Shown here one piece after another: positions 1 to 64,000 of a stretch of 64,000 nt of DNA; the stretch's first letter is position 1; every line of letters begins with the position of its first letter. The notes beneath the pieces are model-generated. The model saw nothing but the letters and a program-made list of their open reading frames with translations, searched no databases and had not been told where the DNA came from. The stretch covers positions 1 through 64,000 of the forward strand of contig NZ_JAGXFK010000021.1 of assembly GCF_024637375.1 (NCBI RefSeq), in the 5' to 3' direction. The DNA comes from Sediminimonas sp. (GTDB lineage Bacteria > Pseudomonadota > Alphaproteobacteria > Rhodobacterales > Rhodobacteraceae). The translations under genes were made by a program, and so were the position numbers.

Positions 1-258
1 CGTGAAGGCCAGCCCCATCCGCCGCAGCGCCAGCCAGTAGAACGGCAGGTTGATGACGAAAAACACCGGCCCGAACCCGTAGCCGGTGACGTAGGACAGC
101 AGCACCGCCAGCCCCGCTGTCTGGCCCGTCACCAGGCCCAGATGCGTCAGGATTGTCACCGCCGTGGCGGTCATCGCGGTGCCGAACAACAGCCCCTGGA
201 TATCGGCCAGCGGGCCGTGGCGGCGGTGATGCTTCTGCGAGTCTGCCTGATCTGCCAT
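1..258 (-). CDS. YitT family membrane protein (partial)
   Basis: This gene runs off the left edge; 86 codons from an ATG at 258 are visible. After a short polar head (residues 1-18) come hydrophobic stretches at about 21-40, 45-60 and 62-78. Phrases such as GLVTGQTAGLAVLLSY and the INLPFYWLALRRMG segment are typical of the YitT/DUF161 family of multi-pass inner-membrane proteins, whose substrate is not settled. Only the N-terminal third is present, so family assignment rests on this part. The nearest neighbour, icd, is on the same strand and starts 1.4 kb upstream. Confidence 0.7.
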   Translation of the reverse strand, partial: MADQADSQKHHRRHGPLADIQGLLFGTAMTATAVTILTHLGLVTGQTAGLAVLLSYVTGYGFGPVFFVINLPFYWLALRRMGLAFT

Positions 259-441
259 GGCGGCGTTTTACCCCATTCGCCGCGCGATTCCAGCAGCGAA
301 TGGGGCAGGGCGGTGCGGATCAGACGACGCGCAGGCGGTCGTCACGCGTGGCGCGGGCCGCGGCGCTGATCGCGGATAGGTGCTGCGTGTGAATCCGGCG
401 TGACGGCGGAATGTCGGTTCGGTGACAGGCGCGCAAACGCG

Positions 442-466
442 AACGGGGGCCGTTGCGGCCCCCGTT
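442..466 (-). terminator. Hairpin downstream of icd
   Basis: A perfect 10-bp stem (AACGGGGGCC at 442-451 with GGCCCCCGTT at 457-466) and 5-nt loop lies 28 bp past the icd stop. There is no T tract on the minus strand, so it is a strong 3' hairpin that may stop or protect the transcript, not a textbook terminator. Confidence 0.5.
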
Positions 467-493
467 GCGTATCGTTGGTGGCACAGTGCGCCG

Positions 494-1708
494 TCAGATA
501 TCCAGCGCCTTGTTGAGGTTCTGATCGACCTTTTCCAGGAATCCCATGGTGGTGAGCCATTTCTGGTCGGGCCCGACGAGCAGCGCAAGATCCTTGGTCA
601 TGTGCCCGGACTCGACGGTTTCGACGACCACGCGCTCCAGCGTTTCGGCGAAAATCCTGAGCTTGTCGTTACCGTCGAGCTTGGCGCGGTGCTTGAGCCC
701 GCCCGTCCAGGCGAAGATCGACGCGATCGAGTTGGTCGAGGTCTCCTCGCCCTTCTGGTGCTGGCGATAGTGGCGGGTGACGGTGCCGTGGGCGGCTTCG
801 GCCTCCATGATCTTGCCATCGGGGGTCATCAGTTGCGAGGTCATCAGCCCCAGCGAGCCGAAGCCCTGCGCCACGGTATCGGATTGCACGTCGCCGTCGT
901 AGTTCTTGCACGCCCAGACATAGCCGCCCGACCACTTCATCGCGCTGGCAACCATGTCGTCGATCAGGCGGTGTTCGTAGGTGATGCCCAGCTTGTCGAA
1001 CTCTTCCTTGAACTCGTTTTCGTAGACCTCCTGGAAGATGTCCTTGAAGCGGCCGTCATAGACCTTCATGATCGTGTTCTTGGTCGACAGGTAGACCGGC
1101 CAGCCCATGTCGAGGCCGTAGTTCAGCGACGCGCGGGCAAAGTCGTAGATCGACTGGTCGAGGTTGTACATGCCCATGTAGACACCCGCCGAGGGGGCGT
1201 CGTAGACCTCTTTCTCGATCACCTCACCATCCTCGCCGACGAACTTCATGCTCAGCTTGCCGGGGCCGGGGAATTTCATGTCGGTGGCGCGGTATTGGTC
1301 GCCGAAGGCGTGGCGGCCGATCACGATGGGCTTGGTCCAGCCGGGCACCAGGCGCGGCACGTTCTGGCAGATGATCGGCGCGCGGAACACCACACCGCCC
1401 AGGATGTTGCGGATGGTGCCGTTGGGGCTGCGCCACATCTTCTTGAGGCCGAATTCCTCGACGCGCTGTTCGTCGGGGGTGATGGTGGCGCATTTGACGC
1501 CGACGCCGACTTCCTTGATCTTCTCGGCGGCGTCCACGGTGATCTGGTCGTCGGTGCGGTCGCGTTCCTCGATGCCGAGGTCGTAGTAGAGCAGGTCGAC
1601 GTCCAGGTAGGGCAGGATCAGCTTTTTCTTGATGAAATCCCAGATGATCCGGGTCATTTCGTCGCCGTCGAGTTCGACGACGGGGTTGTCCACCTTGATC
1701 TTGTCCAT
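494..1708 (-). CDS. icd: NADP-dependent isocitrate dehydrogenase
   Basis: A 404-residue cytosolic enzyme that oxidatively decarboxylates isocitrate to 2-oxoglutarate with NADP in the TCA cycle. The family signature [12 protein letters not shown] is at 94-105, the metal-binding aspartates are around D250/D251 and D271/D273, and GTVTRHY at 308-314 is the cofactor loop of the homodimeric, eukaryote-like type II IDHs, whose Arg-His pair reads the NADP phosphate. Length fits that type. The ATG at 1708 is preceded by AAGGAG with 8-nt spacing and starts the conserved [20 protein letters not shown] block. A longer in-frame ORF upstream has no homologous content. Confidence 0.97.
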
Positions 1709-1784
1709 GTGTCGGCTCCTTTGTTGATGCCTTGAATCGCTCGCTTGCCTGCCTCTTATCGCAAACGGGCCGGTGTGCAAAGAT

Positions 1785-1804
1785 GGTATGCGGTTGTATA
1801 CCGC
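1785..1804. promoter_or_regulatory. Palindromic site between icd and the MFS gene
   Basis: GGTAT-N8-ATACC (1785-1802) is nested with GCGGT-TGTAT-ACCGC (1790-1804) in the icd upstream region, next to the MFS terminator. It could be an operator for a dimeric regulator or just a hairpin; no regulator is assigned. Confidence 0.3.
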
Positions 1805-1838
1805 AAAAAGACCCACCCGGAGCCGCAGGCTCAGGGTG
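1805..1838 (-). terminator. Rho-independent terminator of the MFS operon
   Basis: On the minus strand the hairpin CACCC-T-GAGCC / GGCTC-C-GGGTG (3-nt loop, one mismatch) is followed by GGTC and five Ts (1809-1805). It overlaps the MFS stop codon and closes the ligase-to-MFS transcription unit. Confidence 0.75.
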
Positions 1839-3072
1839 TCACGCGGTTCTCGGCGCGGCGCATCCACAGCATCACGATCAGCGCCAGCGCCGAGTACCCG
1901 CCGGCGCCCAGGGTCAGCGGCAGTGGCGTGCCGTTGAAAAGCAGCCCCACCGGAATCGCCAGCAGGGCCCCGGCGAAGGTCGAGATCGAGCCGATCACGC
2001 TGGCCGCCATGCCGGCGATGTGGCCCATCGGCTCCATCGCGATGGCATTGAGGTTGCCCAGCGTCAGCCCGATCTGGAAAAACACCGTCATCAGCCAGAA
2101 CAGAAAGGCATAGAACAGCGCGTCGCCCGACAGCCCGGCCAGCCAGGCCAGCGACATCGCCACCGACAGCGTCGTCTGCACCGCCAGTGCGGCGGTCGCC
2201 AGGCGGCGCATGCCCAGCCGTATCACCAGCGTGGCGTTGAGGAAACTGGCCGACGCCGCGACGACGGCCATGGCGCCGAACCACAGCGGAAAGCTGGCGG
2301 CGCGGTCGAAGACCCTGTCGAACACGGGCTGCACAAGGCTGATGGTGGTGAAGAGCGTGCTATAGCAGAACACCTGCGCCAGCACCGACAGCTTCACCGT
2401 CGGGTGGGTCAGCATCTCGACCAGCGCGCCGCGGATGGCGCGCAGCCGGATCGGACGGCGCCGCGCGCGGGGCAGCGACTCGGGCTGGCGCAGCGCCAGC
2501 CACAGACCCGAGACCAGGGCAAACACCACGAACGAGGCAAAGATCGCCCGCCAGCCCGCCACCGCGATCACCGCTGCGCCACCAAGCGGCGCCAGCGCCG
2601 GAACGATGGTGAACACCATCATCACCAGCGACATGATGCGCGCCATCGGCCGGCCCGAATGCAGATCGCGGATGATCGCCATGCCCACGATGCGCGGCCC
2701 GGCGGCGCCGATGCCCTGGATCGCGCGCGCCGCCAGCAGCAACTCCAGGCTGGGTGCTGCATAGGCCAGCGCCGCCCCGGCGATATACAGCGCCGATCCC
2801 GCCAGCAGAACGGGCTTGCGCCCGTAGGCATCCGACAGCGGCCCGGTGAAGAACGTCCCCGCGCCAAGGCCCAGCACGAAGGTGGTGACGATCAGTTGCG
2901 CGCGGTTGGGCGCGGCTGGGCTCAGCTCGACGCCGATCGTCGGCAATGCCGGCAGCATCGAGTCGATCGAAAAGGCGACCGTGGCGAAAAGCATCGCCAT
3001 CAGGGCGATGAATTCCGGCAGCGCCAGGGGGGCGCGCGTGGTGGCGGCGGGCGCGCGGGCGGGCGTTGTCAT
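1831..3072 (-). CDS. Bcr/CflA-type MFS multidrug exporter
   Basis: A 413-residue inner-membrane protein with about 12 hydrophobic segments. The start of TM1 ([20 protein letters not shown]) followed by [11 protein letters not shown] is characteristic of Bcr/CflA drug:H+ antiporters, and the loop [16 protein letters not shown] (about 77-92) is the MFS motif A between TM2 and TM3. Such proteins export drugs or metabolites by proton antiport; the substrate here is unknown. Its ATG overlaps the stop of the ion-channel gene by 4 bp (ATGA), so the two are probably co-translated. A terminator overlaps its stop codon. Confidence 0.85.
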
Positions 3073-3437
3073 GCCCCGCGCCCCGGCGGCCGTGCGTCAC
3101 CATCGGAGCCGGGGGGCGCGGATTCTGCCTCTGTCTGGTCAACTTCCTTGCGTGCCTTGCGGCGCTGCGCCAGGCGACTTGCGTAGGTCAACTGGGTTAG
3201 CTGCCGTATCGCCGCCCCGAAGACGCCAAGCCCGAGGAAGATCAGCGCCGTCGTGGCGATCTTGCCGGCTGCGGTGGCCGGCACCAGGTTGCCGTAGCCC
3301 ACGGTCGAGATGGTGACCACGGTGAAGAAATAGGCATCCAGCCAGCCCCATCCTTCCACGATGTGAAAGAAAACCGTGCCGCCGGCGACGATCGCCGCGA
3401 GCAATGCGAAGATGATCGCGATGCCTTCCCTGGCCAT
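3069..3437 (-). CDS. Two-TM potassium channel family protein
   Basis: A 122-residue protein with TM1 at about 6-26, a pore helix leading into TISTVGYGN (42-50) and TM2 at about 58-78. TVGYGN is the K+ selectivity filter, so this is an Ion_trans_2-type minimal K+ channel, probably tetrameric. The C-terminal 40 residues are charged and lack a recognisable ligand domain. It lies between the DsbA-like gene (24 bp upstream) and the MFS gene (4-bp overlap). The filter is strong evidence for the family; physiological role is not shown. Confidence 0.85.
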   Translation of the reverse strand: MAREGIAIIFALLAAIVAGGTVFFHIVEGWGWLDAYFFTVVTISTVGYGNLVPATAAGKIATTALIFLGLGVFGAAIRQLTQLTYASRLAQRRKARKEVDQTEAESAPPGSDGDARPPGRGA

Positions 3438-3461
3438 GGCAAGATGTCCTTTGCTTGGTTG

Positions 3462-4097
3462 TCAGACCTCTTTGCTGCGGATCTCGTCGATGACCTTGAG
3501 CCACGTCTCGGGCGGTTGCGCGCCCGGCACGGCGTGCTGTCCCGCGACGATGAAGGTGGGCACCGACGATACGCCCATTTCGTGCGCGGCCTTGTCGCGC
3601 GCAGCGATGGTGTCGCGGTCGGCGTCGCTTTGCAGCAGCCGCGCCACCACCGAGGCATCCATGCCGATGCCATCTGCGATGTCGGCCAGCACCTCGTGCG
3701 CGCCGATGTCGCGCCCGTGGTGGAAATAGGCCGCGAACAGCGCAGACACCACTGCCGGTTGCCGCCCTTCGATCCCGGCCCAGTGGATCAGCCGGTGCGC
3801 GTCCAGCGTGTTGGGCGTGCGCGCGATGGCACCAAAGTCGATCTCGAGCCCGGCCTCGCGCGCGGCGGCGTCGATGCGGGCATAGACCTGCGCCGCCTGT
3901 TCCTTGCCGCCGAACTTGGTTTCCAGGTAGTCGCGCCGGTCCATGCCTTCCGCGGGCATGTCGGGGTTGAGCTGGAACGGGTGCCATTCGATCTCGAACG
4001 GGTGATCGGGCCGGTCGGCAAGCGCCCGGTCGAGATGGGCCTTGCCGATGTAGCACCAGGGGCAGATCGGGTCGGACATGATGTCGAGCTTGACCAT
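3462..4097 (-). CDS. DsbA family (FrnE-like) oxidoreductase
   Basis: A 211-residue thioredoxin-fold protein with CPWC at 12-15, in the context MSDPICPWCYIGK that marks the FrnE/2-hydroxychromene-2-carboxylate isomerase branch of the DsbA family. There is no signal peptide, so it is cytoplasmic. Homologues act as disulfide isomerases or as glutathione-linked isomerases; which one cannot be told here. Its ATG shares one base with the stop of the upstream ligase gene (TAATG), pointing to coupled translation. Confidence 0.85.
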   Translation of the reverse strand: MVKLDIMSDPICPWCYIGKAHLDRALADRPDHPFEIEWHPFQLNPDMPAEGMDRRDYLETKFGGKEQAAQVYARIDAAAREAGLEIDFGAIARTPNTLDAHRLIHWAGIEGRQPAVVSALFAAYFHHGRDIGAHEVLADIADGIGMDASVVARLLQSDADRDTIAARDKAAHEMGVSSVPTFIVAGQHAVPGAQPPETWLKVIDEIRSKEV

Positions 4098-5632
4098 TAG
4101 CGGTCTCCTCCGGTGGCGTGGGGGAACAGATCGCGCAGTGCGCGGCGCAGCAGCTTGCCGTTGGCGCCGGTGGGCAGCGCGTCGAGGTGGACATAGGCGC
4201 GCGGCTGCTTGTAGCGCGCCAGTCGCCCGGACGCAAAGGCATCCAGCGTGGCGTCATCGAGGGGGGCCGGCCCGGTGTAGAAGGCGGCGATGATGCGCAC
4301 GTCGGGCTTGACCTCGATATCGGTGACGCCGACCTGCTCGACCCCCGGATGGGGTTGCAGCGCGGCCTCGACCTCCAGCGGCGAGACGCGAAAGCCGCCC
4401 GCGTTCATCATGTCGTCGGCACGGCCCAGGTAGGCGATGTGGCCGTCGGCATCCATCGCGCCCTGATCGCCGGTCAGGAACCATTCGCCGCGCATTCGTG
4501 CCGCGGTATCCTCGGGCGCGCCCAGGTAGCCCAGCATCAGCCCCGGGTCGCGGCGCGATATGGCGATGGTGCCTTCCGCGTCCAGGCTTTGGGGCGTGCC
4601 GTCAGGGTCGACGATGGCCACCCGGCGCCCGTTTTGCGGGCGCCCCAGCGTGCCGGGATGCGCGGGTTCCGACGGGCTGCCGGAGATGAAGGTCGAGCAT
4701 TCCGACATCCCGTAGGCCTCGTAGATGGTGCTGCCGGTGGCCGCGTGCCAGTCGGCGCGGATGGTGTCCGACAGCTTTTCGCCGGCGGCCAGGCCATGGC
4801 GCAGCGCCGGCAGGTCCATGCGGCTGTGCGCTGCCAGCACCTTGCGGTAAACGCCGGGCGCGGCGGCGAATATCGTGGCGTCGTGGCGGCGCATCAGATC
4901 GGGCAGGGCGTCGGGCGGCACGCCCTCGGCCGGGATCAGCGCGGTGGCGCCCCGCGTCCACGGGTCCATCAGCCCGGTGCCCAGCGTGTAGGTCCAGTTG
5001 AACGCGCCCGCATGCATGAGTCGGTCGCTGTCGCGCAGCCCGTACCAGCCGTCATGCATCATCCGGCGCGCCCAGATCGCGCGGTGCGCGTGGGCGACGG
5101 CACGCGGCACGCCCGCGGTGCCCGAGGTGTGAATGATATAGGCCAGCCGCTCGGGATCGCCGATATCGAACGCGGCCGGTGGCAGGGCACGCATGTCGGC
5201 CAGCGCGTCGGTGTCGATCACCGGCAGACCGGTGTCATCGGGGCAGGGCACGCGCGGGTCGCGCAGGATGGCGGCGGGCGACAGGTTGCCCACCATCTTG
5301 GCCACCTCGTGCGCGGTCAGTTGCGCCGCCGTGGGGGCCGGCACCAGCCCCACGGCGATGGCGCCAAGATAGGCCAGCGGGAAATCCACCGTGTTGCCAA
5401 GCCGCATCAGCACCACGTCGCCGGGGGTGAGCCCGGCACGGAGCAACCCCGCGCCAGTGCCCAGAACGGCATCCATTAGCGCGCCGTAGCTCCAGTCACT
5501 GCTGCCATCGGGCGACAGGATCGACAGCGCCACCTTGTCGGGCGTGGCCTCGGCCCGCGCCAGAACATGCGCGGCCATGTTGAAGGGCGTCGGGCAGGGG
5601 GCATCGGGACCCTGGTCGAAAATCACTTTCAT
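4097..5632 (-). CDS. AMP-dependent acyl/aryl-CoA synthetase
   Basis: A 511-residue class I adenylate-forming enzyme. The P-loop motif HTSGTAGVPR is at 168-177 (Arg in place of the usual final Lys), the hinge region reads TGDQGAMDADGHIAYLGRAD, and the catalytic lysine is K493 in NGKLLRR. These enzymes activate a carboxylic acid as acyl-AMP and transfer it to CoA. Overall shape resembles benzoate-CoA-ligase-like or short-chain acyl-CoA synthetases; the acid is not predictable from sequence alone. First gene of the minus-strand ligase, DsbA-like, channel, MFS chain. Confidence 0.85.
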   Translation of the reverse strand: MKVIFDQGPDAPCPTPFNMAAHVLARAEATPDKVALSILSPDGSSDWSYGALMDAVLGTGAGLLRAGLTPGDVVLMRLGNTVDFPLAYLGAIAVGLVPAPTAAQLTAHEVAKMVGNLSPAAILRDPRVPCPDDTGLPVIDTDALADMRALPPAAFDIGDPERLAYIIHTSGTAGVPRAVAHAHRAIWARRMMHDGWYGLRDSDRLMHAGAFNWTYTLGTGLMDPWTRGATALIPAEGVPPDALPDLMRRHDATIFAAAPGVYRKVLAAHSRMDLPALRHGLAAGEKLSDTIRADWHAATGSTIYEAYGMSECSTFISGSPSEPAHPGTLGRPQNGRRVAIVDPDGTPQSLDAEGTIAISRRDPGLMLGYLGAPEDTAARMRGEWFLTGDQGAMDADGHIAYLGRADDMMNAGGFRVSPLEVEAALQPHPGVEQVGVTDIEVKPDVRIIAAFYTGPAPLDDATLDAFASGRLARYKQPRAYVHLDALPTGANGKLLRRALRDLFPHATGGDR

Positions 5633-5702
5633 CGGGCCTTGCTAAGCGCCGCGAGGCGCAGACGCAAGCCGCCCGCCCCGGCGCATCGAGGGCCGGCGAT
5701 GC

Positions 5703-5834
5703 CTAGAACCAGCTCTGCACCCAGCGGGCGCCGCCCGATATATCCTGCCCCATGCCATCGACCGTCGCGCACCCTGTCAGCAGGCCAAGCATGACCAGCG
5801 CCACGGCGCCCCTCAGCGATCTTTCCGGTTTCAT
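5703..5834 (-). CDS. Entericidin-like small lipoprotein
   Basis: A 43-residue protein with a positively charged start (MKPERSLR), a hydrophobic core and the lipobox LLTGC, giving lipidation at C22. The mature part ATVDGMGQDISGGARWVQ matches the entericidin A/B pattern (T-V-x-G-x-G-x-D-I). Entericidins are tiny membrane lipoproteins, described as a toxin/antidote pair in E. coli, but single copies are widespread and of unclear role. Its ATG overlaps the stop of the peptide-binding protein gene by 4 bp (ATGA), so it is translated from the same mRNA. It is below most gene-caller length limits. Confidence 0.75.
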   Translation of the reverse strand: MKPERSLRGAVALVMLGLLTGCATVDGMGQDISGGARWVQSWF

Positions 5835-7654
5835 TTGCTGCTCTCCTCGTACCACCAGACATCGGGCATCCACCCGATCCTGTCCCCGTAGATCGGGGTA
5901 TTTTTCGGGTATTTCAGCTCTTTCACATGCGCGATCCGATCCACCGTAGAGGTCCAGATCGGGATCACGTAGCGCCCCGCGGTCAGCGCCCGGTCCAGCG
6001 CCCGCGCGGCGGCGATGAAGTTGTCGCGCGTGCGGGCATTCACCAGGCGGCCGATCATGGCGTCGATCGCGGCCGATTGGACCCCCATCAGGTTGCGCGT
6101 GCCCGGCCGCTGCGCGCCTTGCGAGCCCCAGTAGAGGCGTTGCTCGTTGCCCGGCGACAGCGACAGGCTGCGCCGGATCGGGATCATGTCGAAATCCAGT
6201 TCGGTTTCGCGCTGGTTGAACTGGGCGTTGTCGACCTTGGTGATCGTGGCCTCGATCCCCAGGCGGGCCAACGCGCGGCGGTAGATTTCCCACACCGCAT
6301 GGGCGGCGGTGTCGCCCTGGCGCAGCAGCACGTCGAAGGCAAATGGTCGACCCTGTGCATCGACCAGCCGGCCTTCCTGCACGCGCCAGCCCGCCTCGCG
6401 CAATAGCTTGGCCGCCCGCCGCAGGTTCTGGCGGTTGCGTTTCGTGTCGTTGCCTTCGGGCAGGCTGTAGCCCTCGATGGCGCCGGGGGGCAGGCTATCG
6501 GCGAAAGGCGCCAGCAGCGCACGCACCTTGCCTTGCGAGGGGCCGGGGCGCATCGCCAGCGCCGAGTTCGAGAAATAGGAGGTGATCCGCGCTTGCCGCC
6601 CGCCGGTGAGGGTGCCGTTGATGTAGTCGAAGTTGAAGGCCAGCAGCATCGCCTCGCGCACGCGCCAGTCGGAAAAAAGCGGGTTGCGGGTGTTCATCGC
6701 GTAGCCCGTGATTCCCGAGGGGCGTTCATGCGCGATCTCGGACTTGACGATATCGCCCCGGCGCACGGCGGGAAAGTCGTAGTCGCGGGCCCATTTCGCG
6801 GCGTTGCCTTCGCGGTAGGCAGTCAGCAGCCCGGACTTGAACGCCTCGAACATCACCGAGTCGTCGGCAAAGAACTCGATGCGGAACTCGTCGAGGTTGT
6901 GCATGCCGCGCCGCACCGGCAAATCCCGCCCCCAGTAGTCGGGGTTGCGGCGCAGGGTGACGTGGCGGCCCTGTTCGTAGTCGGCCACGACATAGGCCCC
7001 GGTGCCCAGGGGGATGTCGTGCAGCCCGGCGTCGGTGAAATCGCGACCTTCCCATTGCGCCTTCTTGAGGATCGGGCGCAGTCCGGCGAGCAGCGCCAGT
7101 TCGCGGTCGGCGGTGTTGAAGGTGATGCGCAGGCTGCGCGGGCCGGTCTGCTCGATGTGCTTGATCTTTTGCGCCAGGCCGAGGTAACGCGGGTGCCCCT
7201 CGCTGCCCAGCACATGGTAGGACCAGATCACATCTGCGACGGTGACGGGGCTTCCGTCCGAGAAACGTGCCTCGGGGCGCAGGGTGAACTCGACCCATCC
7301 GCGGTCGGGCCCGGTTTCGACCGATTCGGCCAGAAGCCCGTATAACGAGAACGGCTCATCCCAATTGCGCGCCATAAGTGATTCGTATCCCAGGAATCGC
7401 AATTGCCACGGGGCCGTCCCCTTGAGGACGAACGGGTTGAGCGAATCGAATCCCCCCGTATTGCCCATCACCACACGCCCGCCCCCGGGGGCGTTGGGGT
7501 TGGCATAGGGCAGGGACACAAAATCTGGTGGCAGAGCAGGCGTGCCATACATGGCAATGGCATGCCGCGGCTCGGCGTGGGCCGCGAAGGCCAGAAAAAC
7601 AAGCGCGAATCCGGCCGCGGCCCGGCGCAAGGGTCGGAAATAATCCGCTATCAT
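5831..7654 (-). CDS. YejA-like periplasmic solute-binding protein (family 5)
   Basis: A 607-residue extracellular solute-binding protein of the peptide/nickel family. Residues 1-27 form a signal peptide ending HAEP. The mature start, including HAIAMYGTPALP and NPNAPGGGRVV, followed by FDSLNPFVLKG, is characteristic of YejA-type proteins that feed the YejBEF importer of oligopeptides and peptide antibiotics. No permease or ATPase gene lies beside it here, so the partner subunits must be elsewhere, perhaps left of the entericidin-like gene's chain or at another locus. Length is normal for the family. Confidence 0.85.
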   Translation of the reverse strand: MIADYFRPLRRAAAGFALVFLAFAAHAEPRHAIAMYGTPALPPDFVSLPYANPNAPGGGRVVMGNTGGFDSLNPFVLKGTAPWQLRFLGYESLMARNWDEPFSLYGLLAESVETGPDRGWVEFTLRPEARFSDGSPVTVADVIWSYHVLGSEGHPRYLGLAQKIKHIEQTGPRSLRITFNTADRELALLAGLRPILKKAQWEGRDFTDAGLHDIPLGTGAYVVADYEQGRHVTLRRNPDYWGRDLPVRRGMHNLDEFRIEFFADDSVMFEAFKSGLLTAYREGNAAKWARDYDFPAVRRGDIVKSEIAHERPSGITGYAMNTRNPLFSDWRVREAMLLAFNFDYINGTLTGGRQARITSYFSNSALAMRPGPSQGKVRALLAPFADSLPPGAIEGYSLPEGNDTKRNRQNLRRAAKLLREAGWRVQEGRLVDAQGRPFAFDVLLRQGDTAAHAVWEIYRRALARLGIEATITKVDNAQFNQRETELDFDMIPIRRSLSLSPGNEQRLYWGSQGAQRPGTRNLMGVQSAAIDAMIGRLVNARTRDNFIAAARALDRALTAGRYVIPIWTSTVDRIAHVKELKYPKNTPIYGDRIGWMPDVWWYEESSK

Positions 7655-7733
7655 TTTGGCAACAATCCTGCTCTGGCCTTGTTTTTATGGTCCCCACACT
7701 AGCCGCGCTTTCATGGATTTTCAAACTTTTAGC

Positions 7734-7762
7734 TTGGAACGAGGCGGTGAATTGCTTATAAA
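7734..7762 (+). promoter_or_regulatory. Promoter of the candidate small RNA
   Basis: TTGGAA (7734-7739), a 17-bp spacer and TATAAA (7757-7762) give a good sigma-70-like promoter. Transcription would begin near A7769. No protein start codon with a ribosome site lies between this promoter and the terminator at 7817. Confidence 0.6.
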
Positions 7763-7768
7763 GAGGGC

Positions 7769-7845
7769 ACTGCTCGATAGGTTTCTTGCCTGTATGAAAC
7801 CTGCCTCAATAACTGGACGCCCGCCTTGTGCGGGCGTTTTTTTTT
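7769..7845 (+). ncRNA. Candidate trans-acting small RNA, about 77 nt
   Basis: This stretch sits between a sigma-70-like promoter and a Rho-independent terminator and contains no plausible ORF. It folds into a first hairpin AGGTTTC (7779-7785) / GAAACCT (7796-7802) with a 10-nt loop TTGCCTGTAT, an unpaired linker GCCTCAATAACTGG, and the terminator hairpin with nine Us. That layout (hairpin, single-stranded seed, terminator with long U tail) is the classic Hfq-type sRNA architecture. It is transcribed away from the binding-protein gene and towards bdhA, 130 bp upstream of the latter. Alternatively it is an attenuated bdhA leader. I do not recognise the family. Confidence 0.55.
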
Positions 7846-7862
7846 GTGCGGGCGTTTTTTTT
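7817..7862 (+). terminator. Rho-independent terminator with duplicated tail
   Basis: Stem ACGCCCGC (7817-7824) / GCGGGCGT (7830-7837), 5-nt loop, then a run of Ts to 7845. The 3' half (GTGCGGGCG plus T8-9) is repeated at 7846-7862 with an 18-bp period, so the single 5' arm can pair with either copy. Confidence 0.85.
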
Positions 7863-7974
7863 GGCCGGGTGGCAGCATTCGCTCCATGCCCCGATCACGC
7901 CTTTGGCCGTGCCGCGTTTGCTTCCCGGCAAACTGTCGCTACTGTCGCGGCGACAGCAACACGGAGGTCAGGCA

Positions 7975-8748
7975 ATGTCACTCAAGGGAAAAACCGCCAT
8001 CGTCACCGGGTCGAATTCCGGCATCGGGCTGGGCGTCGCGCGGGAGCTGGCGCGCGCAGGCGCGGACGTGGTGCTCAATTCCTTTACCGACAATTCGGAG
8101 GATCACGCCCTGGCCGACGGTATCGCGGCCGAGTTCGGTGTCAGCGCGCGTTACATCCGCGCCGACATGTCGCGCGGGGCCGAGTGCCGCGCCCTGATCG
8201 AACAGGCCGGCCGCTGCGACATCCTGGTCAACAATGCCGGCATCCAGCACGTCGCGCCCATCGAGGATTTCCCGACCGACAAGTGGGATGCGATCGTGGC
8301 CATCAACATGAGTTCGGCTTTCCACACCACCGCCGCCGCGCTGCCGATGATGCGCGCCGCCGGCTGGGGACGGGTGGTCAACATCGCCAGTGCGCACGGC
8401 CTGACCGCATCGCCCTACAAGTCGGCCTACGTCACGGCCAAGCACGGGGTGGTGGGGCTGACCAAGACCGCCGCGCTGGAAACCGCGCAGGAGCCGATCA
8501 CCGTGAACGCGATCTGCCCGGGCTATGTGCTGACGCCGCTGGTCGAGGCGCAGATACCCGACACGATGGAAAAGTATCAGATGAGCCGCGAGGACGTGAT
8601 CGAGCAGGTGATGCTGGAGCGCCAGCCGTCGCGAGAATTTGCCACCGTGGAACAGATCGGCGGCACGGCGGTGTTCCTGTGCTCGGATGCGGCGACGCAG
8701 ATCACCGGCACCACGATCAGCGTCGATGGCGGCTGGACGGCGCTTTGA
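7975..8748 (+). CDS. bdhA: 3-hydroxybutyrate dehydrogenase
   Basis: A 257-residue classical SDR that interconverts (R)-3-hydroxybutyrate and acetoacetate with NAD, the step that returns mobilised PHB to central metabolism. The nucleotide-binding TGSNSGIG is at 11-18, NNAG at 86-89, and the catalytic triad is S139, Y152 and K156 (YxxxK). The C-terminal ITGTTISVDGGWTA is typical of D-beta-hydroxybutyrate dehydrogenases, as is the HGL segment after the serine. Start chosen at the ATG following GGAGG; the open frame upstream crosses the sRNA terminator and is not coding. phaZ, phaC, phaP and phaR lie 9-14 kb away. Confidence 0.92.
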   Translation: MSLKGKTAIVTGSNSGIGLGVARELARAGADVVLNSFTDNSEDHALADGIAAEFGVSARYIRADMSRGAECRALIEQAGRCDILVNNAGIQHVAPIEDFPTDKWDAIVAINMSSAFHTTAAALPMMRAAGWGRVVNIASAHGLTASPYKSAYVTAKHGVVGLTKTAALETAQEPITVNAICPGYVLTPLVEAQIPDTMEKYQMSREDVIEQVMLERQPSREFATVEQIGGTAVFLCSDAATQITGTTISVDGGWTAL

Positions 8749-8851
8749 CCCTTGGGCGCCCAGGGCCTCGTGGGGCTTGTGCCTCGCGCGCGATATGCCT
8801 AAGTCGGCGTGACGATCAACACCCGGGTACGAACAAGAACGGAGAACGCGG

Positions 8852-9169
8852 ATGCAGTTCCAACTGAATACCGATCACAACATCGGTGGCGACGAGCGGG
8901 TCGCGGAAGTGGCCGAGCAGACGGTCACCGATACGCTCGGGCCGCTGGTCAAGCGGCTGACCCGGGTGGAGTTGCACCTGAAGGACACCAATGCCGGCAA
9001 GGGTGGCCCCGACGACATCCGCTGCACGCTCGAAGCGCGGCCCGAGGGGCTTCAACCGCACACGGTGCACCATGACGGCGCCGATGTCGTCGCCGCGATC
9101 AAGGGCGCGGCCAAGAAGATGCGCGCCCATCTCGATCACGAATTCGGCAAGTTGTCGTCGCGGCACTGA
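8852..9169 (+). CDS. HPF/RaiA-like ribosome-associated protein
   Basis: A 105-residue protein of the ribosome hibernation promoting factor/sigma-54 modulation family. The pattern VELHLKDTNAGKGGPDDIRCTLEARPEGLQP resembles the beta-sheet core of YfiA/HPF proteins, which bind the 30S decoding site in stationary phase. It has no long C-terminal dimerisation domain, so it would be of the short type. A ribosome site GGAGAACGCG precedes the ATG. It stands alone between bdhA and the DUF2177 gene. Family assignment is fairly clear, the exact role is inferred. Confidence 0.75.
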   Translation: MQFQLNTDHNIGGDERVAEVAEQTVTDTLGPLVKRLTRVELHLKDTNAGKGGPDDIRCTLEARPEGLQPHTVHHDGADVVAAIKGAAKKMRAHLDHEFGKLSSRH

Positions 9170-9229
9170 TCCGGGCGCGGGGCGGGCGCGTAATACCTAC
9201 ACTCCGCCCCTGCCAGAAGGTCGTGCCAG

Positions 9230-9628
9230 ATGCAGATCGTTGTCGTCTATGTTGCCACCGCGGTGGTGTTTCTCGCGCTTGACGCCGTGGTGCTCAAGAC
9301 CGTGATGAGCCCACTGTTCGAACGCTACCTCGCGGATCAGTTGCTGGACCGTTTCCGCCTTGCGCCGGCGGTATTGTTCTACCTGTTCTACATCGCCGGG
9401 CTGGTGCATTTCGTGTCGCTGCCGGCGTTGGCGCAGGGGGCACCGCTCAAGGCGCTTGTCGGCGGCGCGCTTCTCGGCGCCATGGCTTACGGCACCTACG
9501 AGTTCACCAATTATGCCACGCTGCGCGATTGGCACTGGCACATGGTCGCGGTGGACCTCGCCTGGGGCACCGCCTTGACCGGCGTTTCGGCATGGGCCGG
9601 GGTGATGGTGGCGCGCGCCATCGGTTGA
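9230..9628 (+). CDS. DUF2177 family membrane protein
   Basis: A 132-residue protein with four hydrophobic segments at about 3-22, 45-62, 68-88 and 106-128. The segment YGTYEFTNYATLRDW followed by HMVAVDLAWG is the conserved core of DUF2177, small four-helix inner-membrane proteins of unknown function. It is convergent with the cold-shock gene, with 28 bp between their stop codons. No function can be proposed from context. Confidence 0.8.
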   Translation: MQIVVVYVATAVVFLALDAVVLKTVMSPLFERYLADQLLDRFRLAPAVLFYLFYIAGLVHFVSLPALAQGAPLKALVGGALLGAMAYGTYEFTNYATLRDWHWHMVAVDLAWGTALTGVSAWAGVMVARAIG

Positions 9629-9656
9629 GCGCCGCATCGCGCCACGCAGAATGCGC

Positions 9657-9863
9657 TCAGAGTAGCGACAACTCGCCGGCCATCTGGCGGCCGTCGCGGC
9701 CCTCCTGCAATTCATAGCTGATCTTCTGGTTGTCGGCCAACCCGGTCAGGCCGGACCGTTCCACGGCCGAGATGTGAACGAACACGTCCTTGCCGCCGTC
9801 GTTGGGGGCGATGAAACCATAGCCCTTGGTGGTGTTGAACCATTTCACGGTGCCTTCGGGCAT
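9657..9863 (-). CDS. Cold-shock domain protein
   Basis: A 68-residue single CSD protein that binds single-stranded RNA/DNA. RNP1 is KGYGFI at 13-18 and RNP2 is DVFVHIS at 26-32, both complete. I start at MPEGTVKWFN, the universal beginning; the open frame extends 39 codons upstream but that part is the long 5' leader. Members of this family act as RNA chaperones in cold shock or in stationary phase. The roughly 118-nt leader predicted from a promoter at 9988-10015 is typical of csp genes regulated by mRNA structure. Confidence 0.93.
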   Translation of the reverse strand: MPEGTVKWFNTTKGYGFIAPNDGGKDVFVHISAVERSGLTGLADNQKISYELQEGRDGRQMAGELSLL

Positions 9864-9987
9864 TTCCCGCGTCTCCCTGATCGTGCCGGTTCGCCCCCGC
9901 AAGTCATCGCCGGGGCGGTCACGCTCGGGAACAGGAGCCGCGGCCAGGTCAAGCGCGGGCTGGCTGAACCCAAATGTCACGGTTAAA

Positions 9988-10015
9988 ATGATTGCACGGG
10001 TTTTGTAAAAATCAA
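9988..10015 (-). promoter_or_regulatory. Candidate promoter of the cold-shock gene
   Basis: On the minus strand TTGATT (10015-10010), a 16-bp spacer and AATCAT (9993-9988) lie in the only AT-rich patch of this gap. Transcription would begin near 9981, leaving a 5' leader of about 118 nt. The match is moderate. Confidence 0.4.
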
Positions 10016-10079
10016 GCGAAACGCGGTGCCTGCGGTCGCGGTGCCGCAGATTTCAGCGCCGGCGAAGCGGGGAAAGCGC

Positions 10080-10397
10080 ATGAAGGTCTACGGCTTGATG
10101 ACTTGCGACACATGCACAAAGGCGCGCAAGGCGTTGCCGAATAACGATTTCGTCGATATCAGGAAGGATGGCCTGCCGCACGGATTGCTGGAACGGGCGC
10201 TCACCCGGTTCGGCGACGCGCTGGTGAATCGCCGCTCGACCACATGGCGCGGACTGTCCGAGGCAGAGCGCGCGCGACAGCCGGCGGCATTGCTTTCAGA
10301 GCATCCGGCGCTGATGAAGCGGCCGCTGATCGAAGATGACCATGGCGATCTGCATCTCGGCTGGGGGGTGGAGGTGCGCAAGAAATTGCTTGGCTGA
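10080..10397 (+). CDS. ArsC/Spx-like thioredoxin-fold protein
   Basis: A 105-residue protein with the start MKVYGLMTCDTCTKARKAL, placing a CxxC pair at C9 and C12, and the later block LMKRPLIE typical of the ArsC/Spx/YffB superfamily. True glutaredoxin-linked arsenate reductases have a CX5R active site; here the residues after C12 do not obviously fit that, and no arsenic genes are nearby, so a YffB/Spx-like role is at least as likely. Preceded by GGGGAAAG as ribosome site. The open frame extends 18 codons further upstream but without similarity. Confidence 0.75.
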   Translation: MKVYGLMTCDTCTKARKALPNNDFVDIRKDGLPHGLLERALTRFGDALVNRRSTTWRGLSEAERARQPAALLSEHPALMKRPLIEDDHGDLHLGWGVEVRKKLLG

Positions 10398-10439
10398 CAG
10401 GCGCGTCTGGCCTATGCGCGGGAAACAGGAGGATACGAC

Positions 10440-10808
10440 ATGCGCAACGCGGCACTGGTTCTGGGCGTGATCGGCGGGATCGTCGGCATGCTGGTGGGGT
10501 TTTTCAGCTACGGGTATACCGAAGCGGTAGATCGTTTCGGCGAGATCGAGGGGCTGGCCGAGCAGGTGGCCAATGTCGAGGTGATCCGCGCCGCGAGCTT
10601 CCTGTCGCCGCTTCTGGCCATCGCCGGGGCGGCAATGGCCAAGGTGCGCGCGCTTTGGGGCGGTATCCTGCTGCTGATATCGACGGGCGGCATGTATTAC
10701 GCGTTCGGGTTCAACGTATTCACCATGTTTCCGCTGGGGTTCTGCGGGCTGGCGGGCCTGTTGGCCATCGGGGCCGGCAAACCCGACGAGCCTAAGTCGC
10801 ATTTCTGA
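10440..10808 (+). CDS. Small four-TM membrane protein of unknown function
   Basis: A 122-residue protein with hydrophobic segments at about 4-24, 52-68, 70-88 and 92-110 and a short polar tail ending in KPDEPKSHF. Glycine-rich TM1 (VLGVIGGIVGMLVGFF) and the GGMYYAFGF stretch are notable. I do not recognise a characterised family. An AGGAGG-like ribosome site lies 8 nt before the ATG. It follows the ArsC/Spx-like gene by 42 bp and its 3' end overlaps the end of the convergent DoxX gene by 17 bp. Confidence 0.65.
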   Translation: MRNAALVLGVIGGIVGMLVGFFSYGYTEAVDRFGEIEGLAEQVANVEVIRAASFLSPLLAIAGAAMAKVRALWGGILLLISTGGMYYAFGFNVFTMFPLGFCGLAGLLAIGAGKPDEPKSHF

Positions 10809-11349
10809 ACAGCAGTCGGTCGAGCGACAGCGCGCCGCCGCCCTTGAGCACGATCGTCAGCAGCACGAACACCCACAGCGCGCGCTGATCCATGATCAGG
10901 CTGTCGGGGGCGCGGTCAAACCAGGCGCCCAGTGTTCCGTCGTGTTCGATGCCACCATGGCCGAAAAGATCGGTCAGGCTCTGCACGATGATGAAACCCA
11001 TCATGCCAAACGCGGCCAGACGTGAGAAAAGCCCGATAACGATCAGAAAAGGAAGGATGAATTCTGCCCAGGTTCCTGCCAGAACCACGAAGTGGTGGAA
11101 GATCGACAATTGCGAGGCATCGTACATCACCGCTTCCATCGCGCCGGGAAATATTTGCGCGCAAGCGCCGCTTGAGGGCGAGAATATCCCCATGACACCG
11201 TCGCCGAGCTTGGTCACCGCCGACGCCCAGAAATAGGCAAGCAATACGCCGGCAAAGACGATGCGGGCAAGAAGCGGCAGCGCAAGCGCGTTTTTGTCAA
11301 GATCATGAAATAGTAAAATATGTCGTAAAAGCATATCAGTAATTGCCAT
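10792..11349 (-). CDS. DoxX family membrane protein of the bufferin operon
   Basis: A 185-residue protein with four membrane segments (about 23-43, 83-103, 105-125, 155-172). The segments LPLLARIVFAGVLLAYFWAS and GTWAEFILPFLIVIGLFSRL are characteristic of DoxX/DUF417-like proteins. DoxX genes are frequent last members of DUF2282/DUF692/DUF2063 operons, where their role is unproven; a redox or membrane accessory role is the usual guess. The start overlaps the end of the DUF2063 gene by 14 bp, so translation is tightly coupled. Confidence 0.85.
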   Translation of the reverse strand: MAITDMLLRHILLFHDLDKNALALPLLARIVFAGVLLAYFWASAVTKLGDGVMGIFSPSSGACAQIFPGAMEAVMYDASQLSIFHHFVVLAGTWAEFILPFLIVIGLFSRLAAFGMMGFIIVQSLTDLFGHGGIEHDGTLGAWFDRAPDSLIMDQRALWVFVLLTIVLKGGGALSLDRLLFRNAT

Positions 11350-12103
11350 TCTTCATGTTGAGTGAGGCGATGGCAGCGCCATCGAGTAATAGCCCCAGCG
11401 TGAACGCGGGGTCGAACCCAGACGCCGTGGCGGCAGCCTGGTCATGGGCCTCGGCAAAGGTTGCGCCGCGCGCCAGCGCCTCCACGAACTCGGCGCCGCC
11501 AGCGGGCAGCGGGGTGGCGACAGGGTCGAAATCCGGCCGGGTGATCAACACGTTCTGCGGTGTTGCCGCCGGTTTCGGATTGCTTGGGTCCAGCGCGTAA
11601 GCCCGGATCGCGTGAACCGGCCAGACCGAGCGTACAATCGTTGTCGCCGGGGCCAGGTTCGCGCTCGAGTCCATGAGTGTTTTCAGCGCGATGGCGCGCA
11701 ATGTTCCAGAACAGATCGCGGCGCTGTCGGCGGCGTGATAGGCCCGGCGCATGGCGTGTTCGAGGCGCGCGACATCGCCGAGGTAGCGGATGTGCGCCAG
11801 CGGCTCGAACCCGTCGAGGAAGGCGGGAAAGCCAGCACCATAGAGCATCAGAAGCGGCGAATCCGGCGGGTTTTCCTGCGCGTATGTCCTTGCGACGGTC
11901 GAGAAATTCTGCTCGCCGATCAGGCTGGCCACGGCCGGAAACCCGGTGCGCAGCGCTTCGCGCAGCGACACCGCGACGTTGTTGCGGTAGACCCAGAAAC
12001 GCCGCCCGGCGGGCCGACCATGCCCATCGGACAGCCCCCCCGGCGGCGCCAGGTTCGGCGTCGTGATGGCGCGGTGCAGGGTGGCCTGGTCCGGCGGGGT
12101 CAT
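11336..12103 (-). CDS. bufC: DUF2063 (BufC-type) partner of MNIO enzyme
   Basis: A 255-residue protein. The N-terminal block RFWVYRNNVAVSLREALRTGFPAVASLIG (about 34-62) is the DUF2063/HvfC-like domain that presents the precursor peptide to a DUF692 enzyme; the C-terminal half is a less conserved DUF2063-associated domain. In bufferin systems BufB and BufC act as a heterodimer. The ATG overlaps the stop of the DUF692 gene by 4 bp. Earlier in-frame starts lie inside the DUF692 gene and are rejected. Confidence 0.9.
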   Translation of the reverse strand: MTPPDQATLHRAITTPNLAPPGGLSDGHGRPAGRRFWVYRNNVAVSLREALRTGFPAVASLIGEQNFSTVARTYAQENPPDSPLLMLYGAGFPAFLDGFEPLAHIRYLGDVARLEHAMRRAYHAADSAAICSGTLRAIALKTLMDSSANLAPATTIVRSVWPVHAIRAYALDPSNPKPAATPQNVLITRPDFDPVATPLPAGGAEFVEALARGATFAEAHDQAAATASGFDPAFTLGLLLDGAAIASLNMKNGNY

Positions 12104-12990
12104 GCGGTTTCCCTGTCTGTACCCGGTACGGATCGGGGCGTCGAATGTACGTTTTGCAGTGCCGTTGCGGCGCGCCGGGCCTCGGCGGCCAGAACCGGCC
12201 AGTCGGGCACGTCGGTATCCCATTCGACCAGCACCGGGCGTCGCCCACCGCGCGCAAGGGTGTCGTCGAGCAGCGCCCAGACGGGTTCGACGACCACGCG
12301 GCCGTGGCTGTCGATCAGCAGTGGCGCGTCGTGGTCGTCGTGATCCTGGTCATGGCCGCCAACGTGAATTTCACCCACCAGGTCAAGGGGATACGCGTCG
12401 ATATAGGCGCGCGGCTCGTAGCCCAGGTTGGTGGCCGAGACGAACACGTTGTTGACGTCCAACAGCAGGCCGCAGCCGGTGCGCAGGGCCAGTTCGTGCA
12501 TGAAATCGGGTTCGGCCCAGGTGGACTCGTCGAAGGCCAGGTAGCTGGACGGGTTTTCCAGCAGCATCTGCCGGCCCAGCGTCTGCTGCACATCGTCGAT
12601 ATGGGCGGCGACGCGCGCCAGTGTCGCGTTGGTATAGGGCAGGGGCAGCAGGTCGTTGAGGAACGCGCCCTCGTGCGTGGACCAGGCCAGGTGTTCCGAA
12701 AAGCTGGCCGGTTGCAACCAGTCGCAAAGGTGGCGCAGCCGTGCCAGGTGATCCCGGTCGAGCGGCGCCTCGCCGCCGATGCTCAGCCCCACGCCGTGTA
12801 CCGAGATCGCGAAGCGCCGCGCCAGGTGTTCGAGCTGTGCCAGCGGCCGGCCGCCGTCACCCATGTAGTTCTCGGCGTGGATCTCCAGCCATTCGACGGG
12901 CGCGGGGTCGGCGATGATGTCGCCATAGTGCTGCGGCTTGTAGCCCACGCCGGGGGCGTGCGGCAGGCTGTCATGAGGGGGATGAGGCAT
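12100..12990 (-). CDS. bufB: DUF692 multinuclear iron oxygenase (BufB-type)
   Basis: A 296-residue TIM-barrel enzyme of the DUF692/MNIO family, which modifies cysteines of RiPP precursors using a multinuclear iron centre. Visible conserved ligand-bearing motifs are LEIHAENY (E36, E40), SVHGVGLS (H65), FSEHLAW (E99, H100), LENPSSY (E145, N146), LLLDVNN (D178, N180) and GEIHVGGH (H209, H213). In bufferin operons the enzyme turns the core cysteines into thiooxazole groups, yielding a copper-binding periplasmic peptide. It follows the precursor gene by 75 bp. Methanobactin MbnB is a more distant relative. Confidence 0.92.
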   Translation of the reverse strand: MPHPPHDSLPHAPGVGYKPQHYGDIIADPAPVEWLEIHAENYMGDGGRPLAQLEHLARRFAISVHGVGLSIGGEAPLDRDHLARLRHLCDWLQPASFSEHLAWSTHEGAFLNDLLPLPYTNATLARVAAHIDDVQQTLGRQMLLENPSSYLAFDESTWAEPDFMHELALRTGCGLLLDVNNVFVSATNLGYEPRAYIDAYPLDLVGEIHVGGHDQDHDDHDAPLLIDSHGRVVVEPVWALLDDTLARGGRRPVLVEWDTDVPDWPVLAAEARRAATALQNVHSTPRSVPGTDRETA

Positions 12991-13021
12991 GTCGCGGCCC
13001 TTTTGGTGTCTGTCCGAAGGG

Positions 13022-13052
13022 CGCACAGGCCGAGGCGTTCCCGCCCTGTGCG
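13022..13052 (-). promoter_or_regulatory. Hairpin between bufferin precursor and enzyme genes
   Basis: An 8-bp perfect stem (CGCACAGG / CCTGTGCG) encloses a 15-nt loop that can itself pair GGCG with CGCC. It lies in the 75-bp gap after the precursor stop and has no T tract. Such a structure could partially terminate transcription or stabilise the upstream mRNA so that precursor exceeds enzyme. Confidence 0.4.
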
Positions 13053-13065
13053 TTGTGCGGATCGC

Positions 13066-13368
13066 TCAGGACGGGATGTCGCGCTTGAGCGGTTCCAGCG
13101 CGCCTTCGCGCGGGCTGCCGTCGGCCATGTCGGGCAGGTCGATCTCAAGGCAGGTGCCGGCGTCGACCATCTTCCAAGCGTTGCCCTGAAAGTCGACGGT
13201 CGAGGTGCCCGCGCAGGTGGTGCCGGGGCCGGCGGCGCAGTCGTTCTGGCCCGCCAGCGCGACGCCAAAGCATTTTTCCTTGGCCTGAGCCCGGGCATCT
13301 GTGCCGTGCGCGGCCAGCGCGGTTGCGAAGGCGCCGGCGACGGCGAGGGTGGTCATGTGTTTTGACAT
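13066..13368 (-). CDS. bufA: DUF2282 bufferin-type RiPP precursor
   Basis: A 100-residue precursor with an N-terminal Sec-like signal sequence (about 1-28, ending ARAQ), followed by a core with exactly four cysteines: C33 ([10 protein letters not shown]), C44 (QNDCAAGPG), C52 (TTCAGTS) and C73 (DAGTC). This spacing is the hallmark of DUF2282 bufferins, in which some of these cysteines are modified by the MNIO enzyme. Unusually for a RiPP, the signal sequence sends the product to the periplasm, where related peptides bind copper. The start follows GGGAGAGACC. A C-terminal charged extension after C73 is about 27 residues. Confidence 0.88.
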
Positions 13369-13558
13369 TTCGGTCTCTCCCATTCGTTTCGAGGTCGGAT
13401 CGCGTCGTGCGATGGGAAAGTCGTAGCGAGCGGCAGGCGTCACGCGCCAATCACGTCGCCGTGGCATCACGAAATGTTCAGTTGTGGTGAGATGATCGTG
13501 AGACGGGGCGCAAAGCCGGGCGTGTGGGCCGCGGGTGCGTCACCAGCATCCGCGCGTC

Positions 13559-14317
13559 TCATCCGGCGGCCTTCTCGGTGACCGCGACGATTGCGCGTTC
13601 GACCAGCGCCAGGCAGTCGGGCGTGGAAAAGCGATGATCGGCGCCCTTGACCAGCGTCAGGTGGATATCCGGGCTGTCGGCGTGATCCAGCAGGCGCAGC
13701 GCCACGTCGCGGGGCACGTCGGCGTCCGCCGTGCCCTGCAACAGCCGCACCGGGAACGGCAGGCCCAGCGGCGCGCGCAGCACCAGGTTTTCGCGCCCGT
13801 CCTCGATCAGCCGCCGCGTGATGACATAGGGCGCGTCGTCATACTCCGATGGTTGTTCCAGCCGCCCCTGAGCGGTGATTGCCGCGCGCTGGTCGGCATC
13901 GAATTCGGCCCACATGCCGTCTTCGGTGAAATCGGGCGCGGCGGCGATGCCCACCATGCCGGCGACGCGCGCGGGCATCGCGCGCGCCACCAGAGCCGCG
14001 ATCCAGCCGCCCATGGACGAGCCCACCAGTATCTGCGGACCCTCGGTCAGCGCGTCGATGGCGGCGATGGCATCCGCCGCCCAGTCGCCGATGCAGCCGT
14101 CCTCGAACGCGCCAGAGGATTGACCATGCCCGGAGTAGTCAAAGCGCAGGAAGGCGCGGCCATTTCGTTGTGCCCAGTCCTGAAGGTAAAGCGCCTTGGT
14201 GCCTTCCATGTCGGATTTGAACCCGCCCAGAAACACCACACCGGGCCCCGTGCCGGCAAGGCGGTGATGGGCGATGCGCCGGCCCGCCGGCGTTTGCAGG
14301 TATTGTGGCTCTTGCAT
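13559..14317 (-). CDS. Alpha/beta hydrolase (ABHD10-like serine esterase)
   Basis: A 252-residue hydrolase with the nucleophile elbow GSSMGG at 99-104 (S101) and a likely catalytic H228 in KGADHRFS. The segment RAFLRFDYSGHGQSSGAFEDGCIGDW resembles the ABHD10/palmitoyl-thioesterase-like branch. There is no signal peptide. It is divergent from thrS with a 192-bp shared upstream region. A much longer open frame reads through from the antisense of thrS but only this part has protein-like content. Confidence 0.82.
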   Translation of the reverse strand: MQEPQYLQTPAGRRIAHHRLAGTGPGVVFLGGFKSDMEGTKALYLQDWAQRNGRAFLRFDYSGHGQSSGAFEDGCIGDWAADAIAAIDALTEGPQILVGSSMGGWIAALVARAMPARVAGMVGIAAAPDFTEDGMWAEFDADQRAAITAQGRLEQPSEYDDAPYVITRRLIEDGRENLVLRAPLGLPFPVRLLQGTADADVPRDVALRLLDHADSPDIHLTLVKGADHRFSTPDCLALVERAIVAVTEKAAG

Positions 14318-14418
14318 TCGGTGCCTCCTCCGTGCGCGGTATTGCGGCGGCGATCCTGCCCGCCCGGCGCGCGGGGGGCAAGGGGTGGCCCGGCCCCACC
14401 ATCGCTGCGGCGGATGGC

Positions 14419-14447
14419 TTGACACCCCGCGGCGGCGGGGCCAAAAG
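14419..14447 (+). promoter_or_regulatory. Candidate thrS promoter
   Basis: A consensus TTGACA at 14419-14424 is followed after 17 bp by CAAAAG (weak -10). The spacer is almost entirely a CCCCGC/GCGGGG palindrome. The start of thrS is about 60 bp further on. Confidence 0.4.
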
Positions 14448-14509
14448 GGCGCGAACCATACCCGCAACCGGGCGTTCCGTGGGCGCCAAACCGACGAGGA
14501 GCCAGCGCA

Positions 14510-16456
14510 ATGGCACAAGTTTCTCTCACCTTCCCCGATGGCAATCAACGATCCTTCCCCGCCGGCGTCACCGCCGCCGAGGTTGCCTCCGATATCTCCA
14601 GATCGCTGGGCAAGAAGGCGATCAGCGCGCAGCTCGACGGCCGCCACTGGGATCTGCAATGGCCCATCGACCACGACGCGGCCATCGCCATCAACACCAT
14701 GGCCGACCGCGCCCCTGCGCTGGAGCTTGTCCGCCACGACCTGGCCCACATCATGGCCCGCGCGGTGCAGGAAATGTGGCCCGATGTGCAGGTGACCATC
14801 GGCCCGGTGATCGAAAACGGCTGGTACTATGATTTCGATCGCAGGGAACCCTTCACCCCCGAGGACCTGGGCGCCATCGAGAAGCGCATGCGCGAGATCA
14901 TCGCCGCGCGTGACCCGGTCACCACCGAGGTCTGGTCGCGCGAGCGTGCCATCGCGCATTACCAATCGACCGGTGAGCCCTACAAGGTGGAACTGGTCGA
15001 GGCGATCCCCGAGGACCAGGCCCTGCGCATGTACTGGCACGGCCCCTGGCAAGACCTGTGCCGCGGCCCGCATTTGCAGCACACCGGCCAGGTGCCCGCC
15101 GACGCCTTCAAGCTGATGAGCGTCGCCGGCGCCTATTGGCGCGGCGATTCCAGCCGCGCGATGCTGCAACGCATCTACGGCGTTGCCTTCCTCAACCGCA
15201 ATGACCTCAAGGCGCATCTGACGATGCTGGAAGAGGCCGCCAAGCGCGACCACCGCAAGCTGGGCCGCGAGATGGACCTGTTTCACATGCAGGAGGAAGC
15301 CCCGGGTCAGATATTCTGGCATCCGAACGGCTGGAGCATCTACACCACGTTGCAGGATTACATGCGCCGCCAGCAGAACAAGGGCGGCTATGTCGAGGTC
15401 AACACCCCGCAGGTGGTGGACCGCAAGCTGTGGGAGGCCTCGGGCCACTGGGAAAAATACCAGGACCACATGTTCATCGTCGAGGTCGATGAGGAGCACG
15501 CGCGCGAGAAATCCATCAACGCGCTCAAGCCGATGAACTGCCCGTGCCACGTTCAGATATTCAACCAGGGGATCAAGAGCTACCGCGACCTGCCGCTGCG
15601 CATGGCCGAGTTCGGATCGTGCAACCGCTACGAGCCGTCGGGCGCGCTGCACGGCATCATGCGGGTGCGCGGGTTCACCCAGGACGATGCGCACATCTTC
15701 TGCACCGAGGACCAGATCGCGCAAGAGACCGAGCGTTTCATCGACTTTCTGTCGCGCATCTACAGCGATCTCGGGTTTGAAAAGTTCACCGTCAAGTTTT
15801 CCGACCGGCCCGAGACCCGCGCCGGGTCGGACGAGGTGTGGGACAAGTCCGAGGCCGCCCTCAAGCAAGCGACCGAGGCGGCCGGCTACGCCTATGACGA
15901 GAACCCCGGCGAGGGCGCGTTTTATGGTCCCAAGCTGGAGTTCGTGCTGACCGATGCCATCGGGCGCGACTGGCAATGCGGCACGCTTCAGGTCGATTTC
16001 GTCCTGCCCGAACGGCTGGATGCCAGCTATATCGGCGCCGATGGCGACAAGCACCGCCCCGTGATGCTGCACCGCGCGGTGCTGGGCAGTTTCGAGCGAT
16101 TCATCGGCATCCTGATCGAAAGCCACGCCGGCAAGCTGCCGTTCTGGCTGGCGCCGCGGCAGGTGGTGGTGGCCTCGATCGTGTCGGACGCCGACGACTA
16201 TTGCCGCGAGGTGGCCGCAGCGTTGCAAGCCCGCGGCGTGCGCGCCGAAACCGACCTGCGCAACGAGAAGATCAACTACAAGGTGCGCGAACATTCGGTG
16301 GCCAAGGTGCCGGTGATCCTGGCCTGCGGCGCGCGCGAGGTCGAAGACCGCAGTGTGACCGTCCGTCGCCTGGGCGAGAAGCAGACGCAGACCCGCACTC
16401 TGGACGAGATTACCACCGAGCTGGGCACCGAGGCCAAGCCGCCCGACATGGCCTGA
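14510..16456 (+). CDS. thrS: Threonyl-tRNA synthetase
   Basis: A 648-residue class II synthetase that charges tRNA-Thr. Order of domains: TGS (about 1-63), the N2 editing domain with HDLAH (H76, H80) and the CRGPHLQH block, then the catalytic core with motif 2 in [21 protein letters not shown] and zinc ligands starting at [10 protein letters not shown], and the C-terminal HGTP anticodon-binding domain (about 545-640). Length and every domain are normal. The editing domain removes mischarged serine. ATG preceded by GAGGAG. Confidence 0.98.
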
Positions 16457-16541
16457 GCGCCGCGTCGCGCACCGGGCGCCTTGCCGCCGGGCACCATAGG
16501 CGCCACACTTGTGTCGATGGCGACGCGAAAAGGGGCAAGCG

Positions 16542-17270
16542 ATGGCTGAAGCGGTGGTTTTCCTGCCGGGCATGATGTGCGACGCACGGCTCTACGCCCC
16601 GCAACTCGCCGATCTGAGCCGCGATCACGCGGTCACGGTAGCGCCGATCACGCAGGGCGAGCGGGTCGAGGAAATCGCCTCGGGGTTGCTCGACGTGCTG
16701 CCGGGGCGGTTCGCGCTGGCCGGGCTGTCGATGGGGGGCATCGTGGCGATGGAACTGCTGCGCCGCGCGCCGGATCGGATCACGCGGCTGGCGCTGATGG
16801 ACACCAACGCGCTGGCCGAGACGCCGCAAAGCGCCGCGCATTACGAGCCGCCGATCATCGCCGCGCGCGCCGGCCGGGTGGACGAGGCGGTCATGCAGAT
16901 GGTGCGCCCCGAGGTGCTGGCGCCGGGACCGGGGCGAATGCAGGTGCTGGCGCTGGTGCGGCAGATGGCGGCCGACCTGGGCGCCGAGGTGTTCGTGCGC
17001 CAGGCGCGTGCCTTGCAGCGCCGCCGCGACTACCAGGCGGAGCTGCGCCGCTGCAAGGTGCCGACGCTGGTGCTGTGCGGCGCGCATGACGCGCTGACCC
17101 CGGTCAAGCGCCACCGTTTCATGGCCGAGCTGATCGGGCATGCGCGTCTCGACATCCTCGACGACGCCGGCCACCTGCCCACGATCGAGGCGCCCGAGGC
17201 AACGACAAGCGCGTTGCGCGACTGGCTGGAAATGCCGGCTCCGGGGGGCGCGGCGGAGGGCCGTCCATGA
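16542..17270 (+). CDS. Alpha/beta fold hydrolase
   Basis: A 242-residue hydrolase with oxyanion region FLPGMMCDARLY (7-18), nucleophile elbow GLSMGG at 61-66 (S63), acid in CGAHDALTP and catalytic histidine in DDAGHLPTIEAPE near the C-terminus. It resembles small-molecule esterases of the MenH/BioH-like group, but the substrate is unknown. The chosen ATG begins the conserved strand; an upstream start adds 11 unrelated residues. It follows thrS by 85 bp and overlaps the next gene by 4 bp. Confidence 0.8.
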   Translation: MAEAVVFLPGMMCDARLYAPQLADLSRDHAVTVAPITQGERVEEIASGLLDVLPGRFALAGLSMGGIVAMELLRRAPDRITRLALMDTNALAETPQSAAHYEPPIIAARAGRVDEAVMQMVRPEVLAPGPGRMQVLALVRQMAADLGAEVFVRQARALQRRRDYQAELRRCKVPTLVLCGAHDALTPVKRHRFMAELIGHARLDILDDAGHLPTIEAPEATTSALRDWLEMPAPGGAAEGRP

Positions 17271-17509
17271 GCCGCGGGACGCGCCGATGGGTGAAGATCA
17301 GGCGCGGGTGCCAGCGTGCGCAGGTCTGGGCGCGCCGGCGCATTCCGCCGGGGCTGCGACTGCTGGCGGGGCTGGTGCTGATGGTGGGGGGCGTGTTCGG
17401 CTTCCTGCCGGTGATCGGGTTCTGGATGTTTCCCTTGGGCGTCGCGGTGGCGGCGCTTGACATCGCGCCGCTCTGGCGTCGGCTGCGCGCATGGTGGCGC
17501 CGACGCTGA
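17267..17509 (+). CDS. Small basic membrane protein
   Basis: An 80-residue protein with a very basic N-terminus (RRWVKIRRGCQRAQVWARRR), two closely spaced hydrophobic helices (about 30-45 and 47-63) separated by FLPVIGFW, and an Arg/Trp-rich end. The pattern of a PGxxLLxGLxLxxGGxFGFLPxxGFWMxPLGxxxxA hairpin recurs in short hypothetical proteins of the group, without known function. Its ATG overlaps the hydrolase stop (ATGA). Possibly co-translated. Confidence 0.65.
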   Translation: MSRGTRRWVKIRRGCQRAQVWARRRIPPGLRLLAGLVLMVGGVFGFLPVIGFWMFPLGVAVAALDIAPLWRRLRAWWRRR

Positions 17510-17511
17510 AA

Positions 17512-17540
17512 CTCCCCCCCCCGGCCCCCGGTGAGGGGAG
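17512..17540. terminator. Hairpin between convergent genes
   Basis: CTCCCC at 17512-17517 pairs with GGGGAG at 17535-17540 in the 54-bp gap between the small membrane protein gene and phaZ, which converge here. It could serve either strand. There is no T tract. Confidence 0.4.
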
Positions 17541-17563
17541 GGCGCGTTCCGGTGCCGCGCGCC

Positions 17564-18844
17564 TCAGGCGGCGTTGGTGTTGGCGGCTTTCTTCGCGGTG
17601 CTCGGCTTGGGGGCGGGGCTGTTGGCGTCGATGAACTCCAGAACCAGCGGCCGGATGTTGTTGCGCCAGCTCTTGCCGGCAAAGATGCCGTAATGGCCGG
17701 CGCCAGGTTCGACGTGGCTGGCTTTTTTCGCGTCCGGCAGGCCGGTGCACAAATCCAGCGCGGCGATGCACTGGCCCGGTGCCGAGATGTCGTCGTTGGT
17801 ACCTTCGACGGTTTTCACGGCGACATCGGTGATCTTGCCCATGTCCACCTGGTGGCCCTGGACGGTAAAGGCGTTGCGCGCGATCTCGCGGCCCTTGAAG
17901 ACACGTTCGACGGTCGACAGGTAGAACTCGGCGGTCATGTCCATCACCGCGAGGTATTCGTCGTAGAACCGGTTGTGCGCGTCGTGGTCCGATGCCTCGC
18001 CGCGGGCGACGGCGCTGATCTGTTCGGTAAACGCCTTCTGGTGGCGTTCGCCGTTCATGCCGATGAACGAGGCCAGTTGCAGCAGCCCCGGATAGACCGT
18101 GCGCCCGACACCCTTGTAGGTGAAGCCGACGCGCTGGATCATGAGTTCCTCGAGCTGGCCCATGGTCACGCGGGCGCCGAAATCTGTCACTTCGGTGGGG
18201 TTGGCGTCGGGGTCGATGGGACCGCCGATCAGGGTCAGGCTGCGCGGCTGCGCCTTGGGGTCGATCTCGGCCAGGTAGGCGGTTGCCGCCAGCGCCAGGG
18301 GCGCCGGCTGACACACCGCGATGACGTGGGTGTCGGGGCCCATCTCGCGCATGAAGTCGACCAGATAGAGCGTGTAATCCTCGACATCGAACTTGCCGCA
18401 GCTCACCGGGATGTCGCGGGCATTGTGCCAATCGGTGATGTAGACCTCGCAATCGACCAGCAGGCTTTTTACCGTCGAGCGCAGCAGGGTGGCATAGTGG
18501 CCCGACATCGGCGCCACCAGAAGCACCTTGCGCGGCATCGGTTCGCGCCCCGGTACGGCGAAATGGATCAGGTCGCCGAAGGGTTTCTCGACCACCGTCT
18601 CGATATTGACCAGGTGATCCTTGCCATCGGCGCAGGTGAAGGTCCGGATACCCCAGTCGGGCTTGGCCACCATGCGTTGAAAGGTGCGTTCGGTCACCTC
18701 GCCCCAGGCTGCCATCCAGCTGAATGCGGGGTTTGGCACGGTGCTGAAAAACGGGTAGGATGCGAATGACAAGGCGGAGGCACCCAGCCATTGGTTCGCA
18801 TTGCGGAAGGATTCCATCAGATCGTATGTCGCCATGTAGCGCAT
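17564..18844 (-). CDS. phaZ: Intracellular polyhydroxyalkanoate depolymerase
   Basis: A 426-residue enzyme that mobilises intracellular PHB. It belongs to the PhaZ family without signal peptide; the nucleophile is expected to be C178 in VIAVCQPA, since the R. eutropha-type enzymes use a cysteine in place of serine. The histidine region GAGHYGIFAGKSWRN lies near the C-terminus, and the tail is Lys/Ala/Pro-rich. The start MRYMATYDLMESFRNANQWLG is the conserved beginning and follows AAGGAG. It is divergent from phaC with a 105-bp shared region carrying a PhaR-type palindrome. Confidence 0.94.
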   Translation of the reverse strand: MRYMATYDLMESFRNANQWLGASALSFASYPFFSTVPNPAFSWMAAWGEVTERTFQRMVAKPDWGIRTFTCADGKDHLVNIETVVEKPFGDLIHFAVPGREPMPRKVLLVAPMSGHYATLLRSTVKSLLVDCEVYITDWHNARDIPVSCGKFDVEDYTLYLVDFMREMGPDTHVIAVCQPAPLALAATAYLAEIDPKAQPRSLTLIGGPIDPDANPTEVTDFGARVTMGQLEELMIQRVGFTYKGVGRTVYPGLLQLASFIGMNGERHQKAFTEQISAVARGEASDHDAHNRFYDEYLAVMDMTAEFYLSTVERVFKGREIARNAFTVQGHQVDMGKITDVAVKTVEGTNDDISAPGQCIAALDLCTGLPDAKKASHVEPGAGHYGIFAGKSWRNNIRPLVLEFIDANSPAPKPSTAKKAANTNAA

Positions 18845-18912
18845 CGTGCGTCTCCTTTGGTGTCCGGGGCGGCCCCGATGGCATGCCGCTTGCCCCGGCC
18901 CACGGCATTTAT

Positions 18913-18925
18913 GCTGCTTTGCAGC
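18913..18925. promoter_or_regulatory. PhaR-type operator between phaZ and phaC
   Basis: GCTGC-TTT-GCAGC is a perfect palindrome containing CTGC-N3-GCAG, the kind of TGC-rich site bound by PhaR in Paracoccus denitrificans. It lies 25 bp before the phaC start and within reach of both divergent promoters. Confidence 0.6.
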
Positions 18926-18949
18926 GAAGAATAGGGGTAAAACTTTAAT

Positions 18950-20743
18950 ATGACAACCAACGACGACGTCGCGAAGGAAAACCTGGAGCGGTTGAACGCC
19001 AATCTGGCCCGTGTCGAGGAACTGTCGCAGCGCCTGGTCCATGCCCTGACGGCGCGACAGGGGGTCAGCCCGGCGCTCAGCGGCCCCGACAGCGACGTGT
19101 TCCTCAAGGCCGGCGCGGCGTATTGGTCCGAGATGATGCGCGACCCGGCGCGCATGTTCGAGCATCAGGTCGAATACTGGAGCAAGTCGGTGAAACATTT
19201 CATCGAGGCGCAGCAGGCAATCGCGCAGGGCGGGCTGGAGGCGCCCGAGGACGAAACCCCCGACGATCCGCGCTTTGTCAATCCGCTGTGGCGCACGCAT
19301 CCCTATTTCAACTTCGTCAAGCAACAGTACCTGCTGAACGCGCAGGCGGTGGAGCAGGCGGTGGCCGATGCGCAGGAGCTCGACCCGGTCGAGCGCAAGC
19401 GGCTGGAGTATTTCTCGCGCCAGATCATCGACATGATGTCGCCGACCAATTTCCTTGGCACCAACCCCGACGCGCTGGAACGCGCGGTCGAGACCGACGG
19501 CGAAAGCCTGGTGCGCGGGCTGGAAAACCTGGTGTCTGACCTAGAGGCCAACGACGGCGAACTGCTGGTGCGGCTGTCGAGTCCGGATGCCTTCAAGCTG
19601 GGCGAGAACATTGCCACCACGCCGGGGCAGGTGGTTTATCGCAACGACATGATGGAACTGATCCAGTATGCGCCCGCGACCGAAAAGGTGCACGCCACGC
19701 CGCTGATCATCTTTCCGCCCTGGATCAACAAGTTCTACATCCTCGACCTGAAAGACCGGAACAGCCTGATCAAGTGGATCACCGAGCAGGGGTTCACGCT
19801 GTTCGTGGTCAGCTGGGTCAACCCCGACGAAAGCTATGCCGATATCGGGCTGGAGGATTACATGGAGCGCGGCTACCTGGCGGCGCTGCGCGAGGTCAAG
19901 GCGATCACCGGCGAAAGCCGGGTCAACGCGGTTGGGTACTGCATCGGCGGCACCACGCTGGCGATGGTGCTGTCGCTGCTCAAGCACCGCGGCGACGACT
20001 CGGTCAAGTCGGCGAGCTTCTTCACCACGCTGACCGATTTTTCCGACCAGGGCGAGTTTACGCCGTTCCTTCAGGACGATTTCATCGACCCGATCGAGGC
20101 CGAGCTGGCCGAGCGCGGCATCCTGCGGTCGTTCATCATGTCGCGCACCTTTTCGTTCTTGCGCTCGAACGACCTGATCTACCGCCCGGCGATCCGCAGC
20201 TACATGCTGGGCGAGGCGCCGCCGGCCTTCGACCTGCTGTACTGGAACGGTGATGGCACCAACCTGCCGGGGCGCATGACCATGCAGTACCTGCGCCAGC
20301 TTTGCCAGCGCAACGAATTCGCCGATGGCGGGATCGAGCTGTTGGATGAACGTCTTCACCTTGGCGACATCAACCTGCCGGTGTGCGTCGTGGCCTGCCA
20401 GACCGATCACATCGCCGCGTGGAAGGACAGCTACCGCGGCATGCAGCAGATGAAATCGCGCAGCCGCACGTTCATCCTGTCGGAATCGGGGCATATCGCG
20501 GGTATCGTGAACCCGCCCAGCAAGAAGAAGTACGGCCACTATACCAACACCGCGCTGAGCCTGCCGGCCGAGAAATGGCTGGAGGGCGCCACCTACCACG
20601 AAGGCAGTTGGTGGCCGCGCTGGGGCAAGTGGCTGGCGAAACGCTCGGGCGGCATAGTGCCCGCGCGCACGCCGGGCGATTCGGAGCACCCGCCGCTCGC
20701 ACCGGCGCCGGGGCGCTATGTCGATCGCGCGTTAAACGACTGA
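18950..20743 (+). CDS. phaC: Class I polyhydroxyalkanoate synthase
   Basis: A 597-residue polymerase that makes PHB from (R)-3-hydroxybutyryl-CoA on the granule surface. The lipase-box-like GYCIGG is at 329-334 with catalytic C331; the catalytic Asp and His are in CQTDHIAAWKDSY and SESGHIAGIVNPP. The N-terminal domain (about 50-220, with FNPLWRTHPYFNFVKQQYLL-like segment) is class I type, so no PhaE or PhaR subunit is needed. Length is standard. Translation starts at ATG 18950, with AGGGG about 12 nt upstream. Confidence 0.97.
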   Translation: MTTNDDVAKENLERLNANLARVEELSQRLVHALTARQGVSPALSGPDSDVFLKAGAAYWSEMMRDPARMFEHQVEYWSKSVKHFIEAQQAIAQGGLEAPEDETPDDPRFVNPLWRTHPYFNFVKQQYLLNAQAVEQAVADAQELDPVERKRLEYFSRQIIDMMSPTNFLGTNPDALERAVETDGESLVRGLENLVSDLEANDGELLVRLSSPDAFKLGENIATTPGQVVYRNDMMELIQYAPATEKVHATPLIIFPPWINKFYILDLKDRNSLIKWITEQGFTLFVVSWVNPDESYADIGLEDYMERGYLAALREVKAITGESRVNAVGYCIGGTTLAMVLSLLKHRGDDSVKSASFFTTLTDFSDQGEFTPFLQDDFIDPIEAELAERGILRSFIMSRTFSFLRSNDLIYRPAIRSYMLGEAPPAFDLLYWNGDGTNLPGRMTMQYLRQLCQRNEFADGGIELLDERLHLGDINLPVCVVACQTDHIAAWKDSYRGMQQMKSRSRTFILSESGHIAGIVNPPSKKKYGHYTNTALSLPAEKWLEGATYHEGSWWPRWGKWLAKRSGGIVPARTPGDSEHPPLAPAPGRYVDRALND

Positions 20744-20761
20744 TTCCAAATTGTTTTGGAA
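20744..20761 (+). terminator. Hairpin immediately after phaC
   Basis: TTCCAAA / TTTGGAA with a 4-nt loop starts at the base after the phaC stop. It is AT-rich and lacks a following T tract, so it is a weak terminator or mRNA 3' stabiliser that would separate phaC from the strongly expressed phasin gene. Confidence 0.4.
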
Positions 20762-20794
20762 ATTATCGCTGCATCGCGGCATAAATTCCTTGAA

Positions 20795-20811
20795 ATGCTG
20801 CGTCGCAGCAT
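20795..20811. promoter_or_regulatory. PhaR-type operator upstream of phasin gene
   Basis: ATGCTGC-GTC-GCAGCAT is a perfect 17-bp palindrome containing CTGC-N3-GCAG. It lies 69 bp before the phasin start, where a repressor would block transcription. A degenerate CTGCATCGCGGCA copy lies just upstream. Confidence 0.65.
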
Positions 20812-20879
20812 GCATATTGTGTTCAGAACAACAAAGGCGGGGCGCTCCCTCCCCGCAGGCTCAGAAAAGGATTTGAGAC

Positions 20880-21338
20880 ATGACCAAGGCAAATGACATG
20901 ACCGACATGACCGCCATGATGAAGGACATGATGGGCGCATTCCCCGTCGACACCAAGGCGATGGAAAACGCGTTCAAGAACCAGGCGACGCTGAACGAAA
21001 AGCTGTCCGGCGTGGCGCTGGATGCGGTTGGGAAGTCCTCGGAAATCTCCAGCAAGTGGACCAAGGACACTCTGGCCAAGATGGCCGACATGAGCAAGGC
21101 CAAGACCGATCCGGCCGACTATGCCAAGTCGATGACCGATTTCGCCTCGGCGCAGGCCGAAGTCGCCGCCGAGAACATGGCCGCCTTCGCCGAAGTCGCG
21201 AAGAAGGTTCAGATGGACACGGTCGAGCTGATGATGGCTGCCGGCAAGGACATGGGCGAAGAAGCCCAGTCGGCCATGCAGAAGGCCACCAAGGAGGCGA
21301 GCACCGCCGCCAAGAAGGCCACCGCACAGGCCAAGTAA
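20880..21338 (+). CDS. phaP: Phasin, PHB granule surface protein
   Basis: A 152-residue, mostly helical amphipathic protein without cysteine. The pattern NMAAFAEVAKKVQMDTVELMMAAGKDMGEEAQSAM, and Ala/Lys-rich ending, fit the phasin family that coats PHB granules and controls their size. The first 25 residues are Met/Asp-rich. It sits between phaC and phaR with its own regulatory region and a strong terminator after it, so it is probably a separate, highly expressed unit repressed by PhaR. Confidence 0.88.
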   Translation: MTKANDMTDMTAMMKDMMGAFPVDTKAMENAFKNQATLNEKLSGVALDAVGKSSEISSKWTKDTLAKMADMSKAKTDPADYAKSMTDFASAQAEVAAENMAAFAEVAKKVQMDTVELMMAAGKDMGEEAQSAMQKATKEASTAAKKATAQAK

Positions 21339-21346
21339 GCGCGACG

Positions 21347-21369
21347 CATCGACTTCCTCCCTGTCGATG
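21347..21369 (+). other. 3'UTR hairpin with CCUCCCU loop
   Basis: CATCGAC (21347-21353) pairs perfectly with GTCGATG (21363-21369); the 9-nt loop TTCCTCCCT is complementary to Shine-Dalgarno sequences. Together with the terminator that follows, it would make a compact two-hairpin 3' end of the phasin mRNA, and possibly a released small RNA. Confidence 0.45.
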
Positions 21370-21375
21370 TCATCG

Positions 21376-21406
21376 GGGCGGGCTGCCAAGCCCGCCCTTT
21401 CAATTT
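21376..21406 (+). terminator. Phasin gene terminator
   Basis: GGGCGGGCT (21376-21384), loop GCCA, AGCCCGCCC (21389-21397), then TTTCAATTT. A strong 9-bp stem with a T-rich tail closes the phaP transcript. Confidence 0.85.
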
Positions 21407-21428
21407 GTCGGCACCTGCCCTAGGATTG

Positions 21429-21441
21429 CTGCACTGCTGCA
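21429..21441. promoter_or_regulatory. TGC-rich PhaR-type site upstream of phaR
   Basis: CTGCACTGCTGCA holds three CTGC half-sites and the palindrome TGCA-CTGC-TGCA, just ahead of the phaR ribosome site. It fits an autoregulatory site for PhaR, by analogy with Paracoccus, though it is less symmetrical than the two CTGC-N3-GCAG sites. Confidence 0.4.
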
Positions 21442-21457
21442 TCTGGGAGGATCGCCC

Positions 21458-22012
21458 GTGGCCGACGACGCCAAACCGCTTCTGATCAAACGCTACGCGA
21501 GCCGCCGGCTCTACAACACCGAAACCAGCGATTACGTCACGCTGGAGGATATCGCGCGGTTCATCCGCGAGGGCCGCGAGGTGCAGATCGTCGATCTGAA
21601 ATCCGGCGACGACCTGACCCGTCAATACCTGCTCCAGATCATTGCCGAACACGAAAGCCGCGGCGAAAGCGTGCTGCCGGTCAACGTGCTCAACGACCTG
21701 GTGCGCAGCTATACCAGCCAGGCCGGGTCGATCGTGCCGCAGTTCCTGCAAATGTCGTTCGACATGCTGCGCGATGGCCAGAGCCAGATGATGGAGAAAA
21801 TGGTCAAGGCGAACCCGATGGCCAAGATGCCCGGGTTCGAGGCGATGCAGGCCCAGCAGGAGGCGTTCCTCAAGGCGATGACCAGCGGCGTGGCCGGCAG
21901 TACCGGGCCTTCGGGTGGCGGGTCCGAGGCGGACGGCGGCGAAGAGGATCTCGACGAGATCAAGCGCCAACTGGCCGAATTGCAAGACAAGCTGTCAAAG
22001 ATGAACAAGTAG
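21458..22012 (+). CDS. phaR: PHA synthesis repressor
   Basis: A 184-residue regulator. The N-terminal PHB_acc_N domain (about 8-65) includes IKRYASRRLYNTETSDYVTL, and the second domain contains QFLQMSFDMLRDGQSQMMEKM. PhaR binds both DNA and PHB: when granules form, it leaves the operators and phasin is expressed. Translation starts at GTG 21458, eight bases after GGGAGG; the longer open frame upstream overlaps the terminator of phaP. A C-terminal acidic linker leads to a short predicted coiled coil (EDLDEIKRQLAELQDKLSKM). Confidence 0.93.
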   Translation: MADDAKPLLIKRYASRRLYNTETSDYVTLEDIARFIREGREVQIVDLKSGDDLTRQYLLQIIAEHESRGESVLPVNVLNDLVRSYTSQAGSIVPQFLQMSFDMLRDGQSQMMEKMVKANPMAKMPGFEAMQAQQEAFLKAMTSGVAGSTGPSGGGSEADGGEEDLDEIKRQLAELQDKLSKMNK

Positions 22013-22018
22013 GCCGCG

Positions 22019-22996
22019 ATGGTCGATAGCCCCGGCCGGATAACCCTCTGGGGGATTGAGGTGTTCGTCGCCACGGCGGAGGAGGGCAGCATCTCGGCCG
22101 CGGCGCGGCGTCTGGGGGCCAGCCCCTCGGCGGTCAGTCAGCAATTGACCAACCTCGAAGGCGCGATCGGCGCGGCGCTTCTGGTGCGCAACGCCCGGCC
22201 GGTGGTGCTGACCCCGGCCGGAGAGCTGTTTCGCCGTCGCGCCGGCACCATCCTCAACGAGGCGGCGCTGGCGCGCAGCGAACTGGCGATGACCGACATG
22301 ACGGCGCTGACCCGGTTCCGGCTGGGCATGATCGAGGATTTCGAGGCCGACGTGACGCCGCAGTTGCTGACCGGGCTGGCGCACGAGATGAGTCACTGCC
22401 AGTTTTTGCTGGAGACCGGGGCAAGCCACCATTTGCACGACCAACTCGATGCCCGCGCGCTTGACGTTGCGGTGGCCGCCGAGATGGGCGCGATCCCCGA
22501 CTGGGCCGAGCAGCACCCGCTGCTGAGCGAGGGATTCGTGGTGGCGGCGCCGCGCGGTACCCTGGGCGAACTGGCCCTTGACCATGCGGGCGTTCTGGAC
22601 CGGCTGCGGGCGATGCCGCTGGTGCAATACAGCAGTCGCCATTACATGGGCCGGCAGATCGCTGCGCATCTGGCGCGGCAGGATCTGCGCCTGTCGCACC
22701 GGTTCGAACTGGACAGCTACCACGCCATCCTGGCGCTGGTGGCCCAGGGCGCGGGCTGGACCATCCTGACGCCGCTGGCGCTGATGCGCGCGCGGCGCTT
22801 CGCCGGCAGCCTCGACGTGGCGGAGCTGCCCTTCGCGTCGCTGGAGCGGACGATCTCGTTGACCGCGCGGCGCGGGGAGCTGGGCGACATGCCGGCCCAC
22901 CTGGCGGCGCTGATCAAGCCGCTGTTGCAAGAGGCGGTTGTGACCCCGGCGATTGCGGCGCACCCGTTCATGGCGGCGCACCTGCGGGTGCTCTGA
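22019..22996 (+). CDS. LysR family transcriptional regulator
   Basis: A 325-residue LTTR. The winged HTH is at about 10-68, with EEGSISAAARRLGASPSAVSQQLTNLE as the recognition unit; the rest is a periplasmic-binding-protein-like effector domain. It starts 6 bp after phaR, so it may be co-transcribed with it. No adjacent divergent target gene is evident, and its own ligand is unknown. Targets could be the DegT or downstream polyamine-like genes, but nothing in the sequence shows this. Confidence 0.87.
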   Translation: MVDSPGRITLWGIEVFVATAEEGSISAAARRLGASPSAVSQQLTNLEGAIGAALLVRNARPVVLTPAGELFRRRAGTILNEAALARSELAMTDMTALTRFRLGMIEDFEADVTPQLLTGLAHEMSHCQFLLETGASHHLHDQLDARALDVAVAAEMGAIPDWAEQHPLLSEGFVVAAPRGTLGELALDHAGVLDRLRAMPLVQYSSRHYMGRQIAAHLARQDLRLSHRFELDSYHAILALVAQGAGWTILTPLALMRARRFAGSLDVAELPFASLERTISLTARRGELGDMPAHLAALIKPLLQEAVVTPAIAAHPFMAAHLRVL

Positions 22997-23102
22997 CGCA
23001 GGTCAGGAAAAGGCCGGATCGGGCGCGCCCCGTCGCTGGCGCGGCGGGCGGCGCGTTGCAAGCTCACGCCAGGGCCCTCTATCGGGCGCGCCTTGCCCGC
23101 GA

Positions 23103-24320
23103 TCAGGTGCCGTAGCCGCGGATGTTGCCCATCACGTCCTGCGCGGCGCGCACCAGCGCTTCGGCGATCACGTCAAGTTCGGGCAGTTGCAGCCGCGCCG
23201 GCAGGCGGGTGTCGCAGGCCCGCATCAGCATCTGGCGGGTGCGCGGCAACTCGGGCAACTCGCCCAGGAACTGCCAGTTCCAGAACGCGCGCGCGTTGTC
23301 GGCGCTCAGCCCGAAAACCTGCACCTTGACGCCGCGTTCGGCCGCGGCGCGCGAGAACGCCTCGACTTGGTCCTGTGCCATGCCCACAAGGTTGAACTGG
23401 ATGGAATCGGGGGCGCGTTCCTCCGGGTCCAGCTTGGCCGGCACCTCGATCCAGGGCGACAGGTTCAGCCGTTCGGCGACGTAGTCATGGTTGCGCCGCC
23501 CGTCGGCGATGCGGCGGGGCAGTTCGGGTATCTGCGGGCGCAGCAACGCGGCGCTGAGATTGCCCATCCGCAGGTTGTATAGCGGCAGGCGGTTCTGCCA
23601 CCGAGCAAAAGCCTCGTGCAGCGCCTGCGCGTCTTCTTCGGTGGCGGCCATGTGCTTTGACCAGTTGTGCTCATAGGCGCCCGACATGATCACCGCGCGG
23701 GCCATGATGTCGGCATCGTCGGTGATCATCATGCCGCCTTCGCCGGAATTGAGCAGCTTGTAGCTCTGGAAGCTGAAGCAGCCCACGCGCCCGATGGTGC
23801 CGATGCGCTGGCCGTGCCAGGTGGTGCCCAGCGAATGCGCCGCGTCCTCGATCACCGGCACGCCGCGGGTCTCGGCCAGGGCCATGATCGCGTCCATGTC
23901 CGAGGTGTGGCCGCGCATGTGGCTGATGATGACGGCGTCGATGCTGTGGTCGAGCCGTTTGGCGAAGTCGTCGATGTCGATGCGGTAGTTGTCGCCCACC
24001 TCGCACAGCACCGGCGTGCAATCGGCGTGCACGACGGCCGAGGGCACGGCGGCGAAGGTGAACGCGGGAACCAGCACCCGCGCGCCGCGCGGCAGATCAA
24101 GCGCCTTGAGCGACAGGAACAACGCCGCCGAGCAACTGCTGACCGCAAGCGCGTAGCCGCTGCCAAGCGCGTCGGCGAATTCGCGTTCCAGCAGCGACAC
24201 CGGCGCATCCTGCGGCGCGGTGTAGCGGAACAGATCGCCGGTCTGCAAGAGCCGCTCGATCTCTTCTCGGGCGGCGGCGGGGATCGGCTCGGCATCGTAG
24301 ACATTGGGCGGCAGGGACAT
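23103..24320 (-). CDS. DegT/DnrJ/EryC1 family PLP aminotransferase
   Basis: A 405-residue PLP enzyme of the sugar aminotransferase fold. The cofactor lysine is K188 in SFQSYKLLNSGEGG and the pyridine-binding aspartate is D159 in EDAAHSLG. Typical members aminate nucleotide keto-sugars for surface polysaccharides, but no glycosyltransferase or NDP-sugar gene is near; instead it lies beside the gamma-glutamyl ligase/oxidase genes, which suggests an amine-related substrate. Start at ATG 24320 (MSLPPNVYDAEPIP); upstream in-frame codons show no homology. Confidence 0.83.
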   Translation of the reverse strand: MSLPPNVYDAEPIPAAAREEIERLLQTGDLFRYTAPQDAPVSLLEREFADALGSGYALAVSSCSAALFLSLKALDLPRGARVLVPAFTFAAVPSAVVHADCTPVLCEVGDNYRIDIDDFAKRLDHSIDAVIISHMRGHTSDMDAIMALAETRGVPVIEDAAHSLGTTWHGQRIGTIGRVGCFSFQSYKLLNSGEGGMMITDDADIMARAVIMSGAYEHNWSKHMAATEEDAQALHEAFARWQNRLPLYNLRMGNLSAALLRPQIPELPRRIADGRRNHDYVAERLNLSPWIEVPAKLDPEERAPDSIQFNLVGMAQDQVEAFSRAAAERGVKVQVFGLSADNARAFWNWQFLGELPELPRTRQMLMRACDTRLPARLQLPELDVIAEALVRAAQDVMGNIRGYGT

Positions 24321-24455
24321 CGGGATTTCGGCTTTCCTGAAATTTCCTTTCCGATTTCCTAAACGAACCGAACCGAAAAGCAAAGCCCCCGGCGCCCGCG
24401 AGGGGCGCGGCGATAAGTCCCGTGGCAAGCGGAGGTGCGGCGCGCGCGGCGTGTG

Positions 24456-25760
24456 CTAAAGGCCCAGCCGGTCGCGCAGGGCAAACCAGCTCATCGCCAG
24501 CGTCAGCAGCGGTGTGCGCATGGCCGCCCCGCCGGGAAACGGCGTGTGCGGCAGGCGTGCCATGGTGTCGAAGCCCTCGGCCTGTCCGGCGATGGCCTGC
24601 GCCATCAGCATACCGGCATGGGTGGCGGTTCCCACCCCGTGCCCCGAATAACCCGAGGCCGACAGGATGTTGGGCGCCAGCCGCACCAGATAGGGCAGCC
24701 GCTTCATGGTGATGGCCAGGGTGCCGCCCCAGGCGTGGTCGATTCCCACGTCGCGCAGATGCGGGAAGATCTGGCACATCGGCTTGCGCACCAGCGCGGC
24801 GATATCGCGCGGGAAACGGTAGCCATAGCTTTCGCCGCCGCCGAACAGCAACCGGCCATCGTGGCTGAGGCGGAAATAGTTGATCACGAACTTGGTGTCG
24901 GCGACGGCGACGTCGCGGGTCAGCACGCGGGCGGTCTCGGCACCCAACGGTTCGGTCGCGGCGATGAAATTGTTGATCGGCATTACCCGGCGCGCCACTT
25001 GCGCATCCAGCCCGCCGAGGTAGCCGTTGCAGGCCAGGATCAGGTGGTCGGCTTGTACCCGTCCCGTTTCGGTGTGCACCACCGGCTGCGCACCATGGTC
25101 GAGCGCGCGCACCTCGCTGCGCTCGAAGATGCGCACGCCGGCGTCACGGGCCGCGCGTGCCAGCCCCAGAGCGTAGGCCAGCGGATGCAGATGCGCCGCG
25201 CCGTGGTCGAGCGTGCCGCCGTGATAGGCCGGCGAGGGGCACAGCGCGGCGAACTCTTCGGCGTCGAGCTTTTCCACCTGGTCATAGCCGTAGCGGCTGT
25301 TGAGGTGGTCGGCGTGGGCGTGCTCGGCGGCCATTTCGCGGCGGGTGAAACAGGCATGCGCCACGCCCGGTTTCAGGTGGCAGTCGATGGCGTGGCGGTC
25401 GATCAGGCCCTTGACCAGATCCTTGGCCTCTTCGGCCTGTTGCCACAGCCGCATCGCGTCTTCGGGGCCTACGAGACGTTCCAGCGCGTCCTGTTCGACG
25501 CGCTGGCCGCTGCCCAGTTGCCCGCCATTGCGCCCCGAGGCGCCGAAGCCCACGCGGTGCGCATCGAGCAGAACGACATCAAAGCCCGCCTCGGCCAAGT
25601 GAAGCGCCGCCGACAGCCCCGTGTAACCGGCGCCTACCACGCAGACATCGGCGCGCGTGTCGCCGTGTAGCGGCTCGAACGGCGGCAGCGGCGTGGTGGT
25701 GGCGGCATACCAGCTATCGGGGTAGGTGCCGGGGCGGTCGTTGGCGTGGAGCAGGTTCAT
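24456..25760 (-). CDS. puuB: FAD-dependent oxidase, PuuB-like
   Basis: A 434-residue DAO-family flavoprotein. The dinucleotide-binding GAGYTG is at 43-48 with the acidic residue D66 ending strand 2, and GASGRNGGQLGSGQ is the motif shared by gamma-glutamylputrescine oxidase and related amine oxidases. The E. coli PuuB oxidises gamma-glutamylputrescine to the aldehyde with release of ammonia and H2O2. Two glutamine-synthetase-like ligases and an amidotransferase next door make that pathway a good fit. Exact amine is not determined. Confidence 0.8.
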   Translation of the reverse strand: MNLLHANDRPGTYPDSWYAATTTPLPPFEPLHGDTRADVCVVGAGYTGLSAALHLAEAGFDVVLLDAHRVGFGASGRNGGQLGSGQRVEQDALERLVGPEDAMRLWQQAEEAKDLVKGLIDRHAIDCHLKPGVAHACFTRREMAAEHAHADHLNSRYGYDQVEKLDAEEFAALCPSPAYHGGTLDHGAAHLHPLAYALGLARAARDAGVRIFERSEVRALDHGAQPVVHTETGRVQADHLILACNGYLGGLDAQVARRVMPINNFIAATEPLGAETARVLTRDVAVADTKFVINYFRLSHDGRLLFGGGESYGYRFPRDIAALVRKPMCQIFPHLRDVGIDHAWGGTLAITMKRLPYLVRLAPNILSASGYSGHGVGTATHAGMLMAQAIAGQAEGFDTMARLPHTPFPGGAAMRTPLLTLAMSWFALRDRLGL

Positions 25761-25791
25761 GCGGCTGGTCTTTCGAGGTTCGGGCGATGGT

Positions 25792-25853
25792 GGGGGCGCT
25801 GCCCCCGCCGCGCGTGCCGCGCGACTCCCCCGGGATATTTGTGGCCAGAAGAA
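25792..25853 (-). repeat. Dispersed 3'-end hairpin element, copy A
   Basis: Downstream of the glutamine-synthetase-like gene lie two perfect hairpins, GGGGGC-GCT-GCCCCC (25792-25806) and CGCGCG-TGC-CGCGCG (25809-25823), followed by CCCCCGGGATATTTGTGG and AGAAGAAA. A related element with CCCCCGGAGTATTT and AGATGAAG is at 53842-53889. Both sit in the same orientation relative to the preceding gene end. It may act as a terminator. Confidence 0.55.
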
Positions 25854-25874
25854 ACGCCGGCGGCGAGGAGAGGA

Positions 25875-27233
25875 TCAGACGTTGATGAGCAGGTGTTCAC
25901 GCTCCCAAGGGCTGATGACCTGGAGGAATTCCTCGTACTCGGTGCGCTTGACGATGCTGTAGACGCGGGCGAACTCGGAACCGAGGATATCGTGCAGGTC
26001 GGTGGCGGCATCGAAGAGGTCGAGCGCCTGGCCCAGCACGCGGGGGATCTCGCCCTCGCCGTCATAGGCGTCGCCCTTGAACTGGCGGTCGGGGCGGACC
26101 TCGTCCATCAGGCCCATGTAGCCACAGGCGAGGCTGGCGGCGATGCCGAGGTAGGGGTTGCAATCCATGCCCGCCAGGCGGTTTTCCACCCGGCGCGCCT
26201 CGGGGCCCGACAACGGCACGCGGATGCCGGTGGTGCGGTTGTCGCGCCCCCAGGCCAGGTTGATCGGTGCGGCCTGGTCGCGCACATAGCGGCGGTAGGA
26301 GTTGACGTAGGGCGCCAGCACCGCGATGGCCGAGGGCAGGTGCCGTTGCAGCCCGCCGATATAGTGGAAGAAGGCATCGGTTTCGCCGCCCTGCGGGCCG
26401 GCGAATATGTTGTGTCCGGTTTCGATGTCGAGCACAGAGTGGTGGATGTGCATGGCCGAGCCGGGTTCCTCGGCAATCGGCTTGGCCATGAAGGTGGCGA
26501 AACAGTCATGGCGCATCGCCGCCTCGCGGATCAGCCGCTTGAAGAAGAACACCTCGTCGGCCAGCTTAACCGGGTCGCCGTGGCGCAGGTTGATTTCCAG
26601 TTGCCCGGCGCCGCCTTCCTGGGTGATGCCGTCGATCTCGAATCCCTGCGCCTCGGCGAAGTCGTAGATGTCGTCGATGACAGGGCCGAATTCATCGACC
26701 GCGGTCATCGAATAGGCCTGGCGCGCGGCGGCGGGGCGGCCCGAGCGGCCGATCATCGGTTCGATGCTCTTGGCGGGGTCCACGTTGCGCGCCACCAGGT
26801 AGAATTCCATCTCGGGCGCGACGACGGGGTTCCAGCCTTGCGCGTGGTAAAGCTCGACCACCCGGCGCAGCACGTTGCGCGGGGCGCATTCGATCGCCGC
26901 GCCGTGGCGGTCATAGGCGTCGTGTATGACCTGCAGCGTCCAGTCGCCCGTCCACGGTGCCGCCGAGGCGGTGGACATGTCCGGTTTCAGGATCATGTCG
27001 CGTTCGATGAACCCGTCGTCGCCGGCGGCCTCGCCCCAGTCGCCGGTGATGGTCTGGTAGAAGATGCTGTCGGGCAGGTGGAAGTAATCCTGCCGGGCGA
27101 ACTTGCTGGCTGGCACCGCCTTGCCGCGGGCGATGCCGGGCAGGTCCGAGATGATGCATTCGACCTCGTCCAGGCGGCGCCCATCGAGGTAGGCGCGGGC
27201 ATGGTCGGGCAGGTTGTCGGTCCATTCGGTCAT
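25875..27233 (-). CDS. Glutamine-synthetase-like ligase, PuuA type (1)
   Basis: A 452-residue member of the GS catalytic fold. Metal-binding segments are APEMEFYL (E141, E143), QLEINL (E213) and MHIHHS (H264), and the glutamate-binding NRTTGIRVP is present. It lacks the adenylylation loop and the length of GlnA, matching gamma-glutamylpolyamine synthetases such as PuuA, which joins glutamate to an amine with ATP. Its ATG overlaps the amidotransferase stop by 4 bp. Related enzymes act on putrescine, ethanolamine or methylamine-like substrates. Confidence 0.85.
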   Translation of the reverse strand: MTEWTDNLPDHARAYLDGRRLDEVECIISDLPGIARGKAVPASKFARQDYFHLPDSIFYQTITGDWGEAAGDDGFIERDMILKPDMSTASAAPWTGDWTLQVIHDAYDRHGAAIECAPRNVLRRVVELYHAQGWNPVVAPEMEFYLVARNVDPAKSIEPMIGRSGRPAAARQAYSMTAVDEFGPVIDDIYDFAEAQGFEIDGITQEGGAGQLEINLRHGDPVKLADEVFFFKRLIREAAMRHDCFATFMAKPIAEEPGSAMHIHHSVLDIETGHNIFAGPQGGETDAFFHYIGGLQRHLPSAIAVLAPYVNSYRRYVRDQAAPINLAWGRDNRTTGIRVPLSGPEARRVENRLAGMDCNPYLGIAASLACGYMGLMDEVRPDRQFKGDAYDGEGEIPRVLGQALDLFDAATDLHDILGSEFARVYSIVKRTEYEEFLQVISPWEREHLLINV

Positions 27234-27910
27234 GAGGTGGTCCTCTTGAAGAAGTCCGCCATCCGGTCGGCGAAGGTTTGCGCGTCCAGCGGCGTTTCGA
27301 GGCGGTCGCGGGCATCGTCGAGCAGCGCATCGTCGATCAGGCCGGGGCCGCGATGGCGGATCAGTGAATCGACCATCTCGGCGTTGAACTCGGGGTGCGG
27401 TTGCACCGTCAGCACGGTGTCGCCATAGGCCAGCCCGGCATTGCGGCAGAACGGGTGGGTGGCGATCACGCGCGCGGCGGCGGGTTTCTCGACCACCTGG
27501 TCCTGGTGCCAGGCGTTGAGGGTTATCGGGGTGCCGTCGAAATCATACTCCTGCGGGCCGATCGCCCAGCCGCCCGAGAACTTTTCGACCCGCCCGCCCA
27601 GGGCCTGGGCGATGATCTGGTGGCCGAAACAGATGCCGATCAGAGGCCGGCCCGAGGCGGCGATGTCACGCAGCAACGCCTCGAGCGGCGGGATCCAGGG
27701 GTGATCCTCGTAGGCGCCGTGTTTCGAGCCGGTGACAAGCCAGCCATCGGCGGCCTCGGGGCCGGGGGGGAACTGGTTGTCGACAACGGACCACGTTTCG
27801 AAATCGAAGCCGTGCCCCGACAGCAGCCGCATGAACATGTCTGAGTAGTCGCCCAGGGTGTCGACGACTTCGGCGGGGGCGTGGCCGGTTTGCAGGATGC
27901 CGATTTTCAT
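27230..27910 (-). CDS. Class I glutamine amidotransferase-like hydrolase
   Basis: A 226-residue GATase1 domain protein with nucleophile C94 in GICFGHQII and the His-Glu pair H172/E174 in VQPHPEF. It is a single-domain protein of the GMP-synthase-like/YfeJ type, different from PuuD but able in principle to hydrolyse a gamma-glutamyl amide. Lying between two PuuA-like ligase genes and translationally coupled to one of them, it may release the free product at the end of the pathway. That role is inferred from position. Confidence 0.82.
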   Translation of the reverse strand: MKIGILQTGHAPAEVVDTLGDYSDMFMRLLSGHGFDFETWSVVDNQFPPGPEAADGWLVTGSKHGAYEDHPWIPPLEALLRDIAASGRPLIGICFGHQIIAQALGGRVEKFSGGWAIGPQEYDFDGTPITLNAWHQDQVVEKPAAARVIATHPFCRNAGLAYGDTVLTVQPHPEFNAEMVDSLIRHRGPGLIDDALLDDARDRLETPLDAQTFADRMADFFKRTTS

Positions 27911-27985
27911 GGATCACCGGTTGGTTGGAATGGCGCAAGGCTATGGCGGAGAAGCCCGGCAGGCAAGGGTGGCTCGGAGCGTGTT

Positions 27986-29320
27986 TCAGACCGAGTCGAG
28001 ATAGATTTCCGCCTGTTCATCCGGGGTCAGTTCGCCCATGTAATGCATTTCCTGGCGCTTGGTCAGCACCAGGTTGCGGATCAGTTCGGGCGCGAAGATG
28101 CGCTTCACGATGTCCGAGCCCTCGAACGCGTCGATGGCACCGGCCCAGGTGTCGGGGATGTGCGGCAGGTCCAGCGCGTAGGCGTTGCCGGTGATCGGCG
28201 CGGGCGGCTCAAGCCCGTCCTCGATACCGCAAAGCGCGGCGCCCAGGATCGCGGCCAGCATCAGGTACGGGTTGACGTCGCCGCCCGCCACGCGGTGTTC
28301 GATGCGCCGCGCCTTGGGGCTGCCCGAGGGCACACGGATGGCGGCGGTGCGGTTCTCGTAGGCCCAGCAGATGCCGGTGGGCGCGTGGGCGTCGGGCACC
28401 ATGCGATCGTAGCTGTTGGCGTGGGGGGCAAAGACCAGCGTGCTGTCGTGCATGGCGTTCAGGCACCCGGCGATGGCGTGGCGCAAGGTGTCGGTGCCTT
28501 TGGGCCCGCCATCGTCGAAGACGTTGTTGCCTTCCTTGTCGAGCAGCGAGAAATGCGTGTGCAGCCCCGACCCGGGGTAGTCGTCATAGGGCTTGGCCAT
28601 GAACGAGGCGGCGAACCCGTGCCGCCGCGCCATCCCCTTGACCAGCATCTTGAACAGCCAGGCATCGTCGGCGGCGCGCAGGGCGTCGTCGCAATGCATC
28701 AGGTTGATCTCGAACTGGCCCAGTCCGGCTTCGGAAATGGCGGTGTCGGCGGGGATGTCCATCTCTTCGCAGGCGTCGTAAAGATCGGTGAAGAAGATGT
28801 CGAACTGATCCAGCGCGCGCACCGACATCGTCTCGGCCGCCTTGCGCCGCTTGCCCGAGCGCGGGCTGATCGGCACCTGCAGGTTGCGGCCCGAATCGTC
28901 GATCAGGAAGAATTCCAGCTCCACCGCGACCACCGGCGTCAGGCCGCGCGCCTTGTAGCGGTCAAGCACCGCGCGCAGCGCCTGGCGCGGGTCGCCGTCA
29001 TAGGGGCGGCCATCCTCGCGGAACATCCAGATCGGCAGCAGCGCCGTGGGCGCCTCCAGCCACGGCATCGGCATGAAGCCGCGTTCGGTCGGTTTGAGCA
29101 CACCATCGGCATCGCCCGAATCGAACACCAGCGGGCTGTCGTCGATATCCTCGCCCCAGATGTCGAGGTTGAGCACCGACAGCGGAAACCGGGTGCCATC
29201 CTCGACCACCTTGTCGGCAAAGCGCGTCGGCACGCGCTTGCCGCGCGGCTGACCGTTGAGATCCGAGGCGGCGACGCGGATGGTGCGCACCTCTGGGTGT
29301 TTCCTGAGCCAGTTCTTCAT
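27986..29320 (-). CDS. Glutamine-synthetase-like ligase, PuuA type (2)
   Basis: A 444-residue paralogue of the neighbouring ligase. Catalytic segments VELEFFL (133-139), E197 in SEAGLGQ, GQFEINL (201-207) and HTHFS (254-258) are intact, as is ENRTAAIRVPSG. The N-terminal RVAASDLNGQPRGKRVP is the usual PuuA-like beginning. I prefer ATG 29320, where GGTGA precedes with 5-nt spacing; a GTG at 29329 would add three residues. Presence of two ligases suggests two amines or a heteromeric enzyme. Confidence 0.85.
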   Translation of the reverse strand: MKNWLRKHPEVRTIRVAASDLNGQPRGKRVPTRFADKVVEDGTRFPLSVLNLDIWGEDIDDSPLVFDSGDADGVLKPTERGFMPMPWLEAPTALLPIWMFREDGRPYDGDPRQALRAVLDRYKARGLTPVVAVELEFFLIDDSGRNLQVPISPRSGKRRKAAETMSVRALDQFDIFFTDLYDACEEMDIPADTAISEAGLGQFEINLMHCDDALRAADDAWLFKMLVKGMARRHGFAASFMAKPYDDYPGSGLHTHFSLLDKEGNNVFDDGGPKGTDTLRHAIAGCLNAMHDSTLVFAPHANSYDRMVPDAHAPTGICWAYENRTAAIRVPSGSPKARRIEHRVAGGDVNPYLMLAAILGAALCGIEDGLEPPAPITGNAYALDLPHIPDTWAGAIDAFEGSDIVKRIFAPELIRNLVLTKRQEMHYMGELTPDEQAEIYLDSV

Positions 29321-29392
29321 TCCTGTCACCCGGCGGGTTGGGGCCCGGCACGCCCGACCGATGGCGGAGCAGGGAGCCCGTGTGCGTTATTG

Positions 29393-29401
29393 TGATCAAA
29401 T
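29393..29401. promoter_or_regulatory. Operator-like repeat 1 upstream of puuA-like gene
   Basis: TGATCAAAT, within TGAT-CAA-ATCA, is 73 bp upstream of the ligase start. The same 9-mer recurs at 29469-29477. Two copies in one promoter region suggest binding by a dedicated regulator. Confidence 0.35.
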
Positions 29402-29465
29402 CATTGGCAGCGATGCCCCATCCCCCGGCAGGGTTTGGCGAGCGGTGTCAGCCCATGGCGTTAAA

Positions 29466-29477
29466 ATTTGATCAAAT
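29466..29477. promoter_or_regulatory. Operator-like repeat 2 (ATTTGATCAAAT)
   Basis: A perfect 12-bp palindrome ATTTGATCAAAT lies just past the end of the ABC permease gene and 146 bp before the downstream ligase start. It shares TGATCAAAT with the site at 29393. No regulator gene is adjacent. Confidence 0.4.
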
Positions 29478-29485
29478 ATTGGATA

Positions 29486-30292
29486 CTACCGGATAAGATT
29501 GGGACGCAAGCGAATTTTTCGCCGTGCTTCTTGCGGAAGATGCCGGTTCAGGCGTCTGTTGACCAGCCCGAACAGGCCGATGATACACAGCGTGAGCAGG
29601 ATGAAATAGCCCGCCAGGATCGGGTAGGGGACGAACGGATTGAAGGTCTTGTCGGCGAAATAGCTGGCGTAATAGAGCGCGTCGCCCTTCTGTCGCCAGG
29701 CCGGGAAACCGGAAAAGTATACCAGCGTCGTGGCATGGAAGAGGAAGATCGCCTCGTTGATGTAGGCGGGCCAAGCCAGGCGCAGCATGGTCGGCCAGAC
29801 GATGCGCCGGAACCGCGCCCAGCCGGAAAACCCGTAGGCGTCCGCCGCCTCGATATCGCCGCTGGGGATGGCGCGCAGGGCGCCATAAAATATTTCGCCG
29901 GAATAGGCGGCGGTGTTGAGAAACAGCACCACCAGGGCCCCCAGCCAGGCCGAGGTGAACGGGTCGAACGCCGGGTGCACCGACTTCAGCGACAGGAACA
30001 GGAAATAGGCAAAGAAGAACTGGATGAACAGCGGCGAGCCGCGGAAGACGAAAATGAACCATTCCGACGACTTGCGCACGAGCCGGTTGCGCGCGCTCTT
30101 GCCGACGGCCACGGCGGTGGCCAGAAAGAACCCCGCCAGCAGTGCCAGGGTGCCGAAATAGATGTTCCAGATCATCCCCGAGCCGATCAGCGTGACTTGC
30201 TCGCACAGGGTGAAATCCTCGCGCGGCAGCAGCCGTTCGCCGATGCCGACGCTGCGCAGGCCGTAATCCTGGACCGTCTGCCAGCAACTCAT
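29486..30292 (-). CDS. ABC transporter permease, polar amino acid type
   Basis: A 268-residue inner-membrane subunit of the HisM/ArtM class with five or six TM helices. The EAA loop that docks to the ATPase is seen in YGALRAIPSGDIEAADAYGFSG (about 130-152). The first 50 residues carry a periplasmic-side insert (LRSVGIGERLLPREDFTLCEQ). It overlaps the second permease by 4 bp (ATGA). The importer probably brings in an opine-, arginine- or polyamine-like cation for the gamma-glutamyl pathway downstream. Confidence 0.9.
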   Translation of the reverse strand: MSCWQTVQDYGLRSVGIGERLLPREDFTLCEQVTLIGSGMIWNIYFGTLALLAGFFLATAVAVGKSARNRLVRKSSEWFIFVFRGSPLFIQFFFAYFLFLSLKSVHPAFDPFTSAWLGALVVLFLNTAAYSGEIFYGALRAIPSGDIEAADAYGFSGWARFRRIVWPTMLRLAWPAYINEAIFLFHATTLVYFSGFPAWRQKGDALYYASYFADKTFNPFVPYPILAGYFILLTLCIIGLFGLVNRRLNRHLPQEARRKIRLRPNLIR

Positions 30293-31170
30293 GCCGCTTT
30301 ACCCTGTGCCCTGCCGCCCGAAGTGGCCTGGCCGTGGCTGAATTTCACCATCAGCTTTTCAAGGAAAACCTCGGAAACCCGCGTGAAGATCAGGTAGAAA
30401 ACCAGCAGAGCCAGGAAATACCACACCCGCCAGTCGCCATGCGGGTAGGCGGTGAAGCGCGGGTTGGCGGTGCCGCCCAGTTCGCGCGCCCAGTAGACGA
30501 TATCCTCGACCCCCAGCAGAAACAGCAGCGGCGTCGCCTTGATCAGCACCATCCAGAGGTTGGAAAGCCCCGGCAGGGCATAAAGCCACATCTGCGGCAC
30601 GAGGATGCGCCAGAAGGTCTGATGGCGCGACATGCCATAGGCCTCGGCCGTTTCCAGTTGCGCCCGCGGCACCGCGCGCATTGCCCCGTAAAGGACGTTG
30701 GCCGAGAACGCGCCGAAGACGATGGCGAAGGTCAGTACCGCCAGGAAGAACCCGTAGGTTTCATGTATCCATTGCGGCGCGTTGCCCAAGGGCAGCTTGG
30801 CCGCGTCGCAGACAATGAAATCGTTGCCCTGACGAATGGGCTGGTCCCAGTCGGGGCACTTGATCTTGTGTCGAATCCACTCGAATGCCTGGTCGAGCGC
30901 GATCACGAAGAAAAGGAAAAAGGCGATGTCCGGCACGCCGCGCACCAGCGCGATATAGGCCTTGCCGAAAATCCGCAGCGGCAGGATGCGCGAGCGCGCG
31001 AGCGTCGCCCCCCCGAAGCCGAAGAGAAGCGCCGCGGGCGCCGTTATGCCCAGAAGTGCCAGCACCACCAGGACCGAGGTGTAAAGCGCCATGTGCTTGC
31101 CGGTGGTGAGGTAACAGGCAAGCCAGCGGACGCCGTAGAGAGTGTCCGGATCGGTGCAGAAATCGAAAAT
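30289..31170 (-). CDS. ABC transporter permease with apparent ATT start
   Basis: A permease of the HisQ/OccQ class, 293 residues as drawn. The EAA loop is AMRAVPRAQLETAEAYGM. The first ATG (31092) has no ribosome site and would remove a 26-residue segment, IFDFCTDPDTLYGVRWLACY followed by LTTGKH, that looks like a genuine conserved N-terminus leading into TM1. That segment begins with ATT at 31170, seven bases after GGGGAGA; no ATG, GTG or TTG occurs in frame before the upstream stop. Start is therefore proposed as ATT, as in infC, unless the base is an error. Confidence 0.8.
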   Translation of the reverse strand: MFDFCTDPDTLYGVRWLACYLTTGKHMALYTSVLVVLALLGITAPAALLFGFGGATLARSRILPLRIFGKAYIALVRGVPDIAFFLFFVIALDQAFEWIRHKIKCPDWDQPIRQGNDFIVCDAAKLPLGNAPQWIHETYGFFLAVLTFAIVFGAFSANVLYGAMRAVPRAQLETAEAYGMSRHQTFWRILVPQMWLYALPGLSNLWMVLIKATPLLFLLGVEDIVYWARELGGTANPRFTAYPHGDWRVWYFLALLVFYLIFTRVSEVFLEKLMVKFSHGQATSGGRAQGKAA

Positions 31171-31227
31171 GGCCCTGTCTCCCCGGAGCGGGCGGACCCC
31201 GAAGGCCCGCCCGGTGATCGGTTGACC

Positions 31228-31944
31228 TCAGAACGTCGAGGCGACATCCCATTTCTTGATCAGATCGTTGAGGCTGCCGTCGTCCTTCATCGACTGGATG
31301 GCCGCGTCGAGCGTGGCCTTCAGTTCGGTGTCGGATTCGCGCACGCCAAGGCCCACGCCGCCGCCGATCGCTTCCTCGCGGTCGAGCAGCATCAGGTCGG
31401 CCTCTTCGTCGGCGATCGGTGTGAGATACGACTTGTCGGCCAGCACCGCGTCGGCCTCGCCGTTGCGCACCGCGGCGATGGTTTCCTCGGGCGTGGCGTA
31501 TTCCACCAGCGTCCAGCCCTGTTCGGCGACGAAGCCGGCCTGGATCGTGTTGGCCTGTGCCGCGATCACGCCGTTTTCGAGGTCGATGTCCATGGACATG
31601 GCGATGTAGGATGACGGGTCGGGCGGGGTGTAGTTCTGGGTGAAGTCGATCACCTGGTCGCGCTCTTCGGTGATCGACATGCCGGCGATGATCACATCGT
31701 AGTTGCCCGACACCAGGTTCGGGATGATCGAATCCCAGTCGTTGGTCACCCAGGTGCAGTCGAGCTCGGCGCGCTTGCACAGCTCGTCGCCCAGTTCGCG
31801 CTCGAAGCCGTCGATCTCGCCGGCGTCGTTGATGAAGTTCCACGGTGGGTAGGCGCCCTCGGTGCCCAGGCGCACGGTGTCCTGGGCCCAGGCCATACCG
31901 GCGCTAAAGGCCACCACGGCGGCGGTCGCAATCAGTTTCTTCAT
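31228..31944 (-). CDS. Periplasmic substrate-binding protein, polar amino acid type
   Basis: A 238-residue SBP family 3 protein. Residues 1-20 (MKKLIATAAVVAFSAGMAWA) are a signal peptide; the mature protein starts QDTVRLGTEGAYPPWNFIND, the classical family 3 signature, followed by GFERELGDELCKRAELDCTWV. Such proteins bind lysine/arginine/ornithine, octopine or glutamine. The pair of cysteines (DELCKRAELDC) probably forms the usual disulfide. It is flanked by the permease and ATPase genes, completing a full importer. Confidence 0.9.
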   Translation of the reverse strand: MKKLIATAAVVAFSAGMAWAQDTVRLGTEGAYPPWNFINDAGEIDGFERELGDELCKRAELDCTWVTNDWDSIIPNLVSGNYDVIIAGMSITEERDQVIDFTQNYTPPDPSSYIAMSMDIDLENGVIAAQANTIQAGFVAEQGWTLVEYATPEETIAAVRNGEADAVLADKSYLTPIADEEADLMLLDREEAIGGGVGLGVRESDTELKATLDAAIQSMKDDGSLNDLIKKWDVASTF

Positions 31945-31979
31945 GAGTTTCTCCCTCTTGGTTGGTGGTTGGTTTCCGT

Positions 31980-32756
31980 TCAGGCGGCCACGGTCGAACT
32001 GAGGAACTGCCGCAGCCGCTCGGATTTTGGCTGGCCGAAGAGAACCTCCGGCGCGCCTTCTTCTTCGATCAGACCCAGGTGAAGGAAGACGACGTGATCG
32101 GACAGATCACGCGCCAGCTTCATGTCGTGGGTGACAAGCACCATGGTCCGCCCCTCGGCGGCGAGATCCTTGATCACGCGCACCACCTCCTGTTCTAGCT
32201 CTGGGTCGAGCGCCGAGGTCGGCTCGTCGAAAAGCAGCGCCTCGGGTTCCATGCACAGCGCCCGCGCGATCGCCGCGCGCTGTTGCTGACCGCCGGAAAG
32301 CTGGGCGGGATAGACATCGGCCTTGTCGCCGATCCCGACCTTGTCGAGATAGCCGCGTGCGGCGGTCTCGACCTCGGCGCGATCCCGGCCCAGCACCGTC
32401 ACGGGCGCCTCCATCACGTTTTGCAGGATGGTCATGTGCGCCCAGAGATTGAACTGCTGGAACACCATGGAAAGGTTGGTGCGGATGCGCAGTACCTGCC
32501 TGGCGTCGGCGGGGTGGCGGTGCGCGCCGCTGCCGCGCCACTTGACGGGCTCGCCCTTGAACACGATCTCGCCTTGCTGGCTGTCTTCCAGCAGGTTGGC
32601 GCAGCGCAGAAGCGTCGATTTTCCCGACCCCGAAGACCCGATCAGCGACACCACGTCACCGCGCCGGGCCGAGATATCCACCCCCCTGAGTACCTCCAGC
32701 GCGCCGAAGGCTTTGTGCAGGTTGCGGATTTCGATCACCGGGGGGGCCTCGGCCAT
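31980..32756 (-). CDS. ABC transporter ATP-binding protein, polar amino acid type
   Basis: A 258-residue ATPase. Walker A GSSGSGKST at 40-48, Q-loop at Q100, signature LSGGQQQR at 153-160, Walker B LLFDEP at 174-179 and switch histidine in LVTHDM. The insert HRHPADARQVLRIR (79-92) is typical of the HisP/OccP group. It is the promoter-proximal gene of the importer; the upstream region carries an AATGTCCA direct repeat. Start at MAEAPPVIEI; the frame continues upstream without homology. Confidence 0.93.
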   Translation of the reverse strand: MAEAPPVIEIRNLHKAFGALEVLRGVDISARRGDVVSLIGSSGSGKSTLLRCANLLEDSQQGEIVFKGEPVKWRGSGAHRHPADARQVLRIRTNLSMVFQQFNLWAHMTILQNVMEAPVTVLGRDRAEVETAARGYLDKVGIGDKADVYPAQLSGGQQQRAAIARALCMEPEALLFDEPTSALDPELEQEVVRVIKDLAAEGRTMVLVTHDMKLARDLSDHVVFLHLGLIEEEGAPEVLFGQPKSERLRQFLSSTVAA

Positions 32757-32809
32757 GCGTGCGCTCCGCTGTAGGTCACAGGTCTGTAACACATGACAAT
32801 AGGGCGGAA

Positions 32810-32832
32810 AATGTCCACCAATGCAATGTCCA
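32810..32832. promoter_or_regulatory. Direct repeat upstream of the ABC importer
   Basis: TGGACATT occurs twice on the minus strand (32832-32825 and 32817-32810), 15 bp apart, in the importer upstream region. Spaced direct repeats of this kind can bind response regulators or LysR-type activators. No regulator is adjacent. Confidence 0.35.
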
Positions 32833-32890
32833 ATTCGAAATCCACCGCCGGAATCCGGCCGAATTGACCCCTGGGAAGGCCAATCCGCCA

Positions 32891-33646
32891 TCATCCCGGC
32901 GGCTGGTCACCGGCGGGTGCGGGCGGTACGGGAAGGCGCAGGTAGGCCCCCTCGGGGACGTCGATCAGCGCCCGCAGCCCCAGTACCGCGCGCGCGTCGG
33001 CGTCAAGCGCGGCGATGGCGCGGCGCAGCGCGGCGCGGATCGGGGCCGGGTCGCGCGTGGCGGCGGTGATATAGGGCAGCCCCGGCGTGGGCGGGGTGGC
33101 GCACAGCACGCGCAGCCGGTCGGCGAAATCGTCGTGCCGGCGGATCAGCCGCCAGCTGGCCGCGTCGATGGCCGCGATGTCGGCGCGCCCCGTGGCCACG
33201 GCACGGGCCGAGGCCGCGTGCCCGCCGCTGCGCAGCGTGCGGCCAAAGCGCAGCCCCAACCGGTGCGCATATAGAACCGGCGCCGCCCAGCCCGATTGCG
33301 AACACCCCTCGTTATAGGCCAGCGTTTGCGCGGCGAAATCGGCCAGCCGTGTGCCTTGCGCGTCGCGGCGCACCACCAACAGGCTGCGGTAGTGGCCCGG
33401 CGGGCACCCCGGCAGCCCCAGGTCGGGTGCGCCCAGCAATGTCACGCGCCCGCGCAGCCGGGTGCGGTAGGGCAGGCTGCAGGTCTGCGACAACAACAGC
33501 TCGGGCGCCAGCCAGTCGGCCCACGCATCGCCGCCGCGGGAAAGCCGCGCGGGGCCGCGCCCCAACTCGTCGCGCACCGCCTGCCACAGCCGGTCATTGG
33601 CCGCGCGGGTCTCGGGCCGGTCATACATGGGCAGGCTTGCGATCAT
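32891..33646 (-). CDS. PhnD-like phosphate/phosphonate binding-domain protein
   Basis: A 251-residue protein of the PhnD/phosphonate substrate-binding fold. Segments include IASLPMYDRPETRAANDRLW at the start, then LAYNEGCSQSGWAAP and ADIAAIDAASW, which form the ligand cleft in such proteins. There is no signal peptide or lipobox, so it may be cytoplasmic or secreted by another route, and no transporter genes of that class are adjacent. Ligand unknown. A possible regulatory or moonlighting role cannot be excluded. Confidence 0.72.
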   Translation of the reverse strand: MIASLPMYDRPETRAANDRLWQAVRDELGRGPARLSRGGDAWADWLAPELLLSQTCSLPYRTRLRGRVTLLGAPDLGLPGCPPGHYRSLLVVRRDAQGTRLADFAAQTLAYNEGCSQSGWAAPVLYAHRLGLRFGRTLRSGGHAASARAVATGRADIAAIDAASWRLIRRHDDFADRLRVLCATPPTPGLPYITAATRDPAPIRAALRRAIAALDADARAVLGLRALIDVPEGAYLRLPVPPAPAGDQPPG

Positions 33647-33659
33647 CGTCGCGGGCGGG

Positions 33660-34109
33660 TCACTGGCCGGTGTCTACACGCTGACGCGCCAGGGCGCTGT
33701 CGCGATCGTTGATGCCCAGCAGGTTGGCGACCATGCGCAGCAGCGAATCCTCGTGATGGTCGCGCTCCCCGTCAGCCAACGCCACCTGCCACAGCGCCTC
33801 GATCACGGCCAGGCGGTCTTCATAGGCCACCGAGTCCTTGATCGCGCGGGTAAAGCGCACCGTGTCGGGGGCGTGGGCCTCGACATCCTCGGCTTCGCGG
33901 CGCAGGGCCTTGGCCTCGGCGTGCGTCAGGCCGTACCGGGTGGCGACGATGCGGTCGATATGGGCGATCTCGTCGGCCTCGTAGGCCTCGTCGGCGCGCG
34001 CCACGCGCACCAGCAGCGCCGTCAGTGCCAGCCGCGCGTCGTGATCGCTCAGCGGTTTTGGCTCGGGCACGAAGAGGGTCTTGAGCAGGTTTGACAACAT
34101 GACGTTCAT
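33660..34109 (-). CDS. TerB family tellurite-resistance-like protein
   Basis: A 149-residue all-helical protein with a TerB/DjlA-like domain: ALLVRVARADEAYEADEIAHIDRI and DRLAVIEALWQVALADGERD hold paired Asp/Glu positions (ADEAYEADE, LADGERDHHE) seen in this metal-binding-like fold. Most single TerB proteins have no shown link to tellurite. It is alone between the PhnD-like and DUF1330 genes. An internal ATG at codon 4 (MLSNLLK) is an equally possible start. Confidence 0.8.
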   Translation of the reverse strand: MNVMLSNLLKTLFVPEPKPLSDHDARLALTALLVRVARADEAYEADEIAHIDRIVATRYGLTHAEAKALRREAEDVEAHAPDTVRFTRAIKDSVAYEDRLAVIEALWQVALADGERDHHEDSLLRMVANLLGINDRDSALARQRVDTGQ

Positions 34110-34151
34110 ATAGCCCGGTTCACGCCGCGCGCCAATGCGAAACCGCGGCGC

Positions 34152-34448
34152 TCAGGCAGGGTCATAGCCTTCGACGATCACCAGATCGCCGGTCGAGACC
34201 GGGTCGCGCAGCGCCTTGGCCGCCTGGTAGCCGGGCGAATCGTAGCACGCCAGCGCCGCCTCGTAGCTGGGAAACTCGATCACCACGGTACGGGCGCGGG
34301 CCGCGCCCTCGCGGCATTCGCGCGTGCCGCCGCGCACCAGGAAGCGCGCGCCGTACTCCGCGAACGGCGCCGCGTTGGCGGCCTTGTAGGCCTCGTATGC
34401 GTCGGGGTCGTCAACATCCACATGCGCAACCCAGTATCCCTTGGCCAT
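34152..34448 (-). CDS. DUF1330 domain protein
   Basis: A 98-residue ferredoxin-like-fold protein. It begins MAKGYWVAHVDVDDPDAYEAYKAANAAPF and contains RFLVRGG and VVIEFPSYEAALACYDSPGYQAA, the core of DUF1330. Function of this family is unknown; members are stand-alone cytoplasmic dimeric alpha+beta barrel proteins. The ribosome site AGGAATG sits directly before the start. Confidence 0.85.
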   Translation of the reverse strand: MAKGYWVAHVDVDDPDAYEAYKAANAAPFAEYGARFLVRGGTRECREGAARARTVVIEFPSYEAALACYDSPGYQAAKALRDPVSTGDLVIVEGYDPA

Positions 34449-34493
34449 TGCATTCCTCCTTGCCGGTGTATTCAGGTCGGTGCCAGTTCAGCG

Positions 34494-35234
34494 TCAACCG
34501 GTCAGCGGCGCAAGGGCGAAAACGATGTCGTCGATGGCAATGCCGCCGGGATCGGTGTTGTGGATGGTGATCGCGGCGATGCCCGCACCGGCGCCTTGCA
34601 CCACGAAGCCGAACGATGCGACTCCGTGCCCGAGGGTCAGGGCCTCAATGCCAAGCCGGGTGCCGTCGCGGGCATGGAATTGCACCGTCGCGACGCCGGG
34701 CGGCGGCCGCCCTCCCAGCGGGTCGGCATAATCGGCGTGGATGCGAAGGCCGACAGCCTGCTGGTCGCTGTCGAACAACAGCGCCAGGGCCCCCTCGCCG
34801 CGACCCGAGCGCGCTTGTGCGCCGTTCGGGCCGACCGGGAACACCGCGCCCGACCCGAACCCGCGATGCTGGGCCACGGTCAGCGATTGCCCCGCCGTCC
34901 CGGATCGCAGCGCGAGCGGCGCGCGCAGGTCGGCATGTGACAGTTCGTCGTGCCGCCCGCCGCCCCATGCCTCTGGCAGGTGGCGTATGCTGACGCTCTG
35001 GCCGGCGAAGTGCTCTGCAAGGGCGGCACCGGGCACCCGGTATACTTTGTCGAGGATCACGCCTGGTTCGGCTGTCGCGGGCAGGTCTTCGAAATCCATC
35101 CGCCCGTCCAGTTGCGCGGCGAGCGTGTCGTAATCGGCCGTGACGATCACAACCGGAGCCCCGTCTTGCGGCGATGCGCCTGTCGACAGCAGAAACAACG
35201 GCAGTGCAAGTACTGCGGCGCAACGCCCGCGCAT
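34494..35234 (-). CDS. Secreted protein of unknown function
   Basis: A 246-residue protein with a signal peptide (about 1-23, cleavage near ASPQD). The mature part contains MDFEDLPATAEPGVILDKVY, GFGSGAVFPVGPNGAQA, and at the end AGIAAITIHNTDPGGIAIDDIVF. This arrangement recalls PEP-CTERM/VPxxxP-like secreted adhesin domains with a jelly-roll fold, but I do not recognise a family, and there is no sorting signal at the C-terminus. The start lies 2 bp past the pyrG stop, with GGTGTGA as ribosome site, so it is downstream of pyrG in one unit. Confidence 0.65.
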   Translation of the reverse strand: MRGRCAAVLALPLFLLSTGASPQDGAPVVIVTADYDTLAAQLDGRMDFEDLPATAEPGVILDKVYRVPGAALAEHFAGQSVSIRHLPEAWGGGRHDELSHADLRAPLALRSGTAGQSLTVAQHRGFGSGAVFPVGPNGAQARSGRGEGALALLFDSDQQAVGLRIHADYADPLGGRPPPGVATVQFHARDGTRLGIEALTLGHGVASFGFVVQGAGAGIAAITIHNTDPGGIAIDDIVFALAPLTG

Positions 35235-35236
35235 CG

Positions 35237-36880
35237 TCACACCAGCCTGCTCGTCTCCACCGCCGCGCGCACGAAATCGGCAAACAGCGGGTGCGGGGCG
35301 AAGGGCTTGGATTTCAGCTCGGGGTGGAACTGCACCCCGATGAACCACGGGTGATCGTCCCATTCGACGATCTCGGGCAGGCGCCCGTCGGGTGACATGC
35401 CCGAGAATTTCAGCCCGCAGGCTTCCAGCTTGTCGCGGTACTTGGTGTCCACCTCGTAGCGGTGGCGGTGGCGTTCCTCGATCCTGGTGGTGCCGTAGAT
35501 CGCCGCCACCCGCGAGCCCTCGGCCAGCTTTGCCTCGTAGGCGCCCAGCCGCATGGTGCCGCCCTTGTCGTCATCGACGCGCCGTTCGATCCGGCGGCTG
35601 CCCTGCACCCATTCCTTGAGGTGGTAGACCACCGGTTCGAACCGGGTCTGGCCGGCCTCGTGGTCGAATTCCTCCGACCCGGCGGTGGGCAGGCCGGCGA
35701 CGTTGCGTGCCGCCTCGATCACCGCCATCTGCATGCCCAGACAAATGCCCAAGTAGGGGATCTTGCGGGTGCGGGCGAACTCGGCCGCCTTGATCTTGCC
35801 CTCGGTGCCGCGCTCGCCGAAACCGCCGGGCACCACGATGGCGTGGAAGCCTTCCAGCCGCGCCGCCGGGTCTTCGGTGTCGAAGACCTCGGCATCGACC
35901 CAGTCCACCCGCACCTTGACGCGGTTGGCCATGCCGCCATGGGTCAGCGCCTCGCGGATCGACTTGTAGGCGTCTTCGAGCTGCGTGTACTTGCCGACGA
36001 TGGCGACGCGCACCTCGCCCTCGGGGTTGTGGATGCGGTCGACGACATCCTCCCACACCGCCAGGTGCGGGCGCGGCGCGGGCGAAATGCCGAAGGCATC
36101 CAGCACCGCCTGGTCCAGCCCGACGCGGTGATAGGCCAGCGGCGCCTCGTAGATCGAAACCAGATCGTAGGCGGGAATGACGTTTTCCTTGCGCACGTTG
36201 CAGAACAGGCCGATCTTTTCGCGTTCTTTCTCGGGGATCGGCTGTTCCGATCGGCATACCAGCACGTCGGGCGCGATGCCGATGCTGCGCAATTCCTTGA
36301 CGCTGTGCTGGGTGGGTTTGGTTTTCAGCTCGCCGCTGGCGGCCAGGTAGGGCAGCAGCGTGAGATGCATGAAGATGCACTGCCCGCGCGGGCGATCCTG
36401 CGAGAACTGGCGAATCGCCTCGAAGAAGGGCAGCCCCTCGATATCGCCGACGGTGCCGCCGATCTCGCACAGCATGAAATCGACCTCGTTATCGCCGATG
36501 TCGAGGAAGTGCTTGATCTCATTGGTGACGTGCGGGATCACCTGGATCGTCTTGCCAAGGTAGTCGCCGCGGCGTTCCTTTTCCAGAACGTTGGAATAGA
36601 TGCGCCCCGAGCTGACCGAGTCGGTGGCGCGCGCCGCAACCCCGGTAAAGCGTTCGTAGTGGCCCAGGTCGAGGTCGGTTTCGGCGCCGTCATCGGTGAC
36701 GAAGACCTCGCCGTGCTCGAACGGGCTCATGGTGCCGGGATCGACGTTGAGATACGGGTCGAGCTTGCGCAGCCGCACCGAGAACCCGCGCGCCTGCAAC
36801 AGCGCGCCAAGTGCAGCCGAGGCCAACCCCTTGCCCAACGAAGAAACAACACCACCGGTGATGAAAATGTAACGCGCCAT
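35237..36880 (-). CDS. pyrG: CTP synthase
   Basis: A 547-residue cytosolic enzyme that aminates UTP to CTP with ATP and glutamine. The N-terminal synthetase domain (about 1-265) starts [17 protein letters not shown] and includes the P-loop-like region; the C-terminal glutamine amidotransferase domain has the nucleophile in LGICLGMQ and HPE in VQFHPELKS. Full length and complete. It follows secG by 174 bp on the same strand, an arrangement common in alphaproteobacteria. Confidence 0.98.
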
Positions 36881-37054
36881 CTGGTTGGCAACCCCCGTGA
36901 TCAGGCCGTTGATAGTCAGCAGTTAAGCGCCCTGACCGGCCCTGCCGGACCGCTGAACCACGGGACCCAAGTAATAAGGGATTCGTGGCGAAAGGGCAAG
37001 CCTGCCGCAATATGCTGTTGCGGCGCAGCGTGTCCGCCCCAATCGCTTGTGGGA

Positions 37055-37429
37055 TCAGTCGGCGCGCGGCACCAGTGGCGCGCTTTCGCCCGGCGTCGGC
37101 GGCACCAGCGTGTCGTCCGCGGGCGCGGCCGGGTCGGCGGGCTCTTCGGCAGCGGGCTGTTCGCCCAGCCGGTCAAGCACCGATCCGCCGGTCGATTTCT
37201 GCGCCGCGATGATCGTCAGCGCCAGCGACGTGCAGATGAAGGCGATCGCCAGCACCCAGGTCAGCCGCCCCAGCGCGGTGGCTGCCGCGCGGCCCGACAT
37301 TACCCCGCCGGCACCGCCGCCGCCACCGCCCATGGCACCAAGACCGCCGCCTTCCGAGCGCTGCAGCAGCACCACGCCGATCAGCGCCAATGCCAGAAGG
37401 AGGTGGATGATGAGGATGACGTTTTCCAT
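37055..37429 (-). CDS. secG: Preprotein translocase subunit SecG
   Basis: A 124-residue inner-membrane protein with TM1 at about 2-20, the conserved loop VLLQRSEGGGLGAMGGGGGG and TM2 at about 52-72, then a Pro/Ala/Asp-rich cytoplasmic tail. SecG assists SecYE/SecA-driven export by topology inversion. The tail (about 80-124) is longer than in E. coli, as in many alphaproteobacteria. Confidence 0.93.
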   Translation of the reverse strand: MENVILIIHLLLALALIGVVLLQRSEGGGLGAMGGGGGGAGGVMSGRAAATALGRLTWVLAIAFICTSLALTIIAAQKSTGGSVLDRLGEQPAAEEPADPAAPADDTLVPPTPGESAPLVPRAD

Positions 37430-37530
37430 GAAGGCGGCCCGCTGTCGCTGTGATGTGCGCCGTATCTAGGCAAATTGCGCGCCCGGCGCAACCCGTCGTC
37501 GCGCCCCCGCAGCCCGCGCCGGGCGGGGCG

Positions 37531-37926
37531 TTATTCGTCGACGTCGTCGATGTCGGCCTGGCCGCTGAGCTGGCGGCGCAGGATGGACCAGCTCAGCCCG
37601 ATACCCAGCACCAGTGACAGCGCCAGCAGCGCCAGCCACAGGTTGAGATCGCGGTTGGCAAGGTCGAGCACGCCGTAATCGTAGAGCACCCACATAAGCG
37701 AGCCGACGATCGCCAGCACCAGCCCCATGCCGAAGGCCCCGATCGAGCGCAGAGTCGCGCGCAGGTAGATGATGTAGCCCACCAGCAGCAACAGCCCCAG
37801 GAAAACGGCCAGCGGTGTCTGCGGCTCCCAGTTGGTGCGCGCCCAGGTTGCATAGTTCCACGGCGTCGGGTTGTAGGTGCCGGCCAGCAATGCGAACGCC
37901 ACCAGCCAACGCAGGAAGAACCCCAT
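37531..37926 (-). CDS. DUF6524-like four-TM membrane protein
   Basis: A 131-residue protein. The start GFFLRWLVAFALLAGTYNPTPWNY, then SW/TNWEPQTPLAVFLGLLLLVGYIIYLRAT and GSLMWVLYDYGVLDL, matches a conserved roseobacter/alphaproteobacterial hypothetical family (DUF6524, as I recall it). Four TM helices at about 4-20, 41-57, 65-84 and 95-113, acidic tail. No function known. It is divergent from purA with a 167-bp shared upstream region. Confidence 0.75.
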   Translation of the reverse strand: MGFFLRWLVAFALLAGTYNPTPWNYATWARTNWEPQTPLAVFLGLLLLVGYIIYLRATLRSIGAFGMGLVLAIVGSLMWVLYDYGVLDLANRDLNLWLALLALSLVLGIGLSWSILRRQLSGQADIDDVDE

Positions 37927-38093
37927 GACAAAATCTCCTTCGCTTCAATGCCGCGATCTTGCGCATCCGGGCCATCGCTGTCCAGTCGCGGTGACCCGCG
38001 ATGGCACACGAATTTGCGGTTTCATGTGTGATCCGGTGCCGCTATACCGGCGCGGGTTTCACCGCAACACCGTTTCACACGAAGGGTCCGGAC

Positions 38094-39389
38094 ATGGCGA
38101 ATGTGGTTGTCGTCGGCGCGCAATGGGGCGACGAGGGGAAAGGCAAGATCGTTGACTGGCTGTCCGAGCGGGCCGACGTCATCGCGCGTTTCCAGGGCGG
38201 GCACAACGCCGGTCATACGCTGGTGATCGACGGCGCGGTCTACAAGCTTCACGCGCTGCCCTCCGGGGTGGTGCGCGGCGGCAAGCTCAGCGTGGTGGGT
38301 AATGGCGTGGTGCTCGACCCCTGGCACCTGCTGGAGGAGATCGAGACGCTGCGCGGTCAGGGCGTCGAGATCACCCCCGACACCCTCATGATCGCCGAGA
38401 ACACGCCGCTGATCCTGCCTTATCACGGCGAACTGGATCGCGCCCGCGAAGAGGCGGCCAGCAAGGGCACCAAGATCGGCACCACCGGGCGCGGCATTGG
38501 CCCATGCTACGAAGACAAGGTGGGCCGCCGGGCCGTCCGGGTGGCCGACCTCGCGGATGAGGCCACGCTTGAGGCGCGTGTGGACCGCGCGCTCCAGCAT
38601 CACGACCCGCTGCGCAAGGGCCTGGGTGTCGAAGCCATCGACCGCGACGTGCTGATCGCCAGGCTCAAGGCGGTCGCGCCGGCGATCCTACCTTTCGCGG
38701 CGCCGGTGTGGAAGGTGCTCAGCGAAAAGCGCAAGGCCGGCAAACGCATCCTGTTCGAGGGCGCGCAGGGCGCGCTGCTGGACATAGATTTCGGCACCTA
38801 CCCGTTCGTGACCTCGTCGAACGTCATCGCCGGGCAGGCGGCGACGGGCACCGGCATCGGGCCGGGCGGCATCGACTTCGTGCTTGGCATCGTCAAGGCC
38901 TACACCACCCGCGTCGGCGAGGGGCCGTTCCCGACCGAACTGCAGGACGGCGATGGCCAAAGACTGGGCGAGCGGGGCCACGAGTTCGGCACCACCACCG
39001 GGCGGCAGCGCCGCTGCGGGTGGTTCGACGCCTGCCTGGTGCGCCAAAGCTGCGCCATCTCGGGGGTGAACGGCATCGCGCTGACCAAGCTCGACGTGCT
39101 CGACGGGTTCGAGACGTTGAAAATCTGCATCGGCTACGACCTCGACGGCACGCGGCTGGATCACCTGCCCACCGCCGCCGATGCGCAGGCGCGCTGCACG
39201 CCGGTCTACGAGGAAATGCCCGGCTGGACCGAGTCGACCGAGGGTGCGCGGAGCTGGGCCGACCTGCCTGCCAATGCGATCAAGTACGTGCGCCGGGTCG
39301 AGGAGTTGATCGACTGTCCCGTCGCGCTGTTGTCGACCTCGCCCGAACGCGAGGACACCATTCTTGTCACCGACCCGTTCGCCGATTGA
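38094..39389 (+). CDS. purA: Adenylosuccinate synthetase
   Basis: A 431-residue GTP-dependent enzyme joining IMP and aspartate in the AMP branch of purine synthesis. The P-loop WGDEGKGK is at 11-18, followed by [11 protein letters not shown] and, later, the IMP/aspartate loop [12 protein letters not shown]. Length is normal. I start at [15 protein letters not shown]; the open frame extends 31 codons upstream with no homologous content. Its stop shares one base with the next start (TGATG). Confidence 0.98.
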
Positions 39390-39634
39390 TGGCCCTGTCC
39401 TGGAAAACCCGCCGGCGGCTGTCGCTGCTGATCCTGCTGGTCGGGATGCCCGCCTACATCGTGCTGGCGATCACGCTGCTGGGCATGCTGGACCGGCCGC
39501 CGTTCTGGGCCGAGGCGGGGCTTTACGTGCTGATCGGCACCGCCTGGATCGTGCCGTTCAGGGCGGTGTTCCGCGGCATCGGTCAGCCCGACCCCGACGC
39601 CGCCCCGGACAAGGGCGACGACGACGCGCGCTGA
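39389..39634 (+). CDS. DUF2842 small membrane protein
   Basis: An 81-residue protein with two TM helices (about 10-32 and 40-60), linked by DRPPFWAEAG, and an acidic end (DPDAAPDKGDDDA). The pattern SWKTRRRLSLLILLVGMPAYI plus LIGTAWIVPFRAVFRGIG is DUF2842, which is almost always beside purA in Rhodobacterales. Translation is coupled to purA by a one-base TGATG overlap. Function unknown. Confidence 0.88.
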   Translation: MALSWKTRRRLSLLILLVGMPAYIVLAITLLGMLDRPPFWAEAGLYVLIGTAWIVPFRAVFRGIGQPDPDAAPDKGDDDAR

Positions 39635-39644
39635 GCGCCCCCGC

Positions 39645-41756
39645 TCAGCCGGCGCGCCGCGCTTCCTGCTGGAACCCGATCTCGCGCGTGGCGGTGAATT
39701 GCCCGCCGCCGATCTTGCGCAGTTTGCCGTTGCGCAACAGTTGGCCGAAGCTGCGCAAGCCGTCTTCGCGGCTGAACGCGTCGCCCTGTAGCGCCCGCGC
39801 CCGCGTCATGAGCTGTGGGCGGGAGAATTCGGACCGCTCTTCGACGAAGGTCATGTAGGCGGCCGCTGCTTCGAGAATGTCGCCGAGATTGTGCACCCCG
39901 ACGCTGGCGGCGAATTCGGCGAATCCGTCCTGCTGCGCGGGCGGCACCTGGGGGGCGGTGTCGCCGGTCGCATCGTTGAGGTCTGCGCGCGATACGCGGC
40001 GGGGTCTGACCGGTTGCGTCGGTTCGGGTGTGTCGATGCGCTGCTCGGGCACCAGTTTCAGGGGCGCCGGGCCCTCCGCGGCGGCCGGGCGACGGGTCGG
40101 CGCGCCCTCGGCGCGGGCGGGGCGCTTGGGCCGCACGGCGCTGGCAGGGTCGTCGGGCACCGCTGCGGGCATGGTGTCTTCGTGCGCACGGCCCTGACCG
40201 GCTTCGATCTCGGCAGTGGTGGCGGCGACGGCGGCGCGCAAGTGGGCGATGGCGTTTCGCCGGTTGGCGGCCTGGGGCTCGGCCATTTCGCTTTGCGTCT
40301 TGGCGATTAGGCGGTTCATGTCCTGTTCGTCAGCGGTTCTGTACAGGCGTTCGCGCCGCGCGATCCGGTCCTGGCGGCTTTCGTGCTCGGCCGCGCCGGT
40401 TTCGACAAAGATCGAGCTGACCTCATCGTCATCGTCGTCGTCGTCCTCGGCGGCTGCCGCAGCGTCGTCGCTGGTGCCCTCGTCCGGTTCACCGCCCAGC
40501 TCTGCCTCGACCTGGGCCAGTTCGCGGCGCAGTTCGGCCTCTTCCTCGGGGCTGAGGGTGCTTTCCTCGTCTTCGCCCTCGTCCCAGTTTTCGTCCCAAT
40601 CGATCACGGCATCATCACCTGCCGTGTCTTCGCTTGCCGCCTCCTCGGCGGCTTCCGTCGCATCATCGTCCTGTTCAGGAGCGAGCGCCTCTTCGAAGTC
40701 GGCGCGCTTGACCTTGAGGACGCCGGCGCGCGTGGTGCCGGCGGTGTCTTCGGGCGCCGCCTCGGGCGTGTCGTCCTGCGCCCCGTCGTCCGCCGTGTCC
40801 TGCGCGGTATCGGGTTGGGCGCCCGATGCGTCTGTGTCGCCGCCGGGTTGGGCGGCCGGGGCTTCGGCGGCGGGGCCCATGCCGGCGCTGTCGTCGGCAT
40901 GCTCGTCCTCGCTGTACCCGAAGGCGGCGGTGGCGGGCGTGGCCCCTTTCGAGACGACGGCACGAATGCGTCGCAGTTTTGCGGCGACGCTTTCGTTCTC
41001 GGCGCGCGTGTGCGGGGCCAGCGGTTCGGTCGCTTCGGGTTCGGGTTCGGGTTCGGCTTCGGCTGTTTCGGGTTCCGGCGCCGCCTCGGTCGCCTCGGCC
41101 TCCGTCTCGGCCGCTTCGGATTCGGGCTCGGCTTCGGCCGCAATTTCCGGTTCCGTGCCGGATACCGGTTCTGCCTCTGCTTCTGTTTCGATTTCCGGCG
41201 CTGTCTGGGCTTCGGTCGCTGGTTCGGTCGCGCTCTCCGGTTCCGGGGCAGGGGCTTGTTCGGCCTGCGGCACGGGGGTTGCGTCGGGCCTGGCGTCCGT
41301 TTCCGCCCCGGCTTCCGGCTGGTCCTCGCTGCCGGGTTGCCCGGCTTGCGCGGCGTCATCGGCCTCGGCCCCGGTGGCCTCGGCGGCGGGCTGTTCGGCG
41401 GGTTGCGGGGCCTCTTGAGGCGCAGGCGTGTCGCCATCGCCGACCGCCGCGTCCGCCTGCGCGGTCGCTTCGGGCGCCGGGTCTTCGGCTGCCATGGGCT
41501 GATCGGCGGCGCGCAGCACGATCTGGCCGTGCTCCTGGCGCGCCTCGACCTGGCGGGCGATTTCGCGTTCGGCAATGCGGGCAAGCATCTCGGCATCGGG
41601 CGTGGGCGGTTCGGCACCGAAATAGCGGTCGTTCGAGGCAAGGTCGCGGAAATACTCGGCAATAGCCTTCATCGTGCCGAAGGAATCGTCGAATCCTTCG
41701 AGCGTGCAGGAAAATGTCCCGTAGGAGACGGTAAGAATTTTACTCGTGTTCACCAT
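39645..41756 (-). CDS. Large acidic low-complexity protein conserved in roseobacters
   Basis: A 703-residue protein with three parts. Residues 1-75 (MVNTSKILTVSYGTFSCTLE onward) form a conserved head including GFDDSFGTMKAIAEYFRDLA. Residues about 80-600 are low complexity, rich in Glu, Ala, Pro and Asp with runs such as DDDDDDD near 440. The last 100 (FAEFAASVGVHNLGDILEAA, YMTFVEERSEFSRPQLMTRA, GQLLRNGKLRKI) form a second conserved, probably helical, domain. Homologues have been labelled chemotaxis protein CheA by error; no CheA domain is visible. The layout suggests a scaffold with two binding ends. Not membrane-bound. Confidence 0.75.
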   Translation of the reverse strand: MVNTSKILTVSYGTFSCTLEGFDDSFGTMKAIAEYFRDLASNDRYFGAEPPTPDAEMLARIAEREIARQVEARQEHGQIVLRAADQPMAAEDPAPEATAQADAAVGDGDTPAPQEAPQPAEQPAAEATGAEADDAAQAGQPGSEDQPEAGAETDARPDATPVPQAEQAPAPEPESATEPATEAQTAPEIETEAEAEPVSGTEPEIAAEAEPESEAAETEAEATEAAPEPETAEAEPEPEPEATEPLAPHTRAENESVAAKLRRIRAVVSKGATPATAAFGYSEDEHADDSAGMGPAAEAPAAQPGGDTDASGAQPDTAQDTADDGAQDDTPEAAPEDTAGTTRAGVLKVKRADFEEALAPEQDDDATEAAEEAASEDTAGDDAVIDWDENWDEGEDEESTLSPEEEAELRRELAQVEAELGGEPDEGTSDDAAAAAEDDDDDDDEVSSIFVETGAAEHESRQDRIARRERLYRTADEQDMNRLIAKTQSEMAEPQAANRRNAIAHLRAAVAATTAEIEAGQGRAHEDTMPAAVPDDPASAVRPKRPARAEGAPTRRPAAAEGPAPLKLVPEQRIDTPEPTQPVRPRRVSRADLNDATGDTAPQVPPAQQDGFAEFAASVGVHNLGDILEAAAAYMTFVEERSEFSRPQLMTRARALQGDAFSREDGLRSFGQLLRNGKLRKIGGGQFTATREIGFQQEARRAG

Positions 41757-41851
41757 AGCTCACTCGCTTTCTGCCGTAATGCAAGTTCCGCATTTACCAT
41801 GTGATACACGTCGAAACGTGACCGATTCTTCGGTTATTAGGGTATCATTTC

Positions 41852-42580
41852 ATGGCGGGAATGTGTTCTGTGCAAGATATGGGCGACAATTCGCGCGGCA
41901 CGGGGGTCATTGTTCGCTCGGGCGATCCAATCGTGCTGGTGGGCGGTGGCGGTATCGCGCCGGCCCTGTGGGACGCGGTGACAGCGCATGGCGGCGAGGT
42001 CGTCGCCGCCGATCGCGGCGCCGGGGCGGCGCTGGCGCGCGGGCTGATGCCGCGCGCAGTGATCGGCGACATGGATTCGCTGCGCGCAAGCGACCGCGCG
42101 GCGCTGCCGCCGGGAATCATCCACCCTATCGCCGAGCAGGAGACCACCGATTTCGAGAAATGCCTGCGCTCGGTATGCGCGCCTGTGATACTCGGGCTGG
42201 GTTTCGGCGGGCCGCGGATGGATCACGCGCTGGCCAATTTCAGCGCCCTGGTGCGCCACCCCTACCGGCGCTGCCTCCTGCTGGACGGCAAGGACCTGGT
42301 CTTTCTGGCGCCGCCGGTCCTGCGGCTCGATCTGGTGCCAGGCACGCGGTTCTCGGTGTTTCCGATGGGGCCGGTCGAGGCCGAGTCGGAGGGGCTGCAA
42401 TGGCCGCTCGACGGGCTGTCGCTGGCCCCCGACGGGCGCATCGGCACCTCCAACCGGGTGACCGGGCCGGTGTGGCTGCGCGCGAGCGCGCCCAAGCTGC
42501 TGGTGATCGTGCCGTTCAAGGCGCTGGATGCGGTGATCGCGGCGTTGCGCGCGCTGCCGGCCGATCCTTGGGGCAGCTGA
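41852..42580 (+). CDS. Thiamine pyrophosphokinase family protein
   Basis: A 242-residue protein with the TPK core: VAADRGAGAALARGLMPRAVIGDMDS and EQETTDFEKCL, where the aspartates (GDMDS, TTDFEK) bind metal and ATP. Such enzymes transfer pyrophosphate from ATP to thiamine. The downstream domain is more variable, with KDLVFLAPPVLRL and FPMGPVEAESEGLQWPL matching TPK B1. ATGs at 41852, 41861 and 41879 are all possible; the conserved region starts later, so the choice is uncertain. Divergent from the acidic protein gene. Confidence 0.85.
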   Translation: MAGMCSVQDMGDNSRGTGVIVRSGDPIVLVGGGGIAPALWDAVTAHGGEVVAADRGAGAALARGLMPRAVIGDMDSLRASDRAALPPGIIHPIAEQETTDFEKCLRSVCAPVILGLGFGGPRMDHALANFSALVRHPYRRCLLLDGKDLVFLAPPVLRLDLVPGTRFSVFPMGPVEAESEGLQWPLDGLSLAPDGRIGTSNRVTGPVWLRASAPKLLVIVPFKALDAVIAALRALPADPWGS

Positions 42581-42648
42581 AGGGTGCGGGTTCATGCCGG
42601 CGGCAGCGGGCGGCGGCGGATGCTGTTGGCGCGTTCGCGGGCAAACAC

Positions 42649-43527
42649 TTAGAGCCCCGATCCCACGATCACCGCGATCCCGGCCCATGTCAGCAGGTTG
42701 GGAAAATCGCCGAAGATCCAGTAGCCCAACCCGGTGGCGGCGACGATTTCGAGATATTGCAGCGGCGCGATGGTGGCCGCCGGCGCCATGCGCAGCGCGA
42801 AGCTGATGAACAGGTGCGACACCGTTGCCGTCACGCCCACGCCCAGTAATGTCCACACCGCCAGCCCCCGTGGCACCACCGGATCGAGCGCGGCGACACC
42901 GGTGCCGTCGAACACTACCAGCAGCGGCACGATCACGAGGGTGGCGGCCACGGCTGTATAGCCCTGCAACGTGATCGGATGGATGCTCCGCGTCATCGAG
43001 CGCGTCATGATCATGTAGCCGGCGAAACAGAACGCGGTGCCCAGCGGCAACAGCGCGACGAAGCCCAGCTCGGCAAAGCTGGGCTGGATCACCAGCAGCG
43101 CGCCGCCGAACCCCACCAGGCAGGCAATGATGCGCCGGCGGCCCACGTCCTCGCCCAGCAACAGCCCGCCCAGCAGGGTCAGGATGAACGGCTCGACGAA
43201 GAAGATCGAGATCGCGTTGGCGATTGGCATGTAGCGCAGCGCGGTAAAGAAGAACCCCGTCGCCACCAGCAGCAGCACACCGCGCAGCAGGTGCAGGGCG
43301 CATTCGCGCAGGCCGGGCCGGTGCGCCATGCCCAGAACATGCGCCAGCGGGACCAGCGTGATCACCTGGAATCCGAAGCGCACCGCCAGGATCAGCCCCA
43401 CGGCGATCACCTCGGGCGTGGCCTTGGCAAAGCTGTCCATCACCGGGGCAAGCGCGCTGAAGGCGATCATGCACACGATGCCGGCAACGGTGCGGTCGGG
43501 CAGGGCGGGGGCAGAAGTGTTGGTCAT
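42649..43527 (-). CDS. EamA/DMT family transporter
   Basis: A 292-residue inner-membrane protein of about ten TM helices made of two EamA repeats. The end of TM3-4 with YMPIANAISIFFVEPFILTLLGGLLLGE is the repeat signature. These are usually exporters of amino acids, metabolites or purines, or S-adenosylmethionine importers. The start at ATG 43527 follows the region with AGGGTGCC; earlier in-frame starts have no hydrophobic content. It is convergent with the thiamine pyrophosphokinase gene. Confidence 0.83.
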   Translation of the reverse strand: MTNTSAPALPDRTVAGIVCMIAFSALAPVMDSFAKATPEVIAVGLILAVRFGFQVITLVPLAHVLGMAHRPGLRECALHLLRGVLLLVATGFFFTALRYMPIANAISIFFVEPFILTLLGGLLLGEDVGRRRIIACLVGFGGALLVIQPSFAELGFVALLPLGTAFCFAGYMIMTRSMTRSIHPITLQGYTAVAATLVIVPLLVVFDGTGVAALDPVVPRGLAVWTLLGVGVTATVSHLFISFALRMAPAATIAPLQYLEIVAATGLGYWIFGDFPNLLTWAGIAVIVGSGL

Positions 43528-43653
43528 GCCGGCACCCTGCCACGCCCCGGCGCCGGGCGCCATGGGGTTGAGGCGCGTCGGCGCGCACGCGCGGTGCGGG
43601 TGTTGCGGGGGCCGGTCTGCGGGACGAAACGAGCCGCTCGTTTTGCATTCCCA

Positions 43654-43687
43654 GCGTGGAACCAGGGCGCGGAACGCGCCGCCGCGC
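43654..43687 (-). repeat. Dispersed hairpin repeat, copy after sdaA
   Basis: Directly after the sdaA stop, a 34-bp block contains the perfect hairpin GGCGCG-GAA-CGCGCC (43666-43680). Its minus strand matches 31 of 34 bases at 58294-58327. The location suggests a 3' end role in sdaA; the second copy lies between purS and purQ. Confidence 0.6.
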
Positions 43688-43690
43688 GCC

Positions 43691-45064
43691 TCAGCAATTC
43701 GGTACGTTGACCGCCAGCCCGCCCAGCGAGGTTTCCTTGTATTTCTCGCTCATGTCGGCGCCGGTCTGGCGCATGGTCTCGATGCAGGCATCGAGCGGCA
43801 CCAGATGGGTGCCGTCGCCCCTGAGCGACAGAGACGCGGCGCTGACTGCCTTGATCGCGCCCAGCCCGTTGCGTTCGATGCACGGCACCTGCACCAGCCC
43901 CCTGACCGGGTCGCAGCTCATCCCGAGGTGATGCTCCAGCGCGATCTCGGCGGCGTTCTCGATCTGCTCCGGCGTGCCGCCCATCACCGCGGCCAGACCG
44001 GCGGCGGCCATCGCCGCGGCGCTGCCCACCTCGGCCTGGCAACCGGCCTCGGCGCCCGAGATCGAGGCGTTGTATTTCACCAGCCCGCCGATCGCGGCGG
44101 CGGTCAGAAGGAATTCGGCGATGCGCGCGGTGGTGGCGCCCGGCACATGGTCGAGCCAGTAGCGGATCACCGCCGGCACCACGCCCGCGGCGCCGTTGGT
44201 GGGCGCGGTCACCACCTGCCCGCCGGCGGCGTTTTCCTCGTTCACGGCCATCGCGTAGGTGCTCATCCAGTCGTTGATGGTGTGCGGCGCGTTCAGGTTC
44301 ATGCCGCGCTCGGCCATGAGCGCGTCGTGGATGGCCTTGGCGCGGCGCCTGACGCGCAAGCCGCCGGGCAGGGTGCCCTCGGTGCCCAGGCCGCGCTCGA
44401 TGCAGGCGTTCATGACGTCCCAGACGCGCGTCAGCCCCTGTTTGAGGCTCTGGTCGCAGCCGCGCGAGACCTCGTTGGCGGCCTTCATCTGCGCGATGGT
44501 CTTGCCCGAGGCCTGCGCCATTTCCAGCATCTCGGCGGCGGTCTTGAACGGGTAGGGCACCGGTGGCCCGTCGTCGGTGTCGCGCCCGGCGGCCAGTTCC
44601 GCCTCGGTCAGCACGAAGCCGCCGCCGACCGAGTAATAGGTTTCCTGCAAGATCACGTCGCCCTGCGCGTCGGTGGCCATCAGGATCATGCCGTTGGCGT
44701 GGCCGGGCAGGGGCGGGCCGTAGTCGAAGACGATGTCGCGTTCGGGGTCGAAGTTCAGCGTGCCCAGGCCCTCGGGCGCGACGGTCCTGGTGTCGCGAAT
44801 CGCCGCCAGCGCCGCCTCGGCGGCGTCGGTGTCGTAGGTTTCGGGTTTGAACCCGGCAAGGCCCAGGATCGTGGCCCGGTCGGTGGCATGGCCCACGCCG
44901 GTAAAGGCGAGGCTGCCGTGCAGCGACCCCTTGACGCCGGCGCAGTCGAAGGGTGCTGCGCGCATCAGCTCGAGAAACCGCGCGGCGGCCACCATCGGGC
45001 CCATCGTGTGCGACGACGACGGGCCGATGCCGACCTTGAACATCTCGAATACGGACAGGAACAT
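43691..45064 (-). CDS. sdaA: L-serine ammonia-lyase, iron-sulfur type
   Basis: A 457-residue single-chain serine dehydratase that turns serine into pyruvate and ammonia. The beta part starts [18 protein letters not shown]; the alpha part carries the three cluster cysteines C342 (AGCQAEVG), C384 (MSCDPVRG) and C395 (VPCIERN), plus a C-terminal C457 that in known structures plugs the active site. Complete and normal length. Shares one base (TGATG) with the upstream GST gene. Confidence 0.96.
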
Positions 45065-45768
45065 CAGGTTGCACTCCCTTCGGGCGGGGTGGGCAGGCGC
45101 GGCGTGGTGAATGGGTGTGGCCCCAGCCCCTCGGACCGGGCGGCGCGGGCGACGCTGTCGCGCGCCTCCACGCTTGCGGCAAGGCGCGCCAGGTGCGGGT
45201 GCTCGGGCAGGGCGAACCACGAAGTGTCGCCCACCGGGTACAGCGCCAGCCAGCGCAGGCACGCACACAGGTAGAGATCGAGCGCCGAGGGCGTCGCTGC
45301 GCCGAGCCAGCCGTGACCCGCGCCGGCCACCCGGTCGAGCAACGCCAGATGCCGGCGCAGGCTGTCGCGCAGGCCGGTGCGCAGAGCGTCGCACGCATGG
45401 GCGTCGGGGCCGGTGTATTGATCGGGGTAAAACAGCATCCGCATCTCGGCATGCAGCGTGTTGGACAGGAACATCAGCCAGCTCAGCGCCAGCGGCCGCG
45501 CGCCGCTGTCGGCGCCGGGCAGCACCCGCCCGTGCCGGTCGGCAAGCCACAGAAGAATCGCCGCCGTTTCGAACATCGGCCCGTGCGGGGTTACCAGCAC
45601 CGGGATGCGGCCCACCGGGTTCAGTGCCAGGTAGGCGGCCGACCGCTGTGCGCCGGCGCGGCGGTCGACCAGCACCGTTTCGAACGGCTGGTCCAGTTCC
45701 AGCAGCGCCAGCCGGATCACCAGCGAGGCGTTGTCGGGCGCGTAATGCAGGCGATAAGGCGTCTCCAT
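45064..45768 (-). CDS. Glutathione S-transferase family protein
   Basis: A 234-residue GST fold protein: thioredoxin-like N-terminal domain with YRLHYAPDNASLVIRLAL at the glutathione-binding site (Ser in SLVIRL region) and NPVGRIPVLVTPHGPMFETAAIL, where the conserved cis-Pro and the E-T-A triple are seen, then an all-helical domain. Substrate unknown. It lies directly upstream of sdaA with a one-base overlap and could be in one unit with it. Confidence 0.85.
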   Translation of the reverse strand: METPYRLHYAPDNASLVIRLALLELDQPFETVLVDRRAGAQRSAAYLALNPVGRIPVLVTPHGPMFETAAILLWLADRHGRVLPGADSGARPLALSWLMFLSNTLHAEMRMLFYPDQYTGPDAHACDALRTGLRDSLRRHLALLDRVAGAGHGWLGAATPSALDLYLCACLRWLALYPVGDTSWFALPEHPHLARLAASVEARDSVARAARSEGLGPHPFTTPRLPTPPEGSAT

Positions 45769-45915
45769 GCCCCAGACCTATCAAACCAGCCGCCGCGGTC
45801 CACGCCGAAAAGCGGCACTGCGGCGGCGAAACGCGCAAAACTCTGGCGATGCCCCCTCGCGCCGGGAGCGGCTATTGCCTATAAGTGCCGGTGAAGCCAC
45901 TCGGGAGTTTCAGAC

Positions 45916-46704
45916 ATGAGCGGAGAATTGTCGCCCATCGACAAGGCCAAGTTCGTGGCCGCCAAGCGCGCGGTGGATTTCGTCGAGGACGGAATGCGCG
46001 TGGGGCTGGGCACCGGATCGACCGCCGCGTGGATGGTGCGCTGCCTGGGCGAGTTGGTGCGCGAGGACGGGTTGCGCATCAAGGGCGTGCCCACCTCCAG
46101 CCGTACCGCGGTTCTGGCACGCGACGTGGGAATCGACGTGATAAGCCTCGACGAGGCGAGGTGGCTGGACCTGACCATCGACGGCGCCGACGAGATCGAC
46201 AGCGAACTCAACCTCATCAAGGGCGGCGGCGGCGCGCTGTTGCAGGAAAAGATCGTCGCCACCGCCAGCGACCAGATGGTGGTGATCGCCGATGCCGGCA
46301 AGGAGGTCGAAAGCCTTGGCGCATTCCCGCTGCCGGTCGAGGTGATCCCGTTCGGCTGGCAGACCACCAAGGCGCTGGTCGAGGAGTTGCTGGTGTCGAT
46401 GGACGTGCTGGGCCGCGAAGTGACGTTGCGCATGAACAGCGACCACCCTTACGTGACCGACGAGGGCAACCATATCCTCGATCTGCACCTCAACCGCATC
46501 GGCAATGCCCGGCAACTGGCGATGGTGCTCAACCAGGTGCCCGGCGTGGTGGAAAACGGGCTGTTCATCGACATCTGCGACGCGGTCGTGGTGGGCTATG
46601 GCGACGGGCGGGTGGAAACCCGCGACATCAACGAAGGCACTGTCGAACGCGACCGACTGGATTTCGTCGAGAACGAGAACCTGTTCACCGACCTCAACGA
46701 CTGA
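45916..46704 (+). CDS. rpiA: Ribose-5-phosphate isomerase A
   Basis: A 262-residue enzyme that interconverts ribose-5- and ribulose-5-phosphate. GLGTGSTAAWMV (31-42) is the phosphate loop, DGADEID (92-98) and KGGGGALLQEKI hold the catalytic Asp, Lys and Glu. Length is slightly longer than E. coli RpiA at the C-terminus. Start at ATG 45916 follows GGGAG. gor begins 10 bp downstream, so the two form an operon linking pentose phosphate and glutathione/NADPH metabolism. Confidence 0.96.
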   Translation: MSGELSPIDKAKFVAAKRAVDFVEDGMRVGLGTGSTAAWMVRCLGELVREDGLRIKGVPTSSRTAVLARDVGIDVISLDEARWLDLTIDGADEIDSELNLIKGGGGALLQEKIVATASDQMVVIADAGKEVESLGAFPLPVEVIPFGWQTTKALVEELLVSMDVLGREVTLRMNSDHPYVTDEGNHILDLHLNRIGNARQLAMVLNQVPGVVENGLFIDICDAVVVGYGDGRVETRDINEGTVERDRLDFVENENLFTDLND

Positions 46705-46714
46705 AAGGCAAGGA

Positions 46715-48076
46715 ATGGCATTCGACTATGATCTCTTCGTGATCGGTGGCGGCTCTGGCGGGGTTCGCGCGGCGCGCGTGGCCGCGCAAGGGGGCGCGCG
46801 CGTGGCGCTGGCCGAAGAGGACCGTTACGGCGGCACCTGCGTCATTCGCGGCTGCGTGCCCAAGAAGCTGATGGTCTATGCCAGCGAATTCGTCGATACC
46901 GTCGAGGATGCCCGCGCCTTCGGCTGGGACATCGCGCCCGGCGCCTTCGACTGGGCCGGGTTCCGCACCAGGCTGCATGCAGAGCTGGACAGGCTGGAAG
47001 GTGTCTATCGCAAGCTGTTGTCGGGCAACGGGGTCGAGACCTTCGACATGCGCGCCAAGCTGGCCGACGCCCACACGGTGGAACTGGCCGACGGCACCCG
47101 CAAGAGCGCGCGGCACATCCTGCTGGCCGCCGGCGGCTGGCCCGTCAAACCCGGTATCAAGGGTGAAGACCTGGCGATCACGTCCAACGAGGTGTTCCAC
47201 CTCGACCATCTGCCCGAAAGCATGCTGATCGTCGGCGGCGGCTACATCGCCTGTGAATTCGCCTGCATTCTCAATGGCCTGGGCGTGAAGGTGACGCAAT
47301 ACTACCGCGGTGCGCAGATATTGCGCGGCTTCGACGACGAGGCCCGCGGCCTGGTGGCCGAGGAGATGCAGCAGCGTGGCGTCGAGCTGCACCTGGGCAC
47401 CAACGTGTTGGAGATGTCGCGCGACGATGCCTCGGGCGGCGTGTTGGTGAAATCGACCAATGGCGACGAACGCGTCTTCGACAAGGTGATGTTCGCCACC
47501 GGCCGCGCCCCCAATACCGCCGGCCTGGGCCTGGAGGACATCGGCGTCGAGCTGGGCCGCAACGGCGAGGTGATGGTTGACACTTACAGCCAGTCGACGG
47601 TGCCTTCGATCCACGCCATCGGCGACGTGACCGACCGGGTCAATCTCACCCCGGTGGCAATTCGCGACGGCATGGCTTTTGTCGAGACGATATTCGGCGG
47701 CAACCCCACGCCGGTGGATCACGCGCTGATCCCGACGGCGATCTTCACCCAGCCGGAGATAGGCACAGTCGGCCTTTCCGAGGAAGCCGCCAGCGCGCAA
47801 GAACCGATCGAGGTCTACTGCACCTCGTTCAAGCCGATGCAGCAGGCCTTTGCGGGCCGCGGCGACCGGGCGCTGATGAAACTGATCGTCAGCCGCGAAA
47901 ACCGCAAGGTGCTAGGGTGCCACATCGTCGCACCGGGCGCGGGCGAGATGATCCAGATGGCTGGAATCGCCGTGAAAATGGGCGCGACCAAGGAAGACTT
48001 CGACCGCACCGTCGCGGTGCATCCGACCATGTCGGAAGAGATCGTGACGATGAAGGTGCCGGTCAGGACGGGTTGA
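46715..48076 (+). CDS. gor: Glutathione-disulfide reductase
   Basis: A 453-residue NADPH/FAD disulfide reductase. FAD-binding GGGSGG (11-16), redox-active disulfide C42/C47 in GGTCVIRGCVPKK, NAD(P)-binding GGGYIACEFA (about 171-180) and C-terminal HPTMSEE with the catalytic His-Glu pair are all present. The GCVPKK block and length are those of glutathione reductases. An AAGGAATGG ribosome site overlaps the start. Upstream rpiA is 10 bp away. Confidence 0.95.
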   Translation: MAFDYDLFVIGGGSGGVRAARVAAQGGARVALAEEDRYGGTCVIRGCVPKKLMVYASEFVDTVEDARAFGWDIAPGAFDWAGFRTRLHAELDRLEGVYRKLLSGNGVETFDMRAKLADAHTVELADGTRKSARHILLAAGGWPVKPGIKGEDLAITSNEVFHLDHLPESMLIVGGGYIACEFACILNGLGVKVTQYYRGAQILRGFDDEARGLVAEEMQQRGVELHLGTNVLEMSRDDASGGVLVKSTNGDERVFDKVMFATGRAPNTAGLGLEDIGVELGRNGEVMVDTYSQSTVPSIHAIGDVTDRVNLTPVAIRDGMAFVETIFGGNPTPVDHALIPTAIFTQPEIGTVGLSEEAASAQEPIEVYCTSFKPMQQAFAGRGDRALMKLIVSRENRKVLGCHIVAPGAGEMIQMAGIAVKMGATKEDFDRTVAVHPTMSEEIVTMKVPVRTG

Positions 48077-48145
48077 AATCCGCCGCTGGCTGCACAGGTA
48101 ATGACAGGAGATGATACGTGAAAACCAACAAGGGAAGGTTCGCTG

Positions 48146-49312
48146 ATGGCTGGTAACTCAGGCGGCCCATGGGGCGGCGGCGGCGGCGGTGGAAATCGCG
48201 GCGGCGGTGACGACCGGCGGCCACCACAGGGCGGCGGGCGGCCCCCGCAGGGCGACGGGCCGCAAATCCCCGAGATAGACGAGCTGATGAAAAAGGGCCA
48301 GGAGCGGCTGCGCGTGCTCATGGGCGGGCGCGGCGGCGGCGGCCAGGGCGGCGGCGCCGATGGTGGCGGCGGGCCCGGTTTCAATCGCGGCACGATTGGC
48401 CTGGGTGTGTTGGTGGCAGTCGGCCTGTGGGCCTTCGCCAGCTTCTACACCGTCAAGCCCGAAGAGCAGTCCGTCGAGTTGTTCCTCGGCGAATTTTCCT
48501 CTATCGGCAGTCCGGGTCTGAACTTTGCGCCGTGGCCGCTGGTCACCGCCGATGTCGTCAACGTTACCTCGGAGCGGACAGAAAACATCGGCCAGCGTAG
48601 CGGTACCGGCGATGGCCTGATGCTGACCACCGATGCCAATATCGTGGATATCACGTTTCAGGTGGTCTGGAACATCAACGACCCCTCGAAATTGCTGTTC
48701 AACATCCGCGACCCGCAGTTGACGGTTCAGGCGGTGTCGGAGTCCGTGATGCGCGAGATCATCGCGGCCAGCAACCTCGGTCCAATCCTCAACCGTGATC
48801 GTGGCCTTATCGCCGATACCGCGATGCAGGACATCCAGAACACGCTGGACGAGTATGAGAGCGGCATTTCAATCGTGCGTGTCAACCTCGACACCGCAGA
48901 CCCGCCGAACGAAGTGATCGACGCCTTCCGCGAGGTGCAGGCTGCCGAACAGGAACGCGACCGCCTGCAACGTCAGGCCGACGCTTATGCCAACCGCGTT
49001 CTGGCCGAATCGCGTGGTAACGCCGCGCAGATCCTGCAGGAAGCCGAAGGCTACCGCGCACAGGTCGTCAACCAGGCGTTGGGTGACGCGAGCCGCTTCA
49101 CCTCGGTGCTTACGGAGTTCACCAAGGCCCCCGAAGTGACCCGCAAACGGCTTTACCTCGAAACGATGGAAAATGTCATGAGCTCGGTCGACAAGACGCT
49201 TCTCGACCAAAGCGTGGTTGGCGAAGGCCAGGGCAGCGGCGTGGTTCCGTACCTGCCGCTGAACGAACTGCGTCGCGATCGCTCGACCACCGACACCGGA
49301 CAGGGGAACTAG
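48146..49312 (+). CDS. hflK: HflK, FtsH-regulating SPFH protein
   Basis: A 388-residue membrane protein. Residues 1-78 are a Gly/Pro-rich cytoplasmic head, the single TM is at about 83-101, followed by the SPFH/band 7 domain (EEQSVELFLGEFSSIGSPGL onward) in the periplasm and a long helix with Glu/Arg/Gln (QAAEQERDRLQRQADAYANR). HflK with HflC forms a cage around FtsH that modulates membrane-protein degradation. hflC starts 4 bp after the stop. Confidence 0.95.
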   Translation: MAGNSGGPWGGGGGGGNRGGGDDRRPPQGGGRPPQGDGPQIPEIDELMKKGQERLRVLMGGRGGGGQGGGADGGGGPGFNRGTIGLGVLVAVGLWAFASFYTVKPEEQSVELFLGEFSSIGSPGLNFAPWPLVTADVVNVTSERTENIGQRSGTGDGLMLTTDANIVDITFQVVWNINDPSKLLFNIRDPQLTVQAVSESVMREIIAASNLGPILNRDRGLIADTAMQDIQNTLDEYESGISIVRVNLDTADPPNEVIDAFREVQAAEQERDRLQRQADAYANRVLAESRGNAAQILQEAEGYRAQVVNQALGDASRFTSVLTEFTKAPEVTRKRLYLETMENVMSSVDKTLLDQSVVGEGQGSGVVPYLPLNELRRDRSTTDTGQGN

Positions 49313-49316
49313 GATT

Positions 49317-50195
49317 ATGCGCAAGACAACACTCCTGCTGCCGCTCGTCGTGATCCTCGTGATCGCCGGGCTGTCGTCGATCTTCGTGGTGGACGAGCGT
49401 GAAAAGGCGCTGGTGCTGCAATTCGGGCAGATCAAGGCTGTCAAGAAAGAGCCCGGACTGGCGTTCAAGATCCCGCTCATCCAGGAGGTCGTGCGCTATG
49501 ACGACCGCATCCTGTCGCTGGATACCGAAACGATCGAGGTCACGCCGTCGGACGACCGCCGCCTGGTGGTGGACGCCTTTGCCCGGTATCGCATTGCCGA
49601 CGTGGTGGAATTCCGCAAGGCGGTTGGCGTCGGTGGCGTGCGTGCCGCCGAGTCGCGACTCCAGTCGGTTCTCAATGCGCAGATCCGTGAGGTGCTGGGC
49701 GCTGACCAGGTCACGTCCGATACCATCCTTTCAGAGGACCGGCGCGAGCTGATGAACCGCATCCGTGATCAGGCGCAGACGAGCGCGCAGGGTCTGGGGC
49801 TGAACGTCGTCGACGTGCGGCTCAAGCAAACCAACCTGCCCACGCAGAACCTTGACGCAACCTTCGCGCGGATGCGCGCCGAGCGCGAGCGTGAAGCCGC
49901 CGACGAGATCGCCCGCGGTAAGGAAGCGGCCCAGCGCGTGCGCGCCCAGGCCGACCGGACCGTGACCGAAACCGTATCGGATGCCGAACGCGAGGCACAG
50001 GTGATCCGCGGCGAGGCCGATGCGCGGCGCAACGCGGTGCTGGCCGAAGCCTACGGCAAAGATACCGAGTTCTTTGCCTTCTACCGCTCGATGGCGGCCT
50101 ATGAGAAGGCGCTTTCGGGCGAGAACTCGAACATGGTCATGACGCCTGACAGCGAGTTCTTCGAATACCTGCGCTCGGGGACCGCGTCGCAGTGA
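49317..50195 (+). CDS. hflC: HflC, FtsH-regulating SPFH protein
   Basis: A 292-residue partner of HflK. N-terminal TM at about 5-23, SPFH domain from EREKALVLQFGQIKAV, then an extended coiled region (RMRAEREREAADEIARGKEA) and the HflC-type end FFAFYRSMAAYEKALSGENS. It follows hflK by 4 bp and is coupled by a GTGA overlap to the DUF2065 gene. Confidence 0.95.
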   Translation: MRKTTLLLPLVVILVIAGLSSIFVVDEREKALVLQFGQIKAVKKEPGLAFKIPLIQEVVRYDDRILSLDTETIEVTPSDDRRLVVDAFARYRIADVVEFRKAVGVGGVRAAESRLQSVLNAQIREVLGADQVTSDTILSEDRRELMNRIRDQAQTSAQGLGLNVVDVRLKQTNLPTQNLDATFARMRAEREREAADEIARGKEAAQRVRAQADRTVTETVSDAEREAQVIRGEADARRNAVLAEAYGKDTEFFAFYRSMAAYEKALSGENSNMVMTPDSEFFEYLRSGTASQ

Positions 50196-50386
50196 TCGAG
50201 ACGGCGTTTCTGGCCCTCGGGCTGGTACTTATCGTGGAGGGGCTGATCTATGCATTGGCCCCTTCGCTTGTCGAACAACTGCTCGACGCGCTGCGCGCGC
50301 TGCCGTTGTCGGCGCGTCGCAACCTCGGGCTGGCGGCATTGGCGCTGGGCGTGGCGCTGGTCTGGATCGCCAAGAGCGTCCTCTGA
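50192..50386 (+). CDS. DUF2065 (YjeT-like) small membrane protein
   Basis: A 64-residue protein with two TM helices (about 4-22 and 42-60) and the pattern FLALGLVLIVEGLIYALAPS at the front, typical of DUF2065/YjeT, found downstream of hflC in many proteobacteria. Translation begins with GTG, overlapping the hflC stop (GTGA). A role in the HflKC-FtsH complex is suggested by position only. Confidence 0.88.
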   Translation: MIETAFLALGLVLIVEGLIYALAPSLVEQLLDALRALPLSARRNLGLAALALGVALVWIAKSVL

Positions 50387-50555
50387 TCGGTGGCCGCCGC
50401 GCGTCGGCGAGGTGCCGCCGATCCCGGTAACAGGCCCGTGATTGCGCATCGTGCTGCTTTGAAATGGTGCGCGCGCGTTCTTAGATGTCGATCAACAGGC
50501 CGGGCTGCGCGGGTTTCGCGCGCCGGGGACGGAGCCAACGAGAGGAGATCAGGAT

Positions 50556-52016
50556 TTGCGACATCACGTAACCGCATTGACGCGCGACGACGACATGGCA
50601 CCAACGCTCAGGCTTTTCTGGGGCATGTTTCTCGGGCTGGTCGCCGCGATGGCGCTGGCCCTGCCGGCCGCGGCGCGCCCCGGCAGCTTTGCCGACCTTG
50701 CCGACAAGATCAGCCCCGCAGTGGTCAACATCACCACCTCGACGATGGTGGCGGGGCAAACCGGGCCGGGGCCCATTGTGCCCGAGGGCAGCCCGTTCGA
50801 GGACTTCTTCCGCCAGTTCCAGGATCGCAACAACCCCGAGGGGCGGCCGCGCCGGCGTTCGGCGCTGGGGTCCGGGTTCGTGATTTCCGAGGACGGCTTT
50901 ATCGTTACCAACAACCATGTAATTGACGGCGCCGACGAGATCGATGTCGAATTTCAGGATGGCGAGACATTCGCCGCCGAGGTCATGGGCACCGACCCCA
51001 AGACCGACATCGCGCTGCTCAAGGTCAAGGCCGACCAACCGCTGCCCTTCGTCACCTTCGGCGACAGCGACACGGCGCGCGTCGGCGACTGGGTGCTGGC
51101 GGTCGGCAACCCGCTGGGGCAGGGCTTCTCGGTCAGCGCCGGGATCGTGTCGGCCCGCAACCGGGCGCTGTCGGGCACCTATGATGACTACATCCAGACT
51201 GACGCGGCGATCAACCGCGGCAATTCGGGCGGGCCGCTGTTCAACATGGATGGCAAGGTCGTCGGCGTGAACACCGCGATCCTGTCGCCCAATGGCGGCT
51301 CGATCGGGATCGGGTTCTCGATGGCCTCGAACGTGGTCGGCCGCGTCATCGATCAGCTCAAGGAGTTCGGCGAAACGCGGCGCGGATGGCTGGGCGTGCG
51401 CATCCAGAACGTGACCGACGACATGGCCGAGGCAATGGGCCTGGAAGCGGCGCGCGGGGCACTGGTCACCGACGTGCCCGAGGGTCCGGCGCGCGAGGCC
51501 GGCATGAAGCAGGGTGACGTGATCTTGTCCTTCGACGGGCGCGAGGTGACCGACACGCGCGAACTGGTGCGTGTGGTGGGCAACACCAAGGTCGGCAAGA
51601 CCGTCCGCGTGGTGGTCTTCCGCGATGACGGAACGACGACGCTGAAAGTCACGCTGGGCCGTCGCGAAGAGGCCGAGGCCGCCGCCATTCCCGCGGCACA
51701 GCCGAGCGAACCCGTGCAGGACAGCGTGATGGGGCTCACGCTGAGCACCCTGACCGAAGACCTGCGCCGGCAACTCGAACTGGGCGACCGGGCCAACGGC
51801 CTGGTGGTGATGGATGTCGACCCGGCCTCGCAGGCCTACGAGAAGGGTCTGCGCGCCGGCGACCTGATCACCGAGGCCGGGCAACAGACGCTCATGACGA
51901 TCACGGATTTCGAAAACCGGATCGAGGCCGCGCGCGAGGCCGGGCGCAAATCGTTGCTGCTGCTGGTGCGGCGCGGCGGGGAGCCGCGTTTCGTGGCCCT
52001 GTCGGTGGCCGAGTAG
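50556..52016 (+). CDS. Do family periplasmic serine protease/chaperone
   Basis: A 486-residue HtrA/DegP-type protein. TTG at 50556 is chosen, with AGGAG eight bases before; the internal ATG at 50595 has no ribosome site. A signal peptide ends near residue 41 (PAAARPG). The catalytic triad is H121 (NNHVIDG), D151 (TDIALLKV) and S224 (GNSGGPL). Two PDZ domains follow (about 265-350 and 395-480). It degrades or refolds damaged periplasmic proteins. Lying after hflK-hflC, it is often co-ordinated with them in membrane-protein quality control. Confidence 0.94.
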   Translation: MRHHVTALTRDDDMAPTLRLFWGMFLGLVAAMALALPAAARPGSFADLADKISPAVVNITTSTMVAGQTGPGPIVPEGSPFEDFFRQFQDRNNPEGRPRRRSALGSGFVISEDGFIVTNNHVIDGADEIDVEFQDGETFAAEVMGTDPKTDIALLKVKADQPLPFVTFGDSDTARVGDWVLAVGNPLGQGFSVSAGIVSARNRALSGTYDDYIQTDAAINRGNSGGPLFNMDGKVVGVNTAILSPNGGSIGIGFSMASNVVGRVIDQLKEFGETRRGWLGVRIQNVTDDMAEAMGLEAARGALVTDVPEGPAREAGMKQGDVILSFDGREVTDTRELVRVVGNTKVGKTVRVVVFRDDGTTTLKVTLGRREEAEAAAIPAAQPSEPVQDSVMGLTLSTLTEDLRRQLELGDRANGLVVMDVDPASQAYEKGLRAGDLITEAGQQTLMTITDFENRIEAAREAGRKSLLLLVRRGGEPRFVALSVAE

Positions 52017-52040
52017 ACCCGCGTACAGGGTCGCGTAACG

Positions 52041-52069
52041 GGGCGCCCCGGTTCGGGGCGCCCTTTTTT
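52041..52069 (+). terminator. Terminator after the Do protease gene
   Basis: A perfect 10-bp stem GGGCGCCCCG / CGGGGCGCCC with a GTT loop is followed by six Ts. It ends the hfl/protease unit. Confidence 0.93.
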
Positions 52070-52085
52070 CCATCCGTGCAAGGGG

Positions 52086-52616
52086 TTACTCCGATTGATC
52101 CTCGCGCGGGACCGGCGCCAGCCCGAGGCTGCGCGCCGTCTTCAACGTCAGGATGCCCGAGTCCAGCCCACGCGGCTTCTGAAAACGCCGGATCGCGGCG
52201 CGGGTGCGCCCGTCCATCCTGCCGCTCGCGGTCCCGCGATAGATCCCGCGCACCTTCAGCGCGCGCTGTAGCGAGGCGACGAATTCGGGTGTCATCTGGT
52301 CCTCGCAGGGGGTCTCGAACCAGGTTTCGCTGCGTTCGCGCGTGATCACGCTTTCGGTCGCTGTCCGGTAGATCGCCGGGGTGCGCACGGTGCCGTCGGC
52401 CATGACCTCGGGCGGCTGCACCATGATCTGGTGGGTAACGGTTTCGACCCGGGCCGGCGTTACCTTCTTGCCCCAGCAGGTGCCTGCGCGCGCGCCGGGG
52501 GGCGCGGTCTGTGTCTGGCGGATCAGTTCCGGTTCGCTCACCCTGCCGGGCGCCTCGTCACAGGCGCCCAGAAGGGCGGCACAGGCAACAGCCATCAGTG
52601 GGCCGGGGTGTTTCAT
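52086..52616 (-). CDS. Peptidoglycan-binding domain lipoprotein
   Basis: A 176-residue secreted protein. Signal sequence with a lipobox-like LLGAC (C19). The C-terminal half (about 115-165) is a PG_binding_1 domain: LQRALKVRGIYRGTASGRMD, then RAAIRRFQKPRGLDSGILT. The middle holds CWGKKVTPARVETVTHQIMV, a segment shared with other Rhodobacterales proteins of this type. It probably anchors in the outer membrane and contacts peptidoglycan. Start at MKHPGPLM; the frame continues far upstream without support. Confidence 0.82.
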   Translation of the reverse strand: MKHPGPLMAVACAALLGACDEAPGRVSEPELIRQTQTAPPGARAGTCWGKKVTPARVETVTHQIMVQPPEVMADGTVRTPAIYRTATESVITRERSETWFETPCEDQMTPEFVASLQRALKVRGIYRGTASGRMDGRTRAAIRRFQKPRGLDSGILTLKTARSLGLAPVPREDQSE

Positions 52617-52775
52617 CTGCTCGGGCCTTTCTGGCGCGTTGTGGCGGTTGTAGCCGGTTTTGAGCGCCCGGGAAAGCGTCCTCCCGATCGTTTCGGTCCG
52701 GGCCGTGGCGCCACCTACCTGCAAAGCGCGGCTCGGCGCGCGAAAGGGCTGGAATGCGCGGCGCGCCTTTACTAG

Positions 52776-53132
<357 letters not shown>

Positions 53133-53134
53133 GC

Positions 53135-53839
53135 ATGGCGCGCATGGCAGCGATTCTCCTGTCGTGCTGCGTGGCGCTTCTGGCGCTGCCGGCGGGCGCA
53201 GGCGGGGTCGCGCAGGCGCGCTATGATGCCCCGACAACCCGCTATGCCCATGGCGTGCTGGGCGACGCTGTCGAATACGGCGCGCTGGTGCTGACGCTGG
53301 ACGATGGTAGCGAACGGCGCATCACCCTGCCCGGCACGCGCGTGTTCGAGGATGTCGCGCCGCGGCTGATCCGCGACGGTGACGGAAGGGTGCTGGCGAT
53401 GGTGGTGGAAAGCAGCCTCGCCAAGGGGGCCCGGGTGGCGCTTTACGATGCAGACGGCCTGCGCGCGGCCACCCCGCATATCGGCCGCCCGCATCGCTGG
53501 CTGGCGCCCGTGGGGGCCGCCGATCTCGACGGTGACGGGCGGATCGAGGTGGCCTATGTCGACCGCCCGCACCTGGCCATGCGCTTGCGTGTCTGGCGCC
53601 TTGCGGGCGGGCGACTGGTGCATGTCGCCGACAAGGGCGGGCTGAGCAACCACCGCATCGGGTGGGATTTCATCCCCGGCGGCATCCGGCAATGTAGCGC
53701 AGCACCCGAGATGGTGACCGCCACCGCGGACTGGTCGGCCATCGTCGCCAGCACGCTCAGGGAGGGCCGTATCGCCACGCGCCGCATCGGTACCTACGAT
53801 GGATCCGCAAGCCTCGACGCTGCGCTGAGCTGTCCCTGA
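53135..53839 (+). CDS. Secreted VCBS/FG-GAP-like repeat protein
   Basis: A 234-residue protein with signal peptide (about 1-22, ending PAGAG). The segment APVGAADLDGDGRIEVAYVDRP is a calcium-binding FG-GAP/VCBS repeat, suggesting a partial beta-propeller. Two other weaker repeats flank it. No catalytic residue is recognisable. It follows the ferredoxin gene by 2 bp and so is probably co-transcribed, for no evident functional reason. Confidence 0.72.
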   Translation: MARMAAILLSCCVALLALPAGAGGVAQARYDAPTTRYAHGVLGDAVEYGALVLTLDDGSERRITLPGTRVFEDVAPRLIRDGDGRVLAMVVESSLAKGARVALYDADGLRAATPHIGRPHRWLAPVGAADLDGDGRIEVAYVDRPHLAMRLRVWRLAGGRLVHVADKGGLSNHRIGWDFIPGGIRQCSAAPEMVTATADWSAIVASTLREGRIATRRIGTYDGSASLDAALSCP

Positions 53840-53841
53840 TC

Positions 53842-53889
53842 TTCATCTTTCCGGAAATACTCCGGGGGTGCGGGGGGCTGGCCCCCCGC
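53842..53889 (+). repeat. Dispersed 3'-end hairpin element, copy B
   Basis: Between convergent stops lie CCGGA-AATAC-TCCGG (53851-53865) and GCGGGGGGC-TG-GCCCCCCGC (53870-53889). On the minus strand the block reads CCCCCGGAGTATTT then AGATGAAG, akin to the element at 25792-25853. It probably terminates one or both genes. Confidence 0.55.
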
Positions 53890-53895
53890 CCGGGC

Positions 53896-54552
53896 TCAAT
53901 CGCGGCGCGATCCCTCCTTCGCGGCCTGCCGCGCAAGCGCGTCCTCCAGGTCGCCATAGCCCGTGAACCGGCGCTCGAAAGCCAGCCCCAGCCGCTCGGC
54001 GCAGTGGCGGGCCTTCCCGGTCAGCGCCGGGTCGTCGGTCTGGGCCTGGTAGACCAGTTTCTCGTAATTTCCGAAATACACCTCGCGCAACTGCGGGTGC
54101 CGGTCGAGCCCCAGCGGCCGGATCACGAAGGCGTCGAACTGGCGCACCAGGAAATCGGTCAGGTAAAAGGCCGTCGCCTCGTCGCGGGCCGCGAAGGCGG
54201 CGTTGCCTTCGAAGAAACTGTAACAGTGCGGCCCTTCGAGCATCTCGACGCCCAACTCGTCGCAGGTGCGTGCCAGTTGGCCACCGGTGCCGCAATCGCC
54301 GTAAGCGACGAAAATCCGCTCATAGCTCGCGCGGTGGCGCGCCACCATGTCGCGCACCGCGGGGGCGATGCGCTCGGGGTGGTTGTGCAGGATCGCGGGC
54401 AGGCAGGCCAGGTCCAGATGATGCAGCCCGTTGGCGTCGCGGATTGCCACGATCTCGCGTGCCAGCGCCCCGCAGGCCACCACCAGAACCCGCCCCGCCC
54501 GCGCGGGCGGCAGGCCCTCGCGGGTCAGAGTGGTGTCGCTGGGCAGGGTCAT
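53896..54552 (-). CDS. DUF1638 protein of the split methionine synthase locus
   Basis: A 218-residue protein. Core motifs include VLVVACGALAREIVAIRDA, LHHLDLACLPAILHNHPERI and RIFVAYGDCGTGGQL (family DUF1638). Genetic work in Phaeobacter, as I recall, found such a gene needed for a cobalamin methionine synthase made of separate polypeptides. Here it lies 34 bp after the corrinoid protein gene, on the same strand, in line with such a role. Its biochemical function is unknown; cysteines and histidines in the core suggest metal or cobalamin handling. Confidence 0.85.
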   Translation of the reverse strand: MTLPSDTTLTREGLPPARAGRVLVVACGALAREIVAIRDANGLHHLDLACLPAILHNHPERIAPAVRDMVARHRASYERIFVAYGDCGTGGQLARTCDELGVEMLEGPHCYSFFEGNAAFAARDEATAFYLTDFLVRQFDAFVIRPLGLDRHPQLREVYFGNYEKLVYQAQTDDPALTGKARHCAERLGLAFERRFTGYGDLEDALARQAAKEGSRRD

Positions 54553-54586
54553 GCGCGGGGGCCTCCTGCGCGTGGCGGGGCGCTGT

Positions 54587-55297
54587 TCAGGCGCCGACGC
54601 TGACGCCCTGGTTGTGCTTGCGTGACATGTAGTCCTTGGCGGTCTCGACGGCCACGGCGGCGTCGCGGCAATAGGCGTCGGCGCCGATGGCGCGGCCGAA
54701 TTCCTCGTTCAGCGGCGCGCCGCCGACCAGTACCACGTATTCCTCGCGCAGCCCCTTTTCGATCATCGTGTCGATCACGACTTTCATGTAGGGCATGGTG
54801 GTGGTCAACAGCGCCGACATGCCCAGGATATCGGGTTGCTCGGTCTCCAGCGCCTCGAGGTAGTTCTCGACCGGGTTGTTGATGCCCAGATCGACGACCT
54901 CGAAACCGGCGCCTTCCATCATCATCGACACCAGGTTCTTGCCGATGTCGTGGATGTCGCCCTTGACGGTGCCGATCACCATCTTGCCCATGCGCGGGGC
55001 GCCGGTTTCGGCCAGCAGCGGCTTGAGGATGTACATGCCGCCCTTCATCGCGTTGGCCGCCAGCAGCACCTCGGGCACGAACAGGATACCGTCGCGGAAA
55101 TCCTTGCCGACGACGGTCATGCCGCCCACCAGCGCCTCGGTCAGTATCCTGTAGGGCGCCCAGCCGCGTTCCAGCAGGATGTTGACGCCTTCCTCGATCT
55201 CGTCCCTCAGGCCGTCATAGAGGTCGTCGAACATCTGTTGAACGAGTTCGTCGTCGTCCAGTTCGGAAAGGATCAGCTCGTCTTCTTCATCCGACAT
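54587..55297 (-). CDS. Corrinoid (B12-binding) protein
   Basis: A 236-residue two-domain cobalamin carrier like MtbC/MttC or MetH modules. The N-terminal helical cap domain is at about 15-100; the Rossmann domain starts KMVIGTVKGDIHDIGKNLV, in which DIHDIG gives the cobalt ligand H116. It carries methyl groups as methylcobalamin between a methyl-THF enzyme and homocysteine methyltransferase. The acidic leader (MSDEEDELILSELDDDELVQ) is family-specific. Start ATG 55297 follows AGGGGATATCCC. Flanked by DUF1638 and the homocysteine methyltransferase genes. Confidence 0.93.
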   Translation of the reverse strand: MSDEEDELILSELDDDELVQQMFDDLYDGLRDEIEEGVNILLERGWAPYRILTEALVGGMTVVGKDFRDGILFVPEVLLAANAMKGGMYILKPLLAETGAPRMGKMVIGTVKGDIHDIGKNLVSMMMEGAGFEVVDLGINNPVENYLEALETEQPDILGMSALLTTTMPYMKVVIDTMIEKGLREEYVVLVGGAPLNEEFGRAIGADAYCRDAAVAVETAKDYMSRKHNQGVSVGA

Positions 55298-55476
55298 GGG
55301 ATATCCCCTGCTTTGGGCGCGGGCGCCGCGCGCGACTTGTGCCTGCCCCTGCTTTGGCCATTTTGTCGCATCCGCACTGTCCGGATTGCGACATGCGCGC
55401 ACCCGCAACCGACTTCGGGCGGCAAATGCCGCTCACCGGGGGTAAATTCTGCTTGTCTGCGTGGGGGTTGCGCGGA

Positions 55477-56502
55477 TCAGCCGCGCCGCCGGCGGCGCCC
55501 GCCGCCACGGCGCGGCGCCGGTTCTTCGCCCGCGTCGCCGGTGCCTTCGGTGGCCGACGAGAACGGCCCCAGCGCCTGCGTGATCTGTTCCAGCGTCGGG
55601 CGCGGACCGCGCGGGCGCGTCTCCAGCGCCAGGCGCATCTTCTCCAGGTGCGCGGGCATGGTGCCGCAGCAGCCCCCGATGATGGTGGCGCCGCAGTCGC
55701 GGGCCATCGCGGCGTAATCGGCCATCAGGTCGGGCGTGCCGTCATAGTGGATATGGCCGTCGTGGTATTTGGGGATGCCGGCGTTGCCCTTGGCGATGAT
55801 CGGACGCTCGGCCCCTTGTGCGGCGAATCCCAACACCGTGCGCAGCAGGTCCGATGCACCGGTTCCGCAATTGGCGCCGTAAGCCAGCGGCGGGTTGTCG
55901 AGCCCCTCGACGATCGCCACCATGTCGGCGCTGGTCAGGCCCATCATGGTGCGCCCGGCTGTGTCGAAGCTCATGGTGCCGCACCACGCCATCCCGGCCA
56001 GCCGGAACGCCTCGGCGGCGGCGCGGTATTCCTCGGGCGCCGAGATGGTCTCCAGCCATGCGACGTCGGCGCCGCCCGCCTTGAGCCCCTCGGCCTGTTC
56101 GTGGAACATCTCGACCGCCAGCGCGTGGGTCATCACGCCCATGGGTTCGAATATCTCGCCAGTGGGGCCGACCGACCCGGCCACCACCACCGGGCGTCCG
56201 GCGGCGTCGGCCACCTCGCGGCCCAGCTCCGCGGCGATGCGCGACAGCTCAAAGGCACGCTTTTGCGCGCCGTGCAGTTTCAGCCGGCTGGCATTGCCGC
56301 CGAAGGAGTTGGTCAGGAAGATGTCACTGCCCGCGTCCACCGCGCCGCGGTAAAGCGTGCGGATGCGCTCGGGGTGGGTGTCGTTCCACAACTCGGGAGC
56401 CTCGCCCGATTGCAACCCCATATTGAACAGGTTGGTCCCCGTGGCGCCGTCGGCCATCAGCCAGTCGCGGGTATCGAGAAGGCGGGAAAGGGCATCGGTC
56501 AT
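55477..56502 (-). CDS. bmt: Homocysteine S-methyltransferase, BHMT/MetH-N type
   Basis: A 341-residue TIM-barrel enzyme. Zinc cysteines are C212 (ANCGTGASD) and C278/C279 (GGCCGT), and the barrel starts LMADGATGTNLFNMGLQSGE with the homocysteine-binding region DIFLTNSFGGN. It transfers a methyl group to homocysteine. With the corrinoid protein and DUF1638 in one locus, it is likelier to take the methyl group from cobalamin than directly from betaine, though often annotated betaine-homocysteine methyltransferase. C-terminal tail is Arg/Gly-rich (RRGGGRRRRRG). Confidence 0.9.
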   Translation of the reverse strand: MTDALSRLLDTRDWLMADGATGTNLFNMGLQSGEAPELWNDTHPERIRTLYRGAVDAGSDIFLTNSFGGNASRLKLHGAQKRAFELSRIAAELGREVADAAGRPVVVAGSVGPTGEIFEPMGVMTHALAVEMFHEQAEGLKAGGADVAWLETISAPEEYRAAAEAFRLAGMAWCGTMSFDTAGRTMMGLTSADMVAIVEGLDNPPLAYGANCGTGASDLLRTVLGFAAQGAERPIIAKGNAGIPKYHDGHIHYDGTPDLMADYAAMARDCGATIIGGCCGTMPAHLEKMRLALETRPRGPRPTLEQITQALGPFSSATEGTGDAGEEPAPRRGGGRRRRRG

Positions 56503-56616
56503 GGCGCGATCCTGATCGGCTCGGACCCCCACGTGCGGCGGGCATCAAATCGGGTTTCGCCCGCGGCGCGAGACGGAAGCGTGCCCCGGAGACAGCGGCG
56601 CGCAGATGAGCGGCGT

Positions 56617-56931
56617 TCAGTGCTCCTTGACGAGCTGGCCCTTTGCCTCGCGCAGGAACTCTTCCATCTTGGCGCGGATCTGGGCCTCGTCGGCGCGCCC
56701 GCCCAGATCGCCGGCGACCTTGCGCACGACATCCTCGTGACCGGCTTCCTGGAAATCGGCCTTGATGACTTCGGCGGCGTAGGTCTGGGCTTCCGCGCCG
56801 GTCTTGCCCAGAAGCTCGGCCGCCCACAGGCCCAACAGCTTGTTGCGCCGGGCCTCGGCCTTGAACTGCATTTCGGCGTCATGGGCGAATTTGTTTTCGA
56901 ACGCGTTTTCGCGGTCGTCGAAGGTGCTCAT
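56617..56931 (-). CDS. DUF1476 zeta-type F1-ATPase inhibitor
   Basis: A 104-residue all-helical protein. The start TTFDDRENAFE-like MSTFDDRENAFENKFAHDAE and RNKLLGLWAAELLG are the family signature. In Paracoccus the homologue (zeta subunit) inhibits ATP hydrolysis by F1 through its N-terminal segment. The gene is commonly beside purC in Rhodobacterales, as here, divergent with a 153-bp gap. Confidence 0.93.
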   Translation of the reverse strand: MSTFDDRENAFENKFAHDAEMQFKAEARRNKLLGLWAAELLGKTGAEAQTYAAEVIKADFQEAGHEDVVRKVAGDLGGRADEAQIRAKMEEFLREAKGQLVKEH

Positions 56932-57084
56932 GGTCCGGTCCTCGGATCAGATTGACGTTCCCCCTGATATGCCTGCCGCGAGGCTTGGGCGCAAGGGGCT
57001 GCATCTTGCGGCGGGCGGGCCCTTGAACTATGAGATGCGGCAAGGGCGCGGGGACTCATCCCCGCAAACAGCGACGGAGTGGCC

Positions 57085-57849
57085 ATGGCGCGGCGCAAGA
57101 AGATCTACGAGGGCAAGGCGAAAATCCTGTACGAGGGCCCCGAACCAGGCACCATCGTGCAGTATTTCAAGGACGATGCCACCGCCTTCAACGCCCAGAA
57201 GCACGACGTGATCGAGGGCAAGGGGGTGCTCAACAACCTGTTGTCCGAATTCTTCATGACCGGGCTGGGCAATGTCGGGGTGCCGACGCATTTCATCAAG
57301 CGCATGAACATGCGCGAACAGATGGTGCGCGCCTGCGAGATCGTGCCGCTGGAAATCATCGTGCGCAATTACGCCGCCGGGTCGCTGGCCAAGCGGCTGG
57401 GCCTGGACGAGGGCGGGCAACTGCCACGCCCGATCGTGGAATACTGCCTCAAGGACGATGCGCTTGGCGATCCGCTGGTCAGCGAGGAACACATCGCCGC
57501 CTTCGGGTGGGCCAGCCAGCAGGACATGGACGACATTCTCAGCCTGGCGCTGCGGGTCAACGATTTTCTCAGCGGGGTGCTGTTCGGTGTCGGTATCCGG
57601 CTGGCGGATTTCAAGATCGAGGTCGGGCGCGTCTATGACGGCGATTTCCAGCGCCTGATCCTCGCCGATGAAATCAGCCCCGATTCGTGCCGCCTTTGGG
57701 ATATCGAGACCGGCCAGAAGCTCGACAAGGACGTGTTCCGGCGCGATCTGGGTAGTCTGACCGACGCCTATACCGAGGTCGCGCGGCGGCTGGGCGTGCT
57801 GCCCCGGGGCGGCGCCACGCCGATGGCCAAGCCGACGCTGATCAACTGA
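57085..57849 (+). CDS. purC: SAICAR synthetase
   Basis: A 254-residue enzyme of de novo purine synthesis that joins aspartate to CAIR with ATP. It begins [20 protein letters not shown], the ATP-binding strand, and includes [31 protein letters not shown] and the active-site DFKIEVGR. I use ATG 57085, with GGAG five bases upstream; a GTG two codons earlier is possible. First gene of a purC-purS cluster. Confidence 0.96.
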
Positions 57850-57863
57850 AGGGGACTCCACCG

Positions 57864-58103
57864 ATGAAGGCACGCGTGCATGTGATGCTCAAGACCGGCG
57901 TCCTGGACCCACAGGGCGAGGCGGTGCGCCACGCGCTGGGCAGCCTCGGCTTCGACGGGGTCGAAGGCGTGCGCCAGGGCAAGGTGATCGAGCTGGACCT
58001 GGCCGAGACGGACCCAACCCGCGCCGAGGCGCAGGTGCGCGACATGTGCGAGCGGTTGCTGGCCAACACCGTGATCGAAAGCTACACGGTGGAACTGACC
58101 TGA
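57864..58103 (+). CDS. purS: FGAM synthase subunit PurS
   Basis: A 79-residue small subunit that, with PurQ and small PurL, makes formylglycinamidine ribonucleotide. The pattern KARVHVMLKTGVLDPQGEAV then LGFDGVEGVRQGKVIELDL is the complete fold. It follows purC by 14 bp. The purL gene is not next to it, so the complex is encoded at more than one site. Confidence 0.95.
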   Translation: MKARVHVMLKTGVLDPQGEAVRHALGSLGFDGVEGVRQGKVIELDLAETDPTRAEAQVRDMCERLLANTVIESYTVELT

Positions 58104-58459
58104 GGGGCGGCTGCCGGTCCGCTTTGCGGGACGGAGCTGCCGTTCGCAGCGGTCGCCAAGCCGTGCATCACCGGGCCGTGGTGCGGCGATCCAACGTTCG
58201 TGCGGCAGCACTTTATGTTTGCATAATCCGAAAAAGATCAAAGTGTTGCGCAGGCGCCAACCAAATCGCCGTGCCGGGGGGCGGCCCGGCGATGCGCGGC
58301 GGCGCGTTCCGCGCCTTGATTCCGCGCATGGGTAACGGACATTATTGGTACCTGGCCCCATCTCCCGCACTCCGCGCCGCGTGCCGCACCTCCCCGTGAT
58401 GGACAAGCACGTCGCAGCGCGCTAGAGCATCGCCACAGCATCAACAGAGGGTCCTTGTC
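58104..58459. other. 356-bp gap between purS and purQ
   Basis: No ORF with protein-like content. It holds an AT-richer patch (58208-58250, TTTATGTTTGCATAATCCG then AAAAAGATCAAAG), the dispersed hairpin repeat at 58294-58327 and a ribosome site before purQ. The long gap implies separate transcription of purQ; a promoter is likely but I cannot fix it. Confidence 0.4.
58294..58327 (+). repeat. Dispersed hairpin repeat, copy before purQ
   Basis: 34-bp block containing the perfect hairpin GGCGCG-TTC-CGCGCC (58301-58315), followed by TTGATTCCGCGC. It matches 31 of 34 bases of the reverse strand of 43654-43687, downstream of sdaA. A weaker, rearranged relative (GGAACGCGCC next to GCGCGCGGC) follows phaZ near 17541-17565. 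Confidence 0.6.
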
Positions 58460-59128
58460 ATGCGCGCGGCTGTCATCGTCTTTCCCGGCTCCAACTGCGA
58501 CCGTGATCTTGCCGTTGCCCTTGAGCGGGCGGGCGCGCGGGTGTCCATGGTGTGGCACAAGGATACCGAACTGCCCGCCGGTATCGACCTTGTCGCGATC
58601 CCCGGCGGGTTCTCGTTCGGTGATTACCTGCGCTGCGGGGCGATCGCCGCCAACTCGCCCATCTGCCGCTCGGTGGTGGCGCATGCCGAACGCGGCGGCC
58701 ACGTCCTGGGCATCTGCAACGGCTTTCAGGTGCTGACCGAAACCGGCCTGCTGCCCGGCGCGCTGATGCGCAATGCAGGGCTCAAGTTCATCTGCCGGCG
58801 CACCGAACTGCGGGTCGAGACGACCGACAGCCCGTTCACCTCGGGCTATGCGCCGGGGCAGGTGATCGACATCCCCGTTGCGCACCACGAGGGCAACTAC
58901 ACCGCCGGCCCGGATCTGGTGGCGCGGCTGCGCGACGCGGATCGCATCGCCTTTACCTATTGCGACAACCTCAACGGATCGGTCGCCGATATCGCCGGAA
59001 TCCTCAGCGAAAACCGCCGCGTTCTGGGCATGATGCCGCATCCCGAACGCGCCGCCGACGCGGGCCACGGCGGCACCGATGGGGCGATCCTGTTCGATTC
59101 GGTGGTCGCGCAGATGGCGACGGCCTGA
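58460..59128 (+). CDS. purQ: FGAM synthase glutaminase subunit PurQ
   Basis: A 222-residue class I glutamine amidotransferase supplying ammonia to FGAM synthase. Nucleophile C86 is in VLGICNGFQ and the His-Glu pair in [10 protein letters not shown]. The start [16 protein letters not shown] is the standard PurQ beginning and length is normal. It is 356 bp past purS. Confidence 0.96.
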
Positions 59129-59164
59129 CTTGAGCCGCCGGCGCGCAGGGCGTACACATAGCCG

Positions 59165-60934
59165 ATGGCGCGCACGAGCTTAACCGAACAAACTGCGGAC
59201 GGTCCGCGCACCGTAAGCTGGCGGGCGCGGCTGGCGCTGGGCCTGCTGCTGGTACTGGCAGTGGTGACGGTGGTGGTGAGCAACCGTTTCCTGACCGAAC
59301 GCTTCACCAGCGACACCCGCAACCGCGCCGAATTGCGGCTGGCGCTTTACGGCGGCAACCTGATGAGCGAGCTGCGCCGCAACGCTATCGTGCCGCAGCT
59401 TCTGGCGCGCGACCCGACGCTGATCGCGGCGCTTGCCACCTCGGATTTCTCGCAGTCGACGCAGCGGCTGCTGTCGTTCGTCGAGGAAATCGGCGCCGCA
59501 TCGCTGATGCTGCTCGACCGCGACGGGCGCGCCGTGGCCGCCACCGACCGCAACCGCCTGGGCTCGCAGCACCGCAGCGCCTCCTATTTCGTCGATGCGC
59601 TGCGCTCGCGCGATACGCTTTTCAGCGTCGGCGAGCGCGAAAGCGGTGGCTACCGGTTCACCTATTCGCGCCGGATCGAGCAGCGGGGCGAGGTTCACGG
59701 CGTGATCCTTGTCGAGGTGGACCTGCGCAAGTTCGAACAGGACTGGAAGGGCATTTCCGACGCGGTGCTGGTCACGGACAGCTCCGGGATGATCATCTTG
59801 GCGACCGAGCCGCGCTGGCGTGGCCTGACCGAGGAGCGCGCGCTGGCGCGGGCCCCGGCCGAAAGCGCCATCGAGCGCGCCATCCAGGCCACTGCCGACT
59901 GGACCGCCGAGCGTGCCGATGCCTACCTGGGCGGTGAGGCGGTGATGCGGGTCGAATCGCGGCTGCCATTCCGAGGCTGGCGGATCGCCAGCTTCACCAC
60001 CTATGACAGCGTGCGCGAGAAGGTGAACGGCGTCCTGGCGCTGGAAATCATGGGATTCGCGGTGCTGTTCGCGCTGGCATTCTATTTCCTGTCGCGCCGC
60101 ACGGCAGTGCGCATGGCGCTGTTCCAGCGCGAATCGGCGGAGCTCCGCCGGTTGAACGCGCGGCTACAGCGTGAAATCGCCGAGCGCGAGCGGGTCCAGG
60201 AAACCCTTGCCGAGGCCGAGCAGACGCTTGCCCAAAGCTCCAAGCTGGCGGTTCTGGGCGAAATGTCGGCGGCTGTCAGCCACGAGTTGAACCAGCCGCT
60301 GGCGGCGATGAAAACCTACCTGGCCGGCGCCCGGCTGCTGGTGCAGCGCAACCGCGCCGACGAGGCGCTGTCGGCCTTCCAGCGTATCGACGACCTGATC
60401 GGGCGGATGGGGGCCATTACCCGGCAGCTGAAGTCCTATGCGCGCAAGGGCGGGGACGTGTTCGAACCCGTCGACCTGCGCGACGCGGTCGCGGCATCGC
60501 TTTCGATGATGGAACCGCAGCTCAAACAGCGCAGCGTTCGCATCAGCCGCGCGTTACCGGCCCACCCGGTGCGCGTGATGGGCGACCGCGTTCGTATCGA
60601 GCAGGTGTTGGTCAACCTGTTGCGCAACGCCCTGGACGCCACCCACGGCGAGGCGGAACCGCAGATCGACATCATCCTGGCAGCGGGCGAAACCGCGTCG
60701 CTGAGCGTGCGCGACAACGGCCCCGGGATCGCGGATCTGGAGTCCCTGTTCGAACCCTTCTATACCACCAAGAAGCCCGGCGACGGGGTCGGCCTGGGGC
60801 TGGCGATCTCGTCGGGGATCGTCGCCGACATGGGCGGACGGCTGATCGCCCGAAATGCCGAGGGCGGGGGGGCTGTATTCGAGATGCAATTGCCTATCTT
60901 GACTGATGATGCAGAAACAGAAGCGGCGGAGTAG
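59165..60934 (+). CDS. dctB: DctB-like sensor histidine kinase
   Basis: A 589-residue membrane kinase. TM1 at about 21-40, a double-PDC periplasmic sensor (about 45-285, with NRLGSQHRSASYFVDALRSR typical of C4-dicarboxylate sensors), TM2 at about 292-310, a coiled-coil linker, HisKA with phospho-acceptor H373 in AAVSHELNQPLAAM, and an HATPase domain with N, G1 (DNGPGIAD) and GLGLAISSG boxes. It pairs with the regulator 3 bp downstream. Dicarboxylate sensing is inferred from family; no dctA or TRAP genes are adjacent. Confidence 0.9.
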   Translation: MARTSLTEQTADGPRTVSWRARLALGLLLVLAVVTVVVSNRFLTERFTSDTRNRAELRLALYGGNLMSELRRNAIVPQLLARDPTLIAALATSDFSQSTQRLLSFVEEIGAASLMLLDRDGRAVAATDRNRLGSQHRSASYFVDALRSRDTLFSVGERESGGYRFTYSRRIEQRGEVHGVILVEVDLRKFEQDWKGISDAVLVTDSSGMIILATEPRWRGLTEERALARAPAESAIERAIQATADWTAERADAYLGGEAVMRVESRLPFRGWRIASFTTYDSVREKVNGVLALEIMGFAVLFALAFYFLSRRTAVRMALFQRESAELRRLNARLQREIAERERVQETLAEAEQTLAQSSKLAVLGEMSAAVSHELNQPLAAMKTYLAGARLLVQRNRADEALSAFQRIDDLIGRMGAITRQLKSYARKGGDVFEPVDLRDAVAASLSMMEPQLKQRSVRISRALPAHPVRVMGDRVRIEQVLVNLLRNALDATHGEAEPQIDIILAAGETASLSVRDNGPGIADLESLFEPFYTTKKPGDGVGLGLAISSGIVADMGGRLIARNAEGGGAVFEMQLPILTDDAETEAAE

Positions 60935-60937
60935 CCC

Positions 60938-62272
60938 ATGTCGAAAGTGATGAAGATCGCCATCGTGGATGACGAACAGGACATGCGGCAATCGATCAGC
61001 CAGTGGCTGGCGCTGTCGGGGTTCGACACCGAGATATACGCGGGCGCCGAAGAGGCGCTCAGGGCGCTCGGCCCCGATTACCCCGGCATCGTGATCACCG
61101 ACATCCGTATGCCCGGCATGGACGGGATGCAGTTGCTCAAGAAGCTGATGGCGACCGACAGCGCGCTGCCGGTGATCATGATCACTGGGCACGGCGACGT
61201 GCCCATGGCGGTCGAGGCAATGCGCCTGGGCGCCCATGATTTTCTTGAAAAGCCGTTCAACCCCGAACGCATGACCGAGCTGGCCAAGCAGGCGGTCGCG
61301 GCGCGGCGGCTGACGCTGGACAACCGCGCGCTCAGGCGCGAGTTGTCGCATGGCGAGCATATCATGAACAAGCTCATCGGCTCCAGCAGCAGCATGGAAC
61401 GCCTGCGCGAGGACATCCTGGACCTCGGCCAGGCCGATGGCCATGTCCTGATCGACGGCGAAACCGGCACCGGCAAGACGCTGGTGGCGCACGCGCTGCA
61501 CGCGGTCGGCTCGCGCTCGGGGCGCAAGTTCGTGTTGGTGGCCTGTGGCGCGCTGGAAGAGGAGGCGCTGACGCGGCGCCTGTTCGGGCCGGTGCTGCCA
61601 GACGAAAGCCGCCTGCCCGCGGTCGAAGAGGCGCGCGGCGGCACCTTGGTGCTGGAAGGGGTCGAAACCCTTTCGGACGCGCAGCAGGAGCGCCTTCTGG
61701 GCGTCATCAACGAGCAGGGCGCGCCGCCCGAGACGCGCATCATCGCCATTTCCAATCTTCAGGACGAGGGGCGCACCAGCGAGGACGCCCTGCGCGCCGA
61801 CCTGTTCTACCGGATGGCGTCGTTGCGCATGACCCTGCCGCCGTTGCGCGCGCGCGGCGAGGACATCCTGACCCTTTTCAACCGCTTCGCCGAGCAGTTC
61901 TCGGAGGAATATGGCTGCGACGCGCTCACCGTCAGCGCGCAGGAGGCAGCGCAACTGTTGCAGGCGCCGTGGCCCGGCAACGTGCGCCAGCTCATCAACG
62001 TGGCCGAACGCGCGGTGCTGCAATCGCGCCGCGGGCAGGGGACGATCACCTCGCTGCTGATGAGCGACAACGACGAGATGGCGCCGGTGATGACCACCGA
62101 GGGCAAGCCGCTCAAGGAATATGTCGAGGCGTTCGAGCGCATGCTCATCGACAACACCATGCGCCGCCACAAGGGCTCCATCGCGGCGGTGATGGACGAG
62201 CTGTGCCTGCCACGCCGGACGTTGAACGAAAAGATGGCAAAGTACGGTTTGCACCGGTCGGATTATACCTGA
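60938..62272 (+). CDS. dctD: DctD-like response regulator lacking the sigma-54 loop
   Basis: A 444-residue NtrC-type regulator. Receiver domain: acidic pocket D11/D12, phospho-acceptor D55, K105. AAA+ domain: Walker A GETGTGKT at 174-181, but between LFG (215-217) and GGT (234-236) there are only 16 residues, with no GAFTGA, the loop that contacts sigma-54; Walker B reads LVLEGVE where active ATPases have LFLDE. A Fis-type HTH is at the end (about 400-440). It therefore probably does not activate RpoN promoters, and may regulate RpoD promoters as R. capsulatus NtrC does. Confidence 0.88.
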   Translation: MSKVMKIAIVDDEQDMRQSISQWLALSGFDTEIYAGAEEALRALGPDYPGIVITDIRMPGMDGMQLLKKLMATDSALPVIMITGHGDVPMAVEAMRLGAHDFLEKPFNPERMTELAKQAVAARRLTLDNRALRRELSHGEHIMNKLIGSSSSMERLREDILDLGQADGHVLIDGETGTGKTLVAHALHAVGSRSGRKFVLVACGALEEEALTRRLFGPVLPDESRLPAVEEARGGTLVLEGVETLSDAQQERLLGVINEQGAPPETRIIAISNLQDEGRTSEDALRADLFYRMASLRMTLPPLRARGEDILTLFNRFAEQFSEEYGCDALTVSAQEAAQLLQAPWPGNVRQLINVAERAVLQSRRGQGTITSLLMSDNDEMAPVMTTEGKPLKEYVEAFERMLIDNTMRRHKGSIAAVMDELCLPRRTLNEKMAKYGLHRSDYT

Positions 62273-62682
62273 ATGCCCCGGCCACCGGGCCGGGCGCACA
62301 TTTTCACCATTGTAATTGGCCCTCCGCTGCCTTTATTGTCCCGCTAACGGCATGGGGTTTGCGACGACCTCGCCGCGAGAGTTTCGCTGTTTCAGACAAT
62401 CGCAGGAATTACTTCCGCCACGCCTGAACAGACCGATTGGACCCGGACACGGGCCACGAAAGCCCCTGCTGCCCGGAATGCGGCGCCGCAGGGAAGATAA
62501 TGGGCGCTCCGCAAGCGGGCGTCGGAGAAGAAATGCGATGAGGCGCGCGAGAGCATCAGATCTTAGGGTGGAGTCCGTTCGCGGGCCCTCTCTCGACGCG
62601 CCCGGTTTCGCCCAGCCAGACATCAGCCGTATAGCCGTCGCCCCCTGCGGGCGAAGGCCGTGCCGCGATGCAGACGGAAATC
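62273..62682 (+). other. 410-bp leader region between dctD and rne
   Basis: No convincing ORF. It starts with the hairpin at 62277-62294, followed by an AT-rich patch with a weak promoter-like TTGTAA-N16-TTTATT (62310-62337), then GC-rich sequence with several possible stems (for example near 62470-62500). The length suggests a structured 5' leader of rne, whose E. coli counterpart mediates autoregulation by RNase E. Confidence 0.4.
62277..62294 (+). terminator. Hairpin after dctD
   Basis: CCCGGCC / GGCCGGG with a 4-nt loop begins 5 bp after the dctD stop and is followed at a few bases by ATTTTC. A weak terminator for the dctBD unit. Confidence 0.5.
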
Positions 62683-64000
62683 ATGGCCAAGAAAATGCTG
62701 ATCGACGCCACGCACGCGGAAGAAACCCGCGTCGTCGTGGTGGATGGAAACAAGGTTGAGGAGTTCGACTTCGAGTCCGAGAACAAGCGTCAGCTTGCGG
62801 GCAATATCTACCTGGCGAAGGTAACGCGGGTCGAACCGTCGCTGCAGGCGGCGTTCGTCGATTACGGCGGTAACCGCCACGGATTCCTCGCGTTCTCAGA
62901 GATACACCCCGATTACTACCAGATCCCCGTCGCCGACCGCGAGGCGTTGATGGAGGAAGAGCGCGTGCAGGCCGAGGCGCAAGGCGCGCGGGACGACGAA
63001 GCCGCCGACGGCGGCGGCCGCGGTGGCCGCGGCCGGGGCGGGCGCAAACCACGCGCGGCCAGGTCCGGTAGCGGCGACGCGACCACGTCGCGTGCTCCCC
63101 GCGATGATGCCGGGGCCGTCGAATCCGGGGCCGAGATCACCGGCATGGAGACGATCGACCTGGAGGCCGATGCGGACAAGCACGCCGAGGTGCCCGAGGG
63201 CAGCTCGCCGATGGAAACCGTTGCCGAAACGCCCGTAGCCGAACCCGATGAGGGCCAGTCGGCCGGCGGTGACGACGACGGCGGCGACCAGGCAGCCGAC
63301 ACCGCCGCGCCGGCCGACGACGACACGTCGGATGGCAACGGCAACGGTGCCGGCCGGCGCAGCGATGCCGCCCAGAAGGACGACAGCATCGAGGCCATCG
63401 CCGACGATGACGACCAGGACGACATCCGCCCGCCGCGCAAGCCGCGGCCGCGCCGGTACAAGATCCAGGAGGTCATCAAGGTCCGCCAGATTTTGCTGGT
63501 CCAGGTCGTCAAGGAAGAACGCGGCAACAAGGGCGCGGCGCTGACCACCTACCTTTCGCTTGCCGGGCGCTATTGCGTGCTGATGCCCAACACCGCGCGT
63601 GGCGGCGGCATAAGCCGCAAGATTACCAACGCCGTTGACCGCAAGAAGCTCAAGGAAATCGCGAGCGAGATCGACGTGCCCCGCGGTGCCGGGCTGATCG
63701 TGCGCACCGCCGGGGCCAAGCGCACCAAGACCGAGATCAAGCGCGACTACGAGTACCTGCAGCGCCTGTGGGAGCAGATTCGCGAACTGACGCTGAAATC
63801 CATCGCGCCGGCGAAGATCTACGAGGAGGGCGACCTGATCAAACGCTCGATCCGCGACCTCTACAATCGCGAGATCGACGAGGTGCTGGTCGAAGGTGAA
63901 AAGGGCTACCGGATCGCCAAGGACTTCATGAAGATGATCATGCCGTCCCATGCCAAGAACGTGAAACAATACAGTGAGAGCATGCCGCTTTTCGCCCGCC
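62683..64000 (+). CDS. rne: Ribonuclease E (N-terminal part, runs off the end)
   Basis: The visible 439 codons start MAKKMLIDATHAEETRVVVV, the universal RNase E/G beginning. The S1 RNA-binding domain begins at about 38 (GNIYLAKVTRVEPSLQAAFV) and is interrupted after residue 90 by a 160-residue Asp/Glu/Gly/Arg-rich insert, resuming at RYKIQEVIKVRQILLVQVV. This split S1 is typical of alphaproteobacterial RNase E. The following RNase H-like segment and part of the 5'-sensor are present; the DNase I-like catalytic domain lies beyond the window. A second ATG at 62668 is in frame and would add five residues. Confidence 0.95.
   Translation, partial: MAKKMLIDATHAEETRVVVVDGNKVEEFDFESENKRQLAGNIYLAKVTRVEPSLQAAFVDYGGNRHGFLAFSEIHPDYYQIPVADREALMEEERVQAEAQGARDDEAADGGGRGGRGRGGRKPRAARSGSGDATTSRAPRDDAGAVESGAEITGMETIDLEADADKHAEVPEGSSPMETVAETPVAEPDEGQSAGGDDDGGDQAADTAAPADDDTSDGNGNGAGRRSDAAQKDDSIEAIADDDDQDDIRPPRKPRPRRYKIQEVIKVRQILLVQVVKEERGNKGAALTTYLSLAGRYCVLMPNTARGGGISRKITNAVDRKKLKEIASEIDVPRGAGLIVRTAGAKRTKTEIKRDYEYLQRLWEQIRELTLKSIAPAKIYEEGDLIKRSIRDLYNREIDEVLVEGEKGYRIAKDFMKMIMPSHAKNVKQYSESMPLFAR

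Follow-up and report, generated by a model that had tools for sequence, protein, structure and literature searches.

A core Buf1 bufferin operon in Sediminimonas and a proposal for its control through CenR-like promoter boxes

Introduction

Bufferin operons are known in the thousands. The core of a Buf1 operon comprises genes for a precursor, an MNIO enzyme, a DUF2063 protein and a DoxX protein (PMC12452194), DoxX being a frequent but not an obligatory criterion for such clusters. In Caulobacter, the Buf1 operon CC3254-CC3257 encodes a four-Cys precursor, an MNIO with a DUF2063 partner, and DoxX; sigF-nrsF lies adjacent to it, and its promoter has the form GTAACC-N16-CGAA. The pairing of an MNIO with a DUF2063 partner recurs in the oxazolin/fontiphorin (EGKCG) captophorin clusters, for which Cys-derived 5-thiooxazoles have been reported. 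In the literature on roseobacters, DUF692 and copper, PMC11595833 mentions DUF692 twice; the bufferin terms looked for are absent from the Acinetobacter sigma-factor paper.

A second system is relevant to regulation. In R. sphaeroides, ChIP-seq defined the binding motif of the response regulator CenR as TGA-N8-TGA, and boxes of the CenK-CenR regulon lie mostly just upstream of the -35 element of genes that mostly encode envelope or periplasmic proteins (PMC9275681). Table 1 of that study names no bufferin gene among the regulon members, some of its entries being unnamed periplasmic proteins.

Here we describe a locus in a 64,000-nucleotide stretch of Sediminimonas sp. DNA (hereafter, the window). 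It has the gene content and order of CC3254-CC3257 and represents, in complete and unexceptional form, a known type of operon for a peptide that traps copper. Its value lies in a specific proposal for regulation: the window carries CenR-like boxes before bufA, and a search of the genome revealed no NrsF. We hold with considerable confidence the overall explanation that this is a canonical Buf1 operon for a copper-binding modified peptide, most likely transcribed from its own, CenR-activated promoter.

Results

Gene content and identity of the operon

By open reading frame and profile analysis, four genes on the minus strand run from 13368 to 10792 in the order bufA-bufB-bufC-doxX (Table 1). 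A gap of 75 bp separates bufA from bufB, whereas bufB and bufC overlap by 4 bp (12103-12100), and bufC and doxX by 14 bp (11349-11336). The initial annotation had described a complete bufferin-type RiPP operon of this extent and composition, with the same two overlaps, and the gene coordinates and family profiles confirm it. On the basis of gene content, order, family profiles, the four-Cys spacing and conserved metal ligands, all of which support the bufferin reading, we identify the locus as a core Buf1 operon of the type described in PMC12452194.

Table 1. Positions of the operon genes and of predicted elements in the window.
Feature	Position	Strand	Basis
bufA, Buf1 (DUF2282) bufferin precursor, 100 aa	13066..13368	-	Pfam PF10048
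Probable Sec signal peptide in BufA (residues 1-27, cleaved after A25-x-A27)	13288..13368	-	sequence reading
bufB, MNIO (DUF692) bufferin maturase, 296 aa	12100..12990	-	NF050167 and PF05114
bufC, DUF2063 partner protein, 255 aa	11336..12103	-	PF09836
doxX, DoxX-like membrane protein, 185 aa	10792..11349	-	PF07681, below cut-off
CenR-like direct repeat TGA-N8-TGA, begins 112 bp before bufA	13466..13480	-	8.2 bits, R. sphaeroides CenR matrix
Second CenR-like box, core CACG-N4-CGTGA	13450..13464	-	5.8 bits, same matrix
Third TGA-N8-TGA repeat, at -85; overlaps the putative -35 region	13439..13453	-	7.0 bits
Putative -10-like element TACGAC within GCTACGACTTT	13420..13425	-	alignment and TGG spacing

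BufA matches the Pfam DUF2282 family (E=1.3e-23, 83.2 bits, cut-off 22.4), with no match among the NCBIfam models. BufB matches its Pfam family with E=4.4e-102 and the NCBIfam profile MNIO_BufB with 367 bits (cut-off 310), and alignment shows that it retains all nine iron ligands of TglH (H65, H100, E145, D178, N181, H209, D227, H229 and E256). BufC scores 79.8 bits against its Pfam family (E=1.8e-22, cut-off 27.2) and 41 bits against NCBIfam HvfC, far under the cut-off of 142. DoxX scores 20.9 bits against its Pfam family, under the cut-off of 23.6, and 25 bits against NCBIfam HvfX, under the cut-off of 80. Precursors of the oxazolin/fontiphorin clusters, in contrast, bear EGKCG repeats, and BufB of the window stays under the cut-off of the HvfB model (222 bits, cut-off 360).

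The precursor has four cysteines, Cys33, Cys44, Cys52 and Cys73. Their 11-8-21 spacing is found in 105 of 112 precursors counted, that of the window among them, and three of the seven exceptions differ by one extra, more N-terminal Cys alone. In an alignment of 47 sequences, the predicted signal-peptide site has an invariant A27 and an A25 with a conservation of at least 90%. The signal sequence and four spaced cysteines of the initial annotation are thus borne out, the signal being of the AxA type by reading. Its word "secreted" needs correction, as the literature locates bufferins in the periplasm rather than outside the cell. It had also singled out a charged 27-residue tail after the last Cys. 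The tail is present, but such tails are usual in the clade. Among 79 named relatives their length is 22-34 residues (median 27), and all 79 end in R[DN][LIV]P, which rules the tail out as a distinctive feature. The structure model of BufA is of low confidence (mean pLDDT 56) and too poor for judging a Cys33-Cys73 disulfide.

These features also bear on the possibility that this DUF2282 operon makes a product with another modification, or one for a metal other than copper. In Caulobacter, sigmaF is reported to mediate a response of DUF2282 operons to chromium and cadmium; a related Legionella operon is reported to respond to gold and copper, and the residues around the cysteines to vary within the DUF2282 group. 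However, BufB matches the profile of bufferin maturases above its cut-off and the arrangement of the four cysteines agrees with published Buf1 precursors, so that we consider such a product improbable.

For the Buf1 reading, literature and family knowledge suggest the following pathway. BufA would carry a Sec signal peptide when synthesised. BufB, as a multi-iron oxidase, and its partner BufC would act on it in the cytoplasm, oxidising the central Cys44 and Cys52 to thiooxazoles with loss of four H each. The modified BufA would then be exported, a Cys33-Cys73 disulfide would form, and the thiooxazoles would bind excess copper in the periplasm. DoxX may be a membrane accessory, its role being uncertain.

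Conservation of the operon in relatives

A BufB match is present in 35 of the 61 genomes searched, the window's own included. We collected 115 loci picked for bufB (34 relatives, 80 named relatives and the window); a relative of bufA is present in 114 of them, one of bufC in 113 and one of doxX in 103. These counts indicate that the gene grouping is not due to chance. The window's own genome, in an assembly that is 88% complete, has one MNIO and one DUF2282 gene, and no second gene of either kind was found in it. The thrS-hydrolase flank is inverted in the window alone (1 of 94).

Regions upstream of bufA were obtained from 112 of the 115 loci, after removal of L066, in which bufA was not found, L062, in which no start was found, and L193, whose start fell outside the open frame. 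Eight of the 112 have NrsF nearby and 104 do not (85 after dereplication). One locus, L183, appears to come from the same genome as L034, and further overlaps between the two sets are possible.

CenR-like boxes before bufA

A double box, CTGACGC-N3-CGTGAT-N-CACGGC-N2-CGTGA, is common to the bufA promoters of the relatives. A matrix built from 31 published R. sphaeroides CenR sites, applied with a threshold of 10 bits, is matched in 81 of the 104 upstreams without nearby NrsF but in only 102 of 2080 dinucleotide shuffles (5%). In control upstreams the frequency is 3-13% (thrS 7/88, arsC 4/81, y122 9/67, bufB 6/104, doxX 3/98, abh 7/74). The spacing is specific as well: of the 85 dereplicated upstreams, 48 contain TGA-N8-TGA and 54 contain TGA-N12-TGA, against 1-11 for the other spacings from 0 to 19. 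CACG-N4-CGTGA is present in 54 of 104 upstreams, against 0-2 for other spacings from 0 to 11. All three box forms are absent from 16 of the 104, 11 of these from the family or the named set.

In the window, the most distal repeat aligns with the TGACGC-N3-CGTGA conserved in relatives, and the core of the second box is identical to that in the cenR promoter of the same genome. These conserved boxes are weaker matches to the matrix (Table 1) and have one extra base between them. The best score in the window upstream, 9.3 bits, comes from a match other than the conserved box and is reached by 10.8% of shuffles. The CACG-N4-CGTGA core occurs in only 0.35% of 2000 shuffles of this upstream, and two TGA-N8-TGA repeats, as found at -112 and -85 within 200 bp before bufA, in 0.9%. 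Exactly 23 bp past a TGG that trails the boxes, 23 of the 42 upstreams with that TGG, including the window, have a CTA/TTA-type element. A sigma-70 scan did not pick up the putative -10 TACGAC, its sole promoter-like site lying inside doxX, and a terminator scan found no terminator. No copper-responsive element was identified.

The same box type stands upstream of cenR in the relatives (16 of 23 cenR loci read, the other seven having been missed by the search pattern). The window's genome contains a presumptive counterpart of RSP_0847 that shares 90% identity with the cenR-like P0001. Across the 61 genomes, the pattern CGTGA-N3/4-ACG-N4-YGTGA has 40 matches, against eight for a reversed control, and nine are upstream of bufA by coordinates. 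Among the other 31, 15 were inspected, of which 11 lie within a called reading frame and four outside. Of the latter, one precedes a cenR-like gene, one a DsbD-like gene, and one lies where no gene is called; the fourth is about 180 bp before a gene that we take to encode a RegB-type kinase. Within the window, a search for a closely similar pattern with at most 2 mismatches gave 2 matches where 2.9 would be expected, and hence no excess over chance. CACG-N4-CGTGA has 38 matches in the window's genome, some of them the two strands of one palindromic site, against 18 for the control, and the core alone is therefore not specific.

Discussion

Gene identities, metal ligands, the clade-wide conservation of operon and boxes, and the cenR-like gene in the genome were seen directly; thiooxazoles, export and copper binding of the product are expected from literature and family knowledge. 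The initial annotation had left regulation open, noting no sigma factor or metal regulator gene adjacent to the operon. CenR-type boxes in the promoter, conserved across the family, now go some way towards an answer. The bufA operon is most likely transcribed from its own promoter and activated by CenR, a control that we infer solely from motif conservation. CenR, of the envelope-stress system CenK-CenR, would act from tandem boxes that directly precede a promoter of housekeeping type, in place of the sigmaF-NrsF pair used in Caulobacter. CenR-like sites could thus explain control in an operon lacking its own sigma factor.

The boxes of this same operon could instead be read by another OmpR-family regulator or an unrelated one, such as a two-component system that senses copper. 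Regulators of the OmpR family commonly bind short direct repeats (PMC9275681), and others of this type may recognise repeats similar to these. In Brucella, CenR and a further response regulator, EssR, reportedly control a common set of genes, and the literature ties bufferins to copper stress. However, the matrix, although derived from CenR ChIP-seq in a different species, distinguishes bufA upstreams from control upstreams, and the cenR-like promoters of relatives have the same box type. Another reader of the boxes is a tentative alternative that we rank below CenR.

Caulobacter-like control by an unlinked ECF sigma factor of the sigmaF type seems very unlikely. NrsF and a related sigma gene stand beside the operon in 8 of 115 loci, six of these eight having GTAAC-N17-CGAA, which is the Caulobacter promoter with any sixth base. 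That an unlinked pair does occur is indicated by one relative (L064, genome G046), which has a sigmaF-type promoter with no NrsF nearby and an NrsF gene on another contig. In the window, however, neither GTAAC nor GTAAC-N17-CGAA is present in the 200 bp before bufA, and a search for NrsF in its 88% complete genome found none. GTAAC at -130 to -40 occurs in only 3 of the 104 upstreams without nearby NrsF.

Among the sigma-NrsF loci, the six from the window's family have a CenR-like box before GTAAC at a fixed distance. A broader proposal, to which we give an even chance, is that the Rhodobacteraceae bufferin operon is a member of the CenK-CenR regulon: CenR boxes would be basal, and lineages would differ only in the core promoter after them, of sigmaF type where sigma and nrsF are kept beside the operon and of housekeeping type elsewhere. 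Lineages with and without the sigma-nrsF pair beside the operon offer a natural comparison. Control by CenR is a testable account of what could switch on bufferin operons that have no sigma factor gene beside them, and it would connect RiPPs that bind copper with an envelope regulator that is essential in a major marine clade. If the broader proposal is true, copper-chelating RiPPs would belong to the general envelope-stress response, and not only to a dedicated metal response.

Gene content and products of the operon

The initial annotation had proposed a four-gene bufferin operon, and this is borne out by gene content and order and by the score of the MNIO enzyme, BufB. BufB reaches 367 bits against the NCBIfam bufferin maturase model (cut-off 310) and 222 bits against the related HvfB model, short of the cut-off of 360. 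bufB and bufC overlap by 4 bp, and bufC and doxX by 14 bp. The DoxX profile matches the fourth gene product weakly (20.9 bits, cut-off 23.6); a relative of this gene is present in 103 of the 115 loci chosen for bufB. The core of the Buf1 cluster is described as genes for a precursor, an MNIO, a DUF2063 protein and a DoxX protein (PMC12452194). As a bufferin operon, the window's copy is complete and ordinary. A gene for a small protein without a Pfam match (10440-10808, plus strand) is convergent with doxX, the two sharing 17 bp at their ends; it has relatives in 69 of the 115 loci.

Genes of the operon and predicted iron ligands of BufB
Feature	Location	Strand	Remark
bufA, 100-aa DUF2282 protein	first gene of 13368 -> 10792	-	
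bufB, 296-aa MNIO enzyme	second gene, 13368-10792	-	NCBIfam bufferin maturase model
bufC, 255-aa DUF2063 protein	third gene, 13368-10792	-	
DoxX-like protein, 185 aa	fourth gene, 13368-10792	-	profile 20.9 bits
Predicted iron ligands of BufB	H65, H100, E145, D178, N181, H209, D227, H229, E256		alignment with TglH residues

TglH is reported to bind iron through nine residues (PMC10880893), all of which are kept in BufB in the alignment. The four cysteines of the precursor are spaced 11-8-21 in 105 of 112 precursors and are invariant in the 47 aligned. In Buf1 the central cysteines are described as modified and the outer pair as joined in a disulfide (PMC12452194); for related clusters, 5-thiooxazoles are reported, each cysteine losing four hydrogens (PMC13097082). 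bufA is duplicated ahead of a single bufB in two relatives (L041:4151-4907 and L063:5881-6813), and another precursor (L044:4200-4916) has a much longer C-terminal extension beyond the usual tail.

The charged 27-residue tail, earlier singled out as distinctive, proved to be shared: the motif R[DN][LIV]P followed by at most three residues closes the tail in all 79 named relatives, in which tail length ranges from 22 to 34 residues and is exactly 27 in 46. The motif is present in 22/24 relatives from the family (Rhodobacteraceae) versus 0/8 from other families. The tail is a feature of the whole clade.

Genomic setting

The window's assembly (2.97 Mb, 98 contigs, 87.9% complete) has one MNIO gene and one DUF2282 gene. 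BufB is matched in 35 of the 61 genomes searched, its own included. The named relatives are the best 80 of 564 candidates, most bearing roseobacter names, such as Marinovum, Ruegeria, Roseovarius and Shimia, which makes Rhodobacteraceae the most likely source family of the window.

The thrS gene, present in 94 of the 115 loci, has the same direction as the buf genes in 93, the window being the sole exception. Compared by blastn with a same-genus genome, the segment 13578-16457, which carries thrS and a hydrolase gene, has the opposite orientation, with breakpoints at 13490-13578 and 16457-16542; the block is also delimited as 13491-16541. The inversion may be genuine or may stem from an assembly error. 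Since about 120 bp upstream of bufA remained with the operon at the inversion, the arrangement suggests that the bufA operon has its own promoter.

A CenR-like motif upstream of bufA

CGTGA words recur upstream of bufA, and a search pattern built from them matches the window's genome once, in front of bufA. In the genome of one relative (G007) it has one match 74 bp ahead of a response-regulator gene. In the product of this gene a receiver domain is combined with an OmpR-type DNA-binding domain, and Asp is found at 11-13, 51 and 56 (manual count), matching the description of Rhodobacter sphaeroides CenR, the response regulator of the CenK-CenR envelope-stress system; from these domains and positions it is probably cenR-like. 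CenR boxes in R. sphaeroides are reported from ChIP-seq as TGA-N8-TGA, lying mostly just upstream of -35 at activated promoters (PMC9275681).

A CenR matrix from 31 published R. sphaeroides sites was applied to the 200 bp before bufA. Among the 104 upstreams without NrsF nearby, 81 score at least 10 bits and 59 at least 12, against 102 and 22 of 2080 dinucleotide shuffles. Control upstreams reach 10 bits in 7/88 (thrS), 4/81 (arsC), 9/67 (y122), 6/104 (bufB), 3/98 (doxX) and 7/74 (abh). Owing to the near-palindromic consensus, high scores are also seen on the opposite strand (75/104). Of the 85 upstreams left after dereplication, 48 contain TGA-N8-TGA and 54 contain TGA-N12-TGA; each other spacing between 0 and 19 is seen in 1-11. 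CACG-N4-CGTGA is found in 54 of the 104 and each alternative spacing between 0 and 11 in 0-2, and 16 of the 104 lack all three box forms. As dereplication removes relatedness only in part, these counts do not represent independent events. The consensus over 16 promoters (the window and 15 hand-chosen from named relatives) is CTGACGC-N3-CGTGAT-N-CACGGCCCCGTGAATGG.

cenR-like loci served as a positive control, and 16 of 23 were readable; the search pattern missed the other seven. Fifteen of the 16 have an ACAC-/TCAC-type box at -83 to -92, and one, whose start is doubtful, has it at -110; in the window's genome the box is ACACGACAGCGTGAA at -86. It is not the best-scoring site in four (L113, L121, L122, L129). 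Best scores in this set, which has no shuffle comparison, have a median of 9.2 and reach 10 in 3/16, so modest scores are possible for likely real targets in this clade. A CenR-like site also lies ahead of a gene for a DsbD_N/DsbD_TM protein in a same-genus genome (G002, L100:2001-2021); the R. sphaeroides targets described include the 'dsbC' disulphide bond corrector gene (PMC9275681).

Before the window's bufA, TGA-N8-TGA stands at -112 and -85, a number of repeats that 0.9% of 2000 shuffles reach or exceed. CACG-N4-CGTGA stands at -96 and appears in 0.35% of these shuffles. The best matrix score, 9.3, is equalled or exceeded in 10.8% of shuffles, and the site that gives it lies at -133 and is not part of the conserved box. 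The conserved boxes themselves score 8.2 and 5.8 and, as in the same-genus relative, have one extra base between them. The case for putative CenR-like boxes in the window comes mainly from homology with relatives.

Loci with a sigma factor and NrsF

NrsF, paired with sigmaF in Caulobacter, is encoded nearby in eight loci, six from the family (L046, L054-L057 and L185, the last assigned by name) and two from other families (L060, L065); none was found in the window's genome (87.9% complete). All eight also contain an ORF related to the L046 sigma factor gene, the product of which matches Sigma70 regions 2 and 4; no such ORF is present in the other 107 loci. The Caulobacter promoter is given as GTAACC-N16-CGAA (PMC3511200). 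Written with any sixth base, GTAAC-N17-CGAA, it is present in six of the eight (absent in L056 and L065) and in 1 of the 104 other upstreams, that of L064, whose genome has NrsF on another contig. The six loci from the family have GTAAC at -76 to -87; within -130 to -40 it occurs in 3 of the 104.

In the family loci, the best CenR-like site in the 40 bp preceding GTAAC starts 19-20 bp before it and scores 6.1 to 12.5; the L060 and L065 upstreams have no CenR-like box (best 0.4 and -1.1). Among upstreams without NrsF nearby, a CTA/TTA-type element stands exactly 23 bp past the box-following TGG in 23 of the 42 that have this TGG. Within the family, both promoter designs thus seem to share a CenR-like box by -35.

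A literature search found no publication joining 'bufferins' and 'CenR', nor was CenR control of the bufferin operon found as a proposal in the literature searched. Conservation of the motif suggests that CenR may regulate bufA, and this proposal for the bufferin operon is easily tested.
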